From Ruminococcus sp. (GTDB lineage Bacteria; Bacillota; Clostridia; Oscillospirales; Ruminococcaceae): DNA of 44,209 nucleotides. How positions within the stretch are numbered: the first letter of the stretch is position 1; each line of letters starts with the position of its first letter. Shown here piece after piece: positions 1-44,209 of the stretch. Made by a program: the position numbers and the translations under genes. Below the pieces are notes generated by a model. That model had not been told where the DNA came from, ran no database searches, and was given only the letters and a program-made list of their open reading frames with translations. The stretch covers positions 1-44,209 of the forward strand of contig SVNM01000012.1 in NCBI GenBank assembly GCA_015066875.1, written 5' to 3'.

Positions 1-12
1 CTCTTCCGATCT
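1..12 (+). other. Illumina adapter remnant at contig end
   Basis: The first 12 bases, CTCTTCCGATCT, equal the shared 3' end of the standard Illumina read adapters. Position directly at the window start makes untrimmed adapter far more likely than native sequence. Native DNA probably begins around base 13. Confidence 0.8.
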
Positions 13-70
13 TATTTCCGATACCCTTTATTTTTATTCTTCTCATTGGAAAAAATTCATAAAAATCCTC

Positions 71-99
71 TTGTAATCGGCGGAGAAATTGTGTATAAT
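71..99 (+). promoter_or_regulatory. Sigma-A-type promoter for deoD
   Basis: TTGTAA (71-76), a 17-base spacer and a perfect TATAAT (94-99) lie about 50 bases before the deoD start. Transcription should begin near base 106. A ribosome binding site AAAGGAG follows around 133-139. Confidence 0.7.
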
Positions 100-149
100 A
101 TGTACAGACGCAAACTGCGGAAATTTATGTACAAAGGAGTGCTTTATAT

Positions 150-866
150 ATGTCCACACCACACAACAGCGCCAAAAAAGGCGATATTGCAAAAACCGTT
201 CTAATGCCCGGCGATCCGCTGAGAGCTAAGTTTATTGCAGAAAATTACCTTGAAAATCCCGTTTGCTATAATGAGGTAAGAGGTATGCTTGGCTATACAG
301 GAACTTATAAGGGAGTTCCCGTTTCTGTTCAGGGAAGCGGTATGGGTATTCCTTCAATCGGTATCTATTCGTGGGAGCTTTTCAATGAATATGATGTTGA
401 TAATATAATCAGAGTAGGCACAGCGGGAGCTATCGCCGATAATGTTAATCTGCGAGAGGTAATCATTGCTCTCAGTGCAAGTACAAACTCCAACTACGGA
501 AGCCAGTTTTCTCTTCCGGGAACATACGCTCCCACTGCTTCGTGGAAGCTTCTCAGCGCTGCAGTAAAGGCTGCACAGGATAAGGGAAGCGTCTTCCACG
601 CAGGAAATATCCTTTCAAGCGACACATTCTACGATGACAGTGCAAGTCTTGGAAAATGGGCGAAAATGGGAGTTTTAGGCGTTGAAATGGAGTCCGCTGC
701 ACTGTATATGAACGCTGCAAGGGCGGGCAAGAACGCTCTTTGTATCCTTACTGTGTCAGACTGTCCGCTGAGAGGTCTTGCAACGACTGCCGAGGAGCGT
801 CAGACTACCTTCCGTGAGATGATGGAAATTGCTCTTGAAACGGCTAAAGCCGTCCACGAGGGCTGA
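150..866 (+). CDS. deoD: Purine nucleoside phosphorylase, DeoD type
   Basis: This 238-residue protein has the usual length of hexameric bacterial DeoD, which splits purine (deoxy)nucleosides with phosphate into base and (deoxy)ribose-1-phosphate in cytoplasmic purine salvage. Visible family signatures are the N-terminal MPGDPLRAKFIAE phosphate-binding segment, NEVRGMLGYTGTYKG, GSGMGIPS, RVGTAGAI, the ribose-binding VEMESAALY, and SD in TVSDCPLRG, whose Asp matches the catalytic Asp204 of the E. coli enzyme. The ATG at 150 follows AAAGGAG at good spacing. Its stop codon overlaps the start of the next gene by one base (TGATG), so the two are translationally coupled. No phosphopentomutase or other deo gene is adjacent. 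Confidence 0.95.
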   Translation: MSTPHNSAKKGDIAKTVLMPGDPLRAKFIAENYLENPVCYNEVRGMLGYTGTYKGVPVSVQGSGMGIPSIGIYSWELFNEYDVDNIIRVGTAGAIADNVNLREVIIALSASTNSNYGSQFSLPGTYAPTASWKLLSAAVKAAQDKGSVFHAGNILSSDTFYDDSASLGKWAKMGVLGVEMESAALYMNAARAGKNALCILTVSDCPLRGLATTAEERQTTFREMMEIALETAKAVHEG

Positions 867-2680
867 TGAAAGGATTTTTCAGGGCGGGAAGGGATTTCGT
901 CAGAGCATTTCCCAGAATAATCGCCTTTGAGCTTTTTTTCAAGCTGATTATTACAGCCGTAGGGCTTCCTGTGCTGGGAGCAATGCTGAGATTTGTTGCG
1001 GATAATGCCAATGTAAAGTACGTTTCTGGAGAAACTCTCACGGAAATAGTGAGAAGTCCCGTTGCGCTTGTAAGCGCGGTTATAACGCTGATTGCCGTTG
1101 GATTTTTCTCAATCACTGAGCTTTGCGCCCTTACAGCCTGCTTTGCCTGTCAGAGAAAAGGTGTAAGGCTCTCGCTTTACGGTATGCTGAGAGTCGGACT
1201 TCGCTCATTTGCAAAGGCTGTAAAAGGCAGAGGCATACTCAGCTTTCTGGTCTTTCTGCTTTTTGTGCCTCTTGTGAGATTTACCGTTTCGGCAGGAATT
1301 TTTGCTTCTCCGTTTATACCGGCGGTAAGGTCACTGCTGAATCCCTACGGAATATACACTGCGGGAGCTGTAATGCTTGCGGTTACGGTTTTATCCCTGT
1401 GGTTTCTTTCAGGCAGACTATACAGCCTTCACTATCTTGTGCTTACTGAGACTTCCTTCTGCGATTGCGGTAAAAAAAGCCGTAAATGCCTTGAGGGAAA
1501 GCGTGGCGGAGCTCTGCTTTATGTAATCGGCTGGAGCTTTATACTTACTCTTGCGGTTATGCTCGTGGTATTTGCGGTAAGCTTTGTGATTATTCTCGGC
1601 ATAAGAGGAGTCTCGCAGAGCAGATATGCTCTCAACAGCGCACTTAAGGTCATCAGCTATGCGGGAAAGGTTCTTTACGCAGTATCGGCTGTGGTGATTG
1701 CTCCCGTTATTATGTGCGGAGTAAACGACGGATTTTTCCGTGACGCTTCAGATAATGAAGAGCTTACCCTTCCCGAAAACAGAGCAGTAAAGCTTTCAAA
1801 GCCTGTGAAATATACAGCAATGGCGGTGGCGGTTATGGTGGGAGTTATGCTGAATTTCTCCTATATACGCAACATTTATCTTGGAAATTCGTCCTTTGCC
1901 CTTTCAATGTTTACAGCTCCGCAGATAACGGCTCACAGGGGGTTTTCGGATATTGCTCCCGAAAACACGATTTATGCCTTTCAGTCTGCGGTTGACGCGG
2001 GAGCAGATTATATCGAGCTTGATGTTCAGCAGTCTGCCGATGGTCAGCTTGTTGTCATTCACGATAAGACTCTTGACCGTACAACCAACGGCACAGGAGC
2101 TGTCTCGTCATACACCTATGAGGAGCTTTCAAAGCTTGACTGCAATGATAAATTTGATGCAGACTCTTTCCCTGAATCGAGGATAATGCTTCTTTCCGAG
2201 GTTTTAGCTTTTGCGGATAATGATATTCTGCTGAATATTGAGATAAAGAAAACAGGTGAGGAGATCGATACAGCAAGGAAAACAGCTGAGCTTGTAATGG
2301 AATACGGTCTTGAGGACAGCTGTTACGTGACTTCGTTTTCCTATTATGCTCTGAGGGCGGTAAAAAAAGCCTGTCCTGAAATAAAAACGGGAATAATATC
2401 AAGCTCTGCAACGGCGACGGTTTATTCCGCACTGACGGATATTGACGCTGTAAGCCTCAACTACTCCTTCGTGAATAAAAGCATAGTCAATACCGCCCAT
2501 AAAAACGGAAAAACTGTTTTTGTGTGGACAGTAAACTCTGAGGAGGATATAGAGCGTATGGTCTCTATCGGGGTTGATAACATAATTACAGACCGCCCCG
2601 ATATTGCAATCGAGACAGTTTACTCATACGGAATGGCTGATATTTTCCTTGTTATGCTTGAGCGTATTTTCTCGGCATAA
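866..2680 (+). CDS. Membrane-anchored glycerophosphodiester phosphodiesterase
   Basis: The 604-residue protein has two parts. Residues 1 to about 340 are hydrophobic, with around seven or eight membrane segments, and resemble the membrane domain often found on Firmicutes GDPD proteins. Residues about 350-590 are a GDPD catalytic domain: ITAHRGFSDIAPENT carries the HRG catalytic His and the metal-binding Glu, followed by DYIELDVQ and VIHDKTLDRTTNG with the second catalytic His. It should hydrolyse glycerophosphodiesters to sn-glycerol-3-phosphate and an alcohol, at the membrane. Substrate could be deacylated phospholipid or a teichoic-acid-like polymer; the sequence cannot decide. It is the second gene of the deoD operon, with no obvious metabolic link to purine salvage. 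A bidirectional terminator follows. Confidence 0.88.
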   Translation: MKGFFRAGRDFVRAFPRIIAFELFFKLIITAVGLPVLGAMLRFVADNANVKYVSGETLTEIVRSPVALVSAVITLIAVGFFSITELCALTACFACQRKGVRLSLYGMLRVGLRSFAKAVKGRGILSFLVFLLFVPLVRFTVSAGIFASPFIPAVRSLLNPYGIYTAGAVMLAVTVLSLWFLSGRLYSLHYLVLTETSFCDCGKKSRKCLEGKRGGALLYVIGWSFILTLAVMLVVFAVSFVIILGIRGVSQSRYALNSALKVISYAGKVLYAVSAVVIAPVIMCGVNDGFFRDASDNEELTLPENRAVKLSKPVKYTAMAVAVMVGVMLNFSYIRNIYLGNSSFALSMFTAPQITAHRGFSDIAPENTIYAFQSAVDAGADYIELDVQQSADGQLVVIHDKTLDRTTNGTGAVSSYTYEELSKLDCNDKFDADSFPESRIMLLSEVLAFADNDILLNIEIKKTGEEIDTARKTAELVMEYGLEDSCYVTSFSYYALRAVKKACPEIKTGIISSSATATVYSALTDIDAVSLNYSFVNKSIVNTAHKNGKTVFVWTVNSEEDIERMVSIGVDNIITDRPDIAIETVYSYGMADIFLVMLERIFSA

Positions 2681-2693
2681 CCCATAAAAAAAT

Positions 2694-2735
2694 ACTGCCG
2701 GAGCAGTTTTTACACTGTTTCCGGCAGTTCTTTTT
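2694..2735. terminator. Bidirectional intrinsic terminator
   Basis: A stem ACTGCCGGA (2694-2702) pairs with TCCGGCAGT (2720-2728). It is followed by a T-rich run on the plus strand and by seven T's on the minus strand. It separates the convergent GDPD gene and ABC permease gene. Confidence 0.8.
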
Positions 2736-2762
2736 ATTTATTTATCTTTCCTTGTTCATTCA

Positions 2763-5033
2763 TTAATCGTAGTATACATCTTCTCTTACGATATTTTCTT
2801 TACCTTTTATCTGTGATTCATATACCGACATAAGAAGCTCTTTATTCTCCTCAGTATCGGGAATATACAGGGTTTTATCAACGTAGCCTCCGCTTGAAAT
2901 TATACTGATGGCACCTGCGGGAAGCTCGTCTATCACAATGGGAGTAGCACAGTCAAGAAGTGCCATAAGCTCATCATTGAATTCAAGGTCCTTGAACTTA
3001 ACTCCGTCTGCGGTGTAATACTGATTATCGGTAACAGTTGAGACAGAGCCCTGAAGCGAGTATATTCTTTCAACACCATCGAAGTAATACTCATCATAAC
3101 CGAAGCGATTGTTTGCGTAGTATTTCATTTCTTCGTATATAGTATCGATATTGTTGAAGGCTTCAAACTCAGGGTATACAGCAAGACCGGTATAGAGGTC
3201 GCCATCGAGTCTGCCGGGATCCAGTTCAGTGCGGACAAAGCCAAGCTTGTCAAGCTCTGCCAATGTATTGCTGAAGCTTTCGAGGATAATGTAGTCGTTC
3301 ATATAACCGTAAACCACCGCATTTTTCCAGTCTTCCTCAGTCATAGCCATAAAGTCTGTTCTGTAGGCATTGATGAGTTCCTTCATCTCGTCATTTTTCA
3401 AAGTTTTGTAGTCGATAAACATATGTAATTTATCGGTAAGGTCTATATTGAAATACTGGCACTTCTTTGAAGCGTCCTTAGCAGTATCGTAGTATGTATG
3501 ATTGTTCTTGTTTGCGCTGAGAACAGTAAAATCATCTGCAATAGCGTTTGCGTACTCATCAGAGGTGAGTATTGCAAGAAGAAGGTCGTCAAGCATATCC
3601 GAGCTTATATTGTAATATCTCATTGATGTTGAGCCGTTGTTGAGCGAATAGGTGATTTGGATATATTCGTGACCGTCGTAAGAGAATACCTCATCATACT
3701 CTGTTACAAGCGAGCCGTTTTTTGTACCGATACTGCCCTTATAGCTTTCAGGCTCGTAGTAGCGGTTTACAACATCTTTATGAAGCTCTGTAACAGCCTT
3801 GATAACGTTTTCGTCCTCATAGATAATTTCATCGTGCCAGCCAAACAGGAAGTCTCCGTAGACAGAAACCGATTTTACAGCAGATGCACGGGGAACATAT
3901 TTTGCAGATCCGAAGCCGTCTGTTGATATGCAGACTTTGCAGAAGCCTACAACGACTACAACAGTTACAGCGTAGCGGAGAACTGAATATCCGAAACGCT
4001 TGAAGCCACGGTTTGAAGCAACCTCCATAATAAGATAGAGAATAGCACAGAGAATAACGCCTGCAAGGAAGCTTCCGCCGTAGATAATAAATGTACTGAG
4101 TATGCAGAAAACTGCAAGAGTAACTATAGCATAGTAGAAGAACTTGTAAACGTAAGGCTTTGAAACGCTTTCAGCCTTTCTCTTTTTGTAGAGGAAGTAT
4201 GTTGAAACGATAAGTGCGGTAATGACAATCGCTGTAGGAACAAACCAGCGGAAATAGCCTAAGTATACAAAATTATAGAATTCAAGAAGATACTCGGCAT
4301 AGGAGAAGAAGAAGAATACATTTCCCACAACGCTTGTTGAGTTGAAAAGCCATGAATAAGCGATGGCTTCGCTTGTAAGACCGAAGGCTCCGCACTCTGT
4401 AACAGCAGAGCTGATGCAGAAAACAGAAACGGGGATAATGATGTTTATAGCAAAGATGCTGAAAATAGCCTCAAAGGTGCTTCCACAGCAGTTGATTGCA
4501 AAAACCGCAGTAGAGTAGAATAAAATCATTCCGATGATGACTATTGTGGAAAGGATAAGCATTTCGCCGAAGATTTCCCAGAAGAACGCCATATCAAGGA
4601 ACAGGTCGCTTACTGCAAAAATTGTAATTGAGAGAATGATTGAAGCAATCATAGGAATTACATAGCAGGCAAGACCTGTAAGGAAATCGGCGAAAAATCT
4701 CTGCTTTGAGTTAAGGGGAAGGGAATAATGCATATCCACCAGAGTTTTGGTGTAAAGGTACTTGAAGTTGTCAAGAGCAAAGAGAATTCCCGAAAACAGA
4801 CTTATGCAGACTGCAATTACAGAGACGATCATAAGCTGTTCGATGTTGTCGAGATTTACATCGAGATTTTTCTGGTTAACCGTAGCGCTTATTACAGCAA
4901 GAACTGCCATAAAGGGAAGTCCGAGAAGGCTGAGCACGCAGTTTATGGTAATCAGCTTTTTGCTGTTCTGAATGTTATTGAGTATTCTTTTTGAAAAGAA
5001 GCTGTTTTTAGCCGTTGATGTCACTGCTGTCAT
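2763..5033 (-). CDS. ABC transporter permease (YtrC/D-like, large)
   Basis: This 756-residue protein is the membrane partner of the ATPase encoded just upstream. The N-terminal half (about residues 25-380) holds roughly eight to ten hydrophobic segments, starting with KLITINCVLSLLGLPFMAVL. The C-terminal half (about 400-756) is polar, rich in Tyr, Asp and Glu, and looks like a soluble or extracytoplasmic domain. The chosen start, ATG at 5033, sits seven bases after GGAGGTG; a longer in-frame reading to 5117 has no such site. It overlaps the ATPase gene by 26 bases, so the two are co-translated. Similar GntR-ATPase-permease operons (YtrA type) respond to cell-wall-active antibiotics in Bacillus. 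The substrate here is unknown. Confidence 0.8.
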   Translation of the reverse strand: MTAVTSTAKNSFFSKRILNNIQNSKKLITINCVLSLLGLPFMAVLAVISATVNQKNLDVNLDNIEQLMIVSVIAVCISLFSGILFALDNFKYLYTKTLVDMHYSLPLNSKQRFFADFLTGLACYVIPMIASIILSITIFAVSDLFLDMAFFWEIFGEMLILSTIVIIGMILFYSTAVFAINCCGSTFEAIFSIFAINIIIPVSVFCISSAVTECGAFGLTSEAIAYSWLFNSTSVVGNVFFFFSYAEYLLEFYNFVYLGYFRWFVPTAIVITALIVSTYFLYKKRKAESVSKPYVYKFFYYAIVTLAVFCILSTFIIYGGSFLAGVILCAILYLIMEVASNRGFKRFGYSVLRYAVTVVVVVGFCKVCISTDGFGSAKYVPRASAVKSVSVYGDFLFGWHDEIIYEDENVIKAVTELHKDVVNRYYEPESYKGSIGTKNGSLVTEYDEVFSYDGHEYIQITYSLNNGSTSMRYYNISSDMLDDLLLAILTSDEYANAIADDFTVLSANKNNHTYYDTAKDASKKCQYFNIDLTDKLHMFIDYKTLKNDEMKELINAYRTDFMAMTEEDWKNAVVYGYMNDYIILESFSNTLAELDKLGFVRTELDPGRLDGDLYTGLAVYPEFEAFNNIDTIYEEMKYYANNRFGYDEYYFDGVERIYSLQGSVSTVTDNQYYTADGVKFKDLEFNDELMALLDCATPIVIDELPAGAISIISSGGYVDKTLYIPDTEENKELLMSVYESQIKGKENIVREDVYYD

Positions 5034-5934
5034 AACCGAGCACCTCCAGTTCGTAGATAAATACTTCCTCAAGAGTAAGAGGAATAACCTCAAGCAGAAG
5101 AGGCTTTTTCGGGGCAAAGAATGCGTTTAAAGTATCCTCATCGCCCTTTGCGATAATGTAGTAAATACTCTGATTGCGTTCAAAGTGGAGTATATCCAGT
5201 CCCTCCTTGGCAAACTGCTCGTGAGTGTAATCAGCAGGCGAGCCATCGGGATTTTTGGGGAATACCACCTGAACCTTGTGGATATTACTTTTAATGCTGT
5301 CGATTTCTCTTGAGAAGATGATTTTACCCTCGTGAAGAAGAGCAGCACTGTCGCATACCTCGTTGATTTCCTTGAGGTTGTGGGAAGAGATAATTGTGGT
5401 AAGCTGTCTGTCGAGCATAGCGTCAACAAGCATTTTCTTGACGATAATTCTCATTGTGGGGTCAAGACCGTCAAATGCCTCGTCAAGAAGAAGGTAATCT
5501 GTACGGCAGGCAAGACCGATAATAACGATAGCCTGACGCTTCATACCCTTTGAAAAGTCGCTTATCTTCTTGTCAAGGGGAAGGTTTACCTTCTTTCTGA
5601 GTGATTCAAAAAGCTCCTCTGAAAAATTGGGATAATAGCCCTTGTAGTAATCCTTGAGTCCTTTAAGTGTAAAAGAAGCAAACTGAACAGTCTCATCGTT
5701 GATGAAAAAGACCTTCTGTTTTGTTTCAACATTATCGTAAGCGGATTTTCCGTCAACAAGCACCTGTCCGCCGTCAGGACTGTATATACCCGATAAAAGT
5801 CTTAATATAGTGGATTTTCCCGCTCCGTTAGAGCCAAGCAGACCAAAGGCAGTACCCTTTTCTATTTTCAGATCCACGCCGTCAAGAGCAGTAAACGTAT
5901 CGAATTTCTTAACTGTATTCTTTAATTCAATCAT
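5008..5934 (-). CDS. ABC transporter ATP-binding protein (YtrB/BcrA-like)
   Basis: The 308-residue ATPase has Walker A GLLGSNGAGKST at residues 31-42, a signature motif in the variant form SKGMKRQ rather than LSGGQ, Walker B YLLLDEAFDGLDP, and the switch histidine in SSHNLKE. The SKGM signature and the roughly 80-residue C-terminal extension are typical of the exporter subfamily that includes BcrA and YtrB. It would form a dimer energising the permease encoded directly downstream. The start at 5934 follows AAGGAG. The gene lies 21 bases after the GntR regulator gene, in the same operon. Confidence 0.92.
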   Translation of the reverse strand: MIELKNTVKKFDTFTALDGVDLKIEKGTAFGLLGSNGAGKSTILRLLSGIYSPDGGQVLVDGKSAYDNVETKQKVFFINDETVQFASFTLKGLKDYYKGYYPNFSEELFESLRKKVNLPLDKKISDFSKGMKRQAIVIIGLACRTDYLLLDEAFDGLDPTMRIIVKKMLVDAMLDRQLTTIISSHNLKEINEVCDSAALLHEGKIIFSREIDSIKSNIHKVQVVFPKNPDGSPADYTHEQFAKEGLDILHFERNQSIYYIIAKGDEDTLNAFFAPKKPLLLEVIPLTLEEVFIYELEVLGYDSSDING

Positions 5935-5955
5935 AGCAAATAATCTCCTTTCTCA

Positions 5956-6327
5956 TTAAGCTTTGCTGTTACGCTTTTTCTCTATATCATCGATATGATT
6001 TTTCAGCTCAGCAGACGTTACCCCTCGTCCCAGAGCTTCTGTAACAGTTTTGTCGAACTGTTCAAGAACAGCCGACTGATAAACCCTGCTGTCGGGTTTT
6101 GAGATAAAGCTTCCTCTGCCCTGAACCGAGTAGATAATGCCATTGCGTTCAAGCTCCTGATACGCCTTAGCGACGGTATTGGGATTGACGCCGGTATCCT
6201 TTGCAAGACTGCGGACGCTGGGAAGCTGGTCATTTTCGCAGAGAGTTCCCTGAACGATAAGCTCGATAATCTTTTTATAAATCTGCTCATAGATAGGAAT
6301 TCTGCTTGTCAGGTCAATAGAAAACAT
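5956..6327 (-). CDS. GntR-family repressor, YtrA subfamily
   Basis: The 123-residue length and layout fit the small YtrA branch of GntR regulators. Residues about 10-75 form a winged helix-turn-helix with LPSVRSLAKDTGVNPNTVAKAY and the wing YSVQGRGSFIS; a short helical dimerisation tail of about 45 residues follows in place of a large effector domain. It is the first gene of the operon with an ABC ATPase and permease, the standard context for these regulators. The start follows AAGGAG with five bases between. It very likely represses its own operon through the AGTGTA-type inverted repeat at 6348-6372. The inducing signal cannot be read from sequence; cell-envelope stress is the precedent. Confidence 0.93.
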   Translation of the reverse strand: MFSIDLTSRIPIYEQIYKKIIELIVQGTLCENDQLPSVRSLAKDTGVNPNTVAKAYQELERNGIIYSVQGRGSFISKPDSRVYQSAVLEQFDKTVTEALGRGVTSAELKNHIDDIEKKRNSKA

Positions 6328-6347
6328 AGTAGCTCCTTTCTGTCATA

Positions 6348-6372
6348 GGTGTACTATATCGGATAATACACT
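6348..6372 (-). promoter_or_regulatory. Probable YtrA-type operator
   Basis: On the minus strand the site reads AGTGTA, then 13 bases, then TACACC. From memory, the operator described for B. subtilis YtrA is AGTGTA-N13-TACACT, one mismatch away. An extra half-site TACACTT lies at 6376-6382 on the plus strand. The site sits just downstream of the -10 box and immediately before the gntR start, where bound repressor would block transcription. Confidence 0.75.
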
Positions 6373-6384
6373 TGGTACACTTGT

Positions 6385-6413
6385 ATAGTAACATATCTTT
6401 CCCCACTTGTCAA
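6385..6413 (-). promoter_or_regulatory. Promoter of the gntR-ABC operon
   Basis: On the minus strand a perfect TTGACA (6413-6408) is separated by 17 bases from TACTAT (6390-6385). Transcription should start near 6378, so the inverted repeat operator falls at the start of the transcript. Confidence 0.8.
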
Positions 6414-6477
6414 GAGCTTTTCTGAATTTTTTTCAAAAATCTGCAAAAGTGCAACGGCTGATTTCTATACATACAAA

Positions 6478-6510
6478 AATATCGGACGAACAAAAATTGT
6501 CCGTCCGATT
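6478..6510 (-). terminator. Terminator of the thrS operon
   Basis: ATCGGACG (6481-6488) pairs with CGTCCGAT (6502-6509), extended by an inner ACAA/TTGT pairing. On the minus strand the hairpin is followed by ATTTTTG. It lies just after the zinc-ribbon protein gene. Confidence 0.7.
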
Positions 6511-6519
6511 AAATCAATA

Positions 6520-7089
6520 TCAATTCTGAGTGTTATCCTCTGTAAGCTTTGAAGAGCAGTATTTGCAGTTTTCCACAAATCCCAGCCTGATGTTGTTAGG
6601 GGCTCCGCACGATGGACATTTAACCACATCAAATCTGTCTTCAACCTTTTCAGCTCCGTTATTTAGAACGATCACGGGCTCATCGGGATTTTCCAGTGAA
6701 CAGTTGATAAGAAATCCCTTTTTCACAAGCTTGCCGAACAGGTCGATGAACTTATCAACGGGCTTGCCGAAAAGTTTTGCGGTTTTCTCAACAGAAACCA
6801 CTCCGTCGGGGTCGGCTTCAAAAAGGCTGTTGAACTTATACGCTTTACCCGAAAGAATGAGAGTTCTCACAGCCCACAGGAGAAAGCATCCCGGAACAAT
6901 TATAAAGCCGATATACACAGCAAGGTGACTGCCGATTTCGTCCTCCTGAACAACAGAGTAGTTGCCGTTCATTGCCGAGATGCAAAGACCTATTCCCGAA
7001 ATTCCGAGAAGTATTATAAAGGCTGTTGCAAGAATGATAATCCACGAAAAAAGCTGAGAGAACAGAAGTTTTCTTTTTGAAAGATACAT
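6520..7089 (-). CDS. Membrane protein with C-terminal zinc ribbon, unknown function
   Basis: I do not recognise a named family for this 189-residue protein. Two hydrophobic segments are visible (about residues 14-38 and 55-77), which would leave the C-terminal 110 residues in the cytoplasm. That part contains a possible small winged-helix-like stretch (GVVSVEKTAKLFGKP, VKKGFLIN) and ends with CPSCGAPN and CKYCSS, a four-cysteine zinc ribbon. Its ATG overlaps the last base of thrS, so it is co-translated with thrS and probably follows T-box control. A role related to threonyl-tRNA synthetase is not implied by anything in the protein itself. Confidence 0.75.
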   Translation of the reverse strand: MYLSKRKLLFSQLFSWIIILATAFIILLGISGIGLCISAMNGNYSVVQEDEIGSHLAVYIGFIIVPGCFLLWAVRTLILSGKAYKFNSLFEADPDGVVSVEKTAKLFGKPVDKFIDLFGKLVKKGFLINCSLENPDEPVIVLNNGAEKVEDRFDVVKCPSCGAPNNIRLGFVENCKYCSSKLTEDNTQN

Positions 7090-9035
7090 TATCTTACCTT
7101 CTTTGCGATATCGTCAATGAGCTTGACAAGAAGATCAGCCTGAGACATAGAGCCTAAATCGCCCTCACGTCTTGAACGTACAGAAACAGTCTGCTCTTCA
7201 ACCTCCTTATCGCCGATAGTGAGCATAATAGGAAGCTTATCCATAGTAGCGCTTCTGATCTTATAGCCTACCTTTTCAGCTCTGTCGTCGATAGAAGCAC
7301 GGATACCGGCAGTTTCAAGCTTGGCAAGAACCTCATCGCAGTACTCAAGATGACGGTCTGCAACGGGAATGATACGTACCTGTTCGGGAGCAAGCCACAG
7401 GGGGAATGCACCTGCATACTTTTCGATAAGCAGAGCAAGAGTTCTCTCGTAACAGCCAAGTGAAGTTCTGTGAATGATATAAGGACGTCTCTTTGAGCCG
7501 TCAACATCAACGTACTCCATACCGAACTTTTCAGCAAGAAGCATATCGATCTGGATTGTAATGAGAGTATCTTCCTTGCCGAAAACGTTTTTGATCTGGA
7601 TATCGAGCTTAGGACCGTAGAATGCAGCCTCGTCAATGCCGACAGAGTAATCGAGCTCTAAGTGGTCGAGGATCTTCTTCATAAGTCCCTGAGCCTCTTC
7701 CCACTGCTCCTTTGTACCCTCATACTTGTTCTTGGGATTTTCGGGATCCCACTGTGAGAAGCGGTATGAAACGTCCTCAGCAAGACCGACAGTTTCAAGC
7801 ATATATTTAGCAAGCTCTAAGCAGTTCTTGAATTCTTCCTCAAGCTGTTCGGGACGAAGAACGATATGTCCCTCAGAAATTGTGAACTGACGCACACGGA
7901 TAAGTCCGTGCATCTCACCGCTGTCTTCGTTACGGAAGAGAGTTGATGTCTCGCCCAGACGCATAGGAAGATCACGGTATGAACGCTGTCTGTTGAGGAA
8001 TACCTGATACTGGAAGGGGCAAGTCATAGGACGGAGAGCAAAACACTCCTTAGTCTCGTCATAGGGATCGCCGAGAATGAACATACCGTCAAGGTAGTGA
8101 TCCCAGTGGCCTGAGATCTTGTAAAGGTCTCTCTTAGCCATAAGAGGAGTCTTTGTAAGGAGGTAGCCTCTCTTCTGCTCCTCGTCCTCAACCCAGCGCT
8201 GAAGAGTCTGAACAATTCTTGCGCCCTTGGGGAGAAGAACGGGAAGTCCCTGACCGATGCAGTCAACAGTAGTAAAGAGCTCAAGCTCACGGCCAAGCTT
8301 ATTGTGATCACGCATTTTAGCCTCTTCACGCTGTTTAAGGTCAGCTTCAAGGTCAGCGGACTTAGGATAAGCGGTAGCGTAAACTCTTGAGAGCATCTTG
8401 TTCTTTTCAGAGCCTCTCCAGTAAGCTCCTGTACAGGAAATAAGCTTGAAAGCCTTTACGGGAGCAGTTGTCATAAGGTGAGGACCTGCACAAAGGTCGA
8501 TAAACTCGCCCTGCTTGTAGAATGAGATAGGCTCGCCCTTATCAGCGTGCTCCTCGCAGAGCTCAACCTTATAAGGCTCGTCCATTTCCTTGAGCTTAGC
8601 GATAGCCTCTTCGGGCGAAAGCTCAAACTGCTCAAGAGCAAGACCTTCCTTAACGATTTTCTTCATTTCAGCCTCGATTTTTTCAAGCTCTTCGGGAGTA
8701 AAGGGCTTTTCAAGGTCAAAGTCATAGTAGAAGCCGTTGTCGATAGCGGGACCGATAGCAAGCTTAGCCTGCGGATAGAGTCTCTTTACAGCCTGAGCGA
8801 GAATGTGTGAAGCTGTATGCCAGAATGTCTTTTTACCGTCGATTGAGTCGAAGGTACATACCTCAAACTCGCAGTCGCCGTCGATAACTGTACGGAGGTC
8901 CTTTACCTCTCCGTTGATTTTCACACAGCATGAAGCCTTGTAAAGTCCCATACCGATGCCCTTGATGATTTCGCAGGCGGGCATTGCGCTTTCGATTTCA
9001 CGGATACTTCCGTCTTTAAGTGTAAGTTTGATCAT
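7089..9035 (-). CDS. thrS: Threonyl-tRNA synthetase
   Basis: The 648-residue enzyme attaches threonine to tRNA-Thr. It has the full bacterial layout: an N-terminal TGS domain (about 1-60), an editing domain beginning with HTASHILAQAVKRLYP (about 75-230) that carries the HxxxH metal motif, the class II catalytic core (RPMTCPFQYQVF, the motif 2 region FRNEDSGEMHGLIRVRQF, and HRTSLGCYERTLALLIE as motif 3), and a C-terminal anticodon-binding domain. The start at 9035 follows AAGGAG. It is read from a T-box-controlled transcript, but a transposase-type gene lies between the leader and thrS. The tRNA-Thr gene itself lies at 20669-20744 in this window. Confidence 0.98.
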   Translation of the reverse strand: MIKLTLKDGSIREIESAMPACEIIKGIGMGLYKASCCVKINGEVKDLRTVIDGDCEFEVCTFDSIDGKKTFWHTASHILAQAVKRLYPQAKLAIGPAIDNGFYYDFDLEKPFTPEELEKIEAEMKKIVKEGLALEQFELSPEEAIAKLKEMDEPYKVELCEEHADKGEPISFYKQGEFIDLCAGPHLMTTAPVKAFKLISCTGAYWRGSEKNKMLSRVYATAYPKSADLEADLKQREEAKMRDHNKLGRELELFTTVDCIGQGLPVLLPKGARIVQTLQRWVEDEEQKRGYLLTKTPLMAKRDLYKISGHWDHYLDGMFILGDPYDETKECFALRPMTCPFQYQVFLNRQRSYRDLPMRLGETSTLFRNEDSGEMHGLIRVRQFTISEGHIVLRPEQLEEEFKNCLELAKYMLETVGLAEDVSYRFSQWDPENPKNKYEGTKEQWEEAQGLMKKILDHLELDYSVGIDEAAFYGPKLDIQIKNVFGKEDTLITIQIDMLLAEKFGMEYVDVDGSKRRPYIIHRTSLGCYERTLALLIEKYAGAFPLWLAPEQVRIIPVADRHLEYCDEVLAKLETAGIRASIDDRAEKVGYKIRSATMDKLPIMLTIGDKEVEEQTVSVRSRREGDLGSMSQADLLVKLIDDIAKKVR

Positions 9036-9056
9036 AGTAATTCTCCTTTATATAAT

Positions 9057-9614
9057 TTAATTTGGTTTGTCTTTAATTTGCATTGAGTCAGTGCAGAATA
9101 ACCTGTCATTCTCCCAATCTGCCGGATTGTTTTCGATGTACTGCCAATAAGAGACGTATTCGTTTTTATTGCGGATAATGTGGTCGTTAAAAGAACGTTG
9201 CCACGGGGAAAATCCGATTTGTTTTGTAACCGAGCCCTTGAATTGTTTGATTACACGAGAAACTGTAGGGGCGAACTGTGTTCGCCCGATGCTTTTATCA
9301 ATATCCACAATCATATGGATATGATTCGGCATAATAACAAATTTTGAAATACGGATTGTATTCTTGTAAATCGAATTGATTTTGTTCAGCTCGTTTTTTA
9401 CAATTTTTCCGATTTCCGATAATTGTATGCGTTTTTGCGGGCGAACGCAGTTCGCCCCTACAACAGGTGAATTCGGTTCAATCGATTGATATTTATTATG
9501 CTGTTGCCAGAACAGACATACCCTGTTTTTCGTACAAACGGTTACAAAATACGCACCATTGCGACTGTAATCATAATTTTCAAGGCGAAGTTTTTTTCGT
9601 ACTGCGTGTTCCAT
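9057..9614 (-). CDS. REP-associated tyrosine transposase (RAYT, Y1/IS200-like)
   Basis: This 185-residue protein belongs to the single-domain HUH nucleases that process REP palindromes. It shows YSRNGAYFVTVCTKNR near the start, the HUH-type metal motif in FVIMPNHIHMIV (His98, His100), SPWQRSFNDHIIRN, and YIENNP near the C-terminus. I cannot assign the catalytic Tyr with certainty. Residues 52-60 (VGANCVRPQ) and 110-118 (GRTQFAPTV) are encoded by REP palindromes lying inside the gene. The chosen ATG at 9614 follows GAGG; the longer reading would start within the T-box terminator. It is placed between the T-box terminator and thrS, 21 bases before the thrS start. RAYTs usually do not carry terminal repeats and are rarely mobile on their own. 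Confidence 0.9.
   Translation of the reverse strand: MEHAVRKKLRLENYDYSRNGAYFVTVCTKNRVCLFWQQHNKYQSIEPNSPVVGANCVRPQKRIQLSEIGKIVKNELNKINSIYKNTIRISKFVIMPNHIHMIVDIDKSIGRTQFAPTVSRVIKQFKGSVTKQIGFSPWQRSFNDHIIRNKNEYVSYWQYIENNPADWENDRLFCTDSMQIKDKPN
9265..9288 (+). repeat. REP palindrome, copy 1 (inside RAYT gene)
   Basis: GGGCGAAC (9269-9276), loop TGT, GTTCGCCC (9280-9287): a perfect 8-base stem, preceded by GTAG. It is in the opposite orientation to copy 2, together forming an inverted pair of about 197 bases. Confidence 0.85.
9439..9461 (-). repeat. REP palindrome, copy 2 (inside RAYT gene)
   Basis: GGGCGAAC (9439-9446), loop GCA, GTTCGCCC (9450-9457), followed by CTAC. On the minus strand it reads GTAGG-GGCGAAC like copy 1, so the two copies face each other. 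Confidence 0.85.
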
Positions 9615-9623
9615 AAAAACCTC

Positions 9624-9872
9624 ATAAAAAACAAAACGCCCCTCAAACCGCAAAACGGCTCAAGGGACGACAAAAATCGTGGTTCCACCCTGATTCACAC
9701 GAAGAACGCTTCGTATCTCATTGGCTCTGTAACGGGAGCAACCGGCGCTTATTGGGCGCACTCAGAGGCGGTGTGCTGTATATTCCTGTTTCTGCAGTCT
9801 CGCACCAAGCGACTGCTCTCTGAAAAAAAACAACGGAAAAGCCTTCCTCGTCATAGATTTTTAACTATACTA
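9624..9872 (-). ncRNA. T-box riboswitch, threonine-specific
   Basis: On the minus strand the leader has the canonical T-box element AGGGTGGAACCACG (plus 9678-9691), which pairs with the uncharged tRNA acceptor end. A stem I region with CAGAGAG and GGTGCGAG and a stem III-like CCGG...CCCGTTACAG segment lie upstream. A likely specifier codon is ACC (Thr) at plus 9770-9772, but I assign it only tentatively. The competing terminator is an 11-base stem (9640-9650 with 9656-9666) followed by a U-rich run (9636-9625). Uncharged tRNA-Thr would stabilise the antiterminator and allow readthrough into the RAYT gene, thrS and the zinc-ribbon gene. Confidence 0.92.
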
Positions 9873-9878
9873 TTGTTC

Positions 9879-9907
9879 ATATTATCATACTTTTTAACAG
9901 TTGTCAA
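9879..9907 (-). promoter_or_regulatory. Promoter of the T-box/thrS transcript
   Basis: On the minus strand a perfect TTGACA (9907-9902), a 17-base spacer and TAATAT (9884-9879). Transcription would begin near 9872, just before the T-box structures. Confidence 0.85.
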
Positions 9908-9957
9908 GCACTTTTTTAGAATTTGTTTCAGAAAATCACGGGAAATACTCAGGAAAT

Positions 9958-9986
9958 TTGCAATGGCAGAAAAAATATGTTATAAT
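9958..9986 (+). promoter_or_regulatory. Promoter of the GH95-GH26-GT2 operon
   Basis: TTGCAA (9958-9963), 17 bases, then a perfect TATAAT (9981-9986). It diverges from the thrS promoter about 50 bases away. The stretch 9615-10033 has no protein gene and holds only the T-box and these two promoters. Confidence 0.75.
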
Positions 9987-10033
9987 GTAAGATAAGAAAT
10001 TTTCGGATTTTTGGTATGAAGGAGTGTTTGATT

Positions 10034-12349
10034 ATGAATACTGAGACACTGTTAAAATACAACAAGCCTGCCGAGTGCTTTGATGAGGCTCTTCCTGTAG
10101 GCAACGGAAGAATAGGCGGAATGATTTACGGTATTTCCGCAAATGAGAAAATCCATCTGAATGAAGACTCGATATGGTCGGGGGGACTCAGACACCGCGT
10201 TAATCCCGATTCTGCCGAGGGACTGGGCGAGGTGCGTGCACTCCTGAAAGAAGGAAGAATTCCCGAAGCTGAGAAAATCGCATTTGAAAAGCTTCAGGGC
10301 GTAACCCCGAATATGCGTCACTATATGCCTCTGGGCGATTTGTCGATAAATATGGAGCTTGACGGCAAGGTTAAGAATTACAGCCGAAGCCTTCAGCTTG
10401 CAAATGCTGTTTCAGACGTATGCTTTACAGTGAACGATGTTGAATATACAAGAGAAATTTTCGTATCTGCTCCTGACGAGGCTATGGTTATCCACCTGAC
10501 AGCTTCAGAGGAAAACAAGCTTTCCTTCACCTGTAATATAGACGGCAGAGACGATTACTATGACGATAACCGTCCTTGCGGAGAAAATATGATACTCTAC
10601 ACAGGCGGTACAGGCTCACAGGACGGAATTTTCTTTGCCGCTGTTGTGGGAGCTTCCTGTGAGGGCGGTACACTCCGCACCTTAGGCGGAAAAATTCAGG
10701 TAAAAGATGCAACCGAGGCTACAATCGTAGTAACTGTACGCACAAGCTTCTACGGAGAGTACTACAAGGAATCAGCCGAGGTTGATGCTGAAATGGCTCT
10801 TTCCTGTGGCTATGACGAGCTTTTTTACCGTCACGTCAACGATTATAAGGAGCTTTTTGACCGTGTTGAGCTTTGCCTTAACGATAACAGCGATGCGATT
10901 GAGGAGCTTGATACCGCAGAGCGTCTTGCACGCCTTAAGGGCAATGAGCTTGACGATAAAGAGTGCGTGAGAAACATCCACGATAACAAGCTGATCGAGC
11001 TTTACTTCAATTTCGGACGCTATCTTATGATTTCCGCAAGCCGTCCCGGCACTCAGCCGATGAATCTTCAGGGAATATGGAATAAGGATATGTGGCCTGC
11101 CTGGGGAAGTCGCTTCACCATAAACATCAATACAGAGATGAACTACTGGCCCGCAGAAAGCTGTAATCTTTCAGAATGTCACCTTCCTCTGTTTGAGCTT
11201 CTTGAGCGCGTCTGCGAAAACGGCAGAATTACCGCAAAGGAAATGTACGGGGTGGATAAGGGCTTTGTCTGCCACCACAATACTGATATATGGGGAGATA
11301 CTGCTCCTCAGGACCTGTGGATGCCAGCTACAATATGGCCTATGGGCGGAGCTTGGCTTGCTCTTCACATCTTTGAGCATTACGAGTATACTCTCGACAG
11401 GGAATTCCTTGAGAGTAAATATCATATCCTCAGGGAATCTGCGGAGTTCTTTACGGAATATCTTATCGAGGACAGCGAGGGACATCTTGTAACCTGTCCG
11501 TCGGTATCACCGGAAAACACCTACCTTACCGATAAGGGAGTAAAGGGCTGTCTTTGTATGGGACCCTCAATGGACTCGCAGATTATTACAGTGCTTTTCA
11601 ACGATGTTATAAAGGCTTCGGAAATACTGGGCAGAGATGAAAAGATTGCCTGTCAGCTGAGAGAAATGCTTAAAAAGCTTCCTCAGCCCGAAATCGGCAA
11701 GTATGGACAGATCAAGGAGTGGGCTGTGGATTACGATGAGGTTGAAATCGGCCACAGACATATCTCACAGCTTTTTGCACTTCACCCGGCTGACCTTATA
11801 ACTCCCCACAAGACTCCGAAACTTGCCGACGCTTCAAGAGCTACTCTGGTAAGACGTCTCATTCACGGTGGCGGACACACGGGCTGGAGCTGTGCGTGGA
11901 TTGCAAATATGTGGGCAAGACTTTACGACGGCGGAATGGTCTACGAGAATATCAAAAAGCTTCTTACCCATTCCACAAGCCCCAACCTTTTCGATATGCA
12001 CCCGCCTTTCCAGATCGACGGAAACTTCGGCGGAATTTCAGCCGTTACAGAGGCTCTGCTTCAGAGTGTAAGCGGTGAGATCAATCTTCTTCCCGCACTT
12101 CCCGATGAGTGGTCTGAGGGACACGTTTACGGTCTGAGAGCCAAAGGCGGATTCGGAGTGGATTTAGAGTGGCGCGCCAATAAGCTGGTAAAGGCTGAAA
12201 TCACATCTGATTTCGGTGGAGTTTGCCGTGTAAGAGCAAACTGTGTGGCAAGCGTTGTGTGCGACGGAGCTACAGTAGGCTCGCAGATAGATAACGGTGT
12301 GATAATTTTCAATACAACACCGGGAAGCACCTATACAGTAAAGGCATAA
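10034..12349 (+). CDS. GH95 glycosidase (alpha-L-fucosidase / alpha-L-galactosidase family)
   Basis: The 771-residue protein is a full-length GH95 enzyme. Its N-terminus shows the family's beta-sandwich start ([27 protein letters not shown]), followed by an (alpha/alpha)6 barrel. By alignment from memory with the Bifidobacterium enzyme AfcA, the catalytic set is present: general acid Glu494 in SVSPENTY, Asn364 and Asn366 in NINTEMNYW, and Asp662 in IDGNFGG. There is no signal peptide, so the enzyme should act in the cytoplasm on imported oligosaccharides. I chose ATG 10034 because GAAGGAG (10018-10024) sits nine bases before it; the upstream in-frame ATG is part of that site. Fucose and galactose release cannot be told apart by eye. 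Confidence 0.92.
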
Positions 12350-12393
12350 TTTATGTCCCCATATGTGTGGGAGCACGCTTTTTAGGAGGAATT

Positions 12394-14088
12394 ATGAAAA
12401 ATAAAAAAACAGCAGTTATATCGCTTATGCTTTCGGCAGTTATGGCAGTAACAGCTCTTACAGGCTGTGAAACTGTAAAGAAATCCGATCTCACAGGCGG
12501 AAGTGACCCACAGAGCATTTTCGGCGGAAACAGCAACGATAAGGATTCAACAACTATTCCTGTTGATTCCTATCCCGATTATCCCGTTTCCTTTCCTGCT
12601 ATCGAGCAGACTGATACGGGCGATGTCTATGAAGCCGAAAACGGAAGCCTCAGCGAAGGGCTCACAACCTCGTCAGAGCGCACAAATTTCAGCGGAAACG
12701 GCTATGTTACAGGCTTTTCGGGCGACGGCTCGGAAACAGTTGTCTTTGATGTAGAGGCTCCCAGCAATCAGCATTACGATATGACCTTCTGCATCGCTTC
12801 CGATGAAATCGCAAAGTGTACCGTTTATCTCAACGAAAGCGAAATAAGTCACTTTGAGACAACCTCTGACGGAGCTTTTACAAAAATCACCCTGTACGGA
12901 GTTTTCCTCGTTGTAGGAAGCTCGGAAGTGAAGATTACCGTTTCAGACGCCGATATCTGCCTTGATTACCTCAAGCTGACAAACAACACCTCACTCAGCG
13001 AGGTGAGCTATGAAGCGGACGGACAGCTTTCAAACGTCAACGCAGGAGAGTCAGCCAAGGAGCTTATGAGCTTCCTTACCGAAAATTACGGCGATTATAT
13101 CATCGCAGGACAGTATGTTTCGGGCACTGAAAACAAGGAGCTTGAGCTTATCTACCGTACAACAGGAAAGCTTCCTGTTATACGCTTTGACGCCCTTGAA
13201 AACTGCGGAGATAACTTCGACGAAAGCTTCAAGAAAATCGACGCCTCTGCTCAGTGGCACAGAAACGGCGGTATCGTAGGTCTTATGTGGTACTGGGAGT
13301 CGCCCGGTGAAAATCCCTCTGTTTACGCCGAGGATACCGATTTCAGACTCAGCGACGCTGTTACCGATATCAATATCGCTCAGCTTTCGCAGGAAGAGAT
13401 ACGCGGTCTTTACGGCGAGGGCAAAATCTCTGAGCAGTGCTATGGACTTATCCTCGATATAGACAATATGTCAGGTCAGCTTCTTTCACTTAAAAACAAG
13501 GGAATTCCTGTTCTGTGGCGACCTCTTCACGAGGCTTCGGGCGACTGGTTCTGGTGGGGAGCAAGCGATATCGAAGACTATAAATGGCTCTGGGAGCTTA
13601 TGTACGAAAGAATGACAGAGTATTTCGGCCTTGACAACCTTATCTGGATATGGAACGGTCAGAGTGCAGATACTCTCGTTGATAAGGATACCTTTGACAT
13701 CGCCTGTGTAGACATTTATCTCAGCGAGGGCAAGGAGTTCAAAAGCCGTTATGAGCAGTTTGCTTCTCTTCAGCGTATTGTCGGAACAGACAAGCTTATT
13801 GCGCTCAGCGAGTGCAGTAGTGTTCCCGATATTGACGCCTGCTTCCGTGATAACGCAGTGTGGTCGTTCTTCGGAGTATGGTACGGCAAGTATCTTATGA
13901 CTTCCGAGGGCGAGTATTCTGAAAAATACGCTCTTAAGGACAGCCTTATCCGTGCGTATAACTCAAGCGGAGTTCTTACTCTTGATGAGTATACGGCAAT
14001 GAAGGAAAATCCCGAAAGTGTACAGGATAATACAGAGGAAAATACAGCTGAAGCATCTGAGGCGGAGACTTCGGAAGAGACAGAGTAA
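12394..14088 (+). CDS. GH26 beta-mannanase-like lipoprotein with CBM35-like domain
   Basis: The 564-residue protein starts with a lipoprotein signal peptide; the lipobox is LTGC, so the mature protein is anchored on the outer face of the membrane. A carbohydrate-binding module of CBM35 type follows (about residues 70-205, DVYEAENGSLSEG, FSGNGYVTGF). The GH26 domain covers about 220-535, with acid/base Glu380 in WRPLHEASGDWFWWG and nucleophile Glu473 in ALSECSS. GH26 enzymes mostly cut beta-1,4-mannan. An acidic, low-complexity tail closes the protein. ATG 12394 follows AGGAGG. It lies 44 bases after the GH95 gene and before a GT2 gene. It has no dockerin, so it is cell-attached, not cellulosomal. 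Confidence 0.9.
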   Translation: MKNKKTAVISLMLSAVMAVTALTGCETVKKSDLTGGSDPQSIFGGNSNDKDSTTIPVDSYPDYPVSFPAIEQTDTGDVYEAENGSLSEGLTTSSERTNFSGNGYVTGFSGDGSETVVFDVEAPSNQHYDMTFCIASDEIAKCTVYLNESEISHFETTSDGAFTKITLYGVFLVVGSSEVKITVSDADICLDYLKLTNNTSLSEVSYEADGQLSNVNAGESAKELMSFLTENYGDYIIAGQYVSGTENKELELIYRTTGKLPVIRFDALENCGDNFDESFKKIDASAQWHRNGGIVGLMWYWESPGENPSVYAEDTDFRLSDAVTDINIAQLSQEEIRGLYGEGKISEQCYGLILDIDNMSGQLLSLKNKGIPVLWRPLHEASGDWFWWGASDIEDYKWLWELMYERMTEYFGLDNLIWIWNGQSADTLVDKDTFDIACVDIYLSEGKEFKSRYEQFASLQRIVGTDKLIALSECSSVPDIDACFRDNAVWSFFGVWYGKYLMTSEGEYSEKYALKDSLIRAYNSSGVLTLDEYTAMKENPESVQDNTEENTAEASEAETSEETE

Positions 14089-14121
14089 TAAAGAAAATAC
14101 AGCGAAAGGGGAGGAAACAGC

Positions 14122-15096
14122 GTGAATAAGCCGGCGGTGCTTTATATGGTGGTGCCTTGCTATAATGAGGAGGCTGTTCTTGAAACAACAGCTTCTGTGC
14201 TTGAAAAAAAGTACGCACAGCTGATTGAAAAAGAGCTGATATCAGAAAAAAGCCGTGTGGTTTTCGTCAATGACGGCTCTTCGGATAACACCTGGAGAAT
14301 CATAAGCAGGCTTCACAGCCAAAAGCCTCTGCTTTTTTCGGGTATAAATCTTGCTCATAATAGAGGACATCAGAATGCTGTTCTTGCAGGCCTTATGACT
14401 GTAAAGGAGCTCTGCGATGCCGTGATTACTATGGACGCTGACCTTCAGGACGATGTTGAGGCTGTAGATGAAATGCTGGAAAAGTTCTATGAGGGAAATC
14501 ACGTTGTCTACGGCGTTAGAAGCAACCGCAAAACAGATACTGTATTCAAGCGTTTTACCGCTCAGAGCTTCTATAAATTTATGAAGGTTATGGGCGCAGA
14601 TGTTGTGTATAATCACGCGGATTTCCGACTTATGAGCGCAAGAGTCCTCAGCGAGCTTGAAAATTTCAAGGAGGTAAACCTCTTCCTTCGGGGAATGATT
14701 CCTCTTATCGGATTTCAGTCCGCCAACGTCTATTATGAGCGAAAAGAGCGTGTGGCAGGGGAAAGCAAGTATCCCCTGAAAAAGATGATATCCTTTGCAA
14801 TGAACGGAATAACCTCGTTCAGCGTAAGACCGCTCAAGATAATAACAAGCTTCGGCTTCTTTATGGTGCTGGTGAGCATTATTGCATTTATATGGGCATT
14901 TGTATCAAAGCTTGCGGGCAATACCGAGCTTGGCTGGTCAAGTACCCTGTGCTCAATCTGGCTTATAGGCGGAATACAGATACTCTGCCTTGGAATTATA
15001 GGCGAGTATATCGGAAAAATCTATGAAGAGGTCAAGGCAAGACCAAGATATATAGTAGCTGAGTTTCTCAATAATGAAACTCAGGAAGAAGAATAA
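14122..15096 (+). CDS. GT2 glycosyltransferase, GtrB/DPM1-like
   Basis: The 324-residue protein has a GT-A fold N-terminal domain with the start YMVVPCYNEEAVL, the nucleotide-binding FVNDGSSDNT and the metal motif MDADLQDD. Two hydrophobic segments near the C-terminus (about 235-258 and 270-295) are typical of GtrB-like enzymes, which transfer a sugar from a nucleotide donor to polyprenyl phosphate on the cytoplasmic side of the membrane. It starts with GTG, preceded by GGGGAGG. The gap to the mannanase gene is 33 bases, so it is probably in that operon, though its product has no clear link to polysaccharide breakdown. No flippase gene is next to it. Confidence 0.88.
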   Translation: MNKPAVLYMVVPCYNEEAVLETTASVLEKKYAQLIEKELISEKSRVVFVNDGSSDNTWRIISRLHSQKPLLFSGINLAHNRGHQNAVLAGLMTVKELCDAVITMDADLQDDVEAVDEMLEKFYEGNHVVYGVRSNRKTDTVFKRFTAQSFYKFMKVMGADVVYNHADFRLMSARVLSELENFKEVNLFLRGMIPLIGFQSANVYYERKERVAGESKYPLKKMISFAMNGITSFSVRPLKIITSFGFFMVLVSIIAFIWAFVSKLAGNTELGWSSTLCSIWLIGGIQILCLGIIGEYIGKIYEEVKARPRYIVAEFLNNETQEEE

Positions 15097-15143
15097 AAAA
15101 TATCCCACAGAGAAGGTTAAAACCTCTGTGGGATTTATTTTTG
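15096..15143. terminator. Bidirectional intrinsic terminator
   Basis: ATCCCACAGAG (15102-15112) pairs with CTCTGTGGGAT (15124-15134), an 11-base perfect stem, with A-run upstream and T-run downstream. It lies between the convergent GT2 and lipoprotein genes. Confidence 0.9.
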
Positions 15144-15152
15144 TATAATGCA

Positions 15153-15839
15153 TCAGAAGATGTATAATTTTCCGTCTGCTTCGTAGATGTAAAGGTTGAT
15201 ATAGGAAAGCTGTCTGTTATAAAGCGAGTAGCTTCCACCGCTTTCCTTGAGAGTGTAAAGGAAATCAAGAGTAACAAGCTTACGTGTAGTAACTGTCTTG
15301 ATGAAATCATCGCCTAAAGCCTCGGCAATAACGATATCTGCTGAAGAGAAGTCGTTATCCTCGTCTACAAGACAGTTTGTGGTAAGCACGTAGTCGAATT
15401 CAAACTCTTCGCCGATATAAGTATCGCGGATACTCTCGTACATTTTCTTAAGGTAATCGGCAGAGTCGGCATAACCGCCCTCCTGAATGATATTCTTCAC
15501 ATAATCGGGGTGAACAACGCTTTCAAAAACCTGAGTGTCGCCTGTTGAAAGGGCATAAGCGTAATCGCCAAGCATAATCAGCTCTTCTTCGGAAAGAAAA
15601 CGTGTATCGTACTCACCGCCTACACGGCAGTTATTGTTTTCTTTGGGAAGAACTTTTGAAACTGTAGCGCCATAGGGCATATTGTTTTCCTTAAGAGTCT
15701 GGTCTTCGCCGATAGAGTCGCCTTTAGCAAGATTAGCCTTGTTATCGTCTTTATTATCCTCTTTTTCACCACAGCCCGCAACTGAAACAAGCATAAGTGT
15801 GCTGAGCATAACGGCTGTTAATTTTTTCAGAAATGACAT
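15153..15839 (-). CDS. Lipoprotein of unknown function, paralogue of the next gene upstream
   Basis: I do not recognise a named family. The 228-residue protein has a lipoprotein signal (MSFLKKLTAVMLSTLMLV then VAGCG), an acidic linker, and a soluble domain of about 140 residues. The domain resembles that of the protein encoded at 15861-16517: both have a helical start, a VHP[DE]Y[VI]K motif, and end with a strand containing DGK[LY]Y. The layout is reminiscent of small NTF2-like or DUF4878-like domains, but I cannot confirm this. The start at 15839 follows GAAAGGGG; an earlier in-frame ATG overlaps that site. It is the last gene of the typA-lipoprotein run, ending at a strong terminator. Confidence 0.78.
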   Translation of the reverse strand: MSFLKKLTAVMLSTLMLVSVAGCGEKEDNKDDNKANLAKGDSIGEDQTLKENNMPYGATVSKVLPKENNNCRVGGEYDTRFLSEEELIMLGDYAYALSTGDTQVFESVVHPDYVKNIIQEGGYADSADYLKKMYESIRDTYIGEEFEFDYVLTTNCLVDEDNDFSSADIVIAEALGDDFIKTVTTRKLVTLDFLYTLKESGGSYSLYNRQLSYINLYIYEADGKLYIF

Positions 15840-15860
15840 ATAGAAAGCCCCTTTCATTAA

Positions 15861-16517
15861 TTATCCGAAGGTATAGTATTTACCGTCGATTTCGGCAAAC
15901 ACGATTTCAAACTCGCTTATAAGCAGAGTTTCCTCACCGTCTGCGTCTGACATAACGTAGAAAACAAGGTGATGAAGAGCATCTGCGCTGTTGTTTATTG
16001 TTTCATAAAAGCTTTCGGTTTCAAAAAACTCGTTAAGATAATCAAGGCACACAGCGGGATTGATTTCCTCTGGAAGCTCTGCACGGATACGTGAAACCCT
16101 GAAATCTCCGCCTGCATTTACGGAAAGATTATCGCACTGGCTGTTGAACGATGTTTCGATATCATAGCCGTGCTCAGCTTCAAGAAACTCATTCATTTCC
16201 TTGATATATTCGGGGTGTACGCACTCCTTATAGGTTTCAAAGTCTCTTTCCGCAAAGGTGATGAAGTATTTTTCCAGAGCAAGCATAAGCTCGTGAGAGA
16301 CATTTTCGGGCTCGTAGTAGAGCTTTGTGCCAAGTGCGCTTGTTGTATATGCTCCAAGGTCGGGCTCATCGGGATTAGTCACAAACTCGATTTCTGTCGT
16401 TGAGTCTGAAACTGTTTCGGAAGGGCTTTCTTCCTCCTTGGATTTACTGCACGAAGCGGTAACAAGCATACAGCCTGTCATAAGGATTGCGAGAATTCTC
16501 TTTGTAAAGGCTTTCAT
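15861..16517 (-). CDS. Lipoprotein of unknown function, tandem paralogue
   Basis: The 218-residue protein starts with a signal peptide ending in the lipobox VTASC, followed by a Ser/Glu-rich linker and a soluble domain with ECVHPEYIKEM in the middle and AEIDGKYYTFG at the end. These match positions in the neighbour at 15153-15839 (SVVHPDYVKNI, EADGKLYIF), so the pair arose by tandem duplication and has since diverged. It should sit on the outer face of the membrane. The start follows AGAAAGGA. Function is unknown; there are no obvious catalytic motifs. Confidence 0.8.
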   Translation of the reverse strand: MKAFTKRILAILMTGCMLVTASCSKSKEEESPSETVSDSTTEIEFVTNPDEPDLGAYTTSALGTKLYYEPENVSHELMLALEKYFITFAERDFETYKECVHPEYIKEMNEFLEAEHGYDIETSFNSQCDNLSVNAGGDFRVSRIRAELPEEINPAVCLDYLNEFFETESFYETINNSADALHHLVFYVMSDADGEETLLISEFEIVFAEIDGKYYTFG

Positions 16518-16532
16518 ATCAACATTCCTTTC

Positions 16533-17210
16533 TTATTCAGCTTCGGCAAGCTTGCCCATATCCGAAACCCACTTAGCTGTTTCAGAGCCTTCGGGAGCAC
16601 TTATCATAAGCTGAGGGAGCTCTTCAAGTCCCCAGTTTTCGTAAGCAAGCTCAGGGTTTTCGATTGTAAGGAGAGTCATACCCTCACAGGCAGTAAAGGC
16701 TTCCTCACGTACATACTCACAGCCTTCGGGGATAGTGATTTCCGCAAGGCTGAGGCAGGCAACGAAAGCACCTCTGTCGATACCCTCAACAGCTTCGGGG
16801 ATATTGATTGTTTCAAGGCTTTCGCAGTCCATAAAAGCTCCCTCGCCGATAAGAGTAATGGATTCGGGAAGCTTTACGCTTGTAATATCGTACTCAGCTT
16901 CAAAGGCATAGAAGCCGATTTCTGTAACGGGAGCTCCGCCGAGCTCAGCAGGAACCTCAACGGTTTTTGAAGTACCCACATAGCCTGTAATAACGGTGTG
17001 ACCGTCAAGAACCTCATACTCGAAATCGTCAGAGGTCTGGATATCGGGAACTCTTACAGTAGGAGTTTCCTCGGTAGTGCCTTCGGTAGAAGCCTCGGTA
17101 GAAGCTGACTCCTCGCCGGGCTTGGAATCGTTTGTATTTCCCACCTTTTCACAGGCAGTAACAGTAAGCAGTGAGCATAAAAGCAGTGAAGATATGATAT
17201 ATTTTTTCAT
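16533..17210 (-). CDS. Lipoprotein with BspA-type leucine-rich repeats
   Basis: The 225-residue protein has a lipoprotein signal (lipobox TVTAC), a Thr/Glu-rich linker, and about four LRR_5 (BspA-like) repeats, recognisable by the spacing of IGFYAFEAEYDITSVKLPES, IGEGAFMDCESLETINIPEA and IDRGAFVACLSLAEITIPEG. Such repeats form a curved beta solenoid used for protein or glycan contact at the cell surface. The start follows AGGAGG. It is 32 bases downstream of typA and 15 bases upstream of the two paralogous lipoproteins, so all four are probably on one transcript. Confidence 0.88.
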   Translation of the reverse strand: MKKYIISSLLLCSLLTVTACEKVGNTNDSKPGEESASTEASTEGTTEETPTVRVPDIQTSDDFEYEVLDGHTVITGYVGTSKTVEVPAELGGAPVTEIGFYAFEAEYDITSVKLPESITLIGEGAFMDCESLETINIPEAVEGIDRGAFVACLSLAEITIPEGCEYVREEAFTACEGMTLLTIENPELAYENWGLEELPQLMISAPEGSETAKWVSDMGKLAEAE

Positions 17211-17242
17211 TGGAAAACCTCCTGAATGAATATAGTCCGGGA

Positions 17243-19060
17243 TTATTTTGCTCTGTTTTTTGCACGCTGGGTATTGCTTAAAATTCTCTTTCTTATTCTG
17301 AGTGAAGCGGGAGTAACCTCAAGAAGCTCGTCATCGGCAAGGAATTCAAGGCAGTCCTCAAGGCTGAGAACTCTCGGCGGAACGAGTCTGAGAGCGTCAT
17401 CGCTTCCGCTTGCACGGGTATTGGTGAGGTGTTTTTTCTTGCAGACATTAACCACAAGGTCATCTGTTTTAGGTGAAGCTCCCACAACCATACCCTCGTA
17501 AACGGGAGTACCTGCTGTGATAAAGAGCTGACCGCGCTCCTGAGCGTTGTAAAGACCGTAGGTAACAGCCTCGCCTGTCTCAAAAGAAACGAGAGAACCT
17601 GTGTTACGGCGGTCGATATCGCCCTTATATGGCTCATAGCCCTCGAAAACGTGGCTCATAATACCCTCGCCCTTTGTATCTGTAAGGAATTCGCTCTTAT
17701 ATCCGAAAAGACCTCTTGCGGGGATAAGGAACTCAATACGTGTACGGCTACCCTGTGGGTGCATATCCACCATTTCGCCCTTACGACTGCATACCTTTTC
17801 CATAACAGAGCCTACGCAGTCTTCGGGAACGTCGATAACAAGGCGCTCAACAGGCTCAAGCTTTCTGCCGTTTTCGTCCTCCTTAAGGAGTACACGGGGA
17901 GTAGAAACTCCAAGCTCATAGCCTTCACGGCGCATATTTTCGATAAGGATAGAAAGGTGCATTTCGCCTCTGCCTGCAACTCTGAACGAGTCGGTAGAGT
18001 CTGTTTCTTCTACGCGGAGGGAAACGTCCTTGAGGAGCTCCTTGAAGAGTCTTTCACGAACCTGTCTTGATGTAACGAATTTACCCTCACGTCCTGCAAA
18101 GGGGCTGTCGTTTACCGAGAATGTCATTTCAACGGTAGGCTCGCTGATTTTTACGAAGGGAAGTGCTTCGGGAGCTTCTGTAGCGCAGATAGTATCGCCG
18201 ATAGTGATGTTTTCGATACCGCTGAGCCACACGATATCACCCACAGAAGCGGTTTCAGCGGGAACACGGTTAAGTCCCTGAATCTGGAGCAGTGAAACGA
18301 CCTTGGCGTTGTAATTATTTTTAGAGCCTGTATAATCGCATACGGTAATCTGCTGGTTGACCTTTATAGAGCCACGCTCGATACGACCTACGCCGATACG
18401 TCCTACGTACTCGTTGTAGTCGATAGATGAGATAAGCATCTGAAGGGGCTCGTTTTCCTCACCCTTTGGAGGCTCGATATAGTCGATAATAGTGTCGAAA
18501 AGGGGCTTCAGGTCGGTGCCTGTCTCATACTGGCTGAGAGAAGCGGTACCGCTTCTGCCTGAGCAGAAAAGAATAGGGCTTTCAAGCTGTTCATCGCTTG
18601 CGTCAAGCTCAAGAAGAAGCTCTAAAACCTCGTCACCGATTTCGTCAAGACGAGCATCGGGGCGGTCGATCTTATTGACAACAACGATGATTTTGTGTCC
18701 CATTTCAAGAGCCTTAGAAAGAACAAATCTTGTCTGGGGCATAGGGCCCTCGGCAGCGTCAACAAGGAGAAGAACTCCGTCAACCATTTTAAGAACACGC
18801 TCAACCTCGCCACCGAAGTCAGCATGTCCGGGAGTATCGATAATATTTATCTTAACATCATTATAGCAGACAGAAGTATTTTTTGCAAGTATAGTAATAC
18901 CTCTTTCACGCTCGATGTCGTTAGAGTCCATAACTCTCTCGGCAACAGCCTGATTTTCACGGAAAGCTCCGCCCTGCTTGAGCATTTCATCGACGAGGGT
19001 AGTTTTACCGTGGTCAACGTGGGCGATAATGGCGATGTTTCTTAAATCTTCTCTTATCAT
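17243..19060 (-). CDS. typA: Ribosome-associated GTPase TypA/BipA
   Basis: This 605-residue translational GTPase has the standard TypA length. It has all G motifs near the N-terminus: AHVDHGKTTLVDEML (G1), the RGITI switch (G2), DTPGHADF (G3) and NKIDRP (G4), then domain II, and the typical C-terminal region with GRGEMHLSILIENMRREGYE and the RNA-binding tail rich in Arg/Lys. TypA helps ribosome assembly and translation under stress, notably cold. The start follows GGAGG. It is followed by three lipoprotein genes, which is unusual company for a housekeeping GTPase. Confidence 0.97.
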   Translation of the reverse strand: MIREDLRNIAIIAHVDHGKTTLVDEMLKQGGAFRENQAVAERVMDSNDIERERGITILAKNTSVCYNDVKINIIDTPGHADFGGEVERVLKMVDGVLLLVDAAEGPMPQTRFVLSKALEMGHKIIVVVNKIDRPDARLDEIGDEVLELLLELDASDEQLESPILFCSGRSGTASLSQYETGTDLKPLFDTIIDYIEPPKGEENEPLQMLISSIDYNEYVGRIGVGRIERGSIKVNQQITVCDYTGSKNNYNAKVVSLLQIQGLNRVPAETASVGDIVWLSGIENITIGDTICATEAPEALPFVKISEPTVEMTFSVNDSPFAGREGKFVTSRQVRERLFKELLKDVSLRVEETDSTDSFRVAGRGEMHLSILIENMRREGYELGVSTPRVLLKEDENGRKLEPVERLVIDVPEDCVGSVMEKVCSRKGEMVDMHPQGSRTRIEFLIPARGLFGYKSEFLTDTKGEGIMSHVFEGYEPYKGDIDRRNTGSLVSFETGEAVTYGLYNAQERGQLFITAGTPVYEGMVVGASPKTDDLVVNVCKKKHLTNTRASGSDDALRLVPPRVLSLEDCLEFLADDELLEVTPASLRIRKRILSNTQRAKNRAK

Positions 19061-19133
19061 TGTAATTCCTCCAGAGTGAATACAGAATAAAATATATATT
19101 AAAGACGCATAGCGTCCTCGTTTGTGTAAATTT

Positions 19134-19787
19134 TTACAGACCGTTTCTCAGTCTGCTTTCAAGCACGGAAATGAGCTCGTGGGAGTTTTCAAACACAGCT
19201 CTGTCTATGTAGAATGAGCGTTTTTTAGTCTCCTGTTTATTTGTTGCGGGATTATATTTTTCGGTAACACAGCGTATAACGGTGTATTTCCCCATTCTGC
19301 GTATACCGAGGATTTTAACAAGATTGTGTGAGTAGGCGGAAAGAAAACTGCTGTCGAGGAAGAAATCTTCAAAATCGTAACGCTCAACGAAATTATGCAT
19401 TACGACAGACGCCTGTTTAGCGGATTTAAGGATACCTTTTACAGACATCTTGATTCTGCCGGCGTTTTTCAGTGCCACTTCCGAAAGGGGAGTAATGGTA
19501 ATCGTATCGTTTCTGTAGACGGCGAAAACGCAGTATGACGAGGAGAGTATCCCCGCATTAAAGGCTGTCACCGCAACGAAAGCTACTGAAACTACAGCAA
19601 GCAGAGCGAATAAAATCCAGCCCTCTTTGGAATTCGGCTGAGGATTGAGTGCAGAGCCCAAAAAAATCATCAGAGCCACGCCTGCAACGAAAAACAGAAA
19701 GCTGAAAAAAGAGTTTCTGATGAAGCGGGTATAGTAGAGTCTTGCTTCGTTTTTAAGATTGACCTTGTGGGAAAGGAAATGAAGCAT
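19134..19787 (-). CDS. Membrane protein of unknown function (YcxB-like layout)
   Basis: The 217-residue protein has two hydrophobic segments, at about residues 28-47 and 56-82. A polar domain of some 120 residues follows. Its reading (YRNDTITITPLSEVALKNAG, a central KQASVVMHNF, and a long terminal helix ISVLESRLRNGL) resembles YcxB-type proteins, but the match is weak. It starts four bases after the stop of a second two-TM protein gene of similar architecture (19792-20328), suggesting a functional pair. I cannot assign a function. Confidence 0.7.
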   Translation of the reverse strand: MLHFLSHKVNLKNEARLYYTRFIRNSFFSFLFFVAGVALMIFLGSALNPQPNSKEGWILFALLAVVSVAFVAVTAFNAGILSSSYCVFAVYRNDTITITPLSEVALKNAGRIKMSVKGILKSAKQASVVMHNFVERYDFEDFFLDSSFLSAYSHNLVKILGIRRMGKYTVIRCVTEKYNPATNKQETKKRSFYIDRAVFENSHELISVLESRLRNGL

Positions 19788-19791
19788 AAAA

Positions 19792-20328
19792 TCAGTCCTT
19801 TACGCTGAATTTACCGCCAAGCTTCTCTGTGAGGAGCGTGCGGAGCTGGGCAGGCGAGCCTTCGGTGAGTTCAAGCTTGCCGATGATGCAGGTTTTACCT
19901 TTTTCAATGGTGATGAAGAAGAATCTATCAGTTTCGACAGCAGAGACAAGCTCAGAGTAGTTTATCTGATAATCGATAGAGAAGCCCTCACGTGTACATA
20001 TCATACGGAACATTGTATCATCGAAGGAGAAGGAGCGAAGCTCTTTCACAGGCTTCATTGTATTCATTTCTTTAAAAAAGCGGTGGTTTTTCAAAAGACG
20101 GCGGATAAAAAATATCCACAATACAATGGCGATGGAAGAATAGATAAAGCAAGTGCTGTCGAATTTTTTGCTTGCAAATATTAAAAAAAGCGAAATACCT
20201 GTATAAGCAACGCAAAAAAGTGCAACAATGGTAAGGATTACAATTCTTACAGGTCTGCGTTTTTCATCTTCAAGCTTAAAGAGAGCTTTTATATGTTCGC
20301 TTTCATATCTTACTTCAGCTTTAATCAT
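19792..20328 (-). CDS. Membrane protein of unknown function (YcxB-like)
   Basis: This 178-residue protein begins MIKAEVRYESEHIKALF, has two membrane segments (about residues 25-45 and 52-70) and a C-terminal domain with FSFDDTMFRMICTREG and INYSELVSAVETDRFFFITIEKGK. That pattern, a two-TM hairpin followed by a small PH-like beta domain, is the YcxB-like layout. I chose ATG 20328 because GGAGGGTG sits six bases before it; the longer reading to 20412 lacks a site. It forms a pair with the gene at 19134-19787. Function unknown. Confidence 0.72.
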   Translation of the reverse strand: MIKAEVRYESEHIKALFKLEDEKRRPVRIVILTIVALFCVAYTGISLFLIFASKKFDSTCFIYSSIAIVLWIFFIRRLLKNHRFFKEMNTMKPVKELRSFSFDDTMFRMICTREGFSIDYQINYSELVSAVETDRFFFITIEKGKTCIIGKLELTEGSPAQLRTLLTEKLGGKFSVKD

Positions 20329-20464
20329 AACACCCTCCACGATAGCATATAATAGTGATAAAACTGCGGTAAACAGCGGAAATTTTACTGCAACAGCGAT
20401 ATATTTCTGCACAATACAGCGGGATTTTAATGCAAAATCTCTTTTTATCCGGACATAAAAAAGT

Positions 20465-20484
20465 CCTTGCAGAGATTTGCAAGG
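20465..20484 (-). terminator. Second terminator after tRNA-Tyr
   Basis: CCTTGCA (20465-20471) pairs with TGCAAGG (20478-20484). On the minus strand it is followed by ACTTTTTTA. With the hairpin at 20503-20518 it makes a tandem terminator behind the tRNA cluster. Confidence 0.7.
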
Positions 20485-20496
20485 CGCTTATAAACT

Positions 20497-20518
20497 AAAA
20501 AATCCGCTCAATGGCGGA
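20497..20518 (-). terminator. Terminator after tRNA-Tyr
   Basis: TCCGC (20503-20507) pairs with GCGGA (20514-20518), followed on the minus strand by a run of T's. Confidence 0.7.
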
Positions 20519-20539
20519 ACGAAAAGAGGGATAAAATCT

Positions 20540-20625
20540 TGGTGGGAGAGGGTGGATTCGGACCACCGAAGCTGAAAAGCAACAGATTTACAGTCTGCCC
20601 CCTTTGGCCACTCGGGAACTCTCCC
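20540..20625 (-). tRNA. tRNA-Tyr (GTA)
   Basis: An 86-base class II tRNA with the long variable arm of bacterial tRNA-Tyr and anticodon GTA inside ACTGTAAATCT. The acceptor stem GGGAGAG/CTCTCCC and T-arm GGTGG/CCACC pair perfectly. The CCA end is encoded. Confidence 0.97.
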
Positions 20626-20643
20626 ATTGGATTTTAAAAGAGA

Positions 20644-20668
20644 AATTCTATCGGGATCACCGATAGAA
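20644..20668 (-). terminator. Terminator-like hairpin between tRNA-Thr and tRNA-Tyr
   Basis: A 10-base perfect stem, ATTCTATCGG (20644-20653) with CCGATAGAAT (20659-20668), directly abuts the tRNA-Thr CCA. On the minus strand TTTCTCTTTT follows. It may terminate transcription, or serve as a processing signal for the tRNA 3' end. Confidence 0.55.
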
Positions 20669-20744
20669 TGGAGCTGGTGGACGGACTCGAACCCCCGACC
20701 TGCTGATTACAAATCAGCTGCTCTACCAACTGAGCTACACCAGC
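20669..20744 (-). tRNA. tRNA-Thr (TGT)
   Basis: A 76-base tRNA with anticodon TGT in CTGATTTGTAATCAG, perfect acceptor (GCTGGTG/CACCAGC), D and anticodon stems, and an encoded CCA. The T-stem reads GGGGG/CCGTC and so has one G-G mismatch and one G-U wobble. The tRNA-Thr is the cofactor of the thrS T-box. Confidence 0.95.
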
Positions 20745-20759
20745 GTTTAACGCTTTATT

Positions 20760-20788
20760 ATTATATCACATCGTTTCAGTTTTGTCAA
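20760..20788 (-). promoter_or_regulatory. Consensus promoter for tRNA-Thr
   Basis: On the minus strand TTGACA (20788-20783), 17 bases, TATAAT (20765-20760): an exact consensus promoter ending 16 bases before the tRNA. Confidence 0.9.
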
Positions 20789-20835
20789 GCCTTTTTTGAA
20801 ATTTTTTCAAAAAAATTTTCGACTTGGAAAGAAAC

Positions 20836-20912
20836 TGGTCGAGGCGACAGGACTTGAACCTGCGGCATCTTGGTCCCAAACCAAGCACTCTACCAAACTG
20901 AGCTACGCCTCG
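20836..20912 (-). tRNA. tRNA-Pro (TGG)
   Basis: A 77-base tRNA with anticodon TGG in CTTGGTTTGGGACCAAG, acceptor CGAGGCG/CGCCTCG and an encoded CCA. It has its own promoter. Confidence 0.97.
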
Positions 20913-20949
20913 TTTGCGACTGATGTGAGCTGTATCAGACAGCTTTATT

Positions 20950-20978
20950 ATTATACCTCAAGAAACGCGATGTGTCAA
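20950..20978 (-). promoter_or_regulatory. Consensus promoter for tRNA-Pro
   Basis: On the minus strand TTGACA (20978-20973), 17 bases, TATAAT (20955-20950), again exact consensus, 37 bases before the tRNA. Confidence 0.9.
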
Positions 20979-21031
20979 TAGTTTTTTTGAAAATTGTCGA
21001 TTTGCACAACATATAACAATGAATTTTATGC

Positions 21032-21063
21032 AAAAAATCGAGCTATGATTTCTCATAGCCCGA
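21032..21063 (-). terminator. Terminator of the small acidic protein gene
   Basis: TCGAGCTATGA (21038-21048) pairs with TCATAGCCCGA (21053-21063), one G-U pair. Six T's follow on the minus strand. Confidence 0.85.
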
Positions 21064-21084
21064 TAAATTCACTTATCCTGTCGA

Positions 21085-21369
21085 TTAGTCCTTGATTTCC
21101 TCAACTACTTCTTCAACAGCATCTTTAACATCTTCAACTACATCTTCTGCAGCTTCCTTGATTTCCTCTGCACAATCCTCTGCTTCTTCAGCGGGGATCA
21201 CAACATCGAGATCGTCCTCACAAGAACAGGGCTCGCAGCAGTAATCATCATAATTCTCGTCAAAAATGTCCTTATCTGATGCCTTTTTCTTCTGCATCAT
21301 CTTTGATACCACATAACCTGTAACAGCTGCTGTTCCTGCAATAAGAACAGCTATAGAAAGCTTATTCAT
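21085..21369 (-). CDS. Small single-pass membrane protein with Cys motif and acidic tail
   Basis: The 94-residue protein is not from a family I recognise. Residues 4-22 form one membrane segment, followed by the basic stretch KMMQKKK, which places the C-terminus in the cytoplasm by the positive-inside rule. Then comes YCCEPCSCEDD, four closely spaced cysteines that could bind a metal or form disulfides, and a long strongly acidic amphipathic helix (repeats of EDVVEDVKDAVEEVVEE). It has its own promoter and terminator, so it is a stand-alone transcription unit. The gene is well supported; its function is not. Confidence 0.8.
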   Translation of the reverse strand: MNKLSIAVLIAGTAAVTGYVVSKMMQKKKASDKDIFDENYDDYCCEPCSCEDDLDVVIPAEEAEDCAEEIKEAAEDVVEDVKDAVEEVVEEIKD

Positions 21370-21446
21370 TTTAACATTCCTCTTTTCTCCGCAAGAATTA
21401 GTTGTGTTATCTTACCGCTTGCGAACAATAGGATAACGTACTATAC

Positions 21447-21475
21447 ATTATAACATAAATAATCTGTAATTTCAA
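21447..21475 (-). promoter_or_regulatory. Promoter of the small acidic protein gene
   Basis: On the minus strand TTGAAA (21475-21470), 17 bases, TATAAT (21452-21447). It gives a leader of about 70 bases. Confidence 0.75.
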
Positions 21476-21479
21476 CACC

Positions 21480-22202
21480 TTACATATTATTTGTTAAAAA
21501 CATCAAAATTGACATAGCAGTTATTGGAGCAGTTTCACAACGAAGTATCCTTTTTCCAAGCCATACTCTTACAGCACCCGCATTTGAGGCAAGCTCAGCT
21601 TCTTCTTTGTCAAAGCCTCCCTCGCTTCCGATGAGTACCCCGACAGTGCGTACTCCCGTAAAGTCAACCTTGCCGAAGGAAACTCCGCCTTCTTCCTCAT
21701 AGAGAATTACCGAGCGGTCCAGCTCTGCCATTTCCTCTACAGCCTTTTTATAGCTTATTATGGGCATTACCTGCGGAATTATGCCTCTGCCTGACTGCTT
21801 TGCGGCTTCCTCGGCAATTTTGTTGAGGCGAACCAGCTTTTTTGCAAAGTCTTTGTCGTTGGGTCTTGAAACGCATCTTCTTGAGAGCACGGGTACGATT
21901 TTCGTAACGCCAAGCTCCACAGTTTTCTGGATAATAGTTTCCAGCTTATCAAGCTTAGGAACAGCCTGAAACAACGTAACTTCGATGTTCGGCTCGGCAG
22001 CACAGCGGATTTTCTCCTTAAGCTCAAGATAAACCGTATCCTGAGTAATTTCTGAAATAACGCAGTTGTAGTCAATTCCGCTGCAGCAGACAGTAATTTC
22101 CTCGCCGGGCTTCATACGAAGTGACCTTCCTATGTGGTGAGCATTATCGCCTGTGAGCGTGATATCGGCTTCATTTATATTTTCAACAAAAAAACGCGGC
22201 AT
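21480..22202 (-). CDS. rsmE: 16S rRNA m3U1498 methyltransferase RsmE
   Basis: The 240-residue SPOUT-class enzyme methylates U1498 of 16S rRNA using S-adenosylmethionine. The N-terminal PUA-like part starts with MPRFFVEN and has HHIGRSLRMKPGE; the C-terminal SPOUT knot shows LIGSEGGFDKEEAELA, LGKRILRCETAPITAMSILM, the SAM-binding signature. The start was moved to ATG 22202, since MPRFFV is the conserved family N-terminus and the longer reading adds 13 unconserved residues. A promoter TTGCAA-N17-TATAAT lies upstream at 22233-22261. prmA, its frequent partner, is absent here. Confidence 0.95.
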   Translation of the reverse strand: MPRFFVENINEADITLTGDNAHHIGRSLRMKPGEEITVCCSGIDYNCVISEITQDTVYLELKEKIRCAAEPNIEVTLFQAVPKLDKLETIIQKTVELGVTKIVPVLSRRCVSRPNDKDFAKKLVRLNKIAEEAAKQSGRGIIPQVMPIISYKKAVEEMAELDRSVILYEEEGGVSFGKVDFTGVRTVGVLIGSEGGFDKEEAELASNAGAVRVWLGKRILRCETAPITAMSILMFLTNNM

Positions 22203-22232
22203 TTTTTCACCATCCTGAAATTTATTATTTAC

Positions 22233-22261
22233 ATTATACAATGGATTTTTTTATTTTGCAA
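22233..22261 (-). promoter_or_regulatory. Promoter of rsmE
   Basis: On the minus strand TTGCAA (22261-22256), a 17-base spacer and a perfect TATAAT (22238-22233). Confidence 0.7.
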
Positions 22262-22355
22262 CCCGTACAATCTCTTATGGATAATATACACAAATAATCT
22301 GCGTCTGTTTTGATTATATTACTCAATTTTGTGAGTTTCAGACGTTTTGTCACAG

Positions 22356-22390
22356 TTTGTTAACAAATTGGAAAGAAAATATGCTATAAT
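22356..22390 (+). promoter_or_regulatory. GH9 cellulase promoter with palindrome at -35
   Basis: A perfect TATAAT lies at 22385-22390. No good -35 hexamer is found at the right distance; instead a perfect 12-base palindrome TTTGTTAACAAA occupies 22356-22367, over the -35 position. A regulator bound there could activate or repress this promoter. The -10 is clear, the operator is inference. Confidence 0.55.
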
Positions 22391-22467
22391 TATACTGTGG
22401 TATTTTGTTTTTAAGCAGAGGCTTTCGGAAGGGTTACTCTGCAATTTATGAGAGAGGATTGATTTAT

Positions 22468-24366
22468 ATGTCAAAAAACAACAGGCTTAAAAAGGCTTTG
22501 ACAGGTCTTATAAGTGCAGCTATGCTGGCGTCTTCAATGACTGTTACAGGTGTTGCTCCTACTGTCAGTGCCGCTTCAGACCACGACTACGGTAAAGCTC
22601 TTGAGCTTTCACTCTATTTCTATGACGCTAATAAGTGCGGTGAGGACCTTGAAGGAAAGGCTCTTACATGGAGAAGCGACTGTCATACATATGACAGCAA
22701 GATTTCTCCTTCAAACACAAATCTTGGCGGACTCTTCAGCCAGTATCAGTCATCATTTGACCCCGATGGCGATGGCACCATCGACCTCAGTGGCGGTTAC
22801 CACGATGCCGGCGACTTCATCAAGTTCAACCTTCCCGCTTCATATGCCGCTTCAACTCTTGCGTGGGGCGTTTATGAATTCGAGGATGCCTATAGGGAAA
22901 CAGGCTGTCTTGATCACGCACATGATATCTTAAAGCATTTTGCTGATTACCTCATCAAGAGTACATTCCTTGACAGCAGCGGTAAAGCAGTAGCTTTCTG
23001 TTATCAGGTAGGCGATGGCCATGACCACGATGTATGGCGTGCTCCTGAGGTTGATACTTCAAGCTCAATGAACAGACCCGCTTACTTCGTAACTTCTTCA
23101 AACAAGTCTTCAGACCAGTGCTATGAGGCAGCAGCTGCTCTTGCTTCAATTGCTGTTGTTTTAGAGGATACAGACGCTGCATACGCCGAAGAGTGCACAA
23201 AGTATGCAGAACTCCTTTATAAATTCGGCGATGAGTGCGGTGGCTCTATCACTTACGAGGCTTGTAGCTCATTCTATTCTTCAGGTACATGGAAGGACGA
23301 CAAGGCATGGTCAGAATGTTGGCTCTACCTTGCAACAGATAATCAGACATACCTTAACAACGCTAAGAACTGCTCAGAGTACGACGGCTGGATCCATTGC
23401 TGGGATAAGGTAATGGGCGGTTACTACTGTATGATGTACTCTATCACAGGCGAATCTTCATGGAAGCAGAAGGTTGAGGAAAACCTTAACAGACTTTCTT
23501 CAAGTGACAATACTCCTCAGGGTTACTACGCTATCGGCGGAGGCTGGGGAAGTGCTCGTTATAACACAGCATGGCAGATGTATGCCGCTACATACCAGAA
23601 AAAATCAGGCAGCAGCAACTGGCTCAGCAAGTATCAGCGTCAGATGGATTACCTCCTTGGCGATAATAACCTCGGTATGAGCTATCTTATCGGTTACGGC
23701 GACAAGTATCCCGTTAAGCCTCACCACAGAGGTTCAGGACAGAACCTTTCAAAGGCTGAGGATACAGCAGATCAGAAGTATATCCTCTGGGGCGCTCTCG
23801 TTGGCGGTCCTGACAACAGTGATAATTACGAGGATAAAACAAACGATTACGTTAAGAACGAGGTTGCAATCGACTATAACGCAGCTTGCGTAGGTGCTCT
23901 TGCAGGTCTTTACACATACGTTGGCGGAACAACTGACGGTGCTGATCCGATTATTGTATCTGCAAGCGAAATCAACAGCGATTACAATTTCGGCGGACAG
24001 CAGACAACAACTACTACAACTACCACTACAACCACTACAACTACTACGACCACCACAACAACCACAACAACAACTACTACTACAACCACAACTACAACCT
24101 CTACAACTACCACCACAACTACTTCTACAGAGCCTACTACATCAGGTGATATCGTTTACGGCGACGCTAACCTTGACGGCGAAGTAAAGATGGCTGACGT
24201 TATCAAGATTATGGCACATTCAAGCAATCCCAATGCTTATCCTCTTGAGGACCAGGCAAAGAATAACTGCGACGTTTATCAGCGCGGTGACGGCATAACT
24301 CTTTCAGACGCACTTTCTATCCAGAAAAAGGTTGCTCAGGTTATCGATACTCTGCCCGAATCCTGA
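22468..24366 (+). CDS. GH9 endoglucanase with type I dockerin (cellulosomal)
   Basis: The 632-residue secreted cellulase has three parts. A signal peptide (cleavage near VSA-AS, residue 35) precedes a GH9 catalytic domain (about 38-510) with the Asp pair in GGYHDAGDFIKFN (Asp113, Asp116), the conserved HHRG, and general acid Glu465 in YVKNEVAIDYNAA. Then comes a linker of 32 Thr, Ser, 7 Thr, Ser (from residue 513). A C-terminal dockerin (about 560-632) carries two calcium loops, GDANLDGEVKMADV and CDVYQRGDGITLSDA, which dock to a scaffoldin cohesin. No CBM is visible. ATG 22468 follows GAGAGGA. The gene stands alone between a promoter and a bidirectional terminator. It is the best marker that this is a cellulosome-forming Ruminococcus. 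Confidence 0.96.
   Translation: MSKNNRLKKALTGLISAAMLASSMTVTGVAPTVSAASDHDYGKALELSLYFYDANKCGEDLEGKALTWRSDCHTYDSKISPSNTNLGGLFSQYQSSFDPDGDGTIDLSGGYHDAGDFIKFNLPASYAASTLAWGVYEFEDAYRETGCLDHAHDILKHFADYLIKSTFLDSSGKAVAFCYQVGDGHDHDVWRAPEVDTSSSMNRPAYFVTSSNKSSDQCYEAAAALASIAVVLEDTDAAYAEECTKYAELLYKFGDECGGSITYEACSSFYSSGTWKDDKAWSECWLYLATDNQTYLNNAKNCSEYDGWIHCWDKVMGGYYCMMYSITGESSWKQKVEENLNRLSSSDNTPQGYYAIGGGWGSARYNTAWQMYAATYQKKSGSSNWLSKYQRQMDYLLGDNNLGMSYLIGYGDKYPVKPHHRGSGQNLSKAEDTADQKYILWGALVGGPDNSDNYEDKTNDYVKNEVAIDYNAACVGALAGLYTYVGGTTDGADPIIVSASEINSDYNFGGQQTTTTTTTTTTTTTTTTTTTTTTTTTTTTTTTTSTTTTTTTSTEPTTSGDIVYGDANLDGEVKMADVIKIMAHSSNPNAYPLEDQAKNNCDVYQRGDGITLSDALSIQKKVAQVIDTLPES
24004..24144 (+). repeat. Poly-threonine linker coding repeat
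   Basis: An ACN-codon tract encodes 32 threonines, one serine, seven threonines and one serine before TEPTTSG. ACA, ACT and ACC are mixed irregularly with a single ACG, so it is not a pure trinucleotide repeat. Such linkers in secreted Ruminococcus enzymes are probably O-glycosylated. Confidence 0.9.
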
Positions 24367-24390
24367 TAAAAATCAGTAACGACAAAATAA

Positions 24391-24420
24391 AAAAACCTCC
24401 GGTTATTCCGGAGGCTTTTT
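24391..24420. terminator. Bidirectional terminator between GH9 gene and atpC
   Basis: CCTCCGG (24396-24402), loop TTATT, CCGGAGG (24408-24414), flanked by an A-run and a T-run. It ends both the cellulase transcript and the ATP synthase operon. Confidence 0.9.
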
Positions 24421-24425
24421 TACTG

Positions 24426-24836
24426 TTATTTAAAGTGCTTCTGCGATATTTTAAGACGGTTCATCGCCTTGTTAAGAGCTGTCTGAGTGTGATAGTACTC
24501 CTTGATGCTCTGCTGTTGGCGGAGCTTTTCTTCTGCGCGTCTTTTGGCTTCCTGAGCACGCTTGATGTCGATTTCTTCGGGAAGCTCGCAGGTATCAACG
24601 AGTATTACGGCAAATTCGGGCATAACCTCCATAAATCCTTCAGAGGTTGCAGCGTAATGCCACTTGCCGTCAACAAGATATTTAAGCTCGCCTGTGGGAA
24701 GGGAAGTTACAAGAGCCTCATGACCGCCGAGAATACCCAGCTGTCCGTCAAGTGCGGTAACAACAAGGTGCTGGCAGTCGCCGTCATAAAAGACGCGGTC
24801 GCTGGCGATTATCTGAAGGTGAAAGGTTTTAGCCAT
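24426..24836 (-). CDS. atpC: ATP synthase F1 subunit epsilon
   Basis: The 136-residue protein has the epsilon layout: an N-terminal beta-barrel (MAKTFHLQIIASDRVFYDGD, VTALDGQLGILGGHEALVTSL) and a C-terminal helical hairpin (IDIKRAQEAKRRAEEKLRQ onward). Epsilon sits on the central stalk with gamma and can inhibit ATP hydrolysis. It is the last gene of the operon, in the usual order after atpD. Confidence 0.95.
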   Translation of the reverse strand: MAKTFHLQIIASDRVFYDGDCQHLVVTALDGQLGILGGHEALVTSLPTGELKYLVDGKWHYAATSEGFMEVMPEFAVILVDTCELPEEIDIKRAQEAKRRAEEKLRQQQSIKEYYHTQTALNKAMNRLKISQKHFK

Positions 24837-24854
24837 AACTGCCTGAACACCCCC

Positions 24855-26267
<1,413 letters not shown>

Positions 26268-26296
26268 TCATTGCGGATAATAATAATCAATAACTG

Positions 26297-27211
26297 CTAT
26301 TGTGCAGATTCTGTCTTAAGAGCATTGGCACCGCCTGCAACCTCGCTTATTTCCTGGGTTATAGCAGCCTGTCTTGCTCTGTTATACATAAGCGACAGTT
26401 CTTTAATCATATCTCTTGCGCTTGTTGAAGCTGAGTCCATAGCGGTCATTCTTGCCTGCTGTTCACAGCAGAAGGCTTCGACCATAGCGCCGTAGATAAG
26501 TCCCTTTGCGTAGTTTGGAATGAGGTAGTTCATAACCTCCTCAGGAGAAGGAAGGAACGAAGCCTTGGGAAGCTTTTTCAGAGTACCGTCCTTATCCTTT
26601 CCGAAATGTCTGCGTTCGAAGGGAAGCAGACGCACAACCTTGGGCACAAATTCGTTCTTCACCATATCGGTAAACACGAGATAAACCTCATCGAGCTCGC
26701 CGTTTCCGAATTTTTCAAGAACGAGCTCAGCGATCTCCCTTGCCCTGTAGAGTGTGGGATTCTGAGTTGTATAAAGGAACTGTCCGTCGAAAACCGAGTG
26801 ATCGGCATAGTTATTTCTGCGCTTGAAGTACATACGCCCCACCTGTCCGAGAACGAAAAGGTAACAGCTGTTTTCATAGGACTTGGCAAGCTCCTGTTCG
26901 GCAAGCTTCAGGATATTGTGGTTATAGCTTCCGCACAGTCCCTTATCGGCGGTAATGATAACATAGCCTTTTTTACGTTTTTCTGCGGGAATATCCTCAC
27001 GTCTGTTAAAATATTTCTGCTGAACGTGGGGAGTATGCTCTAAAATATCCTCAAGAGTTTCCTGAAGCTTGTGGAAATAGGGCATAGTGTCATCGTGCGC
27101 CTTTCTTGCCTTTTTAAGCTTTGAGGAAGATATAAGATACATAGCGTTTGTAATCTTCAGTATCTGTTTTATACTTTCAATACGCTCGCGTATTTCACGC
27201 ATATTAGGCAC
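26297..27211 (-). CDS. atpG: ATP synthase F1 subunit gamma
   Basis: The 304-residue rotor-shaft subunit shows the conserved N-terminal helix (MREIRERIESIKQILKITNAM), the central ITADKGLCGSYN, and the C-terminal helix with MTAMDSASTSARDMIKELSLMYNRARQAAITQEI. It appears to start with GTG, with AAGGTGG about nine bases before; an ATG three codons later is the alternative. It sits between the delta-alpha fusion gene and atpD. Confidence 0.97.
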   Translation of the reverse strand: MPNMREIRERIESIKQILKITNAMYLISSSKLKKARKAHDDTMPYFHKLQETLEDILEHTPHVQQKYFNRREDIPAEKRKKGYVIITADKGLCGSYNHNILKLAEQELAKSYENSCYLFVLGQVGRMYFKRRNNYADHSVFDGQFLYTTQNPTLYRAREIAELVLEKFGNGELDEVYLVFTDMVKNEFVPKVVRLLPFERRHFGKDKDGTLKKLPKASFLPSPEEVMNYLIPNYAKGLIYGAMVEAFCCEQQARMTAMDSASTSARDMIKELSLMYNRARQAAITQEISEVAGGANALKTESAQ

Positions 27212-27225
27212 AGCCCTTCACCACC

Positions 27226-29268
27226 TTAACCAAGATATTCCTTAACAGCCTTTTCAAGCTTGAGTGAAAGCTCATCGCTGAGCTGTTTTTTATCTTCAAT
27301 TTCCCTGATAATATCGGGATAGTAAGTTTTTATATATTCAACGATACCCTGTCTGAAGTCTCTGACCTTGTCAAGAGGCATATCCTTGAGATATCCTCCT
27401 GTTGAAGCAAAGAGCACTATAACCTGTTCATAGTGGCTGTAGGGCTTGCAGAGGGGCTGTTTGAGTATTTCCGTAAGCATATGACCGTGATTGAGCATTT
27501 CCGAAGTAGCGGGGTCAAGCTCGGAAGAAAACTGGGTAAATACCTCCATTTCCTTGAACTGAGCAAGGTCGATACGAAGAGTACCCGCAAGCTTTTTCAC
27601 AGCCTTTGTCTGAGCAGAGCCACCTACACGTGAAACGGAAAGTCCTACATTAACGGCAGGTCTTACGCCTGCGAAGAAAAGCTCGCTTTCCAGGTAAATC
27701 TGTCCGTCTGTGATAGAGATAACGTTTGTGGGGATATATGCCGAAACGTCGCCCGCAAGAGTTTCAATGATAGGCAGAGCTGTCAGTGAACCCCCGCCGT
27801 GCTCATCATCAAGACGGCATGAACGCTCAAGAAGTCTTGAATGGAGGTAGAAAACGTCACCGGGATAAGCCTCACGTCCGGGCGGTCTGTGAAGCAGAAG
27901 TGACATTGCACGGTAAGCAACGGCGTGCTTTGAAAGGTCATCATAGATAATGAGAACGTCCTTGCCCTTTGAAACGAAATATTCCGCCATTGCAGTGCCC
28001 GAATAGGGAGCTATATACTGGAATGGAGCAGGCTCGCTTGCAGAAGCCGACACAACGATAGAGTATGACATAGCGTTGTGGGCCTTAAGAGTATTCACGA
28101 CCTTAGCGACAGTTGAGGACTTCTGTCCGATAGCGACGTAAACGCAGATAACGTCCTTATCCTTCTGATTGATGATAGTATCAATAGCGATAGAGGTTTT
28201 ACCTGTCTGTCTGTCGCCGATAATCAGCTCACGCTGACCTCTTCCGATAGGAAACATAGAGTCGATAGCAAGAATACCGGTCTGAAGGGGCACTGTAACG
28301 GGCTTTCTGTCGATAACTCCGGGCGCTTCACGCTCGATAGGGAAGTAATCAACAGCTTCGATATAGCCAAGACCGTCAATAGGCGAGCCCAGAGCGTCAA
28401 CAACTCTGCCCAGCAGAGCCTCGCCGACGCCAACACCCGCACGTTTTTTTGTACGTGAAACAGCCGAGCCCTCAGTAAGACCGTAATCGTCGCCGAGAAG
28501 CACGACTCCGCAGGAATTTCTTTCGATATTCTGAACGATACCTCTTACGCCTGTTTCAAACTCAAGAAGCTCGCCGTACATAACGTGGCTGAGCCCTTCA
28601 ACGATAGCGATACCGTCGCCGATACGCTGGATATAGCCTGTTTCGGCGGATTTAGAGTCTATGCGGAAGTCATCGACCTCGCTTCTGAGAACAGAAATAA
28701 TATCGGAAGAGTTTACCTTTGTTGTTTCCGAGTCTTTCTGCAAAGCATTTCCGTCAGCTGAAGAAGCCTTGCTTACCAGCTTTTCACGCATAAGCTTAAG
28801 ACCTGTTCTGAAGCTTTTATCATAGACGAAATCGCCCACCTGAAGCACAAAACCGCCGACGATTTCGGGGTCCTTACGGTATTCGATGTTTACTCGGCTT
28901 GTGTTGAAGCGGTCGCGGATAAAGTTTTCCATATCGCTCTGCTGTTTAGTTGTAAGGGGAGTAACGTATCTTACCGTAGCCTTTACACAGCCCTGTTTCG
29001 AGATACAGTGTGTATAATAGGCGTCGAAAATCTCCTTGATATGCGCCTCATCGCCGTTTTTATATACGTTTATTGCGAAGGTGAGCATTTCCTGTGGAAG
29101 TCTTCCCTTAAGAGCAGACTTCTTTTCATTTTCGGAAAGAGACTTATCCTTAAGCAGAGCTTTTATATCATCGCTTTGCTCAAGAATACCTCTTGTTTTA
29201 TCAATAATTCTCAGGGGCACATTCTTGCTTACGAGATACTGAATATAACCGTTATAATTCCCGTTCAT
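27226..29268 (-). CDS. atpHA: ATP synthase delta-alpha fusion protein
   Basis: One uninterrupted frame of 680 residues joins two normally separate F1 subunits. Residues 1 to about 165 match delta (OSCP): a slightly short helical N-terminus, then [24 protein letters not shown]-type [17 protein letters not shown] and a final helix LKLMREKL. Residues 166-186 are a polar linker. Residues 187-680 are full-length alpha: [31 protein letters not shown]-loop GDRQTGKT (351-358), and the intact nucleotide-binding core. There is no separate atpH in the operon; this gene occupies the places of both atpH and atpA, four bases after atpF. There is no stop for delta and no ATG, GTG or TTG with a good ribosome site at the alpha start. 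Met160 could in principle restart, but its upstream AGG is weak. Confidence 0.92.
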
Positions 29269-29271
29269 AGC

Positions 29272-29790
29272 TTAATGCACCTCATTTAAAAGGTCGTCTC
29301 CCGATAATTTTTTATTTTCCTCTTCAAGGAAATTATCAACGAGACGTCTGTTATTTTCATCGCCGAGGTTCTCGCCCACAATTTTTGAAGCTGCTGCGAT
29401 AGCAAGGTCAGCAATCTGTGACTGAGCCTCCTGAAGAGCCTTCTGACGCTCTACAGCGATATTCTTATTAGCCGAATCAATAAGCTGTTTTGCTTCCTCC
29501 TGAGAGCTTTTAAGAAGCTCGCTTTTTACAGAAGCAGCCTCCTGCTTTGCCTGTTCGATGATATTCTGAGCCTCCTTGCGTGCCTGAGCGAGAGTTTCTC
29601 TGTTTGCTTCAGCAAGCTCTCTTGCCTCAAGCTTTGCCTTTTCGGCAGAGTCGATATCATTCTGAATTGACGCAGTTCTTTCGTCCATCATTTTTCTCAA
29701 GGGCTTGAAGAGAAAGATTTTCAAAAGAATAAAAAGCAGAATTATATTAATTATCGGCCAGATAAAATTCCAAACACCAATATCAAGCAT
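29272..29790 (-). CDS. atpF: ATP synthase F0 subunit b
   Basis: The 172-residue peripheral stalk subunit has one N-terminal membrane segment (NFIWPIINIILLFILLKIFLF, about residues 8-28) followed by a long charged coiled-coil helix (RKMMDERTASIQNDIDSAEKAK onward). It dimerises and normally contacts delta at the top of F1, here the delta part of the fusion protein encoded next. There is only one b gene, as in non-photosynthetic bacteria. Confidence 0.95.
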   Translation of the reverse strand: MLDIGVWNFIWPIINIILLFILLKIFLFKPLRKMMDERTASIQNDIDSAEKAKLEARELAEANRETLAQARKEAQNIIEQAKQEAASVKSELLKSSQEEAKQLIDSANKNIAVERQKALQEAQSQIADLAIAAASKIVGENLGDENNRRLVDNFLEEENKKLSGDDLLNEVH

Positions 29791-29816
29791 TACTTATCCT
29801 CCTGTGCAAAAGCGGA

Positions 29817-30038
29817 TTATCCAAGGAAAAGGATAATGAGAAGAGCAATAACAAATCCGTAGATAGCGGTAGCCTCTGCAAGCGCACAGCCAAGAAGCAG
29901 AGCCTTGTTGATATCACCCTTAGCCTCAGGCTGACGAGCGATTGATTCTGTTGCCTTTGAAGTTGCGATACCGATACCGAGTCCTGCGCCAAGGCCTGTA
30001 AGTACAGCTACAGCTGCTCCCAATGCGATAGTTCCCAT
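29817..30038 (-). CDS. atpE: ATP synthase F0 subunit c
   Basis: The 73-residue hairpin protein forms the rotor ring. Helix 1 is Gly/Ala-rich (GLGAGLGIGIATSKATESIA), the polar loop is RQPEAKGD, and helix 2 carries the essential carboxylate Glu55 in LAEATAIYG. The residue at the place of Gln32 of the Na+-dependent Ilyobacter ring is Ile22, and the residue after the Glu is Ala rather than Ser, which argues for proton rather than sodium coupling. Confidence 0.97.
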   Translation of the reverse strand: MGTIALGAAVAVLTGLGAGLGIGIATSKATESIARQPEAKGDINKALLLGCALAEATAIYGFVIALLIILFLG

Positions 30039-30083
30039 AATAAAAATCCTCCTGTAAAATAAAAATCAAGGTGTAAATAACAG

Positions 30084-30767
30084 TTATTCAATAGCTTCCG
30101 ACATAAACAGAGATGTCAGGAAAACGAAAACATAAGCCTGAATGATACCGTCGAAGATATCGAAATACAGACCGAAAACAAGGGGCACACCAACGGGTAT
30201 GCAGAGCTTTATAAGCTCCATAACGACGAAAGCGCCGAGCACATTTCCGAAAAGTCGCATACAAAGCGACAGGGGCTTGATAACAAGCTCAAGGATATTG
30301 ATAGGAAGCATAACAGCCATCGGCTCCTTAAAGCTTTTCAGCCAGCCCTTAGTACCACGCTCTCTGATGCTTGCATACTGGATAAGCACGATAGACACAA
30401 TAGCCAGCGAAGCAGTAACGCCAAGGTCCTTTGTAGGCGGTCTTAACCCGAAAATTCCCACAATATTTGCAATGCCAAGATAAATCAGCAGAGTTTCGAG
30501 AATGGGAAGATACTTTTTGCCTTTATGTCCCAGAGTTTCGAGGAAAAAGTTATCAAGCCAGCTTATACCCGATTCAATGAGGCACTGGATACCCTTTGGC
30601 ACACGTTTGAGATTACGTGTAAAGATGATTGAAAAAATCACAAGCACCGCCATAATTCCCCATGTTACCACACATGATTCGGGCACGGGAATTCCGCCGA
30701 ATATGGGGATAGTAAAGGCTGTTCTGCATTCAAGCTCATGCATAAGCTCTTCAGCAAGATTGTTCAT
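30084..30767 (-). CDS. atpB: ATP synthase F0 subunit a
   Basis: The 227-residue membrane subunit forms the ion half-channels against the c ring. It has five or six membrane segments and the essential Arg in LSLCMRLFGNVLGAFVV, plus the terminal helix FDGIIQAYVFVFLTSLFMSEAIE. I chose ATG 30767 because GAGGGTG lies nine bases upstream; a GTG four codons earlier would overlap that site. It is the first gene of the operon; atpI and atpZ are not seen. The ribosome site begins only seven bases after a terminator-like hairpin. Confidence 0.95.
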   Translation of the reverse strand: MNNLAEELMHELECRTAFTIPIFGGIPVPESCVVTWGIMAVLVIFSIIFTRNLKRVPKGIQCLIESGISWLDNFFLETLGHKGKKYLPILETLLIYLGIANIVGIFGLRPPTKDLGVTASLAIVSIVLIQYASIRERGTKGWLKSFKEPMAVMLPINILELVIKPLSLCMRLFGNVLGAFVVMELIKLCIPVGVPLVFGLYFDIFDGIIQAYVFVFLTSLFMSEAIE

Positions 30768-30789
30768 AGCATAAAACACCCTCTTTCAC

Positions 30790-30827
30790 AAAAAAACGGA
30801 GAATTGGCGGGGTTGCAAACTCTCCGT
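30790..30827 (-). terminator. Intrinsic terminator in the atp leader
   Basis: On the minus strand ACGGAGAGTT (30827-30818) pairs with AATTCTCCGT (30805-30796), 10 pairs with one G-U, 12-base loop, then seven T's (30796-30790). It lies between the atp promoter and atpB. It may end the upstream polysaccharide operon, attenuate the atp operon, or both. Confidence 0.75.
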
Positions 30828-30864
30828 AGAATTCAATATTCAATGCAAAAAAATTTACATTGAT

Positions 30865-30893
30865 ATTATATAACTTTAAAACTACAAAGTCAA
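30865..30893 (-). promoter_or_regulatory. Promoter of the ATP synthase operon
   Basis: On the minus strand TTGACT (30893-30888), a 17-base spacer and a perfect TATAAT (30870-30865). Start near 30858 gives a leader of about 90 bases that includes a CAATG/CATTG inverted repeat and the terminator hairpin. Confidence 0.8.
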
Positions 30894-30903
30894 GCAAAAC
30901 AGG

Positions 30904-31257
30904 TCAATTTTCCTCATTTTTTTTTGCATCAGTATCCTCTGAGTAATTGACAGCGTTGTTGAGTCTTTCTATAGCTCCCGTATTGAGCTTTGCAGTAAGC
31001 TTCAGACGGTCAACTTCGGCTTTCAGCGAGGCAATTTCATTTGCCATTTTCTTCATAATCTGGCTATGCTTGTCACGCTCGTCCTCAAGAGCGCACACAC
31101 GCTTGATAAGCTCGTTGATATTCACAGCAAGAAGCTCGTTTACGCTGTTCTGATTTTCGCCGAAGGCTTCAAGACGAGCCGAGGTTTTAAAGGCGCCCTT
31201 ATTATCCTCGCCGTTATAGGCTTTCATTTTTTCGTTTGTAAGCTTAAGCTCTGACAT
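30904..31257 (-). CDS. Coiled-coil protein of unknown function
   Basis: The 117-residue protein has no signal peptide, membrane segment or recognisable motif. Residues about 45-100 form a heptad-like coiled coil (LLAVNINELIKRVCALEDERDKHSQIMKKMANEIASLKAEVDRLKL), with polar, Lys/Asp-rich ends. It is read 16 bases after the rmd-like gene, so it may be the last gene of the polysaccharide operon. There is no evidence for its function. Confidence 0.7.
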   Translation of the reverse strand: MSELKLTNEKMKAYNGEDNKGAFKTSARLEAFGENQNSVNELLAVNINELIKRVCALEDERDKHSQIMKKMANEIASLKAEVDRLKLTAKLNTGAIERLNNAVNYSEDTDAKKNEEN

Positions 31258-31273
31258 AAAAAATCACCTCATT

Positions 31274-32212
31274 TTATAAATTATTTCTCCAGTAATCAAG
31301 AGTATCCTTCAAAGTCTGCTCCATAGAGATTTCAGCGCGCCAGCCCGTATCGGCATTTATCAGTGAAACATCGGGCTCGATAATGGGGATATCCGAAGCT
31401 CTCATTCTTGCGGGGTCCTGCTTGACCTCAACGGGACGTGTTGCCATAGAAACGGCTGTTTCGAGGATATAGCTGATTTTCACAGCTTTGCCTCTGCCAA
31501 CGTTATATGTTTTTCCGCAAACGCCCTTTTCGGCAAGTAGTCTGTAGGCTCTTACCACATCACGCACATCGGTAAAGTCACGCATAGCCGAGAGATTTCC
31601 CACCATCATTTCAGGTGGACGCATCTCTTTTTCGATTTCGGCAATCTGCTTGCAGAAATCGGAAATAACGAACATAGGAAGCTGAGCGGGACCTGAGTGA
31701 TTGAAGGCTCTTACCATAATTATGTCCATTTTATAGGCACGTGCGTAAACCTCGCCGAGCATACCCTGACATGCCTTTGTAACGGCATAGATATTTCCGG
31801 GGCTGAGCTTTTCATTTTCGTCAAGGGGACAGGCTCCCTCACGTATAAAGCCGTACTCCTCGCCTGAGCCTATGAGGATAAGACGCATTTTCTTTTCAGC
31901 CTCGCGCACAGCTTCAAGCACGTTTATAGAGCCGACAACGTTTATCTCGGCGGTAAGCTGAGGCTTTTTCCATGAAAGAGCCACCGAGCTCTGCGCAGCA
32001 AGGTGAAATACAACATCGGGAGAAACCGCAGAAAGAACAGCAGAAACTGCTTCCTTATCCATAATATCGAGAGAATGAACAGTACATTCTCCCTTAATAT
32101 TTTCCGAAGGCAGACAGGTTGCGTGAACATCATATCCATCAGAAGCAAGCTCATTTATGAGATATCCGCCCACAAAGCCCGCACCGCCTATAATCAAAGC
32201 TTTCATAATCAT
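31274..32212 (-). CDS. rmd: NAD(P)-dependent epimerase/dehydratase, probable GDP-6-deoxy-D-lyxo-4-hexulose reductase
   Basis: The 312-residue extended short-chain dehydrogenase has the Rossmann motif GGAGFVGGY, a catalytic Ser in LIGSGEEYG, and the YAVTK active-site Tyr/Lys. The stretch VRAFNHSGPAQLPMFVISDFCKQI resembles Rmd enzymes, which reduce the product of Gmd to GDP-D-rhamnose. It does not look like GDP-L-fucose synthase. Because gmd lies in the same cluster, GDP-D-rhamnose is the best guess for the product, at moderate confidence. The start is either 32212 or 32206, as both sit near GGAGGTG. It directly abuts the preceding glycosyltransferase gene. Confidence 0.82.
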   Translation of the reverse strand: MIMKALIIGGAGFVGGYLINELASDGYDVHATCLPSENIKGECTVHSLDIMDKEAVSAVLSAVSPDVVFHLAAQSSVALSWKKPQLTAEINVVGSINVLEAVREAEKKMRLILIGSGEEYGFIREGACPLDENEKLSPGNIYAVTKACQGMLGEVYARAYKMDIIMVRAFNHSGPAQLPMFVISDFCKQIAEIEKEMRPPEMMVGNLSAMRDFTDVRDVVRAYRLLAEKGVCGKTYNVGRGKAVKISYILETAVSMATRPVEVKQDPARMRASDIPIIEPDVSLINADTGWRAEISMEQTLKDTLDYWRNNL

Positions 32213-33361
32213 TTACACCTCCGAAAGGCTGATATTTTCCGAAAGAGCGCCGTAAACCTTATTGATGACGTCCTTTTCGTTAAAGCAGAGCTGTACACGC
32301 TCTGCGGATTTTTTTCCGTATTCCACGCGAAGCTCCTTATTTTTTGCAAGAGCAAGAATTGCTCCCGAAAGCGCTTCAAAGTCTGAGGGAGGAACGGTAA
32401 GTCCTGTTTCCTTATGCAGACTTATATGAGGAACTCCTGAAGGAAGAAGAGTATTTATAACAGGCTTGCCGTAGACCATAGCCTCAAGCTGAACGATACC
32501 GAAGGCCTCGCTTTTTACAACTGAAGGCAGAACGAATATATCGCAGTCCGCATAAGCCTGTCTGAGTGTCTCATCGGGGAGAAAACCAAGAAAATGGACC
32601 TTCTCCTCCATATTATGTTCTTTTGCATAGGCTTTCAGCTGAGCATCAAGCTCGCCTGTACCGGCAATAAAGAGCTCACAGCCGTCTGTAAGGCGGAAAG
32701 CCTTAAGAAGCACGTCCACACCCTTATAGTAGACAAGTCTTCCCGTAAAGAAAACCTTTACGTTGTTCTTATCGGTGAGAAGCTGAGTAAGCACAGGCTT
32801 TCTCTCAACGGAAAGGTACTCCTCAGGAGTAATTCCGTAGGGGATAACCCTGCACTTATCGCGGTATTCGGGAAGCCAGTCTGAGCCGTTGATATGTCCC
32901 TCTGTAGCCACGATAATGCAGTCGGCACGCTTCAGAGTCTTTCTGATTATGGGTCTGAGCAGAGCCAGAAGCTTTTTCTGCTTGACGATATCGCTGTGCC
33001 AGGCAATAACCACTCTGCCCTTGAAGCCTGACAGCATAAGAGCAAGGTCTGCAAGGGGGAAGGGCATATGAATTTCCACAACATCGGCATTTTTCGCCAT
33101 TTTGCGGAAAAGTCTTATAAAGGAAAAGGAAAGGGGACAGGAAAAGTAGGTTCCCAGACTTCCGGCGCGGGTAACCTGAACACCGTTTATAGTTTCTGTC
33201 TGAGTTTTTTCCTTACCCTCACAGCACACAAGAACCTGAACCTCAACGTCATCACGCTGTGAAAGCTCCTCTGAATACTGCTTCACCAGACTTTCAATAC
33301 CGCCCACGTGAGGGTAATAAGCCTTATTCACCTGAAGAATTCTCAGTTTTTTCTTGCTCAT
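32213..33361 (-). CDS. GT4 family glycosyltransferase
   Basis: The 382-residue protein is a GT-B glycosyltransferase of family 4. It starts with LQVNKAYYPHVGGIESLV, the usual acceptor-side N-terminus, and has the donor-binding half with VFFTGRLVYYKGVDVLLKAF and the EX7E motif in SEAFGIVQLEAMVYGKPVI. No signal or membrane segment is visible, so it acts at the cytoplasmic face. Donor is probably GDP-mannose or GDP-D-rhamnose, judging from the cluster, which is inference. It overlaps the previous GT4 gene by one base, and its stop abuts rmd. Confidence 0.92.
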   Translation of the reverse strand: MSKKKLRILQVNKAYYPHVGGIESLVKQYSEELSQRDDVEVQVLVCCEGKEKTQTETINGVQVTRAGSLGTYFSCPLSFSFIRLFRKMAKNADVVEIHMPFPLADLALMLSGFKGRVVIAWHSDIVKQKKLLALLRPIIRKTLKRADCIIVATEGHINGSDWLPEYRDKCRVIPYGITPEEYLSVERKPVLTQLLTDKNNVKVFFTGRLVYYKGVDVLLKAFRLTDGCELFIAGTGELDAQLKAYAKEHNMEEKVHFLGFLPDETLRQAYADCDIFVLPSVVKSEAFGIVQLEAMVYGKPVINTLLPSGVPHISLHKETGLTVPPSDFEALSGAILALAKNKELRVEYGKKSAERVQLCFNEKDVINKVYGALSENISLSEV

Positions 33362-34503
33362 CAGAAAAGCTCCTTATAGACATTATACAGAATTTCGGCA
33401 GAGTTATCCCAGGTAAAGCTTCCTGCGCGTTCAAGACCTCGTCTGCCGAGGTCTTTTCTGAGCTCGTCATCGGAACAGAGCTTCATAAGTCCCTCAGCTA
33501 TGCTTTCTGCGGAATAAGCGTCGCAGATCACAGCGCAGTCGCCTGTAACTTCGGGCAGAGAAGCCTCGCCCGACGAAAGAACGGGAACTCCGCAAGCCAT
33601 TGCTTCAAGGGGAGGCATACCGAAGCCTTCATAAATTGAAGGGAACACGAAAGCCAGCGCTCCGCACATAAGGGGATTCATATCCTGTGCGGGAACGTAT
33701 TTTGTAAAGATAACCTGCTTGTCCAGCTTAAGCTCCTTCACCTTAGCGAAGATGCTGTCGTAAAGCCAGCCCTTACCGCCCGCAAGAACGAGCTTCGGAG
33801 CGTCACTTACTCGCTGATAGAAAATATGATAAGCCTCAATAAGACGCTCAAGATTTTTTCTCGGCTCGATAGTGCCCAGATACAGGAAATAATCACCCTC
33901 GATCTCAAGCGATTTCTTTACCTCAGGGATACGCTCAGGAGTCTCACAGGGTCTGAACTTTTCAAGGTCAACACCGCAAGGAACCACTCTCAGCTTGCTT
34001 TCGTGCTGTGGGAAATATTTAAGGATTTCGGCTTTTGAAAATTCCGAATCCGTAACGATAAGGTCGGCACGCTTCATAGAGCGTTTCAGTCCCGAATCCA
34101 GCATATATTTAGTGCGTGCCCTTACAGTTTCGGGGAAAGCCTTATACACCATATCGTGAACGGTAACAACGGTTTTTCCGTGAACTGCGGGGGGAACGAT
34201 ATAGTTGAAAAAGTGTGTGATATCCGCCTTTTTTCCGAAGAAATGCTTATAGGGAACAGGCAGGAAATTTGATACCGCACGGTAGATATAGCCCGAAAAA
34301 TCAGAGCTGTTAAGGCTGATTTTATCTCCCGCAAAGGACCTTACACGCTCAGCACGTGAGCTGTCACCGCTTGTGAAGAAGCTGTATGAGTAGGTGTGTT
34401 CAGGAAAAAGACGTGCCATAGCGGTAGTCTGTCCCACCTCGCACCAGCCGATACCGGTAAGTCTGTCGCTTACAAGAGGCACTGCGTCGAATTCAATATG
34501 CAT
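33361..34503 (-). CDS. GT4 family glycosyltransferase (mannosyl/rhamnosyl-type)
   Basis: The 380-residue GT-B enzyme shows DRLTGIGWCEVG at the N-terminus, VVTVHDMVYKAFPETV, then FLYLGTIEPRKNLERLIEAY and SIYEGFGMPPLEAMACGVPVL, the EX7E motif. This set is close to mannosyltransferases of the WbaZ/WbdA kind, consistent with a GDP-sugar donor. The start was set to ATG 34503, nine bases after GGGAGAG; the longer reading lacks conserved sequence and runs into the REP element upstream. The 84-base gap to gmd is the largest inside this cluster and contains that REP. Confidence 0.9.
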   Translation of the reverse strand: MHIEFDAVPLVSDRLTGIGWCEVGQTTAMARLFPEHTYSYSFFTSGDSSRAERVRSFAGDKISLNSSDFSGYIYRAVSNFLPVPYKHFFGKKADITHFFNYIVPPAVHGKTVVTVHDMVYKAFPETVRARTKYMLDSGLKRSMKRADLIVTDSEFSKAEILKYFPQHESKLRVVPCGVDLEKFRPCETPERIPEVKKSLEIEGDYFLYLGTIEPRKNLERLIEAYHIFYQRVSDAPKLVLAGGKGWLYDSIFAKVKELKLDKQVIFTKYVPAQDMNPLMCGALAFVFPSIYEGFGMPPLEAMACGVPVLSSGEASLPEVTGDCAVICDAYSAESIAEGLMKLCSDDELRKDLGRRGLERAGSFTWDNSAEILYNVYKELF

Positions 34504-34554
34504 AGTAAAAAACTCTCCCGTAAAATGCTGTAATAGCTTGAATAAACTGTACAA

Positions 34555-34574
34555 GGGCGAACAGTGTTCGCCCC
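34555..34574 (-). repeat. REP palindrome, copy 3 (between gmd and GT4)
   Basis: GGGCGAAC (34555-34562), loop AGT, GTTCGCCC (34566-34573), then one more C. It matches the palindromes in the RAYT gene at 9265 and 9439 except in the loop and outer flanks. Transcribed, it forms a stable hairpin between gmd and the GT4 gene. Confidence 0.85.
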
Positions 34575-34587
34575 TGAAAATAACCTA

Positions 34588-35670
<1,083 letters not shown>

Positions 35671-35685
35671 TTATGCTGAAAGTAA

Positions 35686-36762
35686 TCAGACAAGGTCTGT
35701 ACAGCCCTGCTGATTAAGCTGAGCGATAACCTTTTTAACGTCCTGAGTGTTGTTCTTTGAGCAGATGAGCACAGCGTCATCGGTATCGACGATGATGATA
35801 TCCTCAACACCCACAACAGCTACGAGTCTCTTTCCACCGCAGACAGTAGCACGCTGAGTGCCTATTGAAATAACGTTACCCTCAATGTAGTTGTTGTCGC
35901 TGTCTGTTTCGTTGATACGCTCAACGGCAAGCCAGTTGCCGACATCGTCCCAGCCGAAGCTTCCGGGGATAGTGTAGATATTGTCAGCCTTTTCCATAAT
36001 ACCGAAGTCAACAGACTCGCTTCTGAAGGCAGTGAATTCTTTTACAAGAGTTTCGTTGAAGCTTTCGGTGCCGTATGAAGCTCCGATTTTAAGAGCGCCC
36101 TCGTAGATATCGGGCATAAATCTTTCAAGATTTGCGAGGATAGAAGAAGCCTTCCACACGAACATACCGCTGTTCCAGAGATACTTACCTGAAGCAAGGT
36201 ACTCCTTGGCAGTTTCAAGGTCGGGCTTTTCAACGAAGCGTTCAACCTTATAAGCGTCGGATTCGACAGCAGAGGTTTCGCTACCGAAGTTGATATAACC
36301 ATAGCCTGTTTCGGGATAATCGGGAGTAATACCGATTGTAGCAAGATTTTCGCCTTCAAGGCCTACGCTGATAGCTTTTTTAAGAGTATTGATGTAAAGG
36401 TCCTCATAGCCGATAAGGTGGTCTGAGGGAAGCACAAGCATTACAGCGTCGCCGTACTTCTTCTGAATAATTGCTGAAGCGAAAGCGATACAGGGAGCTG
36501 TATTTCTTGCACAGGGCTCAGCCAGGATATTCTCCTTGGGAATACCGGGGAGCTGATCGCAGACAAGCCCGGTATAAGCTGAATTTGTAACGACAAAGAT
36601 ATCCTCCATATCCACAAGGGGAAGGAGACGCTTTACCGTTTTCTGAATCATAGTTTCGCCGTCCTTGGTAAGCGAAAGGAACTGCTTGGGTCTGCTGTTA
36701 CGGCTTTTGGGCCAGAAGCGTTCGCCTCTTCCGCCGGCCATAATAACTGCTGTTGTTTTCAT
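35686..36762 (-). CDS. manC: Mannose-1-phosphate guanylyltransferase
   Basis: The 358-residue protein makes GDP-mannose from mannose-1-phosphate and GTP. The pyrophosphorylase signature MAGGRGERFWPKSRNSRPKQ is at the N-terminus, followed by VLPSDHLI and FVEKPDL. It contains only the nucleotidyltransferase and the short left-handed beta-helix part; the C-terminal isomerase domain of bifunctional AlgA/ManC enzymes is missing. The start was moved to ATG 36762, preceded by GAGG, since the longer reading overlaps the upstream gene and adds unconserved residues. A phosphomannomutase is not in this window. Confidence 0.95.
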   Translation of the reverse strand: MKTTAVIMAGGRGERFWPKSRNSRPKQFLSLTKDGETMIQKTVKRLLPLVDMEDIFVVTNSAYTGLVCDQLPGIPKENILAEPCARNTAPCIAFASAIIQKKYGDAVMLVLPSDHLIGYEDLYINTLKKAISVGLEGENLATIGITPDYPETGYGYINFGSETSAVESDAYKVERFVEKPDLETAKEYLASGKYLWNSGMFVWKASSILANLERFMPDIYEGALKIGASYGTESFNETLVKEFTAFRSESVDFGIMEKADNIYTIPGSFGWDDVGNWLAVERINETDSDNNYIEGNVISIGTQRATVCGGKRLVAVVGVEDIIIVDTDDAVLICSKNNTQDVKKVIAQLNQQGCTDLV

Positions 36763-36766
36763 TGTC

Positions 36767-38230
36767 TTAGTCCTCTTTTCTGTTTTTTGTATTTTCGGTA
36801 TCAAGAACGCCCTCTTGCTCCTCGGCATTTGATCTGCCGGGGAAGAGCATTGTTTTCAGTGTCATAAGGATAATCTGAAGGTCCATACGAAGGGAATAAT
36901 TTTCGATATACATAAGGTCCATTTTCAGCTTATCGTAGGGCGAGGTGTCGTAAACACCCGTAACCTGTGCATAGCCTGTAAGGCCGGCTTTCACCTTGAG
37001 TCTGTACTCAAACTCAGGCATTTCCTTTATATATTCCGCAGTAAGCTCAGGACGTTCAGGTCTTGGTCCCACAACAGACATTTCACCCTTGAGGATATTG
37101 AAAAGCTGAGGAAACTCATCAATGCGGAACTTTCTCAGAATTTTTCCCACAGGAGTGATACGGTTATCGTTATCCTCTGCAAGCTGAGGTATACCGTTTT
37201 TTTCGGCGTCAACGATCATACTGCGGAACTTGTAAACGTAGAACTCCTTGCTGTCGATGGTAAGGCGCTTCTGCTTATAGAGCACGGGACCGCCGTCATA
37301 CAGCTTAACCGCAACAGCTGAAACAATCATAAACGGCAGTGCGGGGATAAGTGCGATAAGCGAGAAAACGATATCGAAAGCTCTTTTGAGGAGTCTCTGC
37401 TCGAAATCAAGGCCGTAATTACGGCAAAGCAGGAGCGGAGTATCGAAAAGGCGGATATCATCGGCGCCTCTGATAATAATATCTGATATTTTGGGAGCGA
37501 TATACGCTCTTTTGGAATTAGAAAAGCAGAATTTAAGGTAATCGTTTCTCATATCGGCGGGAATATCGCAGATGATGACGCCCTCGTACTTAAGGATAAG
37601 CTCCTGGATTTTCTCCTTATCCTCGTTTATGCTGACGGACTCGCATATCATATACTTATCCACTCGTCTGCTCATTTTCAGCACAAGTGAGGCAGCCTGA
37701 TGGCTTCCGTAGAGGATAATAAGTCTTCTTGGGGGATAGATAAGGAAGTAAATCTTACCTGTAGCGACAGTCCATACGGAAAGCACGATAAAGTCGATAC
37801 CCGTCATAGCCAGCACAGGAGAAAGCTCCATAAAATGGCGTCCGATAAGGCTTATCAGGAAATACGCAAGGGTATTCACACAGACCATAGAAATAAGCTG
37901 AGAGTAAAGCATATCGGTTTTTTTCAGATAACCCAGCTTGAATCCGCCATAGGCCTTGAAGAAAATAGCGGTTATTATTCCATAGACGGCAATAAGAACC
38001 CAGTTTCCTCTTCGATAGAAGGGAAGAATAATAGCCTCGCTGTAATGGACATACCAGACATAGGCGAAAATTCCCGTAAGGATACCCAGAAGCAGTATTG
38101 CCGAGATAAAGGAAATCAACCTTTTATACCGGTCTTTATTATTCATATTGTTTAAATCGGCTGAAAAGAAAGCCGAAGTCTCCTTTGATTTATCTGTATA
38201 ATAACAGGCAGTGGACGCACAAAAATCCAT
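36767..38230 (-). CDS. Polyprenyl-phosphate sugar-1-phosphate transferase (priming enzyme)
   Basis: The 487-residue protein is a PglC/WbaP-type initiating transferase that loads the first sugar phosphate onto undecaprenyl phosphate at the membrane. It has four or five N-terminal membrane segments (about residues 36-165), a CoA-binding-like middle domain, one more membrane helix (KRAFDIVFSLIALIPALPFM) and the C-terminal bacterial sugar transferase domain with YKFRSM, KFRIDEFPQLFNILKGEM, VGPRPERPE and KAGLTGYAQVTG. The start at 38230 has AGGA but a leader of only about 15 bases; Met29 (38146) is possible but lacks a ribosome site. It is the first gene of the cluster, downstream of a consensus promoter. 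Confidence 0.93.
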   Translation of the reverse strand: MDFCASTACYYTDKSKETSAFFSADLNNMNNKDRYKRLISFISAILLLGILTGIFAYVWYVHYSEAIILPFYRRGNWVLIAVYGIITAIFFKAYGGFKLGYLKKTDMLYSQLISMVCVNTLAYFLISLIGRHFMELSPVLAMTGIDFIVLSVWTVATGKIYFLIYPPRRLIILYGSHQAASLVLKMSRRVDKYMICESVSINEDKEKIQELILKYEGVIICDIPADMRNDYLKFCFSNSKRAYIAPKISDIIIRGADDIRLFDTPLLLCRNYGLDFEQRLLKRAFDIVFSLIALIPALPFMIVSAVAVKLYDGGPVLYKQKRLTIDSKEFYVYKFRSMIVDAEKNGIPQLAEDNDNRITPVGKILRKFRIDEFPQLFNILKGEMSVVGPRPERPELTAEYIKEMPEFEYRLKVKAGLTGYAQVTGVYDTSPYDKLKMDLMYIENYSLRMDLQIILMTLKTMLFPGRSNAEEQEGVLDTENTKNRKED

Positions 38231-38251
38231 TATATTCCTATTATCATAGCC

Positions 38252-38280
38252 ATTATAGCAAATCGGGAGATATATGTCAA
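38252..38280 (-). promoter_or_regulatory. Consensus promoter of the polysaccharide cluster
   Basis: On the minus strand TTGACA (38280-38275), 17 bases, TATAAT (38257-38252), a perfect match. It suggests strong, possibly constitutive, expression of the surface-glycan genes. Confidence 0.85.
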
Positions 38281-38341
38281 TAGAATTTGATAGGTTTCAC
38301 AAAGTTTTCAATAAATTTCCGTCACATTGCACAAAACAATT

Positions 38342-40420
38342 TTATGCTGTGACTGCACGCAGAAGTGTATCGGCGAAGTTTATCATCATACACAGCAAAA
38401 TTCCCACTGCGGTGGGCAGAATAAATCCCATAGCGGTCCATTTAAGGCTTGCTGTCTCTTTTTTTATTGTAAGACAGGTTGTGGCGCAGGGAAAGTGAAA
38501 AAGCGAGAAAACGATCATACACAGAGCTGTTGTCGCTGTCCGCCCGTCAGAGGATAACAGCTCTGCCAGCTGAGCCGTATCGGGAATCTGGGAAAGACTG
38601 CTCTGGGAAAGATAGGTCATAACGATAATGGGAAGGACAATTTCATTGGCGGGAAAGCCGAGAATAAATCCGAGGAGGATAACTCCGTCAAGTCCCATAA
38701 GTGTTGCAAAGGGGTGAAGAAACTCTGCAAGATGAGATATAACGGGAGCTCCGCCAACGGTAATATTTGCAAGAAGCCATATGATCAGGCCACAGGGGAC
38801 TGAAGCGATACAGGCTCTGCCGAGGACAAAAACCGTTCTGTCAAGGAGCGAGCGTACAAGCACCTTTCCTATCTGCGGACGGCGGTATGGAGGAAGCTCC
38901 AGCGTAAACGACGAGGACTGTCCCTTAAGGAGCGTAAGCGAGAGAAGCTTTGAAACGGCAAAGGTCATAACAACGCCGAGAATTATGACTCCCAGCAGGC
39001 AGAGGGCTGACAGCACCGAGCCCTTAAAGCCCTCAGCGGGCACAAAAAAGACGGTAATCAGCATAATTATTGTGGGAAATCGTCCGTTACAGGGCATAAA
39101 GCAGTTGGTGAGAATTGCCATAAGACGCTCACGGGGCGAGTCTATAATGCGACAGCCTGTAACTCCACAGGCATTACAGCCCAGCCCCATAGCCATAGTT
39201 ATCGCCTGTTTTCCACAGGCATTTGCACAGGCAAAGCCTCTGTCCAGGTTGAATGCCACACGGGGAAGATACCCTGAATCCTCAAGCAGAGTGAAAAGAG
39301 GAAAGAAAATCGCCATAGGGGGTAGCATTACCGATATAACCCAGGCAAGAACAGTATAAATGCCGTCGATGAGCAGTCCTTTAAGCCACTGCGGAGCTCC
39401 TGTAGCAGTAAGAGCGTCGGAAAGAAGCTCTCCCAGCGAGAAAAGCCCCTTTGAAAGAAGCTCTGAAGGGTAATTTGCTCCCGCAACGGTAATCCACAGG
39501 ATAAGGCAGAAGAGGATAATCATAACGGGGATTCCTGTTTTTCTGCCCGCAAAAAAACGGTCGAGTTTTTCGTTTTTCCGGCGCACAGCCTCTTCGTGAC
39601 GGCAGAAAACCACCTGAGCGCAGATGCTTTCCGCCCGATTTATTACCGAGGAAATAACAGTATCGGAAAATTCCTGTGGGACTATGTCACATTCTTCTGC
39701 AAATTTCAAGGCTTCATCGGAATAGACGCCGTGCTCCTTTGCTTTTTCTATGAAGTCCGCATCGCCCTCAAGAAGCCTTAAAGACGCAACACGTAGCGAA
39801 ACGGGACTCTGATTTTCTTCAATCAGCCCTTCAAGCTCTGAAACGATGCCCTCCTCCTTTTCAGGCAGAGCTATTTTCAGCGGAGTGCACTTCTCCTCCG
39901 ACACGGCAAGGCTGTAGATTTTTTCCGCAAGAGCTTCAAGTCCCTCGCCGTTTCGTGCCGATACCCCCGCAACAGTAGCTCCCGTAAGCTTTTCAAGAAG
40001 CTCAAGATCGATTTCAATATCCTTTGCCCTTGCTTCGTCAAGAAGATTTACGCAGATAAGAGTTTTCGGCACGGCTTCTGCAATCTGCAGAGCGAGAATG
40101 AGATTTCGCTCAAGACAGGTAGCGTCGCAGACCACAACTGCCATATGGCTTTCACCGAAGCATAAAAAGTCACGGGCGCAGATTTCCTCTGCCGAGCCTC
40201 CTCTCAAAGAATATGTACCGGGAATGTCAACGAGAGTAAACTGTGCGTCTTTGGCAGTGAAAACTCCCTCGGCACAGGAAACGGTCTTGCCCGCCCAGTT
40301 GCCTGTGTGCTGTTTCATTCCCGTAAGAGCGTTGAATACGGTGGACTTTCCCACGTTGGGATTTCCCGCAAGAGCAACCCTGAATTTCATAATATCAGAG
40401 CCGTTTTTAGTTTCGGACAT
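38342..40420 (-). CDS. feoB: Ferrous iron transporter FeoB
   Basis: The 692-residue protein imports Fe2+ across the membrane. An N-terminal G-protein domain has GNPNVGKST at residues 19-27 (G1), DIPGTYSL (G3) and NLLDEA (G4). A helical guanine-dissociation-inhibitor region follows, then a membrane part with about eight segments, including the first Gate domain with Cys-containing CGVTGCRIIDSPRERLMAI and NCFMPCNGRFPT. I chose ATG 40420 because GGGAGG lies a few bases upstream; the longer reading to 40669 runs through the opposite promoter region of secD. No feoA or feoC precedes it, unlike many Firmicutes. I found no clear promoter in the 217-base gap to secD. Confidence 0.95.
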   Translation of the reverse strand: MSETKNGSDIMKFRVALAGNPNVGKSTVFNALTGMKQHTGNWAGKTVSCAEGVFTAKDAQFTLVDIPGTYSLRGGSAEEICARDFLCFGESHMAVVVCDATCLERNLILALQIAEAVPKTLICVNLLDEARAKDIEIDLELLEKLTGATVAGVSARNGEGLEALAEKIYSLAVSEEKCTPLKIALPEKEEGIVSELEGLIEENQSPVSLRVASLRLLEGDADFIEKAKEHGVYSDEALKFAEECDIVPQEFSDTVISSVINRAESICAQVVFCRHEEAVRRKNEKLDRFFAGRKTGIPVMIILFCLILWITVAGANYPSELLSKGLFSLGELLSDALTATGAPQWLKGLLIDGIYTVLAWVISVMLPPMAIFFPLFTLLEDSGYLPRVAFNLDRGFACANACGKQAITMAMGLGCNACGVTGCRIIDSPRERLMAILTNCFMPCNGRFPTIIMLITVFFVPAEGFKGSVLSALCLLGVIILGVVMTFAVSKLLSLTLLKGQSSSFTLELPPYRRPQIGKVLVRSLLDRTVFVLGRACIASVPCGLIIWLLANITVGGAPVISHLAEFLHPFATLMGLDGVILLGFILGFPANEIVLPIIVMTYLSQSSLSQIPDTAQLAELLSSDGRTATTALCMIVFSLFHFPCATTCLTIKKETASLKWTAMGFILPTAVGILLCMMINFADTLLRAVTA

Positions 40421-40562
40421 AGTATACCTCCCGATCAGTTTTCTTTCAGTAATTCTATGACAAAAAACTCTGAAAAATACCCTCGGTAGCGCAGTCGGCG
40501 GGAAGTCACACCCTCTTGCTACTCTTTTTATCTGTTTATCACAATTTTGTTGGCACAATATC

Positions 40563-40591
40563 TTGACTTTTTTTGTGAATTGTAATATAAT
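40563..40591 (+). promoter_or_regulatory. Promoter of secDF
   Basis: TTGACT (40563-40568), a 17-base spacer and TATAAT (40586-40591). A small inverted repeat TGTCA-GTG-TGACA follows at 40601-40613, near the start of the transcript, and could be an operator. Confidence 0.75.
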
Positions 40592-40637
40592 AATTGTAAT
40601 TGTCAGTGTGACACTATATTTATTAGGAGGCATGACC

Positions 40638-42056
40638 GTGAAAAAGATCAAAAAATCAACCTTCTTCATTGTCGTTGCTTTGATTTTACTGTTCTCGGTT
40701 TCATCAGTTCTCGGACTGGATTATCAGTACGGTGATAACGTTACAACACTTATCAACGGTGTTGACGATATCCGTCTCGGTATCGATATCCAGGGCGGTG
40801 TTGATGTTACCTTTGCTCCGTCAGGCGATTTTGACGCCGATGAGGAACAGCTCGCAGCAGCAACAGAAGTTATCAAGACAAGACTTACTTCTCTTGGAAT
40901 CAATGACAACGAAGTTTACAGCGATGAAGACAGTGACAGAATTATCGTCCGTTTCCCCTGGCAGGCAGGCGAAACAGACTTCGACCCCGAGGCTGCTGTT
41001 AAGGAGCTTGGCGAAACAGCAGAGCTTACATTCCGCTATGGCGCAGATTATGAGGAGGATCCCGAAAATGAGGGCGAGTATCTCCCCACAGGCGATATAA
41101 TCCTCAGCGGTGCCGATGTATCACAGGCTTCCGCAGGCAGCCAGCAGAACGATAAGGGTGAATATGAATACGTTGTAAGACTTATTCTCAACGAATCTGG
41201 CAAGGCTGCTTTCGGCGACGCTACTACTGAGCTTGCAGGATCAACAACTCCCATTTCAATCTGGATGGATAACACAATGCTTTCTGCTCCTACAGTAAAC
41301 GACGCTATTACAAGCGGCGAGGCTATTATTTCGGGAAGCTTCAAAACCTACGATGACGCAAAGAAGCTTGCTGACCAGATCAACTCAGGTGCTCTTCCCT
41401 TCAAAATGGAGACTTCAAGCTTCAAGACAATCTCACCTACAATGGGCGAGGGCTCGCTTGACGCTATCCTTCTTGCAGGACTTATTGCTTTTGCGTGCAT
41501 CGCAGTTTATATGATCGTTCTTTACCGTCTTCCCGGCGTGGTTGCTGTTATCGCTCTTATCGGACAGATCACAGGAAGCGTTGCGGTAGTTTCAGGCTGG
41601 TTCGGATTTATGAACAGCTCTACACTTACAATCCCCGGTATCGCAGGTATTATTCTTTCACTCGGTATCGGTGTTGACGCTAACATCATCACAGGTGAGC
41701 GTATCAAGGAAGAGCTTAAGGCAGGCAAGTCTCTTGACGCTGCTATCAAGATTGCTTATAAGAGAGCGTTTACAGCTATCTTTGACGGTAACCTTACAAA
41801 CGTTATTGTTGCTGTCGTACTTATGGGCGCATTCGGTGTTCCTTCAAGCCCGTTCTCGAAGCTTCTCAACAGCACAATCTTCTGTATGTTCGGTGCAACA
41901 GCTGAAGGTGTTGTATATTCATTCGGATTCACACTTCTTGCAGGTGTAATCTTCAACTTCATTATGGGTGTGTTTGCAGCAAGACTTATGGTAACATCAC
42001 TTTCAAAATTTGAATGCTTCAAAAACAGAAAGCTTTACGGAGGTGACGTTAAATGA
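40638..42056 (+). CDS. secD: Protein translocase subunit SecD
   Basis: The 472-residue membrane protein helps pull secreted proteins through SecYEG using the ion gradient. It has one N-terminal membrane helix, the conserved IRLGIDIQGGVDVTF after it, a large extracytoplasmic P1 domain (about 45-290), and five C-terminal membrane helices with GEGSLDAILLAGLIA, LTIPGIAGIILSLGIGVDANI (the conserved Asp in TM4) and RIKEELKAGKSL. A GTG start at 40638 lies seven bases after AGGAGG, while the in-frame ATG at 40632 is only one base away from it, so GTG is the better choice. yajC is not adjacent. Confidence 0.95.
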   Translation: MKKIKKSTFFIVVALILLFSVSSVLGLDYQYGDNVTTLINGVDDIRLGIDIQGGVDVTFAPSGDFDADEEQLAAATEVIKTRLTSLGINDNEVYSDEDSDRIIVRFPWQAGETDFDPEAAVKELGETAELTFRYGADYEEDPENEGEYLPTGDIILSGADVSQASAGSQQNDKGEYEYVVRLILNESGKAAFGDATTELAGSTTPISIWMDNTMLSAPTVNDAITSGEAIISGSFKTYDDAKKLADQINSGALPFKMETSSFKTISPTMGEGSLDAILLAGLIAFACIAVYMIVLYRLPGVVAVIALIGQITGSVAVVSGWFGFMNSSTLTIPGIAGIILSLGIGVDANIITGERIKEELKAGKSLDAAIKIAYKRAFTAIFDGNLTNVIVAVVLMGAFGVPSSPFSKLLNSTIFCMFGATAEGVVYSFGFTLLAGVIFNFIMGVFAARLMVTSLSKFECFKNRKLYGGDVK

Positions 42057-43027
42057 GTAAAAATGAAAACACAAGCGTGAATACAGGAAAGATTTACGAT
42101 TTCTGCTCAGCTTCAAAGCGCAGAATGATGATCATCATTGCAGCAATTGTTATCGTTGCCGCTGTTGTGGGAGCAATCGTAAGAGGCGTTAACGTCGCTA
42201 TCGAGTTCAAAGGCGGTACTGTTATCACTTACGACTGCGCTGCCGATGTTGACGTAAACAAGGCTGAAGGCGTTGTAAAGGAAATCGTTGATACATCTGT
42301 TTCAATCAGAACAGGTGAGAATATCGAAACAGGCGGAAAGCAGATTACTGTTTCATTTACATCTGAAGAGGGACTTACCGTCGACAGACAGGTTGAGCTT
42401 ACTGAAGCACTTCAGAAGGCTTTTCCTGAAGCAGATATGGTTCTTTCAGACTCAAACGATGTAAACCCCACAACAGGTAAGGAGTTCTTCCTTAAGTGTA
42501 TCGTGGCAGTTCTCTTCGCTGCAGTTCTTATCATCATCTACATTGCAATCAGATTCAAGAAAATCGGCGGATGGTCAGCAGGTCTTTGTTCAGTATTTGC
42601 ACTTCTCCACGACCTTCTTGTTGCAATGACAGCTTCAATCCTTTTCGGATTTGAGTTCAACTCAAATATGGTTGCAGTAATTCTTACAATTCTCGGTTAC
42701 TCAATCAACAACACAATCGTAATTTACGACAGAATCAGAGAAAACCGTCAGCTTATGCCTAAGGCTTCTCTCAATGAGATCATCAACGCAGGCTGTTCAC
42801 AGTCACTTACACGTTCGATCAGAACATCTATTACAACAATCGGAACAATGCTTATCGTAACAATTGTTGTATTCATCAGTGGCTACAAGTCACTTCTCAG
42901 CTTCTCTGTACCGCTTATGTTCGGTCTTATTTCGGGTACTTATTCATCACTGTTTGTTGCTCCCGGAACATGGGCATGGTGGATGGAAAAGCGTTCTGCA
43001 AAGAAAAAGGCTTCAGGTAAGAAGTAA
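42053..43027 (+). CDS. secF: Protein translocase subunit SecF
   Basis: The 324-residue partner of SecD has six membrane helices with an extracytoplasmic loop after the first. Conserved stretches include the IEFKGGTVITYD start of the P1 domain, FALLHDLLVAM, the ILTILGYSINNTIVIYDRIRENR motif and SLTRSIRTSITTIGTM. It overlaps secD by four bases (ATGA), after a GGAGGTG ribosome site. The C-terminus is very basic. Abundant secretion of cellulosomal proteins would depend on it, but nothing here shows special regulation. Confidence 0.96.
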   Translation: MSKNENTSVNTGKIYDFCSASKRRMMIIIAAIVIVAAVVGAIVRGVNVAIEFKGGTVITYDCAADVDVNKAEGVVKEIVDTSVSIRTGENIETGGKQITVSFTSEEGLTVDRQVELTEALQKAFPEADMVLSDSNDVNPTTGKEFFLKCIVAVLFAAVLIIIYIAIRFKKIGGWSAGLCSVFALLHDLLVAMTASILFGFEFNSNMVAVILTILGYSINNTIVIYDRIRENRQLMPKASLNEIINAGCSQSLTRSIRTSITTIGTMLIVTIVVFISGYKSLLSFSVPLMFGLISGTYSSLFVAPGTWAWWMEKRSAKKKASGKK

Positions 43028-43032
43028 TAAAG

Positions 43033-43064
43033 AAAATCCTACCCGTTAAAAGGTAGGATTTTTA
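43033..43064 (+). terminator. Terminator after secF
   Basis: AAAATCCTACC (43033-43043) pairs with GGTAGGATTTT (43052-43062), with loop CGTTAAAA, followed by T's. Confidence 0.85.
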
Positions 43065-43076
43065 TTGCACAATAAG

Positions 43077-43106
43077 AAAAGGGTACCGTAACGGTACCCT
43101 TTTTTA
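43077..43106. terminator. Bidirectional terminator between secF and dnaJ
   Basis: GGGTACC (43081-43087) and GGTACCC (43093-43099) form a perfect stem flanked by an A-run and a T-run, serving mainly the dnaJ transcript on the minus strand. Confidence 0.85.
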
Positions 43107-43112
43107 CTTGTA

Positions 43113-44209
43113 TTAAAGGTCCAGCTTTTCCTTGAGCTTTTCAAAGAAGCTCTGGCGCTTAGCGTAATTTTTCTCGCCAAGCGAGCTTTCAAACTGCTTA
43201 AGGAGCTCTTTCTGCTTCTTGCTGAGATTCTTGGGAATTTCAACATTGATTTTCACATACTGGTTTCCTCTGTCAGAGCGGTTGAGCTTCTGAACGCCCT
43301 TGCCCTTGAGTCTGAACACAGTACCTGTCTGAGTACCCTCGCCGATAGTATACTTAACGTGACCGTCGATAGTGGGAACGGTAATCTCATCGCCAAGCAC
43401 AGCCTGAGCGTAGGTTACAGGGATATCGCAGTGGATATCGTAGCCATCTCTTGTGAAGAGAGGGTGATTCTTAACTGAAACGGTAACGTTGAGGTCACCT
43501 GAAGGACCGCCGTTAGTACCGCTGTCGCCCTGACCGGCAAGACGGATAGTCTGACCGTCGGCAATACCCGCGGGAATATCAAAGCTTACAGTTTTGCCGG
43601 CTCTTACACGGCCGGCGCCACGGCATTTATTACAGGGATTCTTGATAATCTTACCCTTACCACCGCAGTGTGGACAAGGCTTTGTAGAGGAAATAGCTCC
43701 GAAGGGAGTACGCTGAGTTGTCTTGACCGAGCCTCTGCCCTGACAATCGGGACAGATTTCAGCGGAAGTACCGCTGTCGGCACCTGAGCCACGGCAAGCG
43801 TCGCAAGTAGCCATACGGTTGATTTTAAGCTCGTGCTTCTTACCTGTACAAGCGTCCATAAAGCTGATAAGGATAGATTCGCTGATATCAGCACCTCTTC
43901 TGGGAGCGTTTGCAGTAGAGCGTGAAGAGCCTCCGCCGAAGCCGAAGCCTCCGAAGATGTTTTCGAGGATATCGCCCATATCGCCGAAACCGCCGAAACC
44001 GCCCATATCACCCATACCTGAGTTAGGGTCGAGTCCTGCGTGACCATACTGATCGTAGCGAGCTCGTTTATCGGGGTCTGAGAGCACCTCGTTAGCTTCA
44101 TTTACCTCCTGAAACTTCTCAACGAAGGAAGGATCATCGGGGTGAAGGTCGGGGTGGAACTCTCTTGCCTTTTTCTTGAAAGCCTTTTTTATTTCGTCCT
44201 CGGTAGCGC
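43113..44209 (-). CDS. dnaJ: Chaperone protein DnaJ (5' end beyond window)
   Basis: This partial gene encodes at least 365 residues and lacks only its N-terminal codons, cut by the window edge. Reading back from the edge gives the J-domain helix AFKKKAREFHPDLHPDD with the HPD tripeptide that stimulates DnaK. Then come a Gly/Phe-rich region (GGFGGFGDMGD, FGGFGFGGG), four zinc-binding CxxCxGxG repeats (CDACRGSG, CPDCQGRG, CPHCGGKG, CNKCRGAG), and the C-terminal substrate-binding domains with DLNVTVSVKNHPLFTRDG. It is therefore a type I DnaJ. dnaK and grpE would be expected upstream, outside the window. Confidence 0.96.
   Translation of the reverse strand, partial: ATEDEIKKAFKKKAREFHPDLHPDDPSFVEKFQEVNEANEVLSDPDKRARYDQYGHAGLDPNSGMGDMGGFGGFGDMGDILENIFGGFGFGGGSSRSTANAPRRGADISESILISFMDACTGKKHELKINRMATCDACRGSGADSGTSAEICPDCQGRGSVKTTQRTPFGAISSTKPCPHCGGKGKIIKNPCNKCRGAGRVRAGKTVSFDIPAGIADGQTIRLAGQGDSGTNGGPSGDLNVTVSVKNHPLFTRDGYDIHCDIPVTYAQAVLGDEITVPTIDGHVKYTIGEGTQTGTVFRLKGKGVQKLNRSDRGNQYVKINVEIPKNLSKKQKELLKQFESSLGEKNYAKRQSFFEKLKEKLDL

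Follow-up and report, generated by a model that had tools for sequence, protein, structure and literature searches.

A fused delta-alpha gene in the ATP synthase operon of Ruminococcus and other Bacillota, a candidate for a natural multi-stalk enzyme

In Ruminococcus, the delta and alpha subunits of an F-type ATP synthase are joined in a single gene, and this fusion is natural and old, being found in nearly all sister species. The operon that carries it may encode a natural multi-stalk enzyme with a high H+/ATP ratio and three deltas per F1, a reading to which a probability only slightly above one half (about 0.52) is assigned. The gene lies in a window (the whole stretch of DNA analysed, 44,209 nucleotides) of Ruminococcus sp. 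(GenBank assembly GCA_015066875.1, contig SVNM01000012.1).

The fused gene is a single open frame on the minus strand, with an ATG start, no internal stops, and, by inspection, a ribosome-like site (GAGGTG) ahead of its own start. The Pfam OSCP/delta profile (PF00213) matches residues 24–164 with 82.7 bits (cut-off 22.3) and is covered from position 28 to 172 of 172, both delta domains being present and the first part of the N-terminal domain (NTD) falling outside the match. The Pfam parts of alpha follow (beta-barrel, 207–273; nucleotide domain, 331–546; C-domain, 553–677), and the NCBIfam atpA model TIGR00962 matches residues 185–678 with 767.7 bits against 484.45 (model positions 2–497 of 503). 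The N-ATPase alpha model (TIGR03324) was discarded with 615.1 bits, under its curated cut-off of 750.5, and the operon order is also unlike that given for N-ATPases in the available text of PMC5709465. The original prediction had described delta and alpha in one frame, the limits of delta, linker, and alpha, and the order atpB-atpE-atpF-[delta-alpha]-atpG-atpD-atpC; the 680-aa frame, the profile boundaries, and Pfam matches of the neighbours confirm all three. The operon (a-c-b-[delta-alpha]-gamma-beta-epsilon) is entirely on the minus strand and includes no separate delta gene. The features are the following.

24426..24836, minus strand: atpC, subunit epsilon, both domains (Pfam PF02823 and PF00401)
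24855..26255, minus strand: atpD, subunit beta (Pfam PF00006)
26297..27211, minus strand: atpG, subunit gamma (Pfam PF00231)
27226..29268, minus strand: fused delta-alpha gene, 680 aa (single open frame, Pfam and NCBIfam matches)
27226..28710, minus strand: full alpha subunit, residues 187–680 (TIGR00962)
28711..28770, minus strand: linker, about residues 167–186 (about 20 residues), with no conserved start codon with a ribosome-like site
28771..28983, minus strand: delta C-terminal (b-docking) domain, about residues 96–166 (OSCP match to residue 164, the profile end; high conservation)
28984..29268, minus strand: delta N-terminal domain, about residues 1–95 (OSCP match from profile position 28; alignment)
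29272..29790, minus strand: atpF, subunit b (Pfam PF00430)
29817..30038, minus strand: atpE, subunit c (Pfam PF00137), without the Na+ ligand set (I at Q/E32, A at S/T66)
30084..30779, minus strand: atpB, subunit a (Pfam PF00119)
Contig C55 of the same assembly (genome G000), region 33000–48000, locus L005: unfused F-type operon at 3848–10068

In comparison with most canonical deltas, the NTD is shortened in the alignment between helices 1 and 2, as named by inspection. The linker is polar and, among the aligned fused rows, differs in sequence and length from species to species with the reading frame preserved; the N-terminal helix region of alpha is kept in the fused classes aligned.

The search for the same fused frame in related genomes, recommended in the original prediction, was run on 125 genomes of the genus: 113 contain a complete one (670–699 aa, no stop), three a partial or broken copy (G321, G314, G329), and four separate genes only (G355, G383, G396, G404), while in five (G311, G323, G348, G373, G401) no match exceeded the level of the beta subunit. 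An artefact of sequencing or assembly might be suspected because the source assembly is a draft of 107 contigs that is 88% complete, but it has a negligible probability given the same open frame in these 113 genomes and in many other groups, and the full-length form in a 2.9-Mb single-contig genome (G1112, locus L226); a single sequencing error, already held to be unlikely, is refuted by the same data. The only operon seen in the four genomes with separate genes (G396, G355, G383, and G404; loci L238–L241) is unfused and carries the Na+ motif; it may have replaced the fused one. In G298 the fused gene occurs twice (contigs C31 and C41), with equal score and identity to the query, as the result of duplication or of assembly overlap.

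An unfused alpha accompanies the fused one in 11 of the 113 genomes, source genome included (nine intact, one with a stop in G380, and one in pieces in G351), and the other carriers have no alpha listed besides the fused one. The second unfused atpA proposed earlier is therefore real in the source genome, on C55, and is not a general answer to the stoichiometry, being found in just these 11 genomes. As regards delta, a single OSCP match was detected in 23 of the 24 genus genomes searched besides the source genome (4/4 in one set, 19/20 in another); 19 of the matches in the 20-genome set lie in frames of 676–692 aa, frames being listed for this set and not for the set of four. The exception, G325, has an extra free-standing delta.

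The C55 operon is complete (a-c-b-delta-alpha-gamma-beta-epsilon) and, since it has separate delta and alpha genes, a mixed assembly is conceivable in the source genome; its epsilon has 87 aa and is without the C-terminal helical domain. Its c subunit has the Na+ ligand set (Q/E32, E65, S/T66, as given in the available text of PMC2359735), which is absent from the c of the fused operon; by motif, the source genome would thus combine a fused enzyme of H+ type with an unfused one of Na+ type. In the same motif reading, with three rows without a recognised alpha set aside, 4 of the 54 c subunits from fused operons have the complete ligand set, versus 18 of 22 in an author-chosen group of unfused Clostridia-like c subunits and 6 of 22 among unfused ones outside this group.

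Beyond the genus, fusions were searched for with a profile of the delta C-terminal domain (CTD), the linker, and the alpha N-terminus, built from 18 rows, a frame of at least 560 aa with no stop being counted as fused. Among the matches listed, fused frames are present in at least 22 of 398 genomes of the phylum and at least 61 of 345 of the order, two samples that overlap; 7 of the 243 loci are without a recognised alpha. The residues ahead of alpha fall into three classes with few intermediates, namely about 68–108 (CTD only), 166–188 (full delta), and 236–258 (a triple fusion), and most fusions outside the genus keep only the CTD, the NTD being absent. In 53 fused operons, the earliest start of the fused frame lies between -119 and +70 nt from the stop of b, which leaves no space for another gene, and neither a hidden NTD gene nor a remnant was found in these gaps. 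OSCP matches in 73 genomes with fused genes amount to one in 58, a second free-standing delta in nine, none over threshold in five, and two in one frame in the remaining genome (G901), whose locus L228 on contig C17 has a tandem pair of delta CTDs before alpha in a 681-aa frame. An odd OSCP match in G417 ran into subunit b, and L007 and L009, considered as a frameshifted fusion, are instead separate genes with ribosome-like sites. The best identity in a plasmid search, available as match counts only, was 66%, to an unfused alpha.

The triple fusion, b'-deltaCTD-alpha, forms a group of 13 loci (L204–L215 and L042), all with the C-terminal part of OSCP by Pfam and all with a free b gene upstream. 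Pfam ATP-synt_B is matched in 10 of them, in eight at or over the cut-off, and in none of L210, L214, and L215; a hydrophobic, membrane-like N-terminal helix is present in all 13, with values of 1.95–2.84, where none of 105 other fused rows, counting duplicates, exceeds 1.51. Epsilon was found in nine of these loci, each time as a short frame (85–115 aa) apparently without the C-terminal domain; epsilon frames of up to 111 aa occur also in 7 of 53 unfused operons.

The history of the fusion was examined on alpha alone. A 145-row tree was built from the 174 usable rows after removal of 29 that are unfused; the 30 family loci (L086–L115), the majority of the genus rows, and a number of duplicates had already been excluded, and the main tree comprises 86 rows under a careful model (L011 and L176 are from the same contig, L117 and L242 are the same gene). 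In the 86-row tree the genus rows are one clade (100/100) within a larger one (47 rows, 100/95) that unites full-length with CTD-only fusions and in which unfused L007, L009, and L155 are nested, the first two with an H+-type c motif; the triple form is also one clade (95/97). The tree needs at least four changes between fused and unfused and, among all fused rows, at least six between NTD presence and absence. In topology tests, whose groups were chosen after viewing a tree, a single clade of all 63 fused rows against the 23 unfused was rejected (p 8.6e-50), and a single fused clade with the three nested unfused rows left free was not (p 0.37); many independent fusions are therefore unproven, as one origin with later splitting fits. 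A main fused clade free of any of the 23 unfused rows was rejected (p 0.003), so that the model requires either that some fused genes separated again or that fusion happened more than once, and the fusion, under the model used, appears reversible or not unique. Likewise, several NTD losses within the main clade are unproven, since one loss was not rejected (p 0.29), though the best tree wants several.

A precedent for such proteins exists, and the original prediction, which knew of no described delta-alpha fusion, has to be corrected on this point. According to the available text of Ueno et al. 2025 (PMC12229609), bacterial FoF1 contains a single copy each of delta, the b2 stalk, and subunit a, an FoF1 with more than one a had yet to be identified, and the axial delta NTD is held responsible for the one-stalk limit. 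In that work, the NTD was deleted and the CTD fused to alpha in Bacillus PS3 FoF1; stalks and a subunits in the engineered enzyme numbered as many as three and averaged about two, its H+/ATP ratio was 5.8 versus 3.0 (PDB 9jc1 and 9jc2), and a multi-stalk enzyme was predicted for a natural NTD-less fusion in Acidaminococcus fermentans (UniProt G4Q3K6 and A0A1I2C5T3). The Ruminococcus protein matches 9jc1 over residues 93–669 and resembles the engineered one in the junction of the delta C-terminus to the alpha N-terminus, in one CTD per alpha, and in the lack of a separate delta in the operon, but it keeps the NTD, which in the engineered form is removed (residues 2–104), and its linker is about 20 residues long instead of short, and its genome has a delta and an alpha on C55. 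It shares with the A. fermentans fusion, by description, a natural single gene in the atp operon, but is full length where the latter is reported NTD-less; some short forms among the matches are presumably of the A. fermentans kind. The b-delta fusion of mycobacteria and Gordonia (available text of PMC5709465) also joins stator subunits in an atp operon, but it excludes alpha and hence does not multiply delta to three, whereas the b'-deltaCTD-alpha genes join all three. In the open-access literature searched, a natural delta-alpha fusion was found only in PMC12229609, and neither an NTD-retaining one nor a b'-delta-alpha triple fusion was found.

The stoichiometric puzzle of three alpha and one delta per F1 had been rightly raised, the fused gene being the only alpha of its operon. 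The gene would yield one delta-alpha polypeptide and, since this is the operon's sole alpha, each F1 head built from the operon would carry three deltas, unless free alpha is also made by linker proteolysis or internal initiation, with the composition (delta-alpha)1(alpha)2. This alternative is improbable. It is favoured by the polar linker, variable in length and sequence, and by a Met near residue 160 that is common in the genus, but this Met lies within the last delta helix and is without a ribosome-like site in the rows examined, with the sole exception of a neighbouring ATG in L122. Start codons were surveyed around the alpha start in 40 full-length fused genes (31 rows of the genus and nine further ones, L225 omitted), and no conserved internal start was found: an ATG with a ribosome-like site occurs in four rows (L013, L122, L135, and L139) at scattered positions, and a GTG with such a site in one more (L226). 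In contrast, 29 of the 31 genus rows have a site at the fused gene's own start, and four unfused relatives have, by inspection, an alpha start codon with one. Initiation at Met160, as originally suggested, is unsupported, and alpha should come with delta attached, barring later cleavage.

Selection on the two delta domains was compared at equal alpha identity, the pairs being not independent and many from one genus; in the second of two comparisons, from which the NTD values come, as in the start-codon survey, the genus is represented by 31 rows (30 distinct genes), and L130 was omitted for its late first start codon. At 75–95% alpha identity, CTD identity is 0.63–0.85 in fused full-length proteins versus 0.39–0.72 in canonical ones in the first comparison and 0.63–0.84 versus 0.38–0.69 in the second, and in CTD-only and triple forms it is above canonical at 60–85% alpha identity, with no extra conservation in CTD-only forms at 55–60% (0.23 versus 0.23). 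NTD identity is 0.35–0.52 in fused versus 0.33–0.43 in canonical proteins at 75–90% alpha identity, slightly lower in the fused at 55–75% (0.14–0.29 versus 0.19–0.30), and 0.55 versus 0.63 at 90–95%, where the canonical pairs are seven. The CTD appears to be the guarded part after fusion, and the NTD probably still works, since its variability is about canonical and there is no clear decay.

Three peripheral stalks, absent from the options of the original prediction, are suggested by the engineered precedent and by the b'-delta-alpha relatives. Three CTDs per F1 would offer up to three docking sites for b2. The proton count per turn would then approach the product of the c and a subunit numbers, and ATP synthesis, or proton pumping, would be possible when the proton-motive force is low. 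The retained NTD would represent the ancestral condition, of which no more than one copy could occupy the head's central axis while the other two CTDs might still bind b2, and relatives would have deleted it once the fusion made it dispensable. This reading draws on the conserved fused frame, the failure to find a separate delta in most of the carriers examined for one, the lack of a conserved internal start, the extra conservation of the CTD after fusion, the NTD-less relatives, the b'-deltaCTD-alpha clade, and the capacity of engineered deltaCTD-alpha to form up to three stalks (available text of PMC12229609). It is weakened by the lack of extra CTD conservation in CTD-only forms at 55–60% alpha identity, by the separate delta and alpha on C55, by the unfused rows nested within the fused clade, and by the NTD itself, the domain blamed by Ueno et al., in the text available, for the one-stalk limit. 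The last point leads to an alternative estimated at roughly one chance in three, a single-stalk a1b2 enzyme in which a single delta is docked, through its NTD to the axis and through its CTD to b2, and the other two are idle, free or packed at the rim. The retention of an NTD apparently still constrained in the genus, its restriction of the enzyme to one stalk according to the same source, and the kept alpha N-terminal helix region agree with it, but it leaves unexplained the much higher CTD conservation after fusion, the NTD-less relatives, and the presence in b'-deltaCTD-alpha of a membrane helix ahead of every alpha.

With the multi-stalk reading preferred, the wider proposal, given even odds, is that the delta-alpha fusion of Bacillota has long produced motors in which stalks and a subunits can each number up to three, full-length in the genus, deprived of the NTD in many relatives, and hard-wired by b'-deltaCTD-alpha in one clade; such enzymes, mostly H+-type by motif, would benefit by being able to synthesise ATP or pump protons when the proton-motive force is very low. 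A natural three-delta enzyme would test the limits on stalk number and the raising of H+/ATP by added a subunits in place of a larger c-ring, and the full-length form separates two effects combined in the engineered construct, the multiplication of delta and the removal of the NTD. The b'-deltaCTD-alpha proteins are the natural case in which, if alpha is present in three copies, there would be three b' per head because each alpha carries one, and several stalks look nearly unavoidable; if the multi-stalk reading is true, this fusion lets every alpha bring its own membrane-anchored stalk half.
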